NCBI RefSeq assembly: GCF_030253575.1
Contig: NC_080569.1
Span: forward strand, 6,304,001 to 6,368,000
Reading direction: 5' to 3'
Length of the DNA: 64,000 nucleotides
Source of the DNA: Rhododendron vialii
Taxonomy: Eukaryota; Streptophyta; Magnoliopsida; Ericales; Ericaceae
Shown: piece by piece, positions 1 through 64,000 of the stretch
How positions within the stretch are numbered: the stretch's first letter is position 1
Layout of the letters: every line of letters starts with the position of its first letter
The notes under the pieces: model-generated
Seen by the model: only the letters and a program-made list of their open reading frames with translations
What the model was told of the DNA's origin: nothing
Database searches by the model: none
Program-made: the position numbers and the translations under genes

Positions 1-1839
1 GGAGCCCCTCACTCTGGAAAGAAACTCGCAAGGGGGGTTATCATTGCCATTGCAGCCGGAGGGTCTGTGCTTCTGTTTCTGGTCATTCTAATCATATTCC
101 TGCTTTGTTTGAAATCAAAAGGTAGTGAGCGTAGCAATGAGTTGAAACGAAAGCCTTCTGTGAGGAGCGAGAAGCCAAAGGAGGAATTTGGGAGTGGGGT
201 GCAGGAACCTGAAAAGAACAAGCTGGTTTTCTTCGAAGGATCTTCTTACAATTTTGATCTTGAGGATTTATTGAGGGCTTCAGCGGAGGTCTTGGGTAAG
301 GGAAGTTATGGGACTGCATATAAGGCTGTTTTGGAGGAGGCGACGACAGTGGTTGTCAAAAGGTTGAAAGAAGTGGTGGTGAGTAAAAAGGACTTTGAGC
401 AGCAAATGGAGATTATAGGTAGAGTTGGGCAGCACTCAAATGTTGTGCCTCTTCGTGCTTATTATTACTCCAAGGATGAGAAGCTCCTGGTTTATGATTA
501 CTTCCAAGGTGGCAGCTTGTCTACGCTCTTGCATGGTATGTATTTTCTGCTCGTTTCATTTTCTAAGCATGTACTAACTACGCTTCAAATGACAAAAAGA
601 ATGGGATGCTAGTGTTGTCAATATGCACGAGTGTCGTAAACATAGCTTGAAGTCCAAGGGCAATCACTCCAAGGAAACAATGCTGAAGGTTATGTGTCGA
701 CCCAGTTAACCTTTCTAATCACCCCTGGTTGGTGCAATAAACATTGGGTAGTAATAGTATATTGCCTTATACGAAACAGAAAAAGTACAAATAAAAGTAA
801 TAAATTCAGTAACTAGTCATCCTCTGATGCGGTAGTAAAAGATTATGTATATCCGATGTAAGATACATATGTTGAACACTTCAGGTTCAGGTGAGTGAAG
901 ATCAAGTTGGCACTGTAAGTTTATGCTGCCCAAAATATTGTACACATGGCTATAGTTTATACTGAGGTAATTTTCAAGTTTATATTAGTTTAACACTAGT
1001 AGACTGCTCAATCTGGAATCTATTTCTTGGAGGGTACAGATGCATTTGGAGATCTCATTAGGTTGTATATTGAAATCATTTCTACATCAACTCATGATAC
1101 CAATAGCTCTCTTGTTTGTATGTAACTGTTGAAAATCACTCTGTTGAATCAACTTTTCTCATTGCTCTCTCCTTTTCGATTCAATGAAATAACAGCAAAC
1201 AGGGGCACTGAAAGAACTCCATTAGATTGGGACTCAAGAGTAAAGATTTCCCTCGGAGCCGCAAGGGGTATTGCTCATATCCACTCCGTTGGTGGCACAA
1301 AATTTACTCATGGAGACATCAAGGCCTCAAACATCCTCCTCAACCAAGACCTAGACGGCTGTGTTTCTGATTTTGGTCTATCCCCTATAATGAACTTCCC
1401 TCCCAATCCACCTCGACACGCAGGCTATCGTGCGCCTGAGGTGATCGAAACCCGAAAGCACACCCACAAATCCGATGTTTACAGCTTCGGTGTGGTCCTA
1501 CTTGAGATGCTGACAGGAAAACAACCACTCCAGTCACCAGGGCCTGGACGTGACGACATGGTGGATCTCCCTAGGTGGGTCCAGTCAGTAGTGAGGGAGG
1601 AGTGGACGGCTGAGGTTTTTGATGTAGAGTTGATGAGGTTTGATAACATTGAAGAGGAGATGGTGCAGATGCTGCAGATTGCAATGGCATGTGTTGTAAG
1701 GGAGCCGGACATGCGACCAGATATGGGGGAAGTTGTTCGGATGATTGAAGAGATACGGCAATCCGACTCGGAGAACCGGACGTCTCCGCCGGAAGAGGGC
1801 AAATCAAAAGAGGGGTCACCTAGCGGGCAGACTCCATGA
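1..1839 (+). CDS. LRR receptor-like kinase, At5g58300 type (5' end outside window)
   Basis: Partial gene: the signal peptide and leucine-rich repeats lie before the window. Exon 1 is open from base 1 to 535, the intron is 536-1195 (GT-AG), and exon 2 runs 1196-1839. The visible protein starts with a juxtamembrane stretch and a transmembrane helix (about bases 37-115), then a cytosolic kinase domain with a glycine loop ([12 protein letters not shown]), the VAIK-type lysine (VVVKRLKE), a catalytic loop reading [11 protein letters not shown], and APE (YRAPEV). The C-terminus matches what I recall of At5g58300 ([23 protein letters not shown]). Members of this clade are usually called probable inactive kinases because HRD is altered. 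Here the Arg is Gly but the Asp is kept, so activity is not excluded. The family acts at the plasma membrane; the ligand is unknown. The intron shows nothing else. Confidence 0.93.
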
Positions 1840-2654
1840 TTGAATTGTATGTTTGTTCTTTTTTAGTTATTACATAGTCAATTTTCTGGAATGCATCTGA
1901 TGATTAGTTTGAAGCCTACATTGCTAGAGTAATGTTTTCCCCTTTGCTTAAACCTCACATGCATGTATTGCTTCAAAGTGTTTTTTTTCCCTTTTTGGGT
2001 GCTTCAGAAATATTGCTTCAAAGCGTGTGAATCCATTCAATTGTGTGATTTTTCCTTAGAAATTCGGTGGCATAATTGTTACATTCTTCAGGACTGATTG
2101 TACTTGACTTCTTGTAGCTCTGCTTTAGCCCTTGGATGTCTAAAAGGACTTTCTTTTCCTCAGCACATTTTTTTTTCTTATTTTGTCAATAGTTTTTGCT
2201 TTTCCAGTTCATATCCACTCAAGACCAAAAAACCAAAAATTAAAAAAAAAAAAGTCAGAAAATTTCAGGATTATTTTGTCTTTTGTGTATATTGGAGTGT
2301 ATCTTAGTTGATATCAAAGAGCTAATATGTACATAAATCAAGGAGCTAATATGGACATAAATCAAGGATTTCATATGTAGATTTTACCTTATTTTCTTAA
2401 GTGTAGATTCTGACATGTATATAATTGTTGTATCGGTGTTTTATTTTTAATTAATGTGAATTCACTCATATTTTCTCAATACCAATTTCTAACAGTGTAT
2501 TTTCTGGAAAATATGATTACATTTTCTTTAAACATCAAATTTTCCATTTAGGATAAATCTGAAAATTAAGAAAAATTCACCTGAAGGGTAGAAATTTACA
2601 AAAGACAAATGACTCAAAAAAAAAGAGGAGAATTTTTTTGGTGCAAATTGGGTA

Positions 2655-2663
2655 CCACGTGGC
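2655..2663. promoter_or_regulatory. G-box / ABRE-like element upstream of the NHL gene
   Basis: CCACGTGGC contains the palindromic G-box CACGTG and the ABRE core ACGTGGC, about 300 bp before the NHL start codon. ABRE/G-box motifs bind bZIP factors of the ABF/AREB group in abscisic acid responses. A role here is inferred from position only. Confidence 0.4.
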
Positions 2664-2960
2664 TATATCCAGCACTCATCCGAGCCGTCCAAAATAAGTT
2701 TTGGACTGCCAATATCCGAGCACCCCCTCTCTTACTCAACCGATCACTCTCTCTCTCCTCTTTCCCTCCTTGTAGAATACTCATGCACGTTGACCACTGT
2801 CAACCGAAATGTCTGTTATTCCATGCAAAATCTGGATTTACCAACTATAGATGTGAGGTTGTCCTAAAATCTAGAGCAACAAAACATGTGTGGTTAACCA
2901 GATTTGAGGTCCGAAACTCACTTTCATCTTCTATTACATCCAGAGAAGGGTTCTCTAACA

Positions 2961-3842
2961 ATGGCCGCTTCGGGGTTGCCCATATCATCAGGCAGCGCCG
3001 GCCCAATTCTGCCATTGGCAAGAGCCCCCAGCCGCAACCAAAGCTTCCAACGAAACCCAAGCCGCCGCGTTCTCTTCTCCGAAACCCCCGCTCCCAAACA
3101 CCAGTCTCGTAATTGGGATTCCGGCCCCGAGAGGAACAATTTCCCCGAAATGCCTCCCAAACACCAGGCTCGTAACCGGGATGAGGACAACCTGTCCGAA
3201 ATATCAACCAAACCCCGGGCTCGCGATTGGGACTCGGGCGACGATGTCAAAAGAGAACGTCGCGGGCGCAGGCTGTGCTGTGCCTGGACGTCTTTGGTCG
3301 TCGGTTTTCTCGTTCTTGGGCTCATGCTGTTGGGTGCATTGTCCCTCTCTTTTGTCAAGGGCGCATTACCGGAATTCCGCATCAAGAGTCTAAACATCTC
3401 CAGACTCGAGATTTCAAAGAAAGACGAAAACACCCTTTTGACCGCCGACATCCAACTACTCATCAACGTCACCAACAAAAACGACCGGTATGACCTGTCC
3501 TATAGCGTGTTGAGCGTCGAAGTCTCGTCGGAAGACATTAACCTGGGGAAGAAAGAGGTCGCAGCGTTCAAGCAGAATCCGAAGAAGGTGTCGTTACTGA
3601 ATGTGTCGACAGAGGTTAAGAAGTCGGTGGTCGATGATGCGGCCGCTGATGATTTGAAATCGAATTACAAAGACCTGCAAGTGGTGATTGATGTGGTGTT
3701 CGAAGGGAGCATAACTGTGAACATGGAAGGGCGTAAGTTGAGCGGGTTGCCTCTGAAAGTGCTGTGCTCTAGTATTCAGCAGGTTGACATCGACAATGGG
3801 CTGCAGCCGCAATGCCGGGTCAAAATGTTCCATTTCTTGTGA
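2961..3842 (+). CDS. NDR1/HIN1-like (NHL) LEA_2 membrane protein
   Basis: Single exon, 293 residues from the ATG at 2961; an in-frame ATG 57 bases upstream is possible but gives an unlikely leader. Layout: a long basic, Ser/Pro/Asn-rich cytosolic N-terminus (1-104), a transmembrane helix at about 108-131, then an extracytosolic LEA_2 domain (about 140-293). This is the NHL type II topology. The LEA_2 part shows the family pattern around INVTNKNDRYDLSYS, with N-glycosylation sequons (NIS, NVT, NVS). NHL proteins sit in the plasma membrane and are linked to pathogen and abiotic stress responses. The N-terminus holds three degenerate repeats of about 20 residues centred on RNWDSG, RNRDED and RDWDSG, which I do not recall as a usual NHL feature. 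An ABRE-like G-box lies about 300 bp upstream. Family call firm, individual function unknown. Confidence 0.88.
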   Translation: MAASGLPISSGSAGPILPLARAPSRNQSFQRNPSRRVLFSETPAPKHQSRNWDSGPERNNFPEMPPKHQARNRDEDNLSEISTKPRARDWDSGDDVKRERRGRRLCCAWTSLVVGFLVLGLMLLGALSLSFVKGALPEFRIKSLNISRLEISKKDENTLLTADIQLLINVTNKNDRYDLSYSVLSVEVSSEDINLGKKEVAAFKQNPKKVSLLNVSTEVKKSVVDDAAADDLKSNYKDLQVVIDVVFEGSITVNMEGRKLSGLPLKVLCSSIQQVDIDNGLQPQCRVKMFHFL

Positions 3843-4207
3843 GATGGATCCAACTTGTGGCGACACCGTCATGTTTCTTGACATTGGTTTGTTTCGAATC
3901 GCTTTACATTGATGAATTTGAGGTTGATCGATTATGTTTGGTATCGTTTTCAGTTTTTAGTTTGCTTTCTCGCTTGCTTGTTCGAAAATTTGTTATGTTG
4001 GTATCGTTTTTAGTACGTTTTCGCTTTTGGTCTGATGGAAACAGTTTGAAAAACCATCCCAATCTCTCCATCCCCTGCGTTAGCTTGGCATGGAAGATTT
4101 GTATTTTCTAGTTTGCAATTGCCCTGCACTAAAATGGTTCAACATTCATCGATCGATCACCTGGTTTTCTGATAGTTGCTTTACACAAATGCTTTGTGCG
4201 CACGCAG

Positions 4208-4312
4208 GTGAAGTTCGTCGGCAAAACGGAGTTGCGTACCAAAGATACGTTGGATCAGATAGCGAGTTATCAAAAAGGAGTCGTGAGAAAACTACTCCTC
4301 GTGCTTAGCTAG
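4208..4312 (+). other. Short unassigned open frame after an acceptor-like CAG
   Basis: Directly after gcacgcag there is an open frame of 34 codons ending in TAG (4310-4312), reading VKFVGKTELRTKDTLDQI and onward. Its composition looks protein-like (charged, no low complexity). It could be a last exon of an alternative NHL transcript, a relic exon, or chance. I do not recognise the peptide. Confidence 0.2.
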
Positions 4313-4592
4313 GCATGATTAATGAAGATTACATTGTGGAGACATATTCATTTTTTTGAAGTATATATACTAGCAGTAAAAGTCTTCTTTAATTAGTTTT
4401 TGACAATCTAGGAAATTGATCCCCGCTTCCTCCCTGCAAATATATGTACTCTAATCAACTAAATTGTTATTTCCTGTGTTCATTGCTGTTATTTAGTAGT
4501 ACTTTTCTAACACATGCATGAAGGCACCAAACAGAATTTCTATGCACAGCTCATTTTCTAACAAAAAGAAGAAGAAAGAATTCTATGCAGAG

Positions 4593-4615
4593 CTTCTTCT
4601 TCTTCTTCTTCTTCT

Positions 4616-4664
<49 letters not shown>
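4593..4664. repeat. Compound microsatellite (CTT)n-(CT)n
   Basis: About 28 bases of CTT repeat run directly into about 44 bases of TC repeat. Long leucine/serine-rich frames across it are repeat artefacts, not genes. Confidence 0.95.
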
Positions 4665-4667
<3 letters not shown>

Positions 4668-5400
4668 TCATCTATCTTAGTTGTTGACTATTACATTAAG
4701 TTCTGTAAACAATTGAAAAAAATCCGAGTTGACTGTGTAGACATAGAGCTAGATGATAATTTTCTCCAAAATTCAACGAGGACCAAACTGATCCGTCCTT
4801 ATTTAGAGCCATTTTTAAATTTTACCAGGTACGAGACTTTCTTGGCATCAAGATTGAAATCTCCCCAGTTGAATCCGGCTCGAGTGTGGTACACAATAGT
4901 TCTCGCTTCGAACGAATGGCCCTCAAAATTGATTTGAATAAATACTGGACAAATTAGCCTTATGTATATATGTCTCTGCTAAACTTCTCTTGATGCAATA
5001 ATTTAAACGGGTTAGAGTGGCGAATTTCAAACTTAAAACTCTACAATTTTTTATTTTTTATTTTATTTTATAACAAAGGCACTATAAACACACATATGTT
5101 CTCAGGATTATAAAAGTCCACATATGTAAGACATTTTTATCGACCAAAAGTTATGAATGCCATCAACCATAATTAAAACGAAATTTAGGTTTAAAAAAGT
5201 AGGGCTTGATTTATTATTACAACGTTAAAAGTAGTAGTAAATTTAAACTAGTAGTACTTGCAGAGTAACACGTCTTCTGTGTTAAGCCGTGTTGGAACAC
5301 CACCAATAGTTTGTAAGCTTGTCGTGGTATTATTAATGAGTGTTGTGGTGCCACACTTCGAGCCTTAGACCACCTAATAATTTTTGGTACTTGTGACTAT

Positions 5401-5620
5401 AGGGCTGCAAATGAGTCGAGTCGAACTTTTTTGAGTTTGAACTCGACTCATTTACAAGCTAAAAATTTGAGCTTAGTCATTTAATAAACGAGCCTTTTTA
5501 ATAAACGAGCTTAGTCATTTAATAAACGAGCCTTTTTAATCAAATCGAACTTCATTTAACGAGCCAAATTTTTGTCGAACAAGTCGCGAGCTGCTGAATT
5601 CATTTACAGGCTTTACTTGT
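5401..5620. repeat. Dispersed repeat with internal tandem copy
   Basis: It begins gggctgcaaatgagtcgag and is rich in gagtcgaac/aacgagcc words, a style of short dispersed repeat common in plant intergenic DNA. Inside it a 39-bp unit (gagcttagtcatttaataaa plus gagccttttt) is repeated in tandem at about 5470-5560. No terminal structure was delimited. Confidence 0.5.
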
Positions 5621-5887
5621 GAGTCACTAATAAAAAAGGAAAAAGAAATTAAAAAGAAAAAGACAGGGAGGCGGAACATGTTGGGCTGCGTTTGGCAACG
5701 TATAAATACAGTTACTTTATGCCGGTTTGGCGTTAATCGTACGCCAATTATTTGCTCCCGACGAAAATTCTAGAAGCTGTTCACGGCTGTCCGATTTTTA
5801 TTTCTATATTCCTACTACTCCTTGATTACATACGCAGCCTCTCTCTCTGGATTCTCCGTCCCCTCGCCAAATTCATCCATCCGCAGG

Positions 5888-5890
5888 TAC

Positions 5891-5932
<42 letters not shown>

Positions 5933-5940
5933 CTATATAT
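5888..5940. repeat. Microsatellite (CT)n-(ATCT)n in the E2 leader
   Basis: A CT run passes into ATCT tetranucleotide repeats and then ATAT. It starts just after a GT that could be the donor of a leader intron of the downstream E2 gene. Confidence 0.9.
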
Positions 5941-6106
5941 ATCTCACTGTTTGTACATATAAGTGAATTCTTGTGATTTGGCGTTTTCATAGACGTGGAT
6001 GCTGTCTAGGGTAGTTGTTGTTTATCTCACTGTTTGTACATATGAGTGAATTCTTGTGATTTGGCGTTTTCATAGACGTGGATGCTGTCTAGGGTAGTTG
6101 TTGTTG
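5941..6106. repeat. 83-bp tandem duplication in the E2 leader region
   Basis: Bases 5941-6023 are repeated at 6024-6106 with one clear mismatch (tatAag versus tatGag). It lies in the presumed 5' leader intron of the ubiquitin-conjugating enzyme gene, so it should not affect the protein. The near identity implies a recent event. Confidence 0.95.
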
Positions 6107-6317
6107 GGGGGGTGGAAGGAAATCAACAGATCTTGAATTTCGTCTTTGTTTGGTGAGCTGTTCCTTGGCTAGGGTTTCTGGTACTGATCGGATTAGTTGT
6201 TATGGTTGTGTGTATATTATTATGTCGTTGAGCTGACGATCTGCTATTTGTGTAGGCTTTTCAGTGACCTAGATTACGCCTTTCTTTGATTTGAGGTAGT
6301 AGCTGCGTGTTGTAGTT

Positions 6318-11127
<4,810 letters not shown>

Positions 11128-11229
11128 TGCCATGATTGTAAGAGAATCCCACTTGGCTCTTCTAGAGAATTGTAATTCTATCCTTTTCCAATGTCCTCGG
11201 GTGGAAGAATAAAAGTGCTTGGTAAGGAA

Positions 11230-13720
11230 ATTTTCTATTTGTCTCTCTCAGACTTGAGCTTGGCAAGAAAGTTGGATCTCTAAATTTGTGAATATCCATT
11301 CTAAGACATTGGAAGGGGAAAAAAAAAACTGTAATGTATTGATGCTTTGTTGTTGTCTAATTAATGCTTTGCTTTCTGAAATCTCTTGTGAATGCACATT
11401 GCATTATTTGTAAGGTAAGTCGTTTCCATCCTTTTGCTAAAGTATTGGCAGCACCAGTAGCATTCTAGGAAATTTTTGCATTGAAAAGGGTTTTCGTCGC
11501 TGGCCTTTGGCCCTACACCTCTCCCAAGGGTTTTCAAAAAAAAAAAAAAAAAATCAATTAGGTTACTACTAGCATTCTATGAAATCCTTATGTATTTTAT
11601 TAGGTGCATACGGGCTTCATGGATATAACTGATTAAATAAATAAAAGCGAGAATTTTTGCCTGAAAACTCTAATTGATGATGTAAATGTGTTTAGAGTAG
11701 GTTACTAGTCTGTGGCTGGAAAGTTTTGAGGCATTTGACTTGTGTGATCTTGACATGCTTCCATAATTTTGACGTTTGGGTTTTGGTACCCCTTTTGTGT
11801 GATCACAAGACCTGGTACCTGTTCTTTTTCCATGATTTCTTGGACCTTAATTTAGTTACGAGTGATGTGCTTCACTTTGTACTATTCTAATCTACCAAGT
11901 CAATGTGTATTGTTCGGTAGGTGAACTGTCCACCTAAAGTTGTGATTATTTTTCTTCATAATCATCTTCGTGGTACCTGCACATGCATACACACCACAGC
12001 ACATTATTCTCAATTCAAGGTTGTTTTTTCTGCGTACAAATCATGACATAATGGGATGTGGGCTTTCACTGTTTTGAGCTTGTTCTTTATTGTTTCCTGC
12101 GCGTTGCAGAACCCGTCATGGATTTTTCGTAACCCTTGTTTTGTGCCTATTGAAGATACAACCGAGCTGGTAGGCTTAAACCACCTCTTCATTTTCCTCT
12201 TCTATATTCTTTGCTTTCTTTTACTGATTTGGCCTGTCTCAATCATCTTCTTTTGTAACGATTTCTATCTTGTGACCATATATATGGATATGGCATCTGT
12301 AAAAAAAATGAAGTTATTTAGCTCTCCCTCGCGATATTATTAGTACTTTTATCTAGTTAAATTGGTTGACCCTCCTGAAAATCCTTTTGGGTGGACATTC
12401 CTCTGTTTTTTGGGGGAGCGTGGACGAACTTTGTAGAGTATTCTTTGTTTTATTTCAATCACAAATGTTGTCCTGATGGTCTAATTCATCAAAGCTTCGA
12501 CTTAGGGGTTAGCTCTTTCTTAGATCTCAAGTTCAAAACTCTTTGGGTGCTTTTAGCTCGATCTTATGAGGCCAGTTTATATAATCTTTAATTTTTCTTT
12601 GTTCTAAAGAGATTTTCACCAGTGAACTATGGAATTGGTCCTCTAAAATTTAGTCAGGGTCCACTTAAACTAATTTGGACACCTGAGTCATTAGAAAATG
12701 AAAGTATTCCTCTGATTTTATTGTAAAAATGATTACACCCTCCACTTGTTCAAAGGAAAACAGAGCATGCGAGTTGGGATTTCGTATAAAATTGTGATGG
12801 TGGAACCGTCCGAATTGCGAAAGGCTAGTATGATCCTGACTGCTTGGTGGGTGGGGATCGAGAGGTTCCCAACATGCAAAGCGAGATCTAGCCTATGGTC
12901 CAAAATAGAGTATATTGTGGGATAGGGACTACTCCTACTTTATGATCTCAACATGATTGGATGTGGCATCAATCAAGGGATAAGAATAAGAACCAACTGA
13001 AGTTCGTTCGTGGATGGGCAGTAAGATCTTTGCCCGGCCAAAAAAAAGAAAAGTACAAATATCGTTTTTTACTGCCTGAAAAATGGACTCAAATTTCGAA
13101 AGCAAACTCCTTGTCGGTGGATGATGGGTTTTAGTTAACCAAAATTAAGTGATGCGAAGATGGGATTCAGGTAACCGAAATTAAGTGATGTGCTAGTTTG
13201 ATGTCCTGAATCATTCTGTGTATACAAAACAAACCTACCATGGAAATGGAGGTGACCTTTAATTATCTAAGGGCTTGTACAAAAATTATTTTTTAAACTC
13301 TGGTGGCTGCTTCTGTTTGGGCCTTCTGTGAGGTTTCTGCTGTTATTGGGGTCCAGTTGGACTTTATGTTGGGAAATCTTTCACATGGATTTTGTTTAAA
13401 TGAAGGAGACACGTGTTGAATAGTAGTTGAGTGGGTGACCGTACATTGGGGAGAGATTATTTCACACATTTTCCCCCTTCGTAAAATGCATTACATCTTG
13501 TCTAGTTGTTTTCCAACGACTAGATTGTGCCCACTCGATTAATTCAAGAGTCTGAAATTAACGATCGGGTCAATTTGCAATAGTCCTGAGGTTTGAAATA
13601 TTTAAGCTTCGTAAAATTCGAACTTGCGATCTCTTGAGGATGAGTCCTTTAATTCATTTCTCATGTCTACTTGGCCAAACTTCTTAAGTTTTATCTCGTC
13701 TTAGTTTCACACACTTTGTA
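11230..13720. other. Intergenic; LINE/SINE-like tails, no gene
   Basis: No supported gene. Two poly-A tracts preceded by retroposon-like sequence occur at about 11470-11555 and 12760-13053 (ending in gcccggcc plus A-run), consistent with 3' ends of non-LTR retroposons. Everything else is AT-rich. Confidence 0.4.
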
Positions 13721-13733
13721 CAGGAGAAAAGGT

Positions 13734-13850
13734 GATATGTAGAAAAGGAGGTGCTAAAAGGATTTTCATACTTAAGATTGCCAAGCATCCGCTGATATGT
13801 AGAAAAGGAGGTGCTAAAAGGATTTTCATACTTAAGATTGCAAATACTCT
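13734..13850. repeat. 60-bp tandem duplication
   Basis: The unit gatatgtagaaaaggaggtg and onward is present at 13734 and again at 13794, almost identical through 13841. Recent local duplication in non-coding DNA. Confidence 0.93.
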
Positions 13851-13859
13851 ATATTTAAG

Positions 13860-15460
13860 CATCCACTGATTCTCACTTTTGTTTTAATTCTAGTGTCATA
13901 GGAGTGGCTCCATGAATTTAGTTCAGCGATAACAAAGACGTAATGAAATTTTTTTTTAATCTGCAGTGCTACACAAAATAAACATATTGTATTCTGGTTA
14001 AAAATTTATTGGGCCTAGCTAATTTTGTTTTGTTGAGCTATATTACTTACATACTCACAAATTGAAGTGACTATATTTTTGGCTACGTAAGAATAATTTA
14101 GTGCCGACGTCTTAGAGAAAAAAATCAAATTGCATGTAGCAAACGTACAAAATTTTAGTGTATTTTTTGAGTCGAGGAGGTTCGCTTGTCGCTCTATGGT
14201 AGTGCCGCCCATGATTCTAATACTATTATTACCATATGATCACTTAGTTGACAAGCAAAAGTGAGAGTCCAGTCCTGTTCTGATTTAAATAATTGCTCAT
14301 GTGCCTTTCAGTCCGACTTGGCATATTTGCCTTTGCTTCTCCTTCAAGCCAAAACCAAACATCGCCTAACCCCGTCTTGCTTTTCAACGCCATTGCTTGG
14401 CTTTTTCCTCTAATGTGAAAAGGAAAAAAAAAAAAACCCCCTCAAAGCCATTTAAACGGTGCTGCATATTCCTGCGCTGGCATTTAGTTTAAGCAAGGAG
14501 TACTCAGTCAATTTGATGTGCTTTTTGTTTGGCAATGACAAGTTTTGTTCTTGCGATTAAGGAAAAATGAGTTCTAGATAGGATTTTCGTGTTGTAAATT
14601 CGTTCAGTGTGTGTCAATTGAACTTGTGAAAACAAAATCACAGTACTCTGTTTTGGTAAAAATGAGCACATCACAAAGGGCACTTTATTTAGCATGAAAA
14701 AAAATTTAGTACGAATTTCTTTTGTCATGCAATACTATTCAGGGTTATTTTTCCTTCACTCGGAGACTAGAGACCGAGCATATGGGATTGTTTGGTATGG
14801 ATTTTGAATGAGGATTTTGAAATAATAAGTAGAGAGATGGATAAAATGATGAAGTAATAAGTTGTTCTAGGACAAGAGTCCTAAGAGAATAGACCCAATG
14901 TGTGTCTGCATCATATGCAAGGGTCGACAATCCTTCTAGGACAAGGGTCAATACTTTAAGGAAAAATAGAGAATAAATACAGATAACAAATGCATATTAC
15001 GGTCGCTTTGACACTCCACAAAGCTAAAAAAGACAACCTTTCATAAATCATTTTTAGCATTTTGAATTACCTATTTATCTAAAAATATCATTATTGGGTC
15101 ATTCTTCATTGAACTATACTCCATAGATGATCTAGTCATAATGGAATATGTGTACCTGTTTACTGAATCAGAGAAGTGATTGACCACAAGAAAAAAAAAA
15201 TGGATAAGTGATTGATCCACAAGAAAAAAAAAAAATGGATATAGAATAGACTATGGTACCAAGGCTTACCTCAGCAATGAGTTCAACAACTGTGTAAATT
15301 TCCAAAAAAGTGAATAGAATAAACCACGTAAGCACTGACTTCTTTTCTTCTCTTTCTTGATCGGCAAAAATGTTTTGTATAAACACCCAGCCCTGACTTC
15401 ATAAATGTTTAATTTCTGAATAAGTTTAGTTAAAAAGTAAATCTATGTGAGAAGCTTATT
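13860..15460. other. Intergenic, no gene seen
   Basis: AT-rich with several A-runs. At 14775-14870 there is a half-copy of sequence resembling the TAA-flanked MITE at 26132, with no matching right end. No coding potential was recognised. Confidence 0.5.
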
Positions 15461-15463
15461 CAC

Positions 15464-15641
15464 GGCTCAGCCGTGAACAGCTTCTTTACCGCAGAAATCA
15501 ATGGCGACCGTCCAATAGTGTTCTGAACGGTCTGGATGTTAATACTTTTATCTGAGAAAATTTTCGTTAACATCCGGACCCGTCTGAAATGCTTTTAGAC
15601 GGCCGCGATTAGTGACGTAAACAACTATTCACGGCCCGGCC
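15464..15641. mobile_element. Foldback MITE, about 178 bp
   Basis: The ends ggctcagccgtgaacagctt and the reverse complement of the right end (ggccgggccgtgaatagttg) match, and pairing continues imperfectly to a central hairpin (tggatgttaa/ttaacatccg). A second small palindrome around the left end (gaagct...agcttc) blurs the left boundary. Superfamily not assigned. No clear target duplication. Confidence 0.7.
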
Positions 15642-16835
15642 TTTAAAAAGATTTTCGAAAAACATATGTCATTAAACTTTGACCTAATGTTCTTATTTGG
15701 TCTATCAGAAGATCTAGCCACCCGTGGAAATATATGGCAACGGTAAATGGAGGTGCCATAGTGCCCACTGAAAAATATCTGAAGTTGTTTTGATGAAATG
15801 GCGTGCATACAACAGTACAAAGACGAAGACGAAAAGGCCTTGGCAAATTTTCTGCGGGTGATCGAGAAAGGGCAACGAATTACAGCTTCGGAGAAAGAAA
15901 TCGGGGTTTCGAATGCTTTTTATGCCCAAACGAAATGCACCAATCTCAAGATGATTTACTCTGTACCCCCACAAAGTTTTAACCCGAGTTTTAGTTAAGA
16001 AAAAAAATGATCTACCACTTTCCAAACGATCTACAATTCAGCGGATAAGATAGTTTGATATTATAAGACTTAAGCGTCAGACATTCTTCTTTATTCTACA
16101 TAATTTTCTAATTTTTCCAAATAGTTTGACACCACAACGGAGAATATACTGTATAACTTACAATCTGCTATGTTTTTTATTATGCGACGGGACATTTGAT
16201 TAAGAAAATAAAAAATGATCCGTATTTTTGTCCCATATGTCTTCAATACAACTGCAGTATGTATGAACACAGTAAAGAATCGTTGAATTTCTAAAATAGC
16301 CAAATAGCAATTGGATCCAATAACAAATTTGGACGTAATTTCCAACTAAACTTCCCCAAAATAAAAACAGCAATATTCACCCGTTTGACACGTCAAACTA
16401 GTCCAGCTGTTCAATGGGACATCCTGACCCCGTTTTCGGTTTTCCTCTCCGACAATAGAGTCACGGAAAAGTCCTCTCTCTCTCTCTCTCCTCTAGTCTA
16501 ATACTGTGATGTGAGGACTGAGGAGAAGCAGAGAGAAAACTAAGTCGTGCCCGCCCGTTGTGGAGGGATCCGATTTTTGGTGTAGGTCTTTTGAGTCCGC
16601 TGCCGTTGTGCTGCATTTCGCGGCGAGGCTTTTAGGCCTGCGTTAGATGGGCTGACTCCCACATCAGGAGTTTGGGTTTGTGTGTATGTGTTTAAAGGGT
16701 TCACTCTACATCTCCCTAGTCAGCAACTGCCTAAGTGAGTTTGGTAGGTAAAATTACCCTCTTACCCTCCTTAAAAAAAAAGAGAAGGAGAGAGAAAGCA
16801 ACGCCTGCCCTTAACATGTTCCAAAACCCGTGCAA

Positions 16836-17050
16836 TATAAATACACACTAATTGCCCTCACTCCTCTTCATGTCATTCGCTCTCTCTCTCTCTCTCTCTC
16901 ATAATTATTGTACCAGTAATAACTCTCGGTCACCGCCTTTCCCGCCAAAACTTAACCTCATCAGTCCCTCTTCCCGCCACAACTCCCGTGTCTCTTTCTC
17001 ACCTCTTTCCATTTATACACACACTCTGCCTCTCTCTCTCTTTGTAAACC

Positions 17051-17086
<36 letters not shown>

Positions 17087-17147
17087 CTACTTCCTCTCTC
17101 TCTGCTCCCCAAATCGTCACCCTCGATCTCTGTTAGAATTAAGCTTC
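16836..17147 (+). promoter_or_regulatory. TATA box and CT-rich leader of the CRF gene
   Basis: A TATAAATA box lies at 16836-16843, 312 bp before the CRF start codon. The leader that follows is packed with CT microsatellites (about 16879-16900, 17031-17080, 17093-17104), typical of plant 5' UTRs. An ATG at 16870 opens an 88-codon upstream frame ending at 17136. Whether it is in the mRNA depends on the exact start site, which the TATA position places very near 16870. Confidence 0.6.
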
Positions 17148-18143
17148 ATGGTGTGCAGGGAGGGTCTCTCCTTCACCTCCCCCATGCCTTCCCCTACTCT
17201 GACAAAACTATCACTCATCAAAACCACTCACACCATCCACCACCCTAAACCCACCTCCTCCGCCGACTCCCCAACCGCTTTCGGCCACAGAATCGTCCGC
17301 ATCATCCTCACCGACGCCGACGCCACCGACTCTTCCTCCGACGAAGAAAGCGAACAAGTCGTCAGGAGGAGAGTCAAGAGACTCGTCAAACAAATCAACA
17401 TCGACCAATCCCCTCATGTCCAATCCGTAAGGAAACCAGCGAAGAGTAGTGGTAAGAAGAGGAGGTTTGACTCGCCGGAATCTGACGTCACCCGTTGGAA
17501 GAAATTCCGCGGCGTACGTCGACGTCCCTGGGGCCGATGGGCGGCAGAGATCCGAGATCCGGCCCGGAGAAAACGGGTCTGGCTCGGGACTTACGACACG
17601 GCCGAGGAAGCCGCCACGGTGTACGATCGAGCTGCCGTTATGTTGAAAGGTCCTGCCGCCGTTACGAACTTTCCGACGGTAACGGAGGGTAAGACGGAGG
17701 AAGGGGTAGAATTGGAAAACGTGGCGGCTTTGTCGCCCACGTCCGTCCTCCGTTACGAGGATTTAACGGCGGTCGAGGGCAAGACGGAGGGAACAGAATT
17801 GGGAGGCGTGGCGGTTTCGTCGCCGACGTCGGTGCTGCGTTACGAGGATTTGACGTCGTTTAGTCACGGCGACGTGGACGAGACGGCGGTGGATGGTGGC
17901 AATAGTACGGAAGGGGATGGGTTGGGAAACGTGGCAGACTCGTCGTCGCCCACGTCAGCCGTCCGTTACGAGGAAGAGTTAACGCCGTTCGATGGGTTCA
18001 GTTACGGTGACGTTGACGCCTTTGGTTTCGACATCGATATGCCGTTAAGCCTGCCGGATTTCGCTATGTCGGAGGGTTTCTACGGCGAGGACGATCTGAG
18101 CGTTGAGTTCGACGTCGACGATTTCCTCGTTGACGTGAGATAA
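17148..18143 (+). CDS. Cytokinin response factor, AP2/ERF group VI transcription factor
   Basis: Intronless, 331 residues from the ATG at 17148; a Met at residue 13 is the alternative start. The group-defining CRF domain is present at about 48-68 ([20 protein letters not shown]), followed by a basic region and one AP2/ERF domain at 119-176 ([19 protein letters not shown], then [12 protein letters not shown]). The Ala and Asp typical of ERFs, which recognise GCC boxes, are in place. The C-terminus carries SPTSVL, the putative MAP-kinase site of CRFs, but in three copies (196, 225, and SPTSAV at 267), each in a repeat of about 30 residues. Acidic ends (DDFLVDV) suggest activation. CRFs respond to cytokinin through the two-component pathway and act in the nucleus. 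No lesion seen. Confidence 0.96.
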
Positions 18144-19395
18144 ATATGCTACCTACGAGATACTAGAATTATCTCTTGTCTTTTGAGTGGGGACTTGTTG
18201 GTAATTTTGAGAAAAATACAGGGGCTCATCTGTAATACTATGAAAGTGCTTATTCGTTGACTGCTACGGAGTGCTGTACTGTATGTGTATAGTTCGATTA
18301 ATATACGGCGATTATGTCAGGTGTGAGTGATAAGATGAATTTTGTAGAATTGTATTTGTTATTTATTGGTAATTAAATTGATATTCGCGTTTCACTCTAT
18401 ACTGATGGCGCTTTATTTTGTTTATGAAGTTATCAATAATTTTACGTTAAAATTAGAGCGCAATCAATAAAAAATGGAACGTGAAAGTCAGCTTTCATTA
18501 TATTTGGTAATTGTGATTAGAAATGACAAGTGCATACGTATTGAATGTTACAGAGTTGGAAAGGAAGACATTTACAAACCCCAAAGGTTGATAAGGTGGG
18601 TATAATATAGTAATAAATACTTAACCATGAGGTTGCATATTCAAATTTTACACATGTCAATCATCTCAAATCTTGAGGCCAATGGGCGTTATATATGGTC
18701 GTTATCTTCATAGATTTGAAATTAGTTGAAGTGCATGTAAATTGGTCTGAACATTTATTTAAAAAAAAAAAGATATTTAGGATATTTGTAAGGTCATACT
18801 ATATTATACTCCTAGTTCACTTAATTATATATGCACGTGATAGAAAAAAGTGGTAGTGGTTACAGTATTTGTTAGTAGTAGTAGTTTACTATTTTTCTTG
18901 ATTTTTTATGTAATGGTGGAATGGATCTTTGACGTGTATTTCTTTACAAGTGGAGTGGGGGCAGAGTGTGTTTTCAAAGCTATATATGCTAAGCTGGAAG
19001 CCTGGATTGGAATGGTTTTTTGAGGTGGAAAGTGGACACGTGCTTTGGAAAAAATGGGAGGCTCCCCAAAGTTATCACTTGTCTGTGATAGTGTGATTAG
19101 TGGGGGGTGGGGGGCTCCATCTAGACCGAATTATTTATTGCCTGGATCTTGAAGTTTCAACTCCCCATGTCCCCTTCAGGATTACCTACTTTCACAAGTC
19201 TCTCCCTGGCCGCCTCTCTCCGGGCCAAGAACAGATATAGTGGTGAAGATTTTTGGGGTGAGAAGTAATAAGAAAGATAGATACAAAGATGTGAGTAACA
19301 ACTACCGACAGGTGGAAAGAAAATTTATTAGAAATCGAACCGAGTCGGAGAAAGTGGTTCTGGAAACACAATTTTCTCTATTTTCCCTTTGAGTC
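18144..19395. other. 3' flank of CRF, SINE-like fragment, no gene
   Basis: After the 3' UTR the only structure I see is a SINE-like stretch at about 18590-18775. It has a box-B-like ttgcatattcaaatttt, a tail phrase attagttgaagtgcatgtaa attggtctgaacat (also found elsewhere in the window), and a closing A-run. Otherwise unremarkable AT-rich sequence. Confidence 0.45.
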
Positions 19396-19399
19396 CTTC

Positions 19400-19536
19400 T
19401 ACCACCGCACCCATTTACACACTCATTCACACATCTATACTCACAACAAAAGTGAAGCCCGCACACACTACACATCCAGTGTGTATGGGCCCCACCCTTG
19501 TTGTGAGTGTGGGTGTGGGAATGAGTGTGGTGTTAG
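19400..19536. mobile_element. GTGTG-rich foldback MITE, copy 1
   Basis: An imperfect hairpin: accaccgcacccatttacac at the left pairs with the right end gggaatgagtgtggtgtta. The centre carries cagtgtgtatgggccccac. A relative with the same centre and arms lies at 50214-50329, which supports a mobile family rather than chance repeats. Confidence 0.65.
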
Positions 19537-20411
19537 AATTATTGTTTCCCCTTTCTTCAGCCTAGTGTTTCCAACATCTAACAATGTCTAGGGACTCTAA
19601 ACTCTATAGGCAAGACAAGTTTAAGAGAGTACACTCTGCTTTGTTGTCTACCGGCACATTCACCTTCCAAAACATTTTTAATGCGTTGATTGCAGTACAA
19701 CAGTTCATCTTCAATAGAACTGTCACATCCACGAATTTTAATATAAATAATACTACTTCTTCAAATATTAAAATATCATCTTTATACATACCCAAAATGT
19801 TATGCAAAACATCATCAGATTGACCAATATCCTCACATATTAATGCTCAAAAAGAGAAGAAGTTATACATCTTTTACAATCCTTCATAATTGAACGTGTT
19901 ATAACGAAACTACATATTTCTTTACTCAGAACACATTTTACATGAAACGATGGCATAATTAAATACAAGGCTTTTAAAATAACACCCGACTTGTTCTCCA
20001 AGCTCTCCAAGCTATATGCTTAGGTGGGTACTTGAAAATGAAGGATCGAGCAAACACGCGCCCAGTAAAAAAATCTCTAACTAACTCTATGTGCTTATAA
20101 AAGATGAGTGCCAAGGGAAAACATTTTTAATAAAAACAATAGCGTTTTGACCAAGAGTAAAATATGTGACTCAACCTCAACACTTAACAACAAAACAAAA
20201 CTTACATTGAACTCTATCCTATGCACGCCAATCTTCTTAACCTCGCACAAACACTTTTTGCTTATAACCTCTATTTGCCATCATCATTATCGTATATCCT
20301 TGTTACATTCCCCTTTAATAACCCAGAAACATTTCGGGTTCTTTAAACAATCGTTTTCTCTTTCATGTCTCACTTCACTAACTCACGTGCATCTCATCTA
20401 AGCATACATAT

Positions 20412-20744
20412 TACTAGGTCTGTGCAAAAAACTCGCCCACCCAACCCGACCCGATGGGTTTCGGGTGGGGTCGAACATGTGGTTCGGACGGGTATGGGTT
20501 CACTTTTTGTTAAAAATTAGTTTTCGGTTTAGGGCTCAAGGCGGTGCGTTTCTTACCTGACCCAACCCGACCAATTCATAAAAGACTAATTCGGTTTTGG
20601 TCGGACCCGATCCGGTGAAAAAAATCGAGTTCGCGGACGGTTCTTACCCCTCTTCTGTTCGGTTTGCAGGCCTAAAATATTGCTACTCGACTGGTCAGGG
20701 ACGGGTTCGAGGTCAAACCCGACCCGCCCGACCAGTGCACACCC
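20412..20744 (-). mobile_element. GC-rich non-autonomous element, copy 1, with long target duplication
   Basis: Rich in cccgacccg/gggtcggg words. It is bracketed by catctaagcatacata on both sides (20396-20411 and 20745-20760), a 16-bp direct repeat that looks like a target-site duplication. Its other relative at 21240 lies in the opposite orientation and shares the gtgcaaaaaac end and the accacatgttcg interior. The TSD length suggests retroposition, but no poly-A is seen. Confidence 0.6.
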
Positions 20745-21240
20745 TCATCTAAGCATACATACTACGTATAAAGAAGGCAAACATGATCACTTCAAACCCA
20801 ACCTCAACACGACATCAAAGAACACACTCGACTACCCAGTTTAATCTTCTCAATATCAGGTTAACACTTATCGTATCCTCCCTTCTGTTTTCTTTATCAC
20901 GTTTTCATGTTAGTGTCGATATATCATCATTTATTTCGCTTTCCCACCCATGACTTATATTCTCACCCATGAACTTAGACCACCTTTTTGGCCTTTTGGG
21001 TTGAGTTAATTATTCGATGGCTACAATTAAACGAAAACGTACACGAGTTTGACCAACCTAATGCAAGAAAATTTCATATCATGTGGGGATCCCTATCTGG
21101 AAAAGAATTGACAGGTAAACCTCTGACAGAGCAAGTCTCTAAATTTTAGATTTTAACATAGACTTTTCACGACCCTACAATTTCCCCGTGGGCATTAATA
21201 TCTAAAAGTAAAACATTTCTTGTGTATTTCAACATAAGTA

Positions 21241-21592
21241 GGGGTATGCAAGGGTTGGACGAGATGGGTTCGGCCCCAAATCCAAATCCGACTCGACTGG
21301 TCAGGCATCGATTGTTATGGCCCCGAATCCGAACCGAACAAGTGGGAATAACCATCCGCGTGTCCGATTTTTTTGGTCGGGTCGGATCCGACCAAACTGA
21401 AGTAATCTATATGAATTGGTCCTCTTTTGGTCGGGTCGGGTAAGAAAACAGCACCCTGAGCCTCGAACCGAAAATTAATTTTTTTTCAAAAAATGAACCC
21501 ATACCCTACCGAACCACATGTTCGGCCCCGCCCGAAACCTTTCGGGTCAAGTCGTGTCCGTCGGGCCAAGGGTTTTTTGCACACCCCTATAA
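21241..21592 (+). mobile_element. GC-rich non-autonomous element, copy 2 (inverted relative of copy 1)
   Basis: The ends aggggtatgca and tgcacacccct are short inverted repeats. The right two-thirds match the reverse complement of the element at 20412-20744, including cgaaccgaaaattaa and ggttttttgcacaccc. ATAAG occurs next to both ends and may be the target duplication. No coding capacity. Confidence 0.6.
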
Positions 21593-21599
21593 GGAAGGG

Positions 21600-22390
21600 T
21601 CTTCCGAGAATGTTCTTGCCCCTTCTCAGAATCTTCAACTTTCTTACAAGTATTTTTTATTTTAAGTATATAGGAAAAAAATCTTCCATTTTCTTTGACA
21701 GGGTCCTAATAAAAGTATGTAATATAAACGCAACAAAATACATAGCTTTCAAACATTGAGGTAATCAAACTCGGGGATTGAGTCTTGAATGGGTATAAAA
21801 TTATTCTTAGCGTTGTGGATCGTTTGGATTTCGGATTACGAATTTGATGCCATCATTTCTTACTTCTATTAATTTTTGTACTAATAATTTCAGAGATAAA
21901 TGAAATTTCTTTTGCCTTTGAAAAAAAACATCGAGGTAATCAAAACTAAAAGGAGGAAAAAAAGAGAGGTAAATGAAGTTCTTTCCCGACATCAAGAGGC
22001 AAAATTCTGACATAGTGGATGGGCTGGAGGGGCAACAACAAAATGATAGCCAGTGGGGGAGCCCCCACCTTCTTTGGTCACGCTTACGCATATCCTGTAG
22101 TCCACAGACACCTATTTTACCCAAACAAAGTAAGTAGTTACTATTTTTTTAAGAATGTAATTTTAAACTTAAAAATAATATATTTATACAAATAATTTTT
22201 CTAGCAATATGAATTTGGTTTGATAAATTTCATTAAGATCTTTTGAAAGGTGAAAAAAAATTTATTTGCGTAAATAAATTCTTTTTTAGTTTAAAAATAT
22301 GAAATAAATACTTATTTTTAAAAAAAACAATGCGAAATGGCTCTAAGTACTAATAATAAGTAAGTCGAGAGAGAGCACTATGTAACAAAA

Positions 22391-22422
<32 letters not shown>

Positions 22423-23140
22423 TCAAACATGTTCTATTATCGTCATTTCATGAGAAGTCATTAATTCGAATATCAATCGATAGACCGATGATTTTTATTT
22501 CATTCATCTCTTTTTTGGTGGAGCTCTCAAAGTTAAGTCGGACGATCATAGAATATATCCAGGACATTTACCACTCTCAAATGATGCAATTAGATAGGCG
22601 TATTATATTTTGTGGGGGAGGGGGCTTCCTCAAAAGAAAATCGGAATGATTTTAAGTCTCCGTTTTGCTAAATTTTTTATTTTTTAAATATTCATTTTCT
22701 ATTTTATAAGAATAAGTTATTCTTTCATAATATATTATATTTAATTTAAAAAATAAATATTTATTAATATTTTTCCAATAAGTACAGATAAGTACCTTTT
22801 TTTTTTTAGCAAACAAGGCCTAAAAAAAGAAATTGGATTTGGTGGGTCCAACGGTTGGTGACCAAACAGATTCGAAAGCAACAATTTAAGTAACAAAATG
22901 CCACAACAATGGCGATCGATCAAGAGCCACGACAGGCAACAGCCGCCTTCCACTGTACACCCACTTACCAAATGTGTCATTAATAAAACATGCACCTGCA
23001 TAAAGTAATTTGCAAATTGCAAATGGTGATGTCAATGCAAGCACAACAATTCAGTCCGGTGATGTCCAAGAGGGGATGAACTTACATCCTCGGTTGCGTG
23101 AGATTGTAAGAGATAAATCTGGCGAATTCTTTAATCTCGA
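21600..23140. other. Intergenic; LINE-like tail, no gene
   Basis: No gene supported. Sequence at about 21800-21932 ends in aaatgaaatttcttttgcc plus an A-run, resembling a non-LTR retroposon 3' tail seen elsewhere in this window. A (CA)n tract lies at 22409-22423. The remainder is AT-rich. Confidence 0.4.
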
Positions 23141-23148
23141 CGTAAAAG

Positions 23149-24600
23149 GTCTGTTTTTGACCGGACCAAGAAGGGTAATAGTCAAGGTGCGCATAAATTG
23201 GTCCAAACATTTCTGACCGTCGAATCAAAAAATTTAAACGAAAAGGTTAACCAATCAAGTCTTGTATCAGCATTATCGGTATCCAAAGGGATGTATCTAT
23301 GCAGATGCTGGTTATTATGCTATAGCTTATAACCACGGACAGCTCGAGCTCAATCTGGATTTGTTGAAATATACACAAATATACACTAAAACTCAAATGT
23401 TCTTGGAAGCGTTCGATGTAGGTAAACACTACACCATGCATGTGAAACTCAAACGCATTAAATGGTGTACGACACATTTTTATCTGAATCTGTGGCTGGA
23501 TACGCTTGTTGGAAGCATTTTTTAAAAAAAGCTAGCAATATCCTTTTTAGAAGCACCCAGAAAAAAGAAAAAACAGAAGAGAGAATAAAGGAAATTGAAA
23601 AGTCAATGTATGGTGTGCTGATGTATATCGCCGTAGCAAAAAAAAAAAAATGTATGGTGTGCTGGCTGCAGGCCGTGGATTTTTAATAAAAAGTTTTGAG
23701 TAATTATAAAATATAACGAGGTTTGACATTATATTATGATGTTGCATTCAAGTTTGATGGAGTAGTTTACTTATATAAATTTAGGCTCCGTTCCACTCAT
23801 TAAAATATGTACTCATTTTTTAAATAAATTTTTAAAAATAAAAATATATTTTTGAAATAAAGACGATATATAAGGCCTGTTTTTGACCGGACCAAGAAGG
23901 GTAATAGTCGAGGTGCGCATAAATTGGTCCAAACACTTCTGACTGTCGAATCAAAAAATTTAAACGAAAAGGTTAACCAATCAAGTCTTGTATCAGCATT
24001 ATCGGTATCCAAAGGAATGTATCTATGCAGATGCTGGTTATTATGCTATAGCTTATAACCACGGACAGCTCGAGCTCAATCTGGATTTGTTGAAATATAC
24101 ACAAATATACACTAAAACTCAAATGTTTTTGGAAGCGTTCGATGTAGGTAAACGCTACACCATGCATGTGAAACTCAAACGCATTAAATGGCGTATGACA
24201 CATTTTTATCTGAATCTGTGGCCGGATACGCTTGTTGGAAGCATTTTTTTAAAAAAGCTAGCAGTATCCTTTTTAGAAGCACCCAGAACAAAGAAAAAAC
24301 AGAAGAGAGAATAAAGGAAATTGAAAAGTCAATGTATGGTGTGCTGATGTATATCGCCGTGGCAAAAAAAAAAAATGTATGGTGTGCTGGCTGCAGGCCG
24401 TGGATTTTTAATAAAAAGTTTTGAGTAATTATAAAATATAACGAGGTTTGACATTATATTATGATGTTGCATTCAAGTTTGATGGAGTAGTTTACTTATA
24501 TAAATTTAGGCCCCGTTCCACTCATTAAAATATGTACTCATTTTTTAAATAAATTTTTAAAAATAAAAAAATATATTTGAAATAAAGACGATATATTGTG
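23149..24600. repeat. 726-bp direct tandem duplication
   Basis: Unit A (about 23149-23874) and unit B (about 23875-24600) align with a constant offset of 726 bases and roughly 98% identity by eye. Each unit holds a SINE-like tail phrase, an unrecognised 87-108 codon open frame (starting MYQHYRYPK), a cttgttggaagcattttt tract, and the left half of a MITE. The right breakpoint falls inside that MITE: only unit B is followed by its right half. The shared open frame is not recognised as any protein and its two copies differ in length, so I do not call a gene. Confidence 0.93.
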
Positions 24601-24663
24601 AGAGAATGACTTGTCTCATAAAACGAGAAATAAATACTTCAAAAAATAGAAATGGAACAGAAC
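24509..24663. mobile_element. MITE (GGNNCGTTCC family), complete copy
   Basis: Ends ggccccgttccact and gaaatggaacagaac are imperfect inverted repeats. The interior phrase aaataaagacgatatattgt plus gagagaatga is shared with the element at 44421-44557, defining a family. A left half-copy ends at about 23874 at the tandem duplication junction. Confidence 0.6.
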
Positions 24664-25056
24664 ATCTTTATAGTGATTTTTTTTCATCTATTTTATAAAT
24701 ATACAAGTAAACTTACTTAGTAAAAAAAAAAAGTAAACTAAATTGTCTGATTGTCCCCTCCCACTTGTAAAAAAACACATTTTGACCTAAAAAATGGTTA
24801 TTTCTTAAAATATTTGGCTAAAAGTAAAAAAGAAGAAGTTACTTTTCTGATTTCTCTTCCGTCGAGACGAATCATTAGCCCACAAAAGCTTGGTATAAAA
24901 CTAACAAATACAGAAAAAATTTAAATAAGGACAATTTCTAGATTTAAATTAAGTTTAAGAGTTCATAAGAACACATCCGCATAAAAAACAAGACACACAC
25001 ATGCAGTCAAAGAGCCGTGTCCAATAAGGAAAACTACCTCCATTGGGGAATCACTG
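24664..25056. other. Intergenic, no gene seen
   Basis: AT-rich sequence with A-runs. No open frame, RNA or element ends recognised. Confidence 0.5.
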
Positions 25057-25057
25057 C

Positions 25058-25290
25058 TTCCTCCGTCCCAAAAAGATGATAATTTTTGAAATTCGTGTTA
25101 TTTTTTATCGCTTATATCTCTCAATCTGTAATATTTTTTATGAGTTTGAAAACTTTGTATAATAGAACTAATCGAAAACTATTAAACAAGATTCATATTG
25201 TATATTTTTTGAGATTCATATTAAAAGATATAAGGAATTGAAATTGGTACGAATATCAAAAATTAACTTCTAATTTGGGACGGAAGGAGT
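25058..25290. mobile_element. Stowaway-type MITE (Tc1/mariner)
   Basis: Terminal inverted repeats cttcctccgtcccaaa and ttgggacggaaggag carry the CTCCGTCCC core characteristic of plant Stowaway elements, 230 bp apart, with an AT-rich interior. The right end is followed by TA. The left TA is not preserved. Confidence 0.88.
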
Positions 25291-25505
25291 AATAAATAGA
25301 CTCAAACTTCTTGACTCCATTTATTTGTGAATCATGAAAAATTGACAACTTCGGAGCGTTTAGCGGCATTGGAAGATGAATGATGACCAAAAAAAAAAAA
25401 AAAAACCTCTTCCATGTGGAGAAGTTTCTCTCTTTATTGTACGAGTAGGCATGTAGCGATAATTTAATTTACTACAACTGTAGAAGATGAAAGATGACCA
25501 CCTAA

Positions 25506-25859
25506 GAGCATCTCCAACCCTCAACTTTAAATTGGGGATGCCAATTTTTTTTGAAGGCTGATGTGGCATTTTGGCATTTTCAATTTGACATCAAAATCTC
25601 CTCTCCAACTCTTATGTCAAATTCTATTTATTCGACATCAAATTATCTCTCTCCAACCTTTATGCCAAAATATAAATGGTTATTTTTTGAAATTTGGCAT
25701 GGAGGAGAAAGGTTGTCAAAGTTGGTATGAGAAGGCTTGCCTTCAAATCCACGTAGGAATTGGCATCAAAGAAGACTGTTAGGTTGGATTGAATTTTGGT
25801 GTCAATTTTTACCGTTAGAATGTCCACGTAGGAATTGACATCTCCCATTGGAGATGCTC
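25506..25859. mobile_element. PIF/Harbinger (Tourist-like) MITE with TAA target duplication
   Basis: Terminal inverted repeats gagcatctccaac and ttggagatgctc are flanked by TAA at 25503-25505 and 25860-25862, the 3-bp duplication of PIF/Harbinger elements. Length 354 bp, non-coding. Related sequence recurs at 62297-62476. Confidence 0.9.
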
Positions 25860-26131
25860 TAAGAAGTACGGACAGATATGGATATGAACATGTGACATGA
25901 TACACGAAAAAAATTAGATATATTCTTACATACATAGTAGGATTTCTACTCTTGTTTAATAGGAAAATTAACTCTGCAAACACCCAAACTAACGAAATCA
26001 AACACTAACTTAGCACAACCACCACACGCAACGAACACTATTTATACATGATTAAGAGATTGTCCATCAAAAATACAAAGCACAAGGCATAAGTAGCAGG
26101 CATGACACCATGCCGGCGTGCCATACGTTAA

Positions 26132-26307
26132 GGCTCCGTTCGTTTTGAGATTTTGAATTTGAATTTATAGGCAATGAGTGTAGAGAGTTATAGAGTAATA
26201 ATTAGAAATATAGGTAATGATTGGAGAGAGATTAAGAGAAAAATGAAAATAATAATTGAAGAGAGATATGACAATGATTAGAATTAAAAACGCTAAAACG
26301 AACGGGG
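26132..26307. mobile_element. MITE, CCGTTCGTTTT ends, TAA target duplication
   Basis: The ends ggctccgttcgttttgag and ctaaaacgaacgggg are inverted repeats flanked by TAA (26129-26131 and 26308-26310). 176 bp, non-coding, interior of gagag/aataat words. Related copies: a right half at 31050-31195 and a more distant element at 31511-31630. Confidence 0.82.
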
Positions 26308-26989
26308 TAAATTTTTACTACAAAGGATTATGTATTCCACTTGGGCTGTTTCATATGTATCTCCGTGGGTGGGTCTTCAGCGTGTTTCTGCCCCGGCGTG
26401 TCCGACACGGCGTGCACGATAGTGAGATCGAGTGTATTGGAACCTGCCTAATAGGCTAATAGCTTTGAATTAACAAAACCAAAGTCATGATCAGCCCATC
26501 AAGTTTGACTGGACAAAGGTACCGTTTGAGTGGACACACTTTGACCCTAAAATTGCTAGACAGAGAAGAAGATCAATCGAAGATTCAAAGCCTAGAATGG
26601 TGGAGAACATTTGTAGCTGGAAAGGCGACTAATAACAAGGAGTAAACTCAAAAATCACGAAACCCAGAAATCACGCACCAGCCCATTTTTTTCATCAGGA
26701 TACTCAAGCTGATTATAGTACGCAGGTAGTAAAAACAACTTAAGGCTTTGTTTTGGTTATTTTAATTTTAGTAGTGAGTAGAAAGAGAAATAACAACTTT
26801 TGAAGATGAAGACAGAAATGAAAAGCTTCTCTCAATTGGAACCATCATTACAGTACAATGAAAGGGGTCCCAATTATTTATACAACTTATACAACCAAGG
26901 CTACCACAACTGACTTAATCAATCTCAACAGAAACGTACTTAGCGTAACAAACTTTCTAACTACTTTCCTGACAGAATTAGTGGAGCAG

Positions 26990-29900
26990 GGGAATGAGCT
27001 GTAACAGATGGCTCATCTATTTGACTCAGCTTGGACCTCAGCTTGAGCTGTGGAGCAAAAGCTTGAGTTGTGTTGAACTGAGTTGGTTATCAGCCTCCCG
27101 CAAGCTGATGGGGGCACTTGTGCAACCAACAGCTTGCCGCGAAGCAGAAAAAAACGATCACTAGTCATAGGTTTAGTAAAAATGTCAGCAACTTGAAAAC
27201 CAAAGGGCACATGCCTAACTTGCAACTGTTTGTGACTGATTTTTTCTCTGACAAAATGGAAGTCCACTTCAACATGTTTGGTACATGTGTGTAACACTGG
27301 ATTGGTAGCCAAGGATATAGCAGAGACATTGACACACCAAATAATAGGAGCTGAAGCAAAACAAGGAACATATAAGTCTTTGAACAGCTGTAAAAGCCAC
27401 ACAACCTCTGTAGCCACATTGGCTAAAGCCTTATACTCTGCTTCGGTAGAAGAACGAGCAACTGTGGCCTGTTTTTTTGTAGACCAAGAAATGAGGTTAG
27501 CCCCAAGATAAACACTGTAACCACCAGTAGATCGGCGATCCAGGGCGTCCCCAGCCCAATCAGCATCAGTGAAAGCAGTAAGAGTACGAGAACTCTTGGT
27601 GAAACATAAACCAAAGTCTAAGGTACCTTTGATATATCTGAGAATCTGTTTGACAGCAGTAAAATGCTTTTCCAGAGGGTAATGCATGTGTTGGCAAACG
27701 GAATTTACAGCAAAAGCAATCTCTGGACGTGTGAGGGTGAGATATTGGAGGGAACCAATATCATGGTCACATTGTGGAAACGACCATTGCTCTTCTTCAA
27801 CAGGCCAATCTTCATATTGGTTTTTGGCTTGAAGCTATTACCACAACTGTGTTCCTAATCAATCGCTTACCTCATTCTTCCCTCAAATTTGATGTTCCTT
27901 TTCATAGACTCTATCATGTTGCTCCAGATTATGTAGCACTTAAACCATTTGGATGCTGTTGCTTTCCTTGGCTTAGGCCTTATTCTTCTAATAAGCTTGA
28001 ATCTAGGTCAACACCCTGTATTTTCTTAGGCTATTGTGCATGTCACGACCCTGACCCGCCCCTTGAGGTTTTAATCATGACAAATGCCAGTGATTTCTCA
28101 CTAAGGTCAAATCACAAATCAAATATCATCTAAGCAAGCGATAATCAAAAGGGACTAAACATAACAGCGGAAGCAAAATACGACTTTTATTGATAACGAA
28201 CTAAAGTCCTACTTAGGTTTTACAAACCAAAAGGTAAACCTCTCAGAGTTGTGCTTACTTACAAACCCAAAAGCTAGCAAACCATATACAAAGCTAAGTG
28301 TCTACAAGCAAGACTTCCTTTCTACAAGTTTCCAACAAAAAAAATATAACACGTCCCAAAAGTAAACATGCCACCACACTGCGCGTTGCTTCCTGAAAGG
28401 TGGAAAAGAAAATCCATAAGCCAAAACTCGTGTGAATGATTAATACTTAACTCACATGTCTTCCATGGATAATGCAAAATAATTTGATAATATTTCAAAA
28501 CAAAGAACTCAAAATCATAAGCCAAATATAATGCATATTCTGCTATTCAAAATTCAAAAGCTACCGGGCGTCCCTAGTAGTGGATAAGCCAGACGTCTAT
28601 GCATTATCCCAAAACACACACCAGCCTCAAACACCCTTGCTAGCCATTAAGCCGTCCCCTAGCAAGACCGGACGTTGGGAATGCCATTAAATAGATTCGC
28701 AAATATTTCACAAATAGGTCCACCTTTCATTGTTATCCATGGAGTACATAATTTATAAAACATGTTCAATTAAGCTTGATAGGGAAAACAAGTTCAAAAC
28801 TATGTGTTTAGGTATTAAATCACTCACCTCGGCTCTACGAACCACCCGAGCTTCTTAAAACAATTAGGCAATAAAAACATGATTAGAAGATGCTAAACAA
28901 GCCTATTTTTATGAACATAAGGTCTTAAGGTAGACATATGAAGTTAAACAACCAATCTCAAGAAATAATTTCAGAATCTGTAATTTTATCAACTTCAACT
29001 TAAAATCTGACTTTGCACAGAAATAACTAAGGTACAAACTCCACATACTTTTTAAGGTTTATGAATCTAGTTTCAAAATCAGAAATCGAATCGAGATTTC
29101 ATCGCTCAAGCTAAAAAATATGACCGTTTTCCTAACATGCGTCTGTGCAGTCAGCACAGTCCGAAACTGCGCGCTGCAAGGTCACGAATTTTTACAGAAT
29201 TCAATACTTTGATTCTGATCCCAAAATTTTTACCATAGATAGAAGACTCATAGAGGAACTCAGTAAAAATCTCATAATTTTTTGAGCTTAGGAACTGCCT
29301 CAAAAAAAATCCACAAAATCAGGGCAGATATGAAATTTCTACTCTGTAGATTTTCAAAAAATTACCTCTTGTTCTTCTTGCGATTTTCAACTCTTAAACC
29401 CGTCCAAATTACTTTTAACTCACATCAAAACCTCACTAATCATGCTCAACCTCATAGATATAGAAGAGCTACTCCAAGAACATCGATTTCATGCATCAAA
29501 ACAAGTTTTAAACACTCAATCCAAGGGATTTCAAGTTAGGCTCTTAAGTTCCTTAAGAATTCAACCTTAAAACTCAAATTCTACTTAAATCAAACATTTA
29601 AAGCATAAATTCAAACCCTAAGATATGAAATTTAACATACAAATCATGGAATCAAGTAAAAGAAACATGTATTACCAAGTTAAATCTTCAATTCCAAGCC
29701 AAGCAAGATTTTTCCCAATTTTTTTCTTTCTCTTCTTCTTCCTCTTTTCCACCGATTCTTTCTCTCTCTCACTCTCTCTCTCTCTCTATGTTTTGATAAG
29801 AACAAAGAAAAAAACGTAGAAGCCCTGTTTTTGTTTTGCTAGGCTTAGGAAAAATTATTGAGTGTGTGTGTTATTTACCAATTTATGTTCCAATTTCATT

Positions 29901-31050
29901 TAGCTAGCAAATTAAGCCCAATAACTCACATATTTAGCCTAAAACACATCACATAATTAACTTAAAACATAATTAAAGACTAGGGATATTACAGTACAAA
30001 AGGTTATCGTTGTTTAGATCTACTTACTCATAGGGTTTATATTTCTAGACATGTAAAGTTTATTGAGCATGACTTTCCTTATCATACTTTCATCTTTACT
30101 TCTCAGCCTGCATCTTCAGTTTCTTCTTCTTCTAATTCTATTCCTCATTTTGTCATTCCCTATACTTTTCCCATCTCTATAGCAGGTCCTTCTCATACTT
30201 CCCCTATCTCACCACCTGCTCCTTTATCTTCATCTCCTCCTTCACCTGTTCTTCCACATGTTGGTCCTTCTTATTCCACTTTGTCCAGTCTTGTTTCCTC
30301 TTCTCCTGCTTCTTCTATTTCTCCCTTGGTTCCTACTCATCTCATGCTTACAAGAGGCAAAAATGGTAATTATGTTCCTAAAATCCCTTTCTCTCTTCTG
30401 ACTCATACTCCTCTTGTTACAGAACCTCTTTCTTTTAAAAAAGCAATTACCTTTCCTAAGTGGAGACATGCTGTGTCTGAAGAATACACTGCTCTTATGT
30501 CACAGGGCACTTGGTCCCTTGTCTCCCCTCCTCCTGATGCTCCAATTATTGGGTGTAAATGGATTTTTAAAATTAAAAGAAATTCTGATGGTTCAGTGGC
30601 TAGATACAAAGCACGGTTAGTGGCTCAAGGTTTTCAGCAAACAGAAGGTATAGATTACACAGAAACATTTAGTCCTGTTGTAAAACAACCTAATGTGAGG
30701 GTGGTTCTGACTTTGGCTTTTTATGTTGGCTAGTCTATTAGACAACTAAATCTTTCAAATGTTTTCCTTCATGGAACTATTCAAGAACAAGTCTATTTCA
30801 GGCAACCTCAGGGTTATGTTAGTTCTGAGTTTCCTACTTATGTCCGTCACCTTCATGAGGCCCTTTATGGTCTTAAACAGGCTCCACGGGCATTGTATGA
30901 TATGCTTTCCAAATGTCTATTGTCTCTTGGTTTTCAGAATAGTCAAGCTGACTCTTCTTTGTTTGTATACCATAAGGACCACGATTTGATCTATATTCTA
31001 GTCTATGTTGATGACATACTTGTCATTGGCAACAATGGCTCTCTTATTAA
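26990..31050. mobile_element. Broken Ty1/Copia LTR retrotransposon fossil
   Basis: Virus-like element remains in two oppositely oriented parts. On the minus strand (27013-27770) lies the end of pol: RNase H with TDADWAG and SSTEAEYKAL, typical of Copia. On the plus strand (27771-28040 and 29994-31050) lie the integrase C-terminal region and reverse transcriptase, ending at the YVDDILVIG active-site block. The plus part is interrupted by a nested LTR. The element is broken, with several breaks and no complete LTR pair delimited. An inversion, or two separate insertions, would explain the orientation. It appears old and inactive. A MITE half-copy abuts its right end. Confidence 0.9.
28041..29993 (-). 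mobile_element. Solo LTR nested in the Copia fossil
   Basis: A 1,953-bp segment beginning TGTCACGACC and ending ATATTACA, with the TG...CA ends of LTRs. It is flanked by gtgca (28036-28040) and gtaca (29994-29998), a 5-bp target duplication with one difference. It has no coding sequence. The ends resemble long Gypsy-type LTRs; reading from the right, the end GGTCGTGACA suggests minus orientation, but this is uncertain. It is best read as a solo LTR left by recombination, younger than the Copia copy it sits in. Confidence 0.82.
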
Positions 31051-31195
31051 GAAATAAAGTAATAATTGAAAAGATGGGTAATGAGTAGAGAGAAATGAAA
31101 GTAATAATTAGAGAAATATGGTACTGATTGGAGAGAGTAATAGGATAATAATTAGAAAATAAAACTAAAACAAAGTTAAAATGCAAAACGAACAT
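31050..31195. mobile_element. Half-copy of the CCGTTCGTTTT MITE family
   Basis: Sequence of aataattgaaaagatgggta type ending in gcaaaacgaacat matches the right part of the MITE at 26132-26307. No left end is visible where it meets the Copia fossil. Confidence 0.55.
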
Positions 31196-31224
31196 ATTCT
31201 TTGTTTACCCACTTAGATTTGGTA

Positions 31225-31380
31225 CCCCGAAGTGTTTGTCCCCCATAAGGTAACATGTTCAAATCTCAGGGAAGCCAAACGTATCAAACATTGGAGCTAC
31301 TACAGAGTTTGTCCGGTTATTAACTCCACGGTTCTAGAATTAGTTGAGATGCGTGCAAGCTGACCTGAATATCAGGATAC
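31225..31380 (+). mobile_element. SINE-like fragment
   Basis: Contains a box-B-like catgttcaaatctcagg and the tail phrase aattagttgagatgcgtgca agctgacctgaatat, shared in diverged form at about 18680 and, shorter, at 23180 and 23906. This layout fits a tRNA-derived SINE, but no box A or poly-A tail could be fixed. Confidence 0.4.
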
Positions 31381-31510
31381 CAACATAGTTCGTTATGTAT
31401 TGTTCACAGTTACAAGGAGCAGGTGATGAGAATGAAATTTCATCTCATATCCTTCATAGTCCCATGCTCCCATCTTGTTGTTTTCACTTTTTGTCCATTT
31501 TTCTCTTTTA

Positions 31511-31630
31511 GGCCTTGTTCGTTTGGAGGTTTTGATGGAGGTTTTTAAAAGTAATGAATAGAGAGAGATAGATAGAGAAAATTTATTGAAAACTGTGCGC
31601 AGTAATTTTGAGTCCCAAACGAGCAAGGTC
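31511..31630. mobile_element. Short MITE, CCTTGTTCGTTTGG ends
   Basis: Ends ggccttgttcgtttgg and ccaaacgagcaaggtc are clear inverted repeats around a 120-bp body (gagagagatagatagag). Target duplication not clear. Distantly similar to the element at 26132. Confidence 0.75.
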
Positions 31631-31934
31631 AAATTTATGTTCTCTCTTTCTTCGTATGGAAAACAGATTCAGAATAAATGGGGACCGCTCGGAGATGCTT
31701 GAGGTCAGTTTGGAAGGTTGGAGGCTCGAATTGGCGTTCGATTGAGCGGAGGCCCGAAACCCACTTTGGTTTCTCTCTCTAGAACTCGATGGATGGAGCT
31801 TACAGCTTTCTCTCTCCTTCCTCTCTTCTCCACTGATTGCAGTGGTTGTGGTCTGTTTTTGGAGCTTGGGGGTGGGTATTTATAGGAGGGAAGAGGAGTG
31901 GAGGCCAAGCAAAAATAGGAGAGAGAGAAATTGG

Positions 31935-31976
<42 letters not shown>

Positions 31977-32600
31977 GAGACGGGAGAAGGAGGTGGTCTT
32001 GGTCTACATAGGTGGCTGCATGGGGGAGACCAGTGGGAGGAGTGGCGGCCAAGTTTGTGTGGGGAGGAAGAAAGTGGCGTGAAGAGAGAGAGAGTACAAA
32101 CTCACAATAACTACATAACAAAGTTTAGTTTACAACATCCAAAATCTATATAAGTACATAACAAGGAATGGTGTTCACTACGTCAGGAGACACAATGGTG
32201 TTCAGCTTGTTGTAGTGGATACTTGTTCCCCTGCTTTTGTTCACTTAGTTGAATCTTTTGTTTTTTCTTTTCCTTTTTACGAGTGGGTTTCTCGTCGTCT
32301 CCCTTGTCTGCCTTTGAGTCTTGAATTGGTATATGATTGTCTCAATTCTTACGTGCCAACCTAATTGAAATATTTGAGATGGATTGTGATATCGTTAGCC
32401 TGTCGTTTAAATCTTTGTTTCGCTTTAGTCTTTGCAATACTTATTCAAAGATTGATAAAATTATTTTTGCCATTTAAAAAAAAAAAAAAGTACATACTAA
32501 AATTTAGTTACTCTTAGCTTTGACGCTTACTTGACATCTTCTAGGATGTGTTTCTCTCTATATCTCTCTCTTCACGCTTACTTGACAAAGTTTAGTTACT
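31631..32600. other. Repeat-rich intergenic DNA with a (GA)n microsatellite
   Basis: A (GA)n run lies at 31937-31970; long frames on either strand across it are low-complexity artefacts. At about 32165-32491 the sequence ends in gataaaattatttttgccat plus a long A-run and resembles a LINE-type 3' tail. No gene. Confidence 0.5.
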
Positions 32601-33124
32601 CTTGAATTTAATTATTTCCAATTAAGCACATTCTTGTTGAGTTCTTTGGATCCTTGAATTCCTGTGGTGGTTATATTTTCCATGTTTTGTGCAAACGAAT
32701 GTCATCTGCAATGGTTGCAAGAGTCCAGCTAGACACAATTCTCTCAAAGGAGAATCGACTCTTCTTTCTCAGAAGTGAAAGGGTATTAAATATCTCTATG
32801 TGTGGAAGGAAAGCCGTGGTTAATTATATGTATATAGATATATAAATCTTCTTGAACATGCTCTGATGATTTTTCTAGTTGTGCAAAACCCTTTAACATG
32901 AAATGATACGAGCTAATAGAACACATTATTGCTTTGTAGAAAGTTCGTTATCTTTCCTTTTTTTTCATGTTCTAAATGAGAAAGTAGCGACGTTTTTCCT
33001 TGCTATATATCTTCGTTTGAGGCCTGTGATGAATTTGAACATTTGCCGACATCGTCTGATTGTTCATGACGGAGAATTTGGAACTGTACGTTCTGAGGCC
33101 ACTTGAGTAATTCATTCTCTCATG
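32601..33124 (+). pseudogene. Partial duplicate of the eIF2-beta 3' region (exon 8 plus intron 8)
   Basis: This block matches 36055-36293, then about 36800-36990, then 37470-37563 of the downstream eIF2-beta locus, with the intervening MITE-bearing DNA absent. The exon 8 equivalent (about 32698-32788) still reads tcaaaggagaatcgactctt and keeps the first zinc-finger TGC (gtcatctgcaatggttgc). It has a 4-base addition, and its later cysteine codon is changed, so it cannot encode the domain. It is a non-functional fragment of host origin, copied before the MITEs entered the longer copy or from a copy without them. Confidence 0.85.
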
Positions 33125-33224
33125 TTTAAATTGAGCACTAGTGTGCCACATGGTTTTGCTCAGAATTTGTCTTGAAAATCAACAGAATCGTATTTTGAAA
33201 ATAGATGAAACAATTATGTAACTT

Positions 33225-33590
33225 CGGGGAAACTTGTCCCAATAGTCGAGCGTGAAGTCTAGGGTTCGATTCTTATAGATATGAGGTTAACCCTTGTAGT
33301 AATCTAACAAATACTAATAATATGACATCCTATCGTCTGGCAAAACAAAATAAAAAATACTTACCTCTGTATGTCCATCTCAAATCACTGGGTTTTTTTT
33401 GTCCATCTCAAATCACTGGGTTTTTTTCGAACATTTGTGTCACTCAAACAGTTATCTATATATCACAATTTATAACGTTCTCCATGATTTCAAATTTTGT
33501 TTAAATAAAAGAAAATACAGCTAATTTTTTGAAAAGTCCCAAATTAAAAAAAAAATGACAAGCAGTTTGTGACGAAGGGAGTAATAATGG
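33225..33590. other. Possible SINE box B and decayed Stowaway end
   Basis: ctagggttcgattcttatag at about 33262 looks like a Pol III box B within a SINE-like phrase. A 25-bp direct repeat (gtccatctcaaatcactggg plus T-run) lies at 33374-33427. gtgacgaagggagta near 33570 resembles a degraded Stowaway terminus. Each is weak alone. Confidence 0.3.
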
Positions 33591-33601
33591 GCCTAGGCCC
33601 A
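33588..33601. promoter_or_regulatory. Palindromic site II element upstream of eIF2-beta
   Basis: TGGGCCTAGGCCCA is a perfect 14-bp palindrome made of two opposed TGGGCC site II motifs, 345 bp before the eIF2-beta ATG. Site II elements (TCP-bound) mark promoters of plant translation and growth genes, so this fits the ancestral housekeeping role of the locus. Confidence 0.5.
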
Positions 33602-34536
33602 CAACATAAGATTGGATCTGTCCAGATCGTGTCAAATAACGTAGATAAGCCCAAATTTATAACGTTGGTTCAGTGCCCTAAATACAGCCCTAGCCGTATT
33701 TTAAAGAAGAAGAAAGGGTTACTATAGACGTATACACCGACTGCGTGAGAGACAAATCAACCACATCGTTGGCTGCGGTAGAAGAAAGAGCGACCTCGCG
33801 ATCCACAGGTAACCAACGCTTCATCTGAATTTGTTCTTCCTTCTCTCCCTTTCAATTGATGACGTCTTTTTCTTTTTTTCTTGCTTTCTGGTTTTTTCTA
33901 ATCTTCTGTCCGTTTTGTTTCTTTGTTGAAGGTTTTGATACAATCATGGCTGACGAAGAAAATCCAAGCGAAGTGAAGGAGGAGGTGGTGGCAGATGTAA
34001 GTGTATCTCTGCCGTTTATATGTCATTTAGCGTTAAGTTTCCGCTGTGTTGGATCACGTCTCTGTTTTTGTGCTTAAAATAGCAGAATCGAATTCAAGAC
34101 TGAAGAGCATGAAGGAAAATTTTCTACGTTATTGGTTTCTAAGTTAAAAAGCAAGTAGTTTGAACTTATGATCCCAGTGTGGTTGAATTTTAAGGTATTG
34201 TCTTTGGACTGATTCGGCAATGCAAGTATTTCTCTTTACAAGTAATCACGGAAGAGGCAAAGAAATCATCAAACATTAGGATGGCATCTGATTATGGGCC
34301 ATTTTGAATTTTTTTTTCTTCGCTAACTAAGCGAAGCAAAAGATCTACTGCCCGCTTATTAGATTACGCAAATGTGTCTTGCCGTGTGGCTTCACTGTAA
34401 ATTAGGATACCTCATTAATGCTGATTCTTGTTCATTCTGAATGTTTTAGTTTTTTAATCGATCATCGTACTTTGATACACCCTTGGTTTACAATCTTGTG
34501 GCACTTGACCACTTAGCCACATGGCATTGCTGAGGG

Positions 34537-34600
34537 GATATACCTTGGTTCATGTGTCTCAATACATGTGGATATACCTTGGTTCATGTGTCTCAATATA
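34537..34600. repeat. 33-bp tandem repeat in intron 1 of eIF2-beta
   Basis: gatataccttggttcatgtg tctcaata occurs twice, 33 bases apart. A second small tandem repeat (gcatacgttgttctacatac) sits at about 34758-34808 in the next intron. Both are non-coding. Confidence 0.85.
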
Positions 34601-36293
34601 CGTAATTACATTGCAGATTGCCCATTTGATCCTCCAAAAAAGAAGAAAAGGAAGAAAGTCGTAATTCAAGATCCTGCAGACGATGATGTGGACAAGCTGG
34701 CCGAGAAAACTGAATGTTTGTCAGGTTTATGAACTCCACATAACGATTGAAAAGTTCCTTGCATACGTTGTTCTACATACCATTGGCATACGTTGTTCTA
34801 CATACCATTGTTATTTTGAGTTATATCTTCTTAATCCGACCCAATTCATTACTTTATGCTTGCAGTGTCTGATGGTCTTGAGAGTACCTTCACTGGTTTG
34901 AAAAAGAAGAAGAAAAAACCTAAAAGTCATCATGCTATTTGTTTTGAGCGATAGGATCTTTTTAAAGGTGTTGCTAAAAGTTTTCTGACCCTGGTAAATT
35001 TATTTCAGATGCAGACCGATACCTTGAGCGATGATAAGGAAAATGTAGTAGTAGTAGATGATTTGGATGGTAAGTCTTGCAATCAATAGTTGCAATTAAG
35101 TAGCTGGAATCAACATTTATGGTTGTCTTGTTGGAATGAACTTAAGAGAGAAGCTTCCCTCCACTTTTAGATCATATTGGAGAGGATAAAGAAAGAGAAG
35201 GTATCATCCTGCAACCACAGTTTCAATGGAAAGGGAGCCACAGAGATTATGAATACGAGGAGGTACAATGCCCCACCTTCTCTTCCCTTTAAACAATGCT
35301 TTGGCTACCCGTCGAGTTACCCTAAGTAATCTCCTAGTTCTTAATGTGTGGTTGTATGGATGTGGATCTAATTGCCTTACATCAAAACATGTGCAGCTTA
35401 TGGGCCTCGTTTTCAACATTCTACATGATAATAATCCGGAGCTTACCGGAGATAGATGTAGAACAGTCATGAGGCCGCCACAAGTTCTTCGTGAAGGCAC
35501 AAAGAAAACCATTTTTGCTAACTTAATGGATATCTGCAATACGTATGGCCAAGATCTTTTGGATTTCCTTCTGCATATTCCTCTTCTATTCTATTTTTGA
35601 ACTTCATAATGATGTTGTATGATTAGGTAAAATCTCATTGCGTCAAGGATCTCATCATCTTAGATATCTTTACCTTGTGCTTTTTTGAGTTTTGTTAGGC
35701 AATCAACCTGCACAAATGCATGCTTGTAACTTAGTTCATGAATGTACTTGAAAACTGCTGCTTCTTTTCCAGTTTATGTTTATCCTTTCTAGTAGTTGAC
35801 TGTGTGTCCTTTTTTACTTCTGTCGGTGCTACAGGATGCATAGGCAACCAGAGCATGTCAAGACTTGCTGGCTGAATTGGGGACAAGTGGATCCATTGAT
35901 GGGCTACAAAGATTGGTTGTGAAGGGTAGATTTGCGCCTAAATTTTTTGAGGGAATCTTGCGGAGATATGCCAGTAAGTTCCATCTCTCTGTTACCTGAC
36001 AGTAGGAGTAACTAAGATGACTGCCTAAAGGGGCTAAAAACTGATTGACATTGGCTTGAATTTAATTATTTCTAATTAAGCACATTCCTGTTGAGTTCTT
36101 TGGATCCTTGAATTCTTGTGGTGGTTATATTTTCCATATTTTGTGCAGATGAATATGTCATCAGCAATGGTTGCAAGGGTCCAGACACAATTCTTTCAAA
36201 GGAGAATCGACTCTTCTTTCTCAGATGTGAAAAGGTATTAGTCTTTAAATATCTGTGTGTGGACGGCCGGCCGTGGTTATATATATATATATA

Positions 36294-36686
36294 CGGGATG
36301 GTTCAAGGGACACCCAAAAAAACACCTAAAAAAAAAAACACCCTAAATCTAAATCTCATAGTTCTCGATCAAATTTTTATGATCCGAACCGTTCAATGTG
36401 TGCAGAATGTGATGCAGAATATGATTTTAAGGGTGCCCGCGAGTAATTAGCAAAAAAATAACCGGGAAAGGCTTGATTTGAGCAGTTTTTATTTGAACCG
36501 TTCAATAAAAAACTGTTTGAAACTGTTCGGATCAAGCCCTTCCCGGTCATTTTTTTTGCTGATTTCTCACGGGTATCCTTAAAATCACGTTCTGATCACA
36601 TTGAGTGGCTCGGATCATCAAAATTTGATCGGGAACTATGAGGTATTTTTTTAGGTGTTTTTTTAGGTGTCTCCGGAACCGTCCCG
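36294..36686. mobile_element. 393-bp foldback MITE inside a (TA)n tract in intron 8 of eIF2-beta
   Basis: Long imperfect inverted repeats: the left end cgggatggttcaagggacac and the right end, read in reverse complement, cgggacggttccggagacac. Pairing continues through ttcaataaaaaactgtttga at the centre. TATATATA lies on both sides, as in Micron-type elements that sit in TA microsatellites. A second partial left arm of the same family follows at about 36755-36805. The upstream partial duplicate at 32.85 kb lacks both. Confidence 0.88.
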
Positions 36687-36710
36687 ATATATATATATAT
36701 ATATATATAT

Positions 36711-36756
<46 letters not shown>
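36687..36756. repeat. Microsatellite (TA)n-(AG)n
   Basis: About 24 bases of TA followed by about 45 bases of AG, between the complete MITE and the partial arm of the same family. Confidence 0.95.
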
Positions 36757-36759
<3 letters not shown>

Positions 36760-37085
36760 GTTCCGGGGACGTCTATAAAAACATCTATCTAAAAAAACAA
36801 ACACCTTCTTGAACATGCTCTGATGGTTTTTCTCGTCGTGCAAAATCCTTTAACATGAGACGATACGAGCTTACAGAACACAATATTGCTTTTGTAGAAA
36901 GTTCATTATCTTCCCTTTTTTCATGCTCTGAATGAGGAAGTAGTGATGTTTTTCCCTGCTACGTATCTTCGTCTGTGGCCTATGATGTTCAAGTTTTTGC
37001 CTACATTGTCTGATTCTATTATCGATGAAGAGGAATCTAAAGCTATTCTGAGGCCCGTATTTCATAGTTAGTCTCCTGCATTCAG

Positions 37086-37229
37086 TGTTCTAAAATAAGG
37101 AATTAATTGCCGATTAAATTAATCACTGGTGGGGCCTATCCGATTAGGTCTATCTAACGATTAATCGTTGATTACTAATTAATATGCGCAGATTAATCAC
37201 TCGACTAGCGGCTAACGATTTTTAGAACA
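37086..37229. mobile_element. 144-bp MITE with TGTTCTAAAA ends
   Basis: Ends tgttctaaaa and tttttagaaca are inverted repeats; the interior has several gattaatc/gattaat words. It lies in intron 8 of the eIF2-beta locus and is missing from the partial duplicate at 32.6-33.1 kb. Confidence 0.7.
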
Positions 37230-37260
37230 TTGCTTGCATTGGAATCAAGAAAGTTAAGAC

Positions 37261-37422
37261 AATGCAAAAAGTTTTACTTCGTCCTTAAATTGTGAAACGT
37301 ACCTATTTTGTACTTAAACTATTGGATTTCAACTTAAAAGGTCTGATCGTTATGGGACCTCACATATCTGATGGAAACTGTCCATAGTTTCAAGGACGAA
37401 GTAAAAACTCTTTGCACTTGGG
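37261..37422. mobile_element. MITE with 25-bp inverted ends (GCAAAAAGTTTTACTTCGTCC)
   Basis: gcaaaaagttttacttcgtc at the left and gacgaagtaaaaactctttgc at the right are near-perfect inverted repeats around a 110-bp centre. Intron 8 of the eIF2-beta locus; absent from the upstream partial duplicate. Confidence 0.85.
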
Positions 37423-37872
37423 GAGAATAACAAAATTACCCCTATTTTTTAACTCCTGTGTAACTTTGAGGCCTATGATGGATTTGAACATTTGCCTACA
37501 TTGTCCGATTTTTCATGATGGAGAATTTGAAACTGTTCTGAGGCCTCTTGGGTACTTCTCTCATTTATAATGGAATCGAACGAAAGAAAAGTTCTTTTCA
37601 TAAATATAGAAAAAAACAGTTGCTTCCTTGTGTGTCTGATCTGCTTGGATTTTGGTATGTCTGTACTTGGTTCATTTGTTTCATCTGTCAACCGATCATT
37701 GGGTTTCTGTCCGTATGCTGGTACAAAGAACAAGTTATTACTTTGCGGCCTATGCTGGCAAATTAACCGACATTTGATTTTTGTGCTGTTGTAGTGTGGC
37801 TCTGGGCGATCTGTTGCTCCAATCAAAGCTGGTTTTGTAGCCCGTGTTGGCCGTCAGAAGACTGGAACATAA

Positions 37873-39580
37873 TTTCGAACGGATATATTCTTTCTTTTTT
37901 TTCTTTTTTTTTTTTGTGGACGATTTCCGTGTAGTTGTATTACCTTGAGCACAATGGTGCAGCGACTTGTCGGTTCCAATATGGTTGAAGCAAACGAGGT
38001 GATTTGGGTATTGAAGGAGCTTTTTTCTTCTACTTGGGTAACCAAATGCGTGCTAATTGTGAATAGGCACATATATGAGAGGATGTTTGAAAAATTATTG
38101 GTTAACAATAATGCCACGAACGTTTCAGTTCAATTACAGATTTACCTGTTTTCCCTCTTATCCAAGTTCCTGCTTCTCTCTCATCTGAGCTTTGTTCTCT
38201 ATTTGGAGCGAACCTGTTTCTCCCCTTCCTCCTCTACTTCCCTACATCTAGCCCAAGAGGGCGTGTTGGACAAGATGACAGTCTCTCTTAGTGAGAGATG
38301 GAAGTGGAGAGAAAAGAGTACGTATATGTGTTCGATGAACAGTGTGTGAGTTCTTTGATTGGATCTGTTTTTGTTTTCTGCATTGTGGTAATTATGCTCT
38401 GATGAGTTTAATGAGTTTGCAATTTTCATTGTTTCAAAATTGGACTAATTGTTCGGGCAATCTGAGCTCAATTTGATTTGTGGATTATTTGTTTCTCTCA
38501 CTTTTCTAGCCAGCTAGGGAGGTGGAATTGAAAGGTTGTCATTTTTAAATCATGTCATAGCACATTAGCTCATCTCTTCTGCCAATTTTGATCCTTATGA
38601 GGTATGGAACTTTTGGCGAAAGAAGTAAAGGAGGAGAGAGAAATCAGAAGAAGGAAAAAGAGGGAAGTGATTGGGATTATTTTTCAATTTCAGGTGAGGC
38701 AAATATTGCTAAAAAAACAAACAGTGGGTGAAGACCTTTAGGAGAGATTGAAACCTTTAGGAGAGATTGAAAAGTGGGTTTGATTTTTAGCGAGAGAAAA
38801 TAAGAAAAGATGAGAGAATGGTGAGATCGAGGGTAGAGCTTGGGAAGCTGCTGATGTCGAAATTTGCCTTTAACAATGATGATGTGCATGGGCAGGAGGG
38901 ACGATTAGGATTTGTAGGAACTCGGATTAAATCCAAGCCGTCCGTTTCAAGATCGACGGTTGGATCGATCGCACTACACAGTCTAGTGCGGCGGGTGCAC
39001 TACAGCCCCTCCCATTCCGGACAGGAGTGGGTTGTCCGTCCTGGTAGTGGTAGTGTGTGCGCGCTAATAAATGAGATGGAGTTTTGGTATTATCGGCCAT
39101 ATGAAGTGATGGGAATTGGGAAGGAATACATTCATATCAAGATGTTTGTCTTAATTGTTCTATCAATGTAATATGCATAGAAATTGAATTGAATCTCTAG
39201 GCATGTCTTATGTCATTTGGCTTTGATTTAGAGGCATGATTTGGCAGCAAAATAGGTATAGGGGATCATTGTTTTAGTGGTATTCTGAGAGCAACTATTT
39301 TGTGCATATTGCTGAAGGTAAGGTGTCTCCAATCCTCATCTGCCCATACCCCCAATGACCGGGAATTACATGGATTATGTTGTTATGTCTGTCATAATTG
39401 TTCATCCACTTCTGCATATACCATGCTAATGGTGCTCTAACAGAAATTGTTTATGTATACGAGAATTATGAGCAGCTTTCAGAATCACCTCCTCTCTATT
39501 GGCATGGTTCTCTCGCCATTTATTACTTCTATTACTCTATCTATCTCTGCCAACTTATTACTCCAAAAGATGCTCTTCTA
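37873..39580. other. 3' flank of the eIF2-beta locus, no gene recognised
   Basis: Frames of about 117-134 codons exist on the plus strand (37945-38349 and 38818-39171) but show no domain, no family resemblance and no splice context I can support. A 20-bp tandem repeat (aacctttaggagagattgaa) sits at 38750-38790. Confidence 0.45.
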
Positions 39581-39583
39581 TTT

Positions 39584-39704
39584 GTTCTTGGCCTTCAAAC
39601 CGATCAAATGTTTACAATGTCACTATAAAATAAGAATTTTTATAAGGAACTCAAATAGTCAAATGGTTCTTGGCCTTCAAACCGATCAAATGTTCACAAT
39701 GTCA
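39584..39704. repeat. 81-bp-spaced direct repeat
   Basis: ttcttggccttcaaaccgat caaatgtttacaatgtcac occurs at about 39585 and again, with one difference, at about 39666. Non-coding. Confidence 0.9.
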
Positions 39705-40274
39705 CCGTGAGTAGCCTTGGCAAACTGAACTAGCTTCTCTCTCTCTGGCACAAGGAATGAGCTCAGGAATTTCTGTTGGAACTTTGGAAAACCATGAAGA
39801 ACAATGAAATTGGGATGCTCCTTGTATAGCCATCGAGAGATCCTTAAAGTACTTACTAGTTACTACCCATAATTGAATTCGGGTCATGAATGTGGTGGGT
39901 TTAAAAGGAGAAAAACTCCCGCCAAGGAAGAGGGGAAGTGATTGAAGAGGCTCGGGAAAGCCGAAGGCCCTAGGTAAACCAAAGCCTCCCAAGTTCATTC
40001 ACACCTAAAATTTCCAACATTTTGTCCCTGTTCAGCTTGCCATCGATTTGTTATCAATGTTGATTTGCTTTGGTTTGTATAATTTTGGCTTGTTCTATGC
40101 TAAAAGTGCTAAATGACTAGTATTTTTCTTTAGCGGATCACAAAAAAAAAAAAAAAAAAACTTTTATTTTTCTTTATATTTTATGAAAGAAAATAAGTCT
40201 CTTTTTAACCCTTCTAACCCTTTTTTTATCACTTGTGGAAACTTAAATCCGGGATTCATGTTGTCCCTCTGTCT
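39705..40274. other. Intergenic, no gene seen
   Basis: No gene or element ends recognised apart from an A-run at 40141-40160. Confidence 0.5.
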
Positions 40275-40446
40275 CTGGGGGACAACATGCATGTTGAGCC
40301 TATCTGAATCGTCTATACTCAGCAATGGCCGGCTTAGATTGCATCTCGCCTGATAGATCTCAGTCATCAGCCGAGATGTAATTTGAGCCGTCCATTGCCG
40401 AACTCAGATGGGCTCAACACGCATACGCATACGCATACTGTCCCTA
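40275..40446. mobile_element. Foldback MITE, 172 bp
   Basis: ctgggggacaacatgcatgt plus gagcctatctga at the left pairs with the reverse complement of the right arm (ttagggacagtatgcgtatg, then gttgagcccatctga). Pairing continues through gcaatggccggct/agccgtccattgc to a centre near 40355. A (GCATAC)n run lies in the right arm. Superfamily not assigned. Confidence 0.75.
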
Positions 40447-43390
40447 ATGCACCAGCACCCAGATTCATTTTCCTAGACCCATGTGATCCAAACGTGCCTA
40501 AAGCAGACAAATAATTGGCATCGTGATACCTTTTTTAAGGACATACTGTATAAGATAAGACAAGCAAGAGGCCTGCATCCGGCCTACAAAATTGTCAAAT
40601 GGCCCTGGAATTTTGGAGCACCACGTGGAAGAAGTCTAATTAAGCTACTACTCTATTTTAGTAGTGTAATCTATTTCTCTTTGACTGAACTCTATTAAAA
40701 TTCTTATGATAAGGAACTGTTTGGATTTACCCAAAAAAAAGGGACTGTTTGGAAAGAACCAATGTCCGTAGGCTCATAACCGATGCTAGTACTTTCAATT
40801 CAAAAATGATGCACCTCAGTAAGAAGATCACAGATTCACTGTTCAGAAAAGAAAAAAAAAGAAAAGAAAAAAAAGAAAGAAGATCTATAGTTCTATATAT
40901 TCTCAATTTCTCACACACTTGGTCATTGATCTTGTTGATTTTCAATTGATCCGGACGGGTCCAACGAATAATTTGATAAAACCCTTTGACAACCAATTAT
41001 GACTAGCCTAGTTGGTCAACTTTGTACGCTCTCTATTGAGAAGTCAATGTGTCAAATCTTGCTGAATGCAAAAATTGATAAGAGTATTTCGTTGTTTCCC
41101 CTCATGTGTGACTGTTTCTTTAATTGTTATATGGTATATTTGGATTGATTTAGTTGTTGCAAATCTCACTTAATTAATGTGGTGTTATGGTATTGTAATT
41201 CTATAAGGGTAATTAGCACCCTGTTTTGTGAAAAGCCAAAAATATAAAACAAGATCAGATATAAACAATTGGTTATTCATAAGTGCCTTCCAAATAGAAA
41301 AAAAAAAAAAACTATACCTCGAATGTATACCAAATTGTGTGGGATCATTCCACATAAATGGTCGGAACCATAAAATTTGTTTAGAACGTGTTTTTAAGAG
41401 TCAGTAAAAACACAGCTTGTTTAGATATCGGCAAAGGCTCGATTATTCCGTTCAATTTCTACCATCGCTAATTCAGGGACGAAAATCGATTAAGCCCTCA
41501 CCAATATCTGAATGATCAATTTTTTTTCCTAGAATTCCTAAAAGTAATTTATAAATAAATTAAACCGACTTCAATAAATCATTAGGATGAGATTCCGAAA
41601 TAGTTCTCCTGCAATCTGGTATACATTTACTATTTGTTACAGCAAGTGGTTCAAATACGAACGTAATTCCCGTATTCTCCCGCGGGCAGATCTTAACATC
41701 AAATATTCAATCGTGAATCTTACTTTAAAAATCGAGTAGGTCCCACTTCATTTTTTTTCCTTTTAAGATTAGGGGGGCCACTTAAATTAAAGTCGGTTTC
41801 TAAAGTGGAATTGATTATTAACCTACCGAAAATTACTTCCCGTCCTACCAAAGCCAAGTATTTTCCCGAGTAATTAAATTTCCACTTATAGCCTTCAGCC
41901 GGCACTAATATACCTTTTTTACCCATAAAAAATCAAAGAAGAAAAGAAATAGAGTGTTGTTAATGTCAAAACTGTTATCGTACTCTCACGGTGAGATCCC
42001 AAACTTCCACTCTCCTACTGTGAAACAATTCTCAAATTTCTATTGCAAAAATCTTGCACTTGAGGTGTGAATTTTTTCACATTTTTCAAATGGTTAAAAC
42101 GAAAGACATAGAGGGCCTAAAAACAACAATAGTAGATTAGGGGGAAGAAAGATTAGTGATGTTTTTTTTATGTGATTGGGTAGAATCGTCAACAATGACG
42201 CGGAAAAATCCTTACCCTTACAAAATTTATTGATGAATGAGTAAAAAATTTAGAACCATCAGTTGTATGGACTAGTTAGAAAAAAACCTCTCGTCGTCTT
42301 AAAAAGTATCACAATGAATGTAGTTGTATGGAGGATATATAAGAGTAATATAAGCGAGCAAAATTTACTCTAATCGTCTCATTCGTATGGCCCTTTTGAT
42401 TATTTTCTCTTATAAATTGTTACTAGATTTAAGTCAAATTTTTACATCACATTATTTGTCTCAGTGAGAATATTAATCATGTAAAACTATACATCGAAGA
42501 AAAAAAAATTATATAAGATGACAACAAAAAAATGCCAAAAAGTTAGGACAACGAGGCCCTAAAACTATGCAATATGGAGGAGTTGAGTTTGTTCGCCCTC
42601 CATTTAAGAGGATAAATATTACCCTTATTCTTATTTGTTGAAATAGTGTGAATCTAATTACAAAGTGATGTCATGCTTATCAAAAAGTGTATAGCACGAG
42701 TGAGACCTATACCATTTCAATCAATAACAGAGAGAATAATGTTTATCTTCTTTTAAAAAGGATGAACAAAATTTCACTCAATATATGAAGTATTAAATTG
42801 CTTTAGTTATGTGTTTGAATCATTTTGAATATAAATGGAACGAATGAAAGTACTAACTTTGAGACTGGCAGCACAAAGTTAGGCCGAAAAAGCCCTATTG
42901 TCCTAAAGACTTTGTGATAGTAGTATTAAATTCCTTTACTCATATGTGTTTAAATCTCAATGATGTTGCATATATTATAATGGGATCTAATCTATCCCGA
43001 AAATCTCCGTTCCTCTGTGCCGAATTATTTTTCGGTCATTGAATTGTACGATTTTTTTCATATTTTAAATTTAACGGTCAAAAAATCGCTCAACACATAT
43101 GCAAATGAATTTTCTCCACATGCTGCCTCTACTAAAAGAGGGCTGCTAAGTAAAAAAAATTTTATTCAAAAATCACCTGAAATGCATTATTTATGACCGA
43201 TCATAAAATACATCGCTTTTGCTACTAAAATGGACCCAAGAAAGTGCTAGTATTGACTTTGGAATGGAGTACCAAAAATCCCATCTCCCTGTGAGCAAGG
43301 CATCATCAGATAGATGAGAAATCAAGGTCTGTCTTTTTCCACCCTCATCCCTCCCTTTCCTCTGTTGATTCCAAACTAGCCCCAATCGGG
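40447..43390. other. Long AT-rich intergenic stretch without a gene
   Basis: Nearly 3 kb with no supported coding frame, RNA gene or element ends on either strand. Short A-rich purine tracts (about 40848-40880) and T-runs occur. Confidence 0.55.
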
Positions 43391-43395
<5 letters not shown>

Positions 43396-43431
<36 letters not shown>

Positions 43432-43540
43432 GTGCCGGAATTTTGAATTCTGTGCTTCCAACTCCTTTTGTATCTCTTGGCCGGATTCAACTTCTCCAAC
43501 CTTCACCGACCAACTGCACTACAAGACTCTCGATAAAAAG
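43396..43540 (+). promoter_or_regulatory. CT microsatellite and possible leader exon of the NET4 gene
   Basis: A (CT)n run at 43396-43428 is followed by CT/AC-rich leader-like sequence ending cgataaaaag before GT at 43541, a plausible donor. With the acceptor before 46393 this would make a leader intron of about 2.85 kb, common for plant cytoskeletal genes. This is inference from composition and splice-like sites. A second CT run at 43711-43728 makes other leader models possible. Confidence 0.3.
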
Positions 43541-44420
43541 GTCAGACCAGCTCTAGATTTTCTTCCAATTCTTCCCAATTACTACTACTATAGGCATCTC
43601 AATTTTTTAATCTATCGTTTCTTTTTGTACTATCTACTTTCTGATTATGGATTTAAACAAAAAGTACTGTTAAATTAAATGATCTAGACCTTTTCCCACC
43701 AGCGTGCTTCTCTCTCTCTCTCTCTCTCTGAAATCTGGACTTTCAAAGCTTCGCTATCACCTTCTGTCGTTCCGATTCGTGTGAATTTAGTCTGCTAAAT
43801 TCATCTATATTCGTGTCTTCCCAAAATTGGCTTAGTTTTCTTCTGAAGCGGAAGGTACTCGAAAGGGAAAATCAAAGAAACTGGGTCAGATATTTGCATT
43901 GCCATTTGCACCGTTTCAACTGAATCTTGTGTATGACGATTGACGAAATTTCGTTCCGATGTGACATCTTCATTTTTTTTTTTTCCCGTTTTTGGTTAAT
44001 CAGCCTGTTTCGTTTATTAATTACTACTATAGTTAACTATTGTAGCCAGATACTCCGTAATTAACTGGAGTATTTTTGTTTGTTTATTTTGGTTGTCTCA
44101 GATTGAGAACCGAACCGCGTTGGATATAGCTGGAAATCTCGCTTGGGACAGTTGTGCATTTATTTGGGGTCAAAAAAATTAAAATACTACTACTATCCAG
44201 ATATATTTCTCTCTCTGTCGAAGGGAGGTTGGCGCGCTTTAGAGGCGCGTGGCTACCACTCTCCACTTAAACCGAGGTGCGTGTCGGTTCTCTAACCTTA
44301 TTCGATGACGCGTGTTTGTGGGCCTGTCGGCCTACTCTCGCAGCCCACTCTTTCAAAGGCTTTCAAGGCCTTTTTGCTCTGACTTTGGGCTTGGGCTCTA
44401 TGGGTGCATGTTTTATTCAG

Positions 44421-44557
44421 GGTCGGTTCCGCTGAGAAAATAAGCAGTACTTATTTTTAATTTTTTGAATTAAAGACGATGTATTGTGAGAGAATGATCT
44501 ATTTTGAAGAGCAAAAGGTAAGTATTTAAAAAATAAGAACCTTAGAGGAATAGGACC
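44421..44557. mobile_element. MITE (GGNNCGTTCC family), second member
   Basis: Ends ggtcggttccgctgag and cttagaggaataggacc are inverted repeats. The interior gaattaaagacgatgtattg plus tgagagaatga matches the element at 24509-24663. Confidence 0.65.
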
Positions 44558-44770
44558 TCATTAGTAGATGACATTTTGAAGCATTTTGTTTGTATTTTTT
44601 TGTTGGTTGTTATAGTTGTATTTCTGTATTTGCCCTTGTAATTTTTTTCTGTTTCAATATAACGGAATTTTCTTGTTCCTTAGAGAGAAAAACATGGGAA
44701 CATGTCAGTCTCGGTTGGCATGAAATATCATCATACGGAGTAATAAATTTCCCTATAACCGATATTAATG

Positions 44771-44952
44771 CTCTGTTTGGAACTTAGGGAAACAAAAGGA
44801 AGGAAAAAAATGAGAGGAAATTTTTTACTATTCACAATTCCAGAATTTGTTGTTTTTCTCTTCTCTTTCTCTTGTAACCAAACAATGGCAAAGAAATTTT
44901 TTTTAACTTCCCTTTCTTTTCCCTCACTTTCCCTAAGTTCCAAACATAGCCT
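44771..44952. mobile_element. MITE with TGTTTGGAACTTAGGGAAA ends
   Basis: ctgtttggaacttagggaaa at the left and tttccctaagttccaaacat at the right are near-perfect inverted repeats, extended by purine/pyrimidine-rich arms, 182 bp in all. It lies in the presumed leader intron of the NET4 gene. Confidence 0.85.
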
Positions 44953-46390
44953 AAGGTTTTTATTTGTAATTTGTTTACTTTCCATTTCTCAATCAAAACA
45001 TTCTTATTCAATTGCAATGGCAAAATGGTTGCTCTCATGCTCATTAATACATTCCATTGACATCCTTGATCCTATAATTGGACTATACTTCTATATTTGA
45101 CAAGCAATCTTATTCTTTTTCTTACCTCAGACTAACCAATGCTCATTGTTATTGTAATGCTACTTTGGGCTGAGATCTTCATGGGTGTTTTATGTTTTTG
45201 ACCTCTCCGACGGTTAATTGACATGAGAATTGTAACACGTAATCAATTGTGTTGGTCGTCACCAACAGAAGCCAACCTGAAGTTAACAAATTGCTATATT
45301 CAATTTGCAGACTTGCATAACACAACAATCTAGAGTGACATAGCACTATTCCATTGCACGCTGATACTAATCTGTTATTTTTGTGATAACTTCTATTTAT
45401 AGTTATAATAGGTAGTGCTGAAGTTTTTCAAGCTAAGTTATGTGTAGCTCTGTGAATGATCCACCCCATTTTCTTTTGTTTTTTGTTTTACCCAGGTCAT
45501 TTTACCATCTCAAAAGTGTTAGCTTTCTGTCAAATGGCTTCATCTTTGGTAAGCAAGTTACTTGTACTAAATTCTACCTCACTATATCGTCCTCACTATA
45601 TCGTCTGATGTTACAGTCCAAAAGTAGGCAATCTAGCTCCATCTCATTTCTATGGTACACCATCTCATTTCTATGGTACACAAAACTTTATCATTGGAAA
45701 CCTTGGAATTGCAGTAAGTTCGAATGATTTTCTTCCTGGTGTTGAATTTTAATTGCAAATTCAGCAATTAATGATTGCCTTTTAATTTCTTCATGGTTAG
45801 AAATTTTAATGATTGCCTTTTGACTTAGGAGGTTCTAGATTTTTAACATATGACCTTTTCTGGGAAATCTTATGCCCACTGTAAGCATCGTATGCAGCTA
45901 GCAGATTCGTGGGTGTCAAATAAGCTGGTAGATGAAATTCTCGATTCAAGCGGCCTAACATTTCATCACTTTGATTTCCGTGGAGTGATATGTTCTTTAG
46001 TAGGTGGAAAAAGGAATAAAATTTATGTCTAACCATAGTAGGCATACTCCATACAGCTCATGACAACCCGCCGAAACTAGTCCAGCTACAGATGTAACTA
46101 ATCCTGTTCATTACCATGCTACTTTCTAGATTAAAATTTCTAACGTCCTCGTAGATTAAGAGATGTATTTTCTAGAATTCCGAAACAATTGCCCATTTTG
46201 GTTTTATAGGCTATGGTGAGGCCTTCATCCTATGATGCCAGTGGGTGAAAATACTTTTCTCATAAGAAATGTATATTGCACATATTACATATTTTTTGAC
46301 ACATAAATATGCATTTATCTGTTTCAGGTTTGTGAAAATGCTATTTTTGAAATGGCTAATATTCTTTCCCTTTTTGGGTCTGCCTATCTC
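44953..46390. other. Presumed leader intron of NET4, no gene
   Basis: No coding sequence recognised. A short tandem repeat (ccatctcatttctatggtac) occurs at about 45640-45680. Confidence 0.45.
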
Positions 46391-46410
46391 AGGTTAAGGC
46401 AAATAAAAAC

Positions 46411-48916
46411 ATGAAGAGGACAGAGTCAAAGAAGTCACATTCCTGGTTGTGGGATAGCCACATCAGTCCCAAGAACTCGAAGTGGCTTGCGGAAAATCTA
46501 GAGGGTAAGCAACTGATATTGTGTCTTTATGGTTTTTTTTTTTTTTTGCATGCCTATCTACCCCATGAGCACCTAACAAAGAGATGAAAAGCTGAAATAG
46601 CAGATGCTGTGTCAATAGCAAATAGCTCTAGAAAAGTCGGATATGTTTCTGATTCTGCAACATATTATGATGGATGCCTTGAATTGACCAGAGTGCGAAC
46701 TTTATAGTTCCCTAAGAGTCTAAGACCTGTTTATTCCGCCCCATATTCATCTATAGATTGTATACGATTCTGAAAGACAGACAAATTTCTTGTGTAGAAA
46801 CTCTGGTGGTTATAGAAATTTTGCGCCACTGTATTTATTTGCCTTTTGTTTATTGAACTTCCCATCTAATTTTCTTGTGCATAAACCAAAGATGGCATAA
46901 TTTTTCAGCTGGCCGTGGCATCTTTTCCTTCATGGACGGTTTTTGTCGGGAATCATCATTCTTCGTTGTGTAGTTTAGTGGTATTTTGATACATGTGACA
47001 GTCAACTACATATTGGCCATAAAAGGGGGATGTAGGTGTCGACACTGGAAAATGATAGCCACAGTTCACTAAAAGGCCAGGAGTAGTGGTGATGCCACCA
47101 ATTCTGGGTGGTAGGAGGGTTAATTCGAATAAGACCTACTATTATATCATTATATATTTCGTTTTTATTGCAAATTCTAATTTTTGAGAAGTCAATGGGA
47201 AACATGAAAATGACGAAAGGGTCATTGATCTCAGATATGGACCAGAGCATCAAACGAATGCTGAAACTGATTGAAGAGGATGGAGAGTCATTTGCTAAAA
47301 AGGCTGAGATGTATTATCGGAAGAGACCAGAATTGGTTTCTCAAGTCGAGGAATTCTACCGCATGTACCGCTCACTGGCTGAGCGTTACGATCACCTTAC
47401 TGGAGAATTGCGGAGGAGCATTCCCTCGGATCTCCAATCCCAGGGCTCAGGTATCTCAGACAGTGGTTCAGAGCCACCCTCCTCGGGGCCTTCTCCTGAG
47501 CAAAGGATCAGCAGGCGTAAATCTGGCCCTAGAGCTGCTGGTTTTGAGTTTTTCCTTGGTTCTGGTGGGAGTAGCTCTGATGTGTACAACAAAGAAGGTG
47601 ATGACTCATCCACATTGGATTCGGAGGCGGAATCAGATGATTCCTCAGTGACCAGTTATTCAGCTGCATCGGGAAATGGTGAGGAGCGAAGGCTGCGTAG
47701 GAAGATTATAGAATTGGAGGTTGAGCTTCGTGATGTGAAAGAGAAGCTCCGGATGCAACAGGAAGAGAGTACAGATAGCTCTAAAAGGGGAACAAGAAAT
47801 GGGAATTCACATTATCTATTCAATGGAAGTGAGGGATTGGAGGAGGGAAAGAGAGATGCAAGAGAAAAGATTCTGCTTTACGAAGAAGAGATTGCTAGGC
47901 TGAGGTTTGAGCTACAGGAAAACAGATTCCATGAAGAAGAAGATAAAAATTTGGAAGCTGAAGTTGAATTAAGGCAGAAAGATGTCAAGACTTTTGGAGC
48001 CGATTTGGAGATGGAGAAAAAACAGTCGACAGAAGTTGTAGACATAATTGATGGGTTGAAGGAAGAAGTTTTAGACCAGAAACTTGGGGAAGAGCTGAAA
48101 ATCACAAAAGAAAAGCTTCAAGGTTCAGATAGAGAAGTAGCAAATTTGAGACATGAACTTGAGAATAGCAGATCCTCTATTCGACGCTTGGAAGATAAAC
48201 TTGGATTGGCTCAGAAAGATTTTTCTACGTGGAAAGCCAAGCTTAATAAGGACCACAAAGAAGTTTCAAAACTGCAGGATAGAATTGCGCGGTACAAAGC
48301 CAATTTATCAGAACGTGATCAAGAGATTAGGGGGTTGAGGGAAACGATTTCCAACGCCAACAAAAGCTTGTCTGAAGAAAACGTGCGGCTTCAGGCTGAA
48401 CTGACTAAATTGTCAAAGGAACAAACTTATTTGGAGGATAATCTCAAAGAATGGGAATTACGTTGTCAAACTCTAGAGGAGGAGGTTAAAAGAGTCAAGG
48501 CTGGAAAAGCAGATATGGAATGTTTGCTGCAAGCTGAAATTGAGCAATTGAAAGTTGCATTTGAGTTGGAGAAAGAAGAAATTAATGTTAAAATCACCAC
48601 ACTAGTTGCAGAGGTACGCGATAGAGATGATCAAATTGAACATCTGGACCGGCATTTGAAGCATTTGCACATGGAGCATGTTGAGTTGATTGCTGGAGCT
48701 GAAGGCGCACGTAGACTTGTGGAAAAACTGAGATCAAGAGTTGGGGAACTGGAGGAGGAGGTGGAGAAGCAGAGGGAGGAGATATTGGAAGGAGCAGAGG
48801 AGAAACGGGAGGCGATACGGCAACTGTGTTTCTCTCTAGAGCATTATAGAACCGGGTATCATTGGCTTAGGCAGGCTTTTGTTGGGCACAAGCGACTTCC
48901 TGTGATGGCTTCCTAG
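46411..48916 (+). CDS. NET4-type networked protein (NAB actin-binding domain plus coiled coil)
   Basis: Two coding exons, 46411-46504 and 47235-48916, give 591 residues. Exon 1 encodes MKRTESKKSHSWLWDSHISP, the start of the KIP1/NAB domain; exon 2 completes it (DMDQSIKRMLKLIEEDG, FYRMYRSLAERYDHLTGELR). A Ser/Gly-rich linker follows, then a long coiled coil (about 200-570) full of heptads, then the conserved end REAIRQLCFSLEHYRTGYHW and FVGHKRLPVMAS, which is NET4-specific as I recall it. NAB domains bind F-actin directly; NET4 proteins link actin to the vacuole membrane. The ATG is chosen by homology, since the frame stays open upstream to the acceptor. One oddity: the usual SWWWDSH reads SWLWDSH. 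No lesion seen. Confidence 0.95.
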
Positions 48917-49220
48917 TTTTAGATGTGAGGTTGGGTATATTCATCTTTCCGGGAGTTTGTCGCCTTTCCTTTTTTCGATTCATTTTCCAAGTTTCCTTTC
49001 TCGAGAAATTTGTGTGCTTTGCCTTTGTTAGGAATGGCCCAGTGGCCTCATGGTTCTTCGGTTTCTTTAAGTGCAGAAGCATTATTTATCTTACATTACA
49101 TGCCATACACCATCTAAACTGCCATTAAGGGCAGTAGCAGTATTGGGCTGCTTCGCTTATGTAATAATGCGCGTTTGTAATTTATGATTTTGGTGTTTGG
49201 GTGACTCTTTCCCATTTTTT

Positions 49221-49304
49221 CTTGGTGAATGGCCTCGCCCGGGTTGGGTTTGAAAGATATTTTTTCTTGGTGAATGGCCTCGCCCGGGTTGGGTTTGAAA
49301 GATT
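49221..49304. repeat. 45-bp tandem duplication
   Basis: cttggtgaatggcctcgccc plus gggttgggtttgaaagat occurs at 49221 and again at 49266. It lies between the NET4 3' UTR and the tRNA gene. Confidence 0.93.
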
Positions 49305-49387
49305 TGAATGCTATTTCTATTGCGTAAAAATGGAAAGCAGTGTCTGGATTGCGTCTCGGGGCAGGTGCAAAACACATAAAAGGAAAT

Positions 49388-49460
49388 CGCGCCAGGTAGG
49401 GGTCGAACCTACGACTTTCTGCTTAGGAAACAGACGCTCTATCCACTGAGCTACAGGCGC
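49388..49460 (-). tRNA. tRNA-Arg, anticodon CCU
   Basis: On the minus strand the 73-nt sequence starts GCGCCTGTAGCTCAGTGGAT and folds as a complete cloverleaf: D arm GCTC/GAGC, anticodon stem TCTGT/GCAGA with loop TTCCTAA (anticodon CCT), and T arm GTAGG/CCTAC with TTCGACC. The acceptor stem GCGCCTG/CTGGCGC has one T-T mismatch. No intron. Box B is GGTTCGACCCC-like, and a TTTT Pol III terminator follows at 49382-49379. It decodes AGG codons. It looks functional. Confidence 0.96.
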
Positions 49461-49669
49461 TTTCTTAGAAAGAAAACATGAGTTTTTAATTCTTATAAGA
49501 ATTGTTGTTGTTTGTGATAGCGCAGTTCTCATTTGCTTTTATACTTTCTTTTTTCCTTCCCCACCGACAAAATAAGTGTCACGTGTCGTGACCTCTTTAT
49601 TCACCAAATCTGTTTTTTCGAAGAGATTAATTAATTCTACCCACCCCACATGGGAACCTTACGATTTTA

Positions 49670-50063
49670 CAGAAATGTTGCTGGTACAGCAGAAATGACA
49701 CAGACAGCGCGTACAGCGAGCGTTTTGGCCCGTTTCGGGTCCAATAAAAATAATTAGAGTCGCTCATTTTGTTTAATATATATTATATTTAAGGTCTCCG
49801 TAAAAAATCAGCCCCATTCGACATCGATAAGGGCATTTACGAAGCGTCAAAAATCGCTTTAGAAATTTTCATAAGCAATTTTGGATGCTTCGTAAACGCC
49901 TTTATTGATATCGGATAGAGCTGATTTTTTACGGAGGCCTTAAGCAAAATATATTGAACAAAATGAGCGGTTCCGATTATTTTTGTTAGACCTGAGACGG
50001 GCCCAAACGCACGCTGTACGGGCTGTCTGTGCCTACTTCTGTTATACCAGTAGCATTGCTCAT
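49670..50063. mobile_element. 394-bp palindromic MITE with 7-bp target duplication
   Basis: The whole element is one imperfect inverted repeat: left cgtttcgggtccaataaaaa and right tttttgttagacctgagacg pair, as do ggtctccgtaaaaaatcagc and gctgattttttacggaggcc near the centre. GATTTTA flanks both ends (49663-49669, 50064-50070). No coding sequence. TSD length is near that of hAT or Mutator types, but the family is not assigned. Confidence 0.88.
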
Positions 50064-50213
50064 GATTTTATGCGTGAATATACTTTTTTGCGAGTTGTGC
50101 CGCTTGGATTATTGCAATTAATAAATGTACAGAAGGATCCATAAATGATGGTAGAAAATGTGGGCTTTTCACCTAATATGAAAAGAATTTGATGCAGTAC
50201 GTTTTTTTAAACA

Positions 50214-50329
50214 ACAATGCTACAACCATACTCACTTTACACACCCACACACACTAGATGTATGCAGTGTGTGTGGAGCCCACAACCTTTTGTATGTGAG
50301 TGTGTAAATGAGTGTGATTGTATCATTTT
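50214..50329. mobile_element. GTGTG-rich foldback MITE, copy 2
   Basis: The left arm caatgctacaaccatactca and right arm gagtgtgattgtatcatttt pair imperfectly; the centre is cagtgtgtgtggagcccac. Same family as 19400-19536. Confidence 0.65.
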
Positions 50330-50640
50330 TGCTTTTGAAAAAAAAAGGCCTTCATTTTAGTATAAGCTATTGTTGTACCTTGAATGCTCGGAGGAAAAGA
50401 GAGAGATTGAAAAAAACAAGGGTGAAAAGCTGCGGGATGATTTTTTGGCTTTCTTTGAACCATAGCTAGGCCTTTCAATTGGGTATTATGGGATGATTTA
50501 TTTTCTTTTCTTTCTTCCCGATTGGCGATTATCTGTTTGTAACGGACTGGGTTAGTAGTTAGCTAACCGCGATTTTTCCACAAATTTAGTTCTGCATTTT
50601 ATATATTTATCTTAGGATTGGATATGATATCTAAGATGAG

Positions 50641-50800
50641 AAAAACTTATTCACTGAGGAGTTGTGAATAAGTTTTACAATGCTCAATCTCGGTCGTTAA
50701 CGGTAATAAATAATCTATAAATGTCAATAGATTGTTTTTTAATCCGGATAGTTTAAAACACTTTTGAACGCTTGAGATTGCGCGGAGCCGTGAATTTCCT
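50641..50800. repeat. Decayed foldback sequence
   Basis: aaaacttattcac...gtgaataagtttt makes a short hairpin at 50642-50676. Further paired words (gctcaatctcg/cttgagattgcg) suggest a decayed foldback element ending near 50795. Bounds uncertain. Confidence 0.4.
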
Positions 50801-51134
50801 ATCATCTGACAAAACATTAGCACAAAGACTTTGTAAAATTTTCTTGTGGAACCCCAATGGAGTAGGAGTAGGAGAAGTATCGAAACCAAATTGGTGGATC
50901 TGCCCCTGCGTGACCACATGTGTTTCTGGCCGAGTGCAGCTGCCTTATTTCCAAACCTATTCAACGAGGGAGAGAGCCAAGAATACAAAATCCAATCGGA
51001 TAGGGCAAATCATACGAGTTTTTGGCCGCAAAAAATGAGCTTAAAAAAATCATGATGTTGGACATTAAAATAGGAGGTCACAGCACAGGGCTCACACTCC
51101 TAAAACCTCAATCCCTTTTATAATTTGCTATACA

Positions 51135-54100
51135 TCTATATAATAAAACAGAGCTGTGTTTGAATCCAATAGACAACCAACGCTCTAGATTTATCCCCTC
51201 ATTCTGCATAAATCTCTGCCCTCCATTCTATATTCCTTTTTTAGTCTTGAATGTTTCCCTGATATAGAATTAGATGAATCAGTAATGAGGTATGATTTTG
51301 ATTTAATTTTATTTCCTTTTCCAAAACCTAATTTTGTTCCCTTCTCCTTTTGGTTCAAAATTTGAAACCTTCTCTCTCTCTCTCTCTCTCTCTCAACCGT
51401 AGTTCAAAAATTGAGAGGTCCTTTACCTCTTCAGTTAGGGTTTTTTGTTCACATTTTTGCAACATGAATATGAGTTCATCCAACAACGTTGATGGCAACA
51501 AAGTTCTATTCTTCCGGTGCTCCTGTTTGGGTCTTTCTGTTCAGGTCTTTTTTATTAATTGCATCAAAACTCGATTACGTAGGGATTATTTCTAAATTAA
51601 TTTATGATGTTTGAGTTTGTTTTGCAGCAGGTTTACCTAACAAGTTTATAGTAAAATTGAGGTACACTTAAAGTTTTTGTTTACATTTATCCATTCGCAT
51701 GCTTATGAATTTTTACTATATTGAAGGTAGACGGTTAGTTTGGTGAGATTTTTTATTTCTTCTAAATCTGCTTTTTCATTTTTTGAATGTAGACAAAAAA
51801 AAAAAAAAACACATATTTGATAAAAAGACGTGATCGCTATGTGTGATAAAAAGCCTTGGTGAAGAACTCATATTGGCTGTCTAAACATTTAAGTTCTTGA
51901 TTAGGTAGTATTAGCTCTATTTCCTTTCTAATTTTATCTTTCGCAATTTTAATTGGAGTATAGCCGGTGGTCTTCTTCCGTAATTTTATCTTTGTTAAGA
52001 TTAACCTTAACAAAGGGTTAGTTTGTTTGGTTATTTTATTGGAGACTTGATAAGTGTACTCGCATGTGATTTTTAATATAAAAGGCATCTTTGATGAATT
52101 TCTCATAATAAGAGTGTTTTGCAAAACTTAGTGATGTTGTTCAAAAAAGGGAGGGGAGGCTGATCTAATGAATATGGTTTTTTCCCTCTGTGGTAATTCC
52201 AATCAGCTACTTTCTTCCTTCTTTTTTTTCAAAACAGAAATGAGAGAGTAAAGGGTTTAAAGGGTCCGGCGAGGTCACAGGAGGCGAAATGGATGTGTAT
52301 CCCAATTTTAACCAACCAAACAGGTAATTCAAGTAGACTAATAATTAATTTCGGGGTGGGGGCTAAAAGTATATGGAATTTGCTGTGATATCTGTGCTAA
52401 AAATGAAACCTTTTTTTTTGTGGGCATAAAAAAGTGTTCGTTAAAATCATGGAAAAAAGTAGCCGGACTGGGTACTGAAAAGGGCAAGTCAAACATCTAA
52501 AATCGGACTATGATTGGAATGAAGCCTCTCAAATCCAAATTAGAAATCGGATGATTCATCTTTAAAGTAGGATATTTAGAGCAACAAGATCTATTTGTGC
52601 CTTAAAAATGTGTGAAATTATGCCGAATATTCAATGAAAGCATTAGACAACTATCAGTGGGCAATTAGGTGAGAATCAATTTGAAATTTTTGAAGTAAAA
52701 CAAACAACATGTTTTTGTTCTAAATGCATATTACCTCTCTAGGTGCAATTCCACTTTATTTTTTGATTTATGTTTGTGAACTCTCATTGTGATGAATCAC
52801 TAAATTTATATTTGTTTTGGTATACAAGGTTCTAAAAAAAACGGAATTGAAGTAAAGCTACAACTGAACGCTTTGTGTCTCCTGGAACCTCTCATTGGGA
52901 ATGAAAGATGAAAAGAATTTTCATATGCCAATATTTCTTATTATTTTATTCTGCTTCCTCTAATATTTCTTTCGTTTGGTAAGTTGTGGGGTGGACAATG
53001 TTGAATATAAGTTAGGTACTAAATGAACTTAGAAATAAGATATCTTTGGTTTCACTGGTTTTGTAAAATGTACTCCTTAGTATTTTTTAAAAACCTGCCG
53101 GTACCCCCCCCCCCCACTTTTTGAAAATGAAGAGTTGGCCTTCGGAAAAGCATCCACAAATCCTCCGTAGGGTTTTATCCCCTTCAAACCACGTTTAGGA
53201 ACTGCCTATTGCAACTCCAAGAGATCTCCAATTGTAACTCCAATTTTTTCATTAGCATTTGTCTTCAACAACCATTACCAGTGAAACCCAATCTAGATGT
53301 ATATACCGAAAACTTATCTTTGAACAAGGTATGTGAGATATTTTTATGTTTATGTTATGTAATCACTATTATAGTGCACTGCATTTTATTGACATAGTTT
53401 TGCTTTGTCGCCAACTAATTAAACATTATGTTTTTTCATAGCAAGGCCCTGTATAATGGATGCCATATGAAAGACCATGAATTAATTAGTGTACTGCAGT
53501 ATGAGGGTTATTTTATTGATCATGGCTTTGGTGAAATAAACAGATTTGGCAATCTAGCTTTAGAGGATTTGTCAGAGAAATGCTTCCTAATGTAGGTATT
53601 GAGACGACTCAGTTTGAAGTCATAGTTCGTATTAATTCGAAATTTAATTTTGTTTTGTGCCCACATCTTGCTAAGGATTTTGGAACTCTTTTAAATATAA
53701 AGTAATTGGAGTGTACATTAAGACTGAATTGTTTTGGTCTTGCGATTCTATATTTCCTTACATGGCTTTCAGCATTAATTTTGTAGTTTGACCGAAGACT
53801 CCATTGTATTACGGTAAGTTAATTAGGTAGAGATGTTCCTTATTATATTACATTTACATTCAGCCATGACTTCGAAGTTTTAATATCATACATGAATTTA
53901 TTTTACAAATGGTTTTTTTTGGTGTAAGAGAAATCATATGGCTGAGGTTTTGGTGGTCTAATAAGGATTAGCTTTTGGTGGTATGATACCGTTTAGAACC
54001 TTTTTGTTTTGAATTTGCTTGCCTTCATATTTTATACATTTAGTTGGAATATAATGACCAAAATGCTTTGCCAGCTGTGTTTTCCATTGCCACGCCATAG

Positions 54101-55072
54101 TACGCCAAAAGTGCCAAAACACCTTTTCATAGGCATCTATGTACATATTGGCTCAAATTTGCTTGGCTTAGCTTAATCTATGAATTGACGAGTTGTGGAT
54201 GGAGTGAAACTCATTGTTTGAAACTAATACTATGGTAAACATAATTTTTTTGTCTCATTAGATTCATTACCAACATGATCTCTATTCCAGTTTCTTATGG
54301 GAATTCCAATTCTAATTGAAGATTGTGTCTTTGTTGCTTTTTTGATGTTGCGTCAAATTAATATGCGGTAGGACAAATAAAATATTTATTTTGATAATAT
54401 TCTTAGTTTTGTTAATTTCTTTTTTTTAGGTTATGAAGCAGGGGTTGGTGTTGCAAATGGGAGAAACTGCATGAGAGAGCTATGGAGGTGGGCAGGTGCA
54501 TAAGGATCACATGCAATGGGTTTCAGTTTTCATGCAGAAATATTGCAAGATGTGAGGTCCTCCGGCTATTACTAGAGGGAGATGAGAATAGAGGATTTGA
54601 TTATGGTAAGAAGTGGAAAGAGATACGAATGGGTTGAAGTGGCTTAGAACGGGTGAGAATCTAAAGGATGATTCGAATGTAAGTCATGATAAATTGGGGT
54701 TTGAAATTTATTACGGTTGATTGTGTTTTAATAGGTTAGAGAACGAAGATGGATCTCTCACTGGTGTTGTGTCGGTTTTGTAATTGCTATTGTATACGAT
54801 TTGTTGAACGTGCAATCACAATACGTTTAGTCTAAGATGACATTGTTTGTAGTTAATTTCACTTCAAGTGTGAGTGTGACTGACTCTCGATGAAGCTATT
54901 GAATTTTAGATTAGTCGAAGCGGTCCCCACTAATTAAAAATCGATTTGTGTTGGGGTCAAGTTATGTGAGTGTGTGTCCATAGGCACGATTTTGCTGAAG
55001 AGTAACGACACTAAAAGCCAGTTCCCATGCCGCATTCTTTGAGCCGTGCCTTCAGGCACGGGCATGCGCTAG
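51135..55072 (+). mobile_element. Putative non-autonomous Helitron, 3.9 kb
   Basis: The 5' end reads TCTATATAATAAAACAG immediately after A (51134), the classic plant Helitron start. The 3' end has a GC-rich hairpin GCCGTGCC-ttca-GGCACGGGC followed eight bases later by CTAG and then T (55073). So 5'-TC, hairpin plus CTRR, and insertion between A and T are all met. No terminal repeats or target duplication, as expected. No Rep/helicase frame is visible. It holds a CT microsatellite at 51371-51394, a poly-C run at 53106-53116 and AT-rich filler; any captured gene pieces were not recognised. Confidence 0.75.
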
Positions 55073-55703
55073 TTATTTTACATAATACAACCACATGGCT
55101 TCCAGAGTTTAGGAAATAAAGAATAATATAGTTGACTTCATATGTGCTAGTACTACTTTTCTAGTTCACCAATCCCCGCAAGGTAGACTTTTTGGGGATT
55201 CGGAAACCATGTACTGCACCTCTGCACTAGAGGGGCTGTACTTAGGGCATTATCCAAACGTTTAAAAGTGTTTTTAATTGTCTATATTTAAAACAAATTT
55301 TTTTAAGAAAGATTTTTTTTGGAAGAGTTTATTTTAAATCTAAATCGTTGATTGTTAAGATGGACGGATTGCGTGATGCATTACAACTTTGTAATACACC
55401 TCATCCTGCGGGAATCCCGGATCCGACTTTTCGTTTAACAAAAGTCGGCCTATGTAGTCAAAAATTCCAATGAATTGAGATTGAGATATCCTTGCTTTTG
55501 AAAAATTGCAATTCAACTGGTAAATCGTAAAGGAGTTTGCTTTTTGTCCAGTTCATATGGTGACATTCTGGATAATCCACTTCGTTATTGTGGGCAGTGC
55601 CACATGGGATATTTAAAAAAGAATTTTAGATCTTTATTTGAAATGGATGAATCTTTATTTGGACTATACGGGATTGATGTGGATTTGCTCAAATCCAAAC
55701 CCC

Positions 55704-55945
55704 AAAAAAGGAGAAGTTTTTCAGTGCCGGGTGGGCACGCGCCACGTGATGTTGAGCACCATCTCGACCGTTGAAATGTGTTTTGGATAGTTCGGATCTA
55801 TTTGAATAATTTTTTATTATAAAATTATCATAACACCACCTAAGCCCAAATAGATTTGAATTATCCAAAATACATTTAGACGGCCAAGATATGTGCTCGG
55901 CATAACGTGAACTGTGTCCACCCGGCACTGAAATCCCCAAAAAAA
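55704..55945. mobile_element. Foldback MITE, about 240 bp, near the C4H promoter
   Basis: The left arm tttttcagtgccgggtgggc and onward to ggatagttcggatctatttg pairs with the reverse complement of the right arm (ggatttcagtgccgggtgga to ggataattcaaatctatttg), closing at an AT-rich centre near 55825. It ends about 320 bp before the C4H start codon. Target duplication not clear. Confidence 0.85.
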
Positions 55946-56130
55946 TGCTAGTAGCGGCCGATATTTAAAATTACGACCCCTCAAAACTGAATTAAACCAG
56001 AGGATACCCGGAGCCTTGCCTTACCTACTCCCTTGAGCCATCTTTCTCCCTCCCCTCATCAAACCCGCCGTTAACACTATCACAGTCAACCCCTTCATCC
56101 TCCACCCACCCCCACACGCCCCCCGCGGCC

Positions 56131-56221
56131 ACCTAACGTCTCCCATTGATAACCGCCTCATAAAACGCCTGTGTTTTCATCACTTCACCTCCCTCCCTCT
56201 CTCTCTCGCTCTCTCTATAAA
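56131..56221 (+). promoter_or_regulatory. AC-type element and TATA box of the C4H promoter
   Basis: ACCTAAC at 56131-56137 matches the AC-III element bound by R2R3-MYB activators of phenylpropanoid and lignin genes. TATAAA lies at 56216-56221, 47-52 bases before the ATG, implying a very short 5' UTR. CT-rich sequence lies between. Motif identity is seen; function is inferred. Confidence 0.6.
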
Positions 56222-56267
56222 GAGAGAGTTTACATACTCACCTTTCGATCACAACTACTACGCCCAA

Positions 56268-59200
56268 ATGGATCTCCTCCTACTAGAAAAAACCCTCCTA
56301 GGCCTCTTCGCCGCCACGCTACTCGCCATCGCCGTCTCCAAGCTCCGCGGCAAGCGGTTCAAACTCCCTCCCGGACCCATACCCGTGCCCGTATTCGGAA
56401 ACTGGCTCCAAGTGGGGGACGACTTGAACCACCGCAACCTGACCGAGTTAGCCAAGAAGTTCGGCCAGATACTCCTCCTCCGCATGGGCCAGCGCAACCT
56501 GGTCGTGGTCTCCTCCCCGAACCTCGCCAAGGACGTCCTCCACACCCAAGGCGTCGAGTTCGGGTCCCGCACCCGGAACGTCGTCTTCGATATATTCACC
56601 GGGAAGGGACAGGACATGGTGTTCACCGTCTACGGCGAGCACTGGAGGAAGATGAGGCGGATCATGACCGTCCCTTTTTTTACTAACAAGGTATGTGCAG
56701 CTTGTTATGTGTTTTGTGTATTTTATTATTTTATTTGAAAAAGATCGAGAGGCTGAGGGGTATGTCAAGTTTTCTCGGGAGTTGCAGCACTTGGAGGGTT
56801 TTGGTCTCTTCGAAGTTCTCTCGATTCATTTCTTTGTCTTATTGTAATGATTTCATTTTTTTTTTTTTTATCTCAATATCCTAATGAAGTTTTCTTTTGC
56901 CGATAAAAAAAAAAAGGTTGTGCAGCAGAACCGGTTCGGGTGGGAGGACGAGGCGGGCCGGGTGGTGGAGGACGTGAGGAAGAACCCGGAGGCGGCGACG
57001 AATGGGATGGTGTTGAGGAGGCGGTTGCAGCTGATGATGTACAACAACATGTACAGGATTATGTTTGATAGGAGGTTCGAGAGCGAGGAGGATCCGTTGT
57101 TTGTGAAGCTCAAGGCGTTGAATGGGGAGAGGAGTAGGTTGGCTCAGAGCTTTGAGTATAACTATGGGGATTTCATTCCGGTTCTGAGGCCCTTCTTGAG
57201 GGGGTACTTGAAGGTTTGCAAGGATGTGAAGGAGAGGAGGTTGAAGCTGTTCAAGGATTATTTTGTTGATGAGAGGAAGTAAGTTTTTTGTTTTTCGGTT
57301 TGGTTTTTAGTCAAAAAAGACGGTTGTTTGATAGCTATTGAAGAAAAATTAAAGATAGCACATTGCACGTCACCTGGTCATGTCCCAACATTGCTTTAAA
57401 ATCACACGTTTTCGTGAGATTTGAACACATGCATTCTGGTGCACCATGTTAACTTACTACCATACGTATGCGTGGGTTCACTATCACTTAGCGATGCACA
57501 TAATTTTAAATTGCAGGAAGTTAGGAAGCAGGAAGAGCATGGACAGCAATGGCAAATGTGCGATGGATCATATTTTGGATGCCCAAAATAAAGGAGAGAT
57601 CAATGAGGACAATGTTCTTTACATTGTTGAGAACATCAACGTGGCTGGTAATTCTTTTAGTTCTACTCTTTCCTACTTCCCCTTTCAATTTTCCACTTTC
57701 TAATCCTCTTATCTGTGTATTGTTAGATTTATTCCAATTTTGTAGACTAGCATATTTCATTTGTGTTAAAAAGTTCCGGATTAGTTCAACTATCAAATTA
57801 TCGGAGTATTTGTTTAGACCCATTTGGTTAGTGATCACCATTTTGTAATGAGTTATTTTGATGCACCTAATTTTGTTAGTACGTATTTTGTTAAGTGTGG
57901 GCCCGGTGCTATATGATCAATTTGGACCCATAATGGGCTGGGCCATTTTATAAGCACTAGAGGAGATCTTACTCCCATCCTCATATATATTTGTGTGTCT
58001 AGCCCATTGAGTTACACGGCTGTTGAAAAAAGAGGGAAGGGAGTAGATACTCCTCTCTGGGGAAAAATTGGTACGCATTGTACACGTGGGTTTCACATTT
58101 CTTCGACCATCTCAAGATCAAATTCAGTTCATCACTCAAGCTTCCATCTATGGCATCTTCATCTTCAGGTATGTTGCAGCTTAAAGTTTATTCACATGCT
58201 ATGAATTGGAGCAAGAAATTAGGGCTCGGAACTGTGAAAATTCTAACATGTACATGTATCCCATATAGTGGCTACTGAAGATCCAGCTTTAAGTACGTAC
58301 GTATTGAACAGGGTACACCTGTTTTAGTCGCGCGCTAAAACAAGCCGTGCACTCTTTCAAAGATTTTCCACTTAAGACCATGCTGTCTGATCTTTTGCTT
58401 CGAATTCATCGGTGTTACTGCTGTCATTTACGTAATTCTGATACTATTTGGACTTAGGCTCTTTTGGTCCGATGGTCTCGTACCTACATTTAAGTTTGAA
58501 GTTCGTATTGATAAAGTAGCTAGCGTCCACTCTAGCTCTGGCCGAGAAAAGAAAATCCACTTTCGTACTGGAATGTGCACGGGCTTGTACACAAGAAGTG
58601 AAATTTTTAGTTGGATTAGGTGTAGTAGTATTTGTGTCGAGATTACTGCACGTAGTTCTTACACTAAAAACTTAATTGACGTCCTATAAAAATGCGGGGA
58701 AAAGGTATGTACAGTACACCGAAAAAAGGGTGCTGTTTTTTCGTCCTGGCCGGGCGACAATGCTCCGAAATGGGCAAACATGCAGCTGGGAAAAACTTGT
58801 GTGGAAATGTCAAATAACGCTTGATCGAGTTGGACATTACTTTGCCTACTTGGGTCTACGAATTTGAAATTTTCCTTCTGACTTGGCAAGTATTAAGGAG
58901 TCTAAAATTGGTGGAATCCCACTAATTAACCATGGCTGGTTGGTGACCAATTCACTTTGTGCCCCCTAATAGAGGACTAGGTCAATGTCAACTACCACAC
59001 CTAACTGTGCTCACCATTTAATTAATTTCATAAGTACTAGTTAATTGAATTATCCTGTTGATTTTTGGGTATGGATCGGTTGAGAAATTGGGGTGGTAAT
59101 CTGGATTTAGATGGCTTACCTAATCCAAGATAATTATATTCTATTAATTTGTTGATTTCATAATCACAAAACTGATTCAGCTAATATGTTGGTTTGCGAA

Positions 59201-60097
59201 AATTTCCTGAGAGTCCTAAGTAATTATGCTATTACTACTTTGCAGATGTAATACCTAGCATGTATGTTTGTTAGCTATTCTAGCAACCGCAATCGAAATT
59301 CATCTTTACTTGTAAATATAGTGAGATTGAGATATGAGCGGTGGACATCGGCATTCTTGCCGAATCATGTATATTTGTGTGCTATGTTTTGTTTTGTTTT
59401 GTTTTTTGTCTTTTTGCGGTGATTGATCAATTTTCTCATGCCTATGTTCGTTTGATTCGTCGCCTAATGACTGTGCCCAACAATTTTCCATGAAACAGCA
59501 ATTGAGACAACATTATGGTCAATAGAATGGGGCGTTGCAGAGCTAGTCAACAACCCTCACATCCAGAACAAGCTCCGAAACGAGCTCGACACCGTGTTGG
59601 GCCCTGGAGTCCAAATCACCGAGCCAGACATCGAAAAGCTTCCCTACCTCCAAGCCGTAGTCAAAGAGACTCTCCGCCTCCGGATGGCGATTCCCTTACT
59701 AGTCCCCCACATGAACCTCCACGATGCAAAGCTAGGTGGGTACGATATCCCCGCAGAGAGCAAAATCTTGGTAAACGCGTGGTGGCTTGCCAACAACCCC
59801 GACAATTGGAAGAACCCTGAGGAGTTCAGGCCGGAGAGGTTTTTTGAAGAGGAGTCTAAGGTGGAGGCCAATGGAAACGACTTTAGGTACCTTCCGTTTG
59901 GTGTAGGTAGGAGGAGCTGCCCTGGAATTATCCTGGCTTTGCCTATTCTTGGCATCACTTTGGGTCGTTTGGTCCAGAATTTCGATCTCTTGCCTCCTCC
60001 AGGACAATCAAAGATAGACACTGCAGAGAAGGCCGGGCAATTCAGCTTGCAGATTATGAAGCATTCTATCATTGTTCTGAAACCGATATCATTTTGA
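56268..60097 (+). CDS. C4H: Trans-cinnamate 4-monooxygenase (CYP73A, C4H)
   Basis: Complete gene with exons 56268-56690, 56917-57278, 57517-57647 and 59499-60097, giving 504 residues. It hydroxylates trans-cinnamate to p-coumarate with NADPH-P450 reductase, the second step of the phenylpropanoid pathway, anchored in the ER by the N-terminal helix ([19 protein letters not shown]). Motifs: proline hinge [10 protein letters not shown]-helix AIETT, ExxR in KETLRLR, FRPERF, and heme loop [10 protein letters not shown] (439-448, Cys446). It is a class I enzyme by its N-terminus. The usual C4H gene has three exons; here the first (423 + 362 = 785 nt) is split by a 226-bp intron that looks like an inserted retroposon. 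An upstream in-frame acceptor at 56889 would add nine residues (FSFADKKKK). The reading frame is otherwise intact. Confidence 0.96.
56691..56916 (+). mobile_element. Retroposon-derived intron in C4H (LINE/SINE-like, poly-A tailed)
   Basis: The 226-bp intron begins GTATGTGCAG and ends in an 11-base A-run plus G. AAGGTATGTGCAG at 56688-56700 and AAGGTTGTGCAG at 56914-56925 flank it: a target-site duplication of 12-13 nt with one indel. The tail aatgaagttttcttttgccg plus A-run resembles tails at about 21900 and 32470. The donor GT comes from the left TSD copy and the acceptor AG from the right copy after the poly-A. A normal polypyrimidine tract before this acceptor is lacking. Confidence 0.75.
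57648..59498. other. Intron 3 of C4H, 1.85 kb, no gene inside
   Basis: AT-rich, GT-AG bounded. No coding sequence or complete element ends recognised. Confidence 0.6.
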
Positions 60098-61640
60098 ATT
60101 GTATCTTAACTGTGCGCGCATGTGTTTCCACTATGGGGTTCAGAACACAAAAAGCATTTGGTTTTGGAAAGTTTAATTCATAAGTTTTCAGTGACTGTTC
60201 TTCTCGCTACTTCTCCCTCTCTTCTCATTTTGGTGACTACTCTGTTACTACAAATTACCGACATTGTAGATTTTGCAATGAAGCTCAAACACCATACCGA
60301 TCGTATGCAATTTGCAAAGTTTGGGCGGATAGCCCGAGCTGGTTCCATACAAAGTCTCCCAACAAAAGATCTAACGTGCTTTTGGTTTGTCACAACTTTC
60401 TGGGAAGGTCTATTCACTTTCTCCTCTGTTACATTCCAAAATGCCTGCTTTTACAGATTCAAAATCATATATCTTCGGGTGAATTTATTATTAATCACAA
60501 GGTTGATTCATCTTTTACAAGTTCGGAGAATTGCATATGTAGCATAGCAAGGCATTTCGGTAATTGACTTGTACCCCGTACCACATTCCAAGTACCCTGT
60601 TCCACATTCCAAATAAGTAGTACAAGGATTCTGTTGTTGTGATAGATCTGATCGAGATCTATAAAACTAAATCTATATTGTACATTTTTTAATTTCGGTA
60701 AATCTATTATTTTTAAATTTAAAAATTATAAATAAATACTTATTTTTTAGGAGTAAACCGGAAAAGCAACAGGTTCATAGGTTTTATTGGGAAAGAGCAT
60801 CTCGGGTCTTTGAGTTTCTTTTTCTATGCAGCATTTCAATGGATAAACCTGTGTATGCAAAAACAAATTAGGTAAAAACATCAATAATGATATCAATGAA
60901 TTTCAGAATGAAAAACAACCTCTTAAGATTTGAGTATAAATTTAAATCTTTCTTAAATTGAGGGGAAAACATTAACGAGGTATAGATTTGTGTCCAGAAT
61001 TGTAAGAAAAATTAACTAAAAACTAGTAATTTTTAGTAAAAAAGAAGACTATGGCCGTAGATGCTCTGATGGCAGCTTCGTTTGGAAACCATGCATTTAT
61101 CTCGTCATCAAGAAATCTAATAATTACCCAATTAAACATACACGAGGATAAAAACGGCTGATCAAAAATCTCCAAACCCAACGAAAACAAAGAATATGTA
61201 CACAAATTAATTAATTTGATCGCTTTTGTTAACTGAAGACATAAAAAATAATAAAAGAAGAGAGAAAGAAGGAGGTCAAGAAGAAGAAGATGTGGGTCGT
61301 ATCCAGGCCCCCAAATCAGAAGGGAAATCAGAGGGGGCAGACATGAAGACCCTATACCAGATTCAATTTCTGTACACATAACCATGCTTCCTTCAATTTT
61401 AACATCCAGAGCATCGGCTTAATTGTGCACAGACAGACAGATAGATAGATAGATTATTCATTCATCCCACTCAATTAATCGAAAACCAAAATCAAGAGGA
61501 AAAATCGACAAAGTTGAAAGACAGGAAGGAAACCCTAAAACGAAGCAGAGAATCAACGGAACCCTGGGGGAGGGAGGAATGGATCTAAATGCACCAAGTT
61601 CTAACCTTCTGTTGCTTCGGTTGACATTTATAGGCGGGCC
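60098..61640. other. 3' flank of C4H and leader-like minus-strand sequence, no gene
   Basis: The C4H 3' UTR probably ends within the first few hundred bases. A GATA/GACA microsatellite lies at 61433-61454. Minus-strand frames of 95-120 codons in 61023-61745 have no recognisable domain. Confidence 0.45.
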
Positions 61641-61806
61641 GAGAGTCCTGCTAGGGTTTCGTACGCGATGAAATAACGAAATTACCCCCGAACAAACACA
61701 GGGTTTGCATTCTGGTGAAACATTTTTGGATCCCAGTTCGTTCAAGGGCCCAAACTTTGTCGACTACGAAATGTCTGATGGGTTTAGACAATTTGGGCCC
61801 AAATTA
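61640..61806 (-). promoter_or_regulatory. Promoter-like region facing left, with site II, telo-box and TATA
   Basis: Read on the minus strand, TTGGGCCCAAA (about 61790-61801) and TTTGGGCCCTT (about 61744-61754) are site II motifs. AAACCCTAGC (about 61652-61661) is a telo-box, and CTATAAATG lies near 61627-61635. This ordered set is typical of plant ribosomal-protein, translation and snoRNA promoters. What it drives is not recognised. Confidence 0.45.
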
Positions 61807-61899
61807 ACTACTTTCGTTGACACGTTTTTGGGAAAAAGAAATCACAAAAATATTCAATCCGTCCACGTGTCGGTTTACGTGAACCTCGGCTAATTTTTG

Positions 61900-63190
61900 G
61901 AGAGTCATTCTATCGTTTATTATTTAAAGACCCTATTAGAATGGGGGCAGAGTTTGAAGTCCGAGACATTGACCTCCCTATGCTATTGAGTATAGGCATA
62001 GTCATATTTAAAAGTAAATACCGTTCACATGATTGTGTTTACTATAAGGAATATTTAATCGTCGTCATCAATATCCCTTATCAATCGATTGCCTTGGATG
62101 ATTGAAAATGATTTGAATAAAGTAAAGGTAAAAATAGACTTTCTTTTCAATTATCACCTTTAATTATTATCGACATTGTTGCAAATACAACGGTCTTATT
62201 TGTGCGAAATTGCATAATTTGTGAATTAATAATAGCATTGTCAAATTTTTTTTAAGGCTTACGTGGCAATTTGACATGTTATAATTTGATATCTTCAAGA
62301 TGCTCACTCCAATCAACATGTCAAATTTATCATTAGGAAGTTTTGGAGTAAAGTAATTAAATAAATTTTCAAATGACACATAAGTATTTGATATTGTGGT
62401 TGGAGTTACTTTACATGTCAATTCTTCAATTTAGCAAGTCATGTCAAATTTGACATTCTTGATTGGAGATGCTCTTAGAATTTGACATCTCTATATTTTC
62501 CACTCTAACTAATAAGCATAATTTCTTAATTAAGAATTTTTTTTGCCACGCAGTAGGACTTTAGTATGTTAGTCGGATAACTACAAGAGGCTGACCACTG
62601 CTCTATCAGCTTGATCCATGACCTCACCCTTTGAACTTAAACCCAAGGAAAAAGACGATTGAACTAGCCAAAATTTATCAAGTTTTGGGGAGTTAAATAA
62701 CCAAAGAAAATATCTGACATCGTATGCCAAATTTGACATTAGAGAGGAGATGTCAAATGATAATTAGGCATTTGACATATTGGTTGGAATTGCTTCACTT
62801 TCACTTAATATATGTGACATATTGGTTGGAGTTGCTTCACAAGGCAATGCTCGGTTTGATTGGTCGTAGAGCAATGGGGGGTTTGCAAAGGAAGTTTTTT
62901 TGAACGGGCTCATATGTGATTACCCTTTTCTCAAACTAAGTATCTCACCCTAAGGCCTAATCACATAATTAGAGCTTTGCCAAAATCTAATAAAATCATC
63001 GAATCTTCAACGTTTTCTCAAATGTTTAGGATGTGTTATTAAGGAACAAATTATATAACTTTGCTCATGACTTCATAACATCTGCTCAAGTGAAAATATT
63101 TTCTCAAGAATCCATACGTACAACTCGAATTGCGTGCTGTACATTTGCATGCATTTTGTTTTGCCCGTAATTCATAAAACAAAAATCTCA
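61900..63190. other. Intergenic; Harbinger-type MITE remnants, no gene
   Basis: Repeat fragments with caatttgacat/tgtcaaatttgac words at 62240-62480 and 62690-62860 resemble the MITE at 25506. A tandem phrase gacatattggttgga occurs at 62776 and 62818. No coding sequence. Confidence 0.5.
62297..62476. mobile_element. Harbinger-type MITE relative, 180 bp
   Basis: The left aagatgctcactccaatcaa pairs imperfectly with the right ttgattggagatgctctt; the interior has catgtcaaattt/aaatttgacatt words like the 354-bp MITE at 25506-25859. Confidence 0.65.
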
Positions 63191-64000
63191 AATATTCATG
63201 TTCGAGCCCAATCCATTACCTTTCCATCCATAGCCTCCCATAATCTCCAGCCTTTACTCAAACTTTTACGCACAATTTGAATAGAAGTTTGAGTTTTACT
63301 TATTAAACACAATTTTGCCACACTCTCCATCTCCCTTCGTTCCTCCTCCCCTGGCCACCGAGAGAAAAAAATCTTCTCCAACCCCATCCAACAACACCAG
63401 GTACGTACCACCACAACCATCGCGAGCTTCAAACATGAAGAAAACTTCGTGAAGTTCAAGGCTTTTGATTCTCCCAATCTCAGTCACCAAAATTTTCCTC
63501 CCACTCAAAACCATCGCCAACCAACACCATCTTTTTAGGGGTTTTGAGTCAACGACTTCTAGAATTTGTGTGCAGATTTGGGTAAGGGCATGCTCTTTGT
63601 TGGTTTGCTTAGTTTCATCATGTGAAATCTCAACTTCTTCACGTCTGATTGTTGGAGAGGCTTCAACATGAACTCTTGAGCTCCTTCCTCTAAGCATCTG
63701 CATCGTTCAAAAGCGAAAAAATTGGAACGACTAATTATGTGATCGAACAGAATAGTTACAATGATAATATGAACGAGATTTAAGTAGGAGCTAGCACTAA
63801 CTTCTTGATTCGAGTTGGAACATTCTCAGACGACACTATCACTACCGGTATCTCTTTCAAGTCCGACGACTCCTGTCACGAGGGATAATAAAAAGGGCAA
63901 GTATACAAAAAATTTCATCAACTTAACGAATTTTGTAATATTGTAGGATGCTTTCAATTGTGAGGGGTGTATGTACCGAAATGAACGACCAATTCAGGAA
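63190..64000 (-). other. Unresolved sequence with an open minus-strand frame
   Basis: A 135-codon frame (63703 down to 63296), starting MQMLRGRSSRVHVEASPTIR, and a second frame (63477 down to 63196) are open on the minus strand. Neither shows a domain I recognise. The uneven composition suggests repeat-derived sequence rather than a host gene. The window ends before this can be settled. Confidence 0.2.

Follow-up and report, generated by a model that had tools for sequence, protein, structure and literature searches.

An extra intron in a cinnamate 4-hydroxylase gene of Rhododendron vialii, very probably made by a retroposon insertion

The window, a 64,000-nucleotide stretch of the Rhododendron vialii genome (532.6 Mb in 13 contigs), carries a gene for cinnamate 4-hydroxylase (C4H), the features of which are collected in Table 1. 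Once joined, its coding exons encode a protein of 504 amino acids that is identical to a database entry (P0003, ‘trans-cinnamate 4-monooxygenase-like [Rhododendron vialii]’) and shares 98% identity with proteins from R. griersonianum and R. molle. This protein matches the P450 profile PF00067 over nearly its full length (positions 1–459 of 462), and the sole solved structure that it matches at E ≤ 1e-100, 6vby, is that of a cinnamic acid 4-hydroxylase. Two introns are reported in each of three Prunella C4H genes (PMC11094360). Both of the usual C4H introns are present in the window gene, beside an extra one of 226 bp located within the canonical first exon: the two exon parts, of 423 and 362 nt, sum to the 785 nt of canonical C4H exon 1. 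The first-pass annotation had placed this split between the residues TNK and VVQQ, which the coordinates bear out exactly; the TNKVVQQ motif is invariant in all nine C4H proteins that were aligned.

Table 1. Features of the C4H gene and of its extra intron, in window coordinates (a slash marks a splice junction)
Feature	Position	Strand	Length	Remarks
C4H coding exon 1a	56268–56690	+	423 nt	Translation and join identical to P0003; exon 1 gap-free against the paralogue
Presumed 5′ target-site duplication copy, AAGGTATGTGCAG(C)	56688–56701	+		Carries the donor AAG/GTATGT; one extra A
Novel intron (predicted), GT–AG, phase 0	56691–56916	+	226 bp	GTATGT...A11-G
Probable retroposon fragment, sense orientation	56702–56915	+	214 bp	Length includes the A tail; based on genomic matches and the alignment of 14 chosen copies
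Putative branch site CTAAT	56881–56885	+		Branch A at 56884, 32 nt before the last intron base; candidate function
Putative polypyrimidine tract, GTTTTCTTTTGC	56889–56900	+		Pyrimidine-rich part of the retroposon 3′ end; similar in family copies; candidate function
Poly(A) tail	56905–56915	+	11 A	Pure A11; the final A belongs to the acceptor AG
Presumed 3′ target-site duplication copy, AAGGTTGTGCAG(C)	56914–56926	+		Gives the acceptor G and codons GTT GTG CAG
C4H coding exon 1b	56917–57278	+	362 nt	
Canonical C4H intron	57279–57516	+	238 bp	Control; genome search returns itself only
C4H coding exon 2	57517–57647	+	131 nt	
Second usual C4H intron	57648–59498			
Last C4H coding exon	59499–60097	+	599 nt	Stop included

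The extra intron has a GC content of 32%, compared with 59% and 53% for the flanking parts of the exon. Its donor lies within the upstream copy of a short direct repeat and is a good match to the usual donor consensus, MAG/GTRAGT. The unaltered host sequence would read AAG/GTTGTG, a poorer fit; that the donor GTATGT corresponds to one duplicate altered by a single extra A, as had been proposed, follows directly from the sequence. The acceptor AG is formed by the final A of the tail and the first G of the GGT in the downstream repeat copy, and the intron is indeed closed right after the poly(A), as the first-pass annotation had stated. Eleven A residues, and not pyrimidines, lead up to this acceptor, which is an untypical context. 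A YTRAY scan of the intron returned the putative branch site CTAAT as its single match. One AG is located between the branch A and the acceptor, ending 5 nt past the branch A; it is probably too near to be used, in which case the AG at the end of the tail comes first among those fit for use.

Retention of the intron would bring in a stop at codon 157; with the intron removed, all 504 codons can be read through. Splicing, as predicted from the sequence, would restore the conserved TNK/VVQQ junction, and this prediction is supported by the identical database protein (which may itself be a computed model) and by the premature stop on retention. In the modelled intron RNA the T run pairs with the A tail and the branch region is looped out. 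We rejected an unusual fold of the intron, the total energy being ordinary (z = 0.25; 115 of 200 shuffles equalled or exceeded its stability).

We then turn to the direct repeat. The same host sequence is found at the donor and acceptor ends, in agreement with the initial description: AAGGTATGTGCAG (56688–56700) and AAGGTTGTGCAG (56914–56925) are one extra A apart, and the next base, a C, also agrees, such that AAGGTATGTGCAGC at 56688 and AAGGTTGTGCAGC at 56914 match except for one A. The 11-A run said to terminate the insert is present and pure. A11 is followed by AAGGTTGTGCAG, with the other copy, bearing the extra A, at the 5′ end, which is the arrangement of a tail adjoining a target-site duplication. 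Within the window, the score of this repeat was reached in 18 of 20,000 random 30-mer pairs, in 11 of 29,949 GT-anchored pairs and in eight of the 2,628 pairs sharing AAGGT (the C4H pair included). A wide unanchored search, in which 400 bp upstream was compared with 45 bp downstream including the A tail, gave p = 0.088. Taken alone, the repeat is thus modest evidence; it becomes strong because the ends of the insert are fixed independently, by the homology of a repeat family and by an empty paralogous site, both described below. Two other origins were discarded: a tandem duplication of an AGGT segment, since the repeated length is only 12–13 bp, and an inverted-repeat DNA element, since the inverted repeats inside the intron involve just the T run and the A tail.

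We searched the genome with positions 56688–56925 as the query. With 40 of 61 candidates scored, at least 40 matches were obtained, that is at least 39 besides the C4H insert itself, distributed over 12 of the 13 contigs with 69–93% identity and E values from 1.4e-36 to 3.4e-8. As controls, we used the canonical 238-bp intron of the same gene, which is as long as the query, and a 329-bp extra intron of the paralogue; each finds itself only. The A tail (query positions 218–228) is reached by 25 of the 39 other matches listed. Among the matches listed, alignments start anywhere from query position 12 to 188, with clusters at 30–51 and 86–106 that may mark conserved blocks and not true 5′ ends. 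A strong copy aligns from query position 15 (56702), just past the duplication and its shared C, and a weak one (69%, E = 1.1e-14) from position 12 (56699), still inside the duplication. Family homology therefore spans about 56702 (56699 for the weak copy) to 56915, and the insert is thus bounded by the two copies of the repeat. A second search, from family copy L018, gave at least 41 further matches, including the C4H insert and many found by the first search. The exact 3′-terminal pattern occurs at four separate sites in total, that of C4H included, and its reversed control at none. When the insert was aligned with 14 copies chosen from 30, a variable 5′ part was seen to give way to a conserved CGAGAGGCTGAGGGG-like block and then to AATGAAATTTTCTTTTGCCGAT-like ends, most of which are followed by A-rich tails. 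Multi-copy relatives, for which the first-pass annotation had proposed a search, thus exist, many of them with a common 3′ end and an A-rich tail, and the insert is not a single-copy sequence lacking retroposon kin.

We also looked for duplications around the family copies. Thirty were considered, of which eight lacked a clear 3′ end and were dropped. Among the 22 tested, likely duplications flank three: 15/16 bp for L038 (p = 0.003), 17/18 bp for L044 (p = 0.021) and 13/14 bp for L017 (p = 0.013). In the other 19, this low-power test detected none at p ≤ 0.025. The 5′ ends suggested by the duplications in those three of the 22 copies imply lengths of 192, 243 and 267 bp. Duplications at L018 and L028, with p ≤ 0.021 in a first version of the test that recognised the tail in 11 of 32 rows, were lost in the 22-copy version that replaced it, and a length of 493 bp for L022 is doubtful, because a different repeat accounts for much of the upstream half of this copy. 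Regarding the branch region, CTRAY occurs in three of the 25 family copies examined, never at the C4H position, and YTRAY in ten, five of which have TTAAT at about that position. In this post-hoc comparison, the branch-like site of the C4H copy appears somewhat better than that of its relatives.

What machinery moved this family is a separate matter. We fetched 12 of the 150 zf-RVT places listed in the genome and found none that shares the 3′ end of the family: in nine a clear 3′ end can be made out, which is built along similar lines but differs in sequence, and three have no readable end. An L1 assignment accordingly draws no support from these 12 stretches. A Pfam search upstream of four family copies gave no match in ten translations (one copy being translated in a single frame). 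Of 14 copies fetched, two do have a same-strand zf-RVT place, 3.3 and 6.3 kb upstream, too great a distance for it to be regarded as attached. As to a tRNA-derived SINE, which would have a tRNA-like 5′ end, ARAGORN detected no tRNA in the two copies scanned, L018 and L024. Scans of viral contigs for the 3′ end of the insert and for C4H returned nothing. To speak of a ‘LINE’ is therefore to guess which machinery was at work; the data themselves show a poly(A) retroposon.

Other tailed sequences are present in the window. A strict motif scan over its tails returned the C4H insert only, and a looser tail motif three places (shuffle mean 0.05). At 21750–21939 there is an insert of roughly 150 bp with an A8 tail and an 18/19 bp direct repeat at its ends (AAACATTGAGGTAATCAAA); its 3′ end, AATGAAATTTCTTTTGCC, resembles that of the C4H insert. 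The similarity between the two inserts is weak, with seven of 500 shuffles as good for the whole C4H insert and 28 of 500 for its 5′ part alone. A tailed sequence at 32300–32489, which lies downstream of a copia-type element containing an RVT_2 domain, is likewise weakly similar to the C4H insert and has two blocks in common with the insert at 21.8 kb; no convincing duplication was found around it. Neither of the two is among the 40 genome matches listed for the C4H insert, and we therefore do not claim membership of its family for either. The window further contains a segment repeated in tandem every 726 bp at about 23240–24500, the copies of which all include ATGTATGGTGTGCTG repeats and an A run in their interior, and two SNORD34 matches, a tRNA-Arg (CCT) and snoR100 within 36974–37548, 49388–49460 and 61288–61398.

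A paralogue provides the empty site. In a protein search of the genome, 85 of 502 candidates were scored, and among the 63 matches listed identities above 47% are confined to two genes, that of the window and another on contig C1. The first-pass annotation had spoken of an essential metabolic gene; the C4H enzyme gene stands, and ‘essential’ has to be softened since two such genes were found in the genome. Exon 1 of the C1 gene aligns with the joined exon 1 of the window gene over 785 of 785 nt with no gaps and 87.6% identity, and reads AACAAGGTGGTCCAGCAG uninterrupted across the insertion site. As for the intron in other C4H genes, this one paralogue was compared, and its exon 1 is whole. We selected 27 of 120 proteins for a tree, in which the window gene clusters with R. 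griersonianum, R. molle and one JGI protein (support 100/100), in a lineage separate from the other R. griersonianum copy; of the two C4H lineages in Rhododendron, the one that holds the window gene has the longer branch. The C1 gene is 94–97% identical, exon by exon, to that other R. griersonianum copy. From these sequence relationships, the window gene is one of two old duplicates, a status that may have eased tolerance of the insertion.

The paralogue has a peculiarity of its own, namely an extra non-canonical intron of 329 bp in its last exon (L031, G000:C1:44094500-44103000, reverse complement 6404–6732), where the window gene is uninterrupted (from 59873). Its boundaries read GACTTTAG/GTATGC ... 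CACGTTTAG/GTACC. A direct repeat of 8 bp, TTTAGGTA, is located at its ends, where no terminal inverted repeat was seen. It is possibly a second intron gain, or else an old intron.

Taken together, we consider it very probable that a retroposon insertion into exon 1 of C4H made the extra intron, with splice sites drawn in part from the target duplication. Three lines of evidence back target-primed retroposition, which had been put forward as the source of the intron: the insert is repeated in the genome, it is bounded by the repeat copies and the paralogous site is empty. A poly(A)-tailed copy, probably 5′-truncated, would have entered exon 1 of one C4H gene by target-primed reverse transcription at ...AAC/AAGGTTGTGCAG, duplicating 12–13 bp. 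The upstream duplicate would have become the donor, AAG/GT with one extra A giving GTATGT; this A may have arisen at integration or later. The 3′ end of the retroposon would have brought an AU-rich intron body, the CTAAT branch site and the TTTTCTTTT tract, and the acceptor AG would take its A from the end of the tail and its G from the start of the GGT in the downstream duplicate. Excision of one duplicate and of the insert (226 bp in all) would then give back the original reading frame and protein.

Three rival explanations were considered. Short direct repeats and filler may also result from non-homologous break repair, and a staggered double-strand break could have captured the tail end of the repeat, with fill-in yielding a direct repeat whose copies, as here, are one indel apart. 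The captured piece would nevertheless have to end exactly in its A tail at the junction, just as retroposition arranges, and many family copies end in a similarly A-rich way, so we regard such an event as very improbable. The insertion might instead be spliced inefficiently and the window gene be a decaying copy, as its longer branch and the eleven A before the acceptor could suggest. Against this stand the open spliced frame of 504 codons with its nearly complete P450 profile, the 98% identical proteins of R. griersonianum and R. molle, and a donor that fits the usual consensus well, and decay seems very unlikely to us. Finally, extra C4H introns do exist (two soybean C4H genes are reported to have three introns, with no position stated; PMC10184913), yet an old intron lost from other genes and later invaded by a retroposon is scarcely credible here, given that no host intron remains (56702–56915 is all family homology, both flanks being duplicated exon) and that the paralogue has no intron at this site.

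Returning to retroposition as the origin of the intron, we may wonder whether the family is predisposed to such events. Its 3′ end, with a branch-like TAAT, TTTTCTTTT and an A tail, could be a ready-made 3′ splice site, so that sense insertion at an exonic AAGGT would create an intron in one step, the duplication supplying donor and acceptor and the tail end the rest. Ericaceae would then have several introns of this origin, the C4H copy among them, which later changes of a single base in the donor and of one or two bases in the branch site would have refined. We put this forward tentatively, as a possibility that we would not yet favour.

Introns born of transposons are already known. A p-SINE1-like intron of the CatA catalase gene in Oryza was reportedly described by Iwamoto and coworkers in 1999 (cited in PMC9653197); judging by the title, it resembles the present case in that a retroposon-like sequence serves as an intron of a plant metabolic gene, and differs from it in gene, lineage and element. 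Introners are transposable elements that make introns on insertion, and in some of their families, as proposed here for the C4H intron, one splice site or both derive from the insertion site or the target-site duplication (PMC9860276). In the account given there, the majority move as DNA elements and form families of several introns, with none found in land plants, whereas the C4H intron is one retroposon copy. In maize, Ds has been reported to be processed as an intron in one observed case (Giroux et al., 1994, cited in PMC4256211), so that there, too, a plant gene treats an inserted transposon as an intron; Ds is, however, a DNA transposon with no retroposon tail. Across titles and abstract openings of the literature on C4H and Rhododendron introns and on retroposon-born plant introns, a scope outside which most subscription papers fall, we found no description of the C4H intron. 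The C4H case is rare in plants and unusually complete. The origin of spliceosomal introns is an old question for which few cases have been caught with all of their parts, and in the C4H gene a single genome is enough to read the family of the element, its tail, the target duplication, the paralogue with its site empty and the reading frame that is regained. A pangenome of 18 Rhododendron species exists (PMC13326988), and would allow tests of the age of the intron, of its fixation and of the order of the refining mutations.
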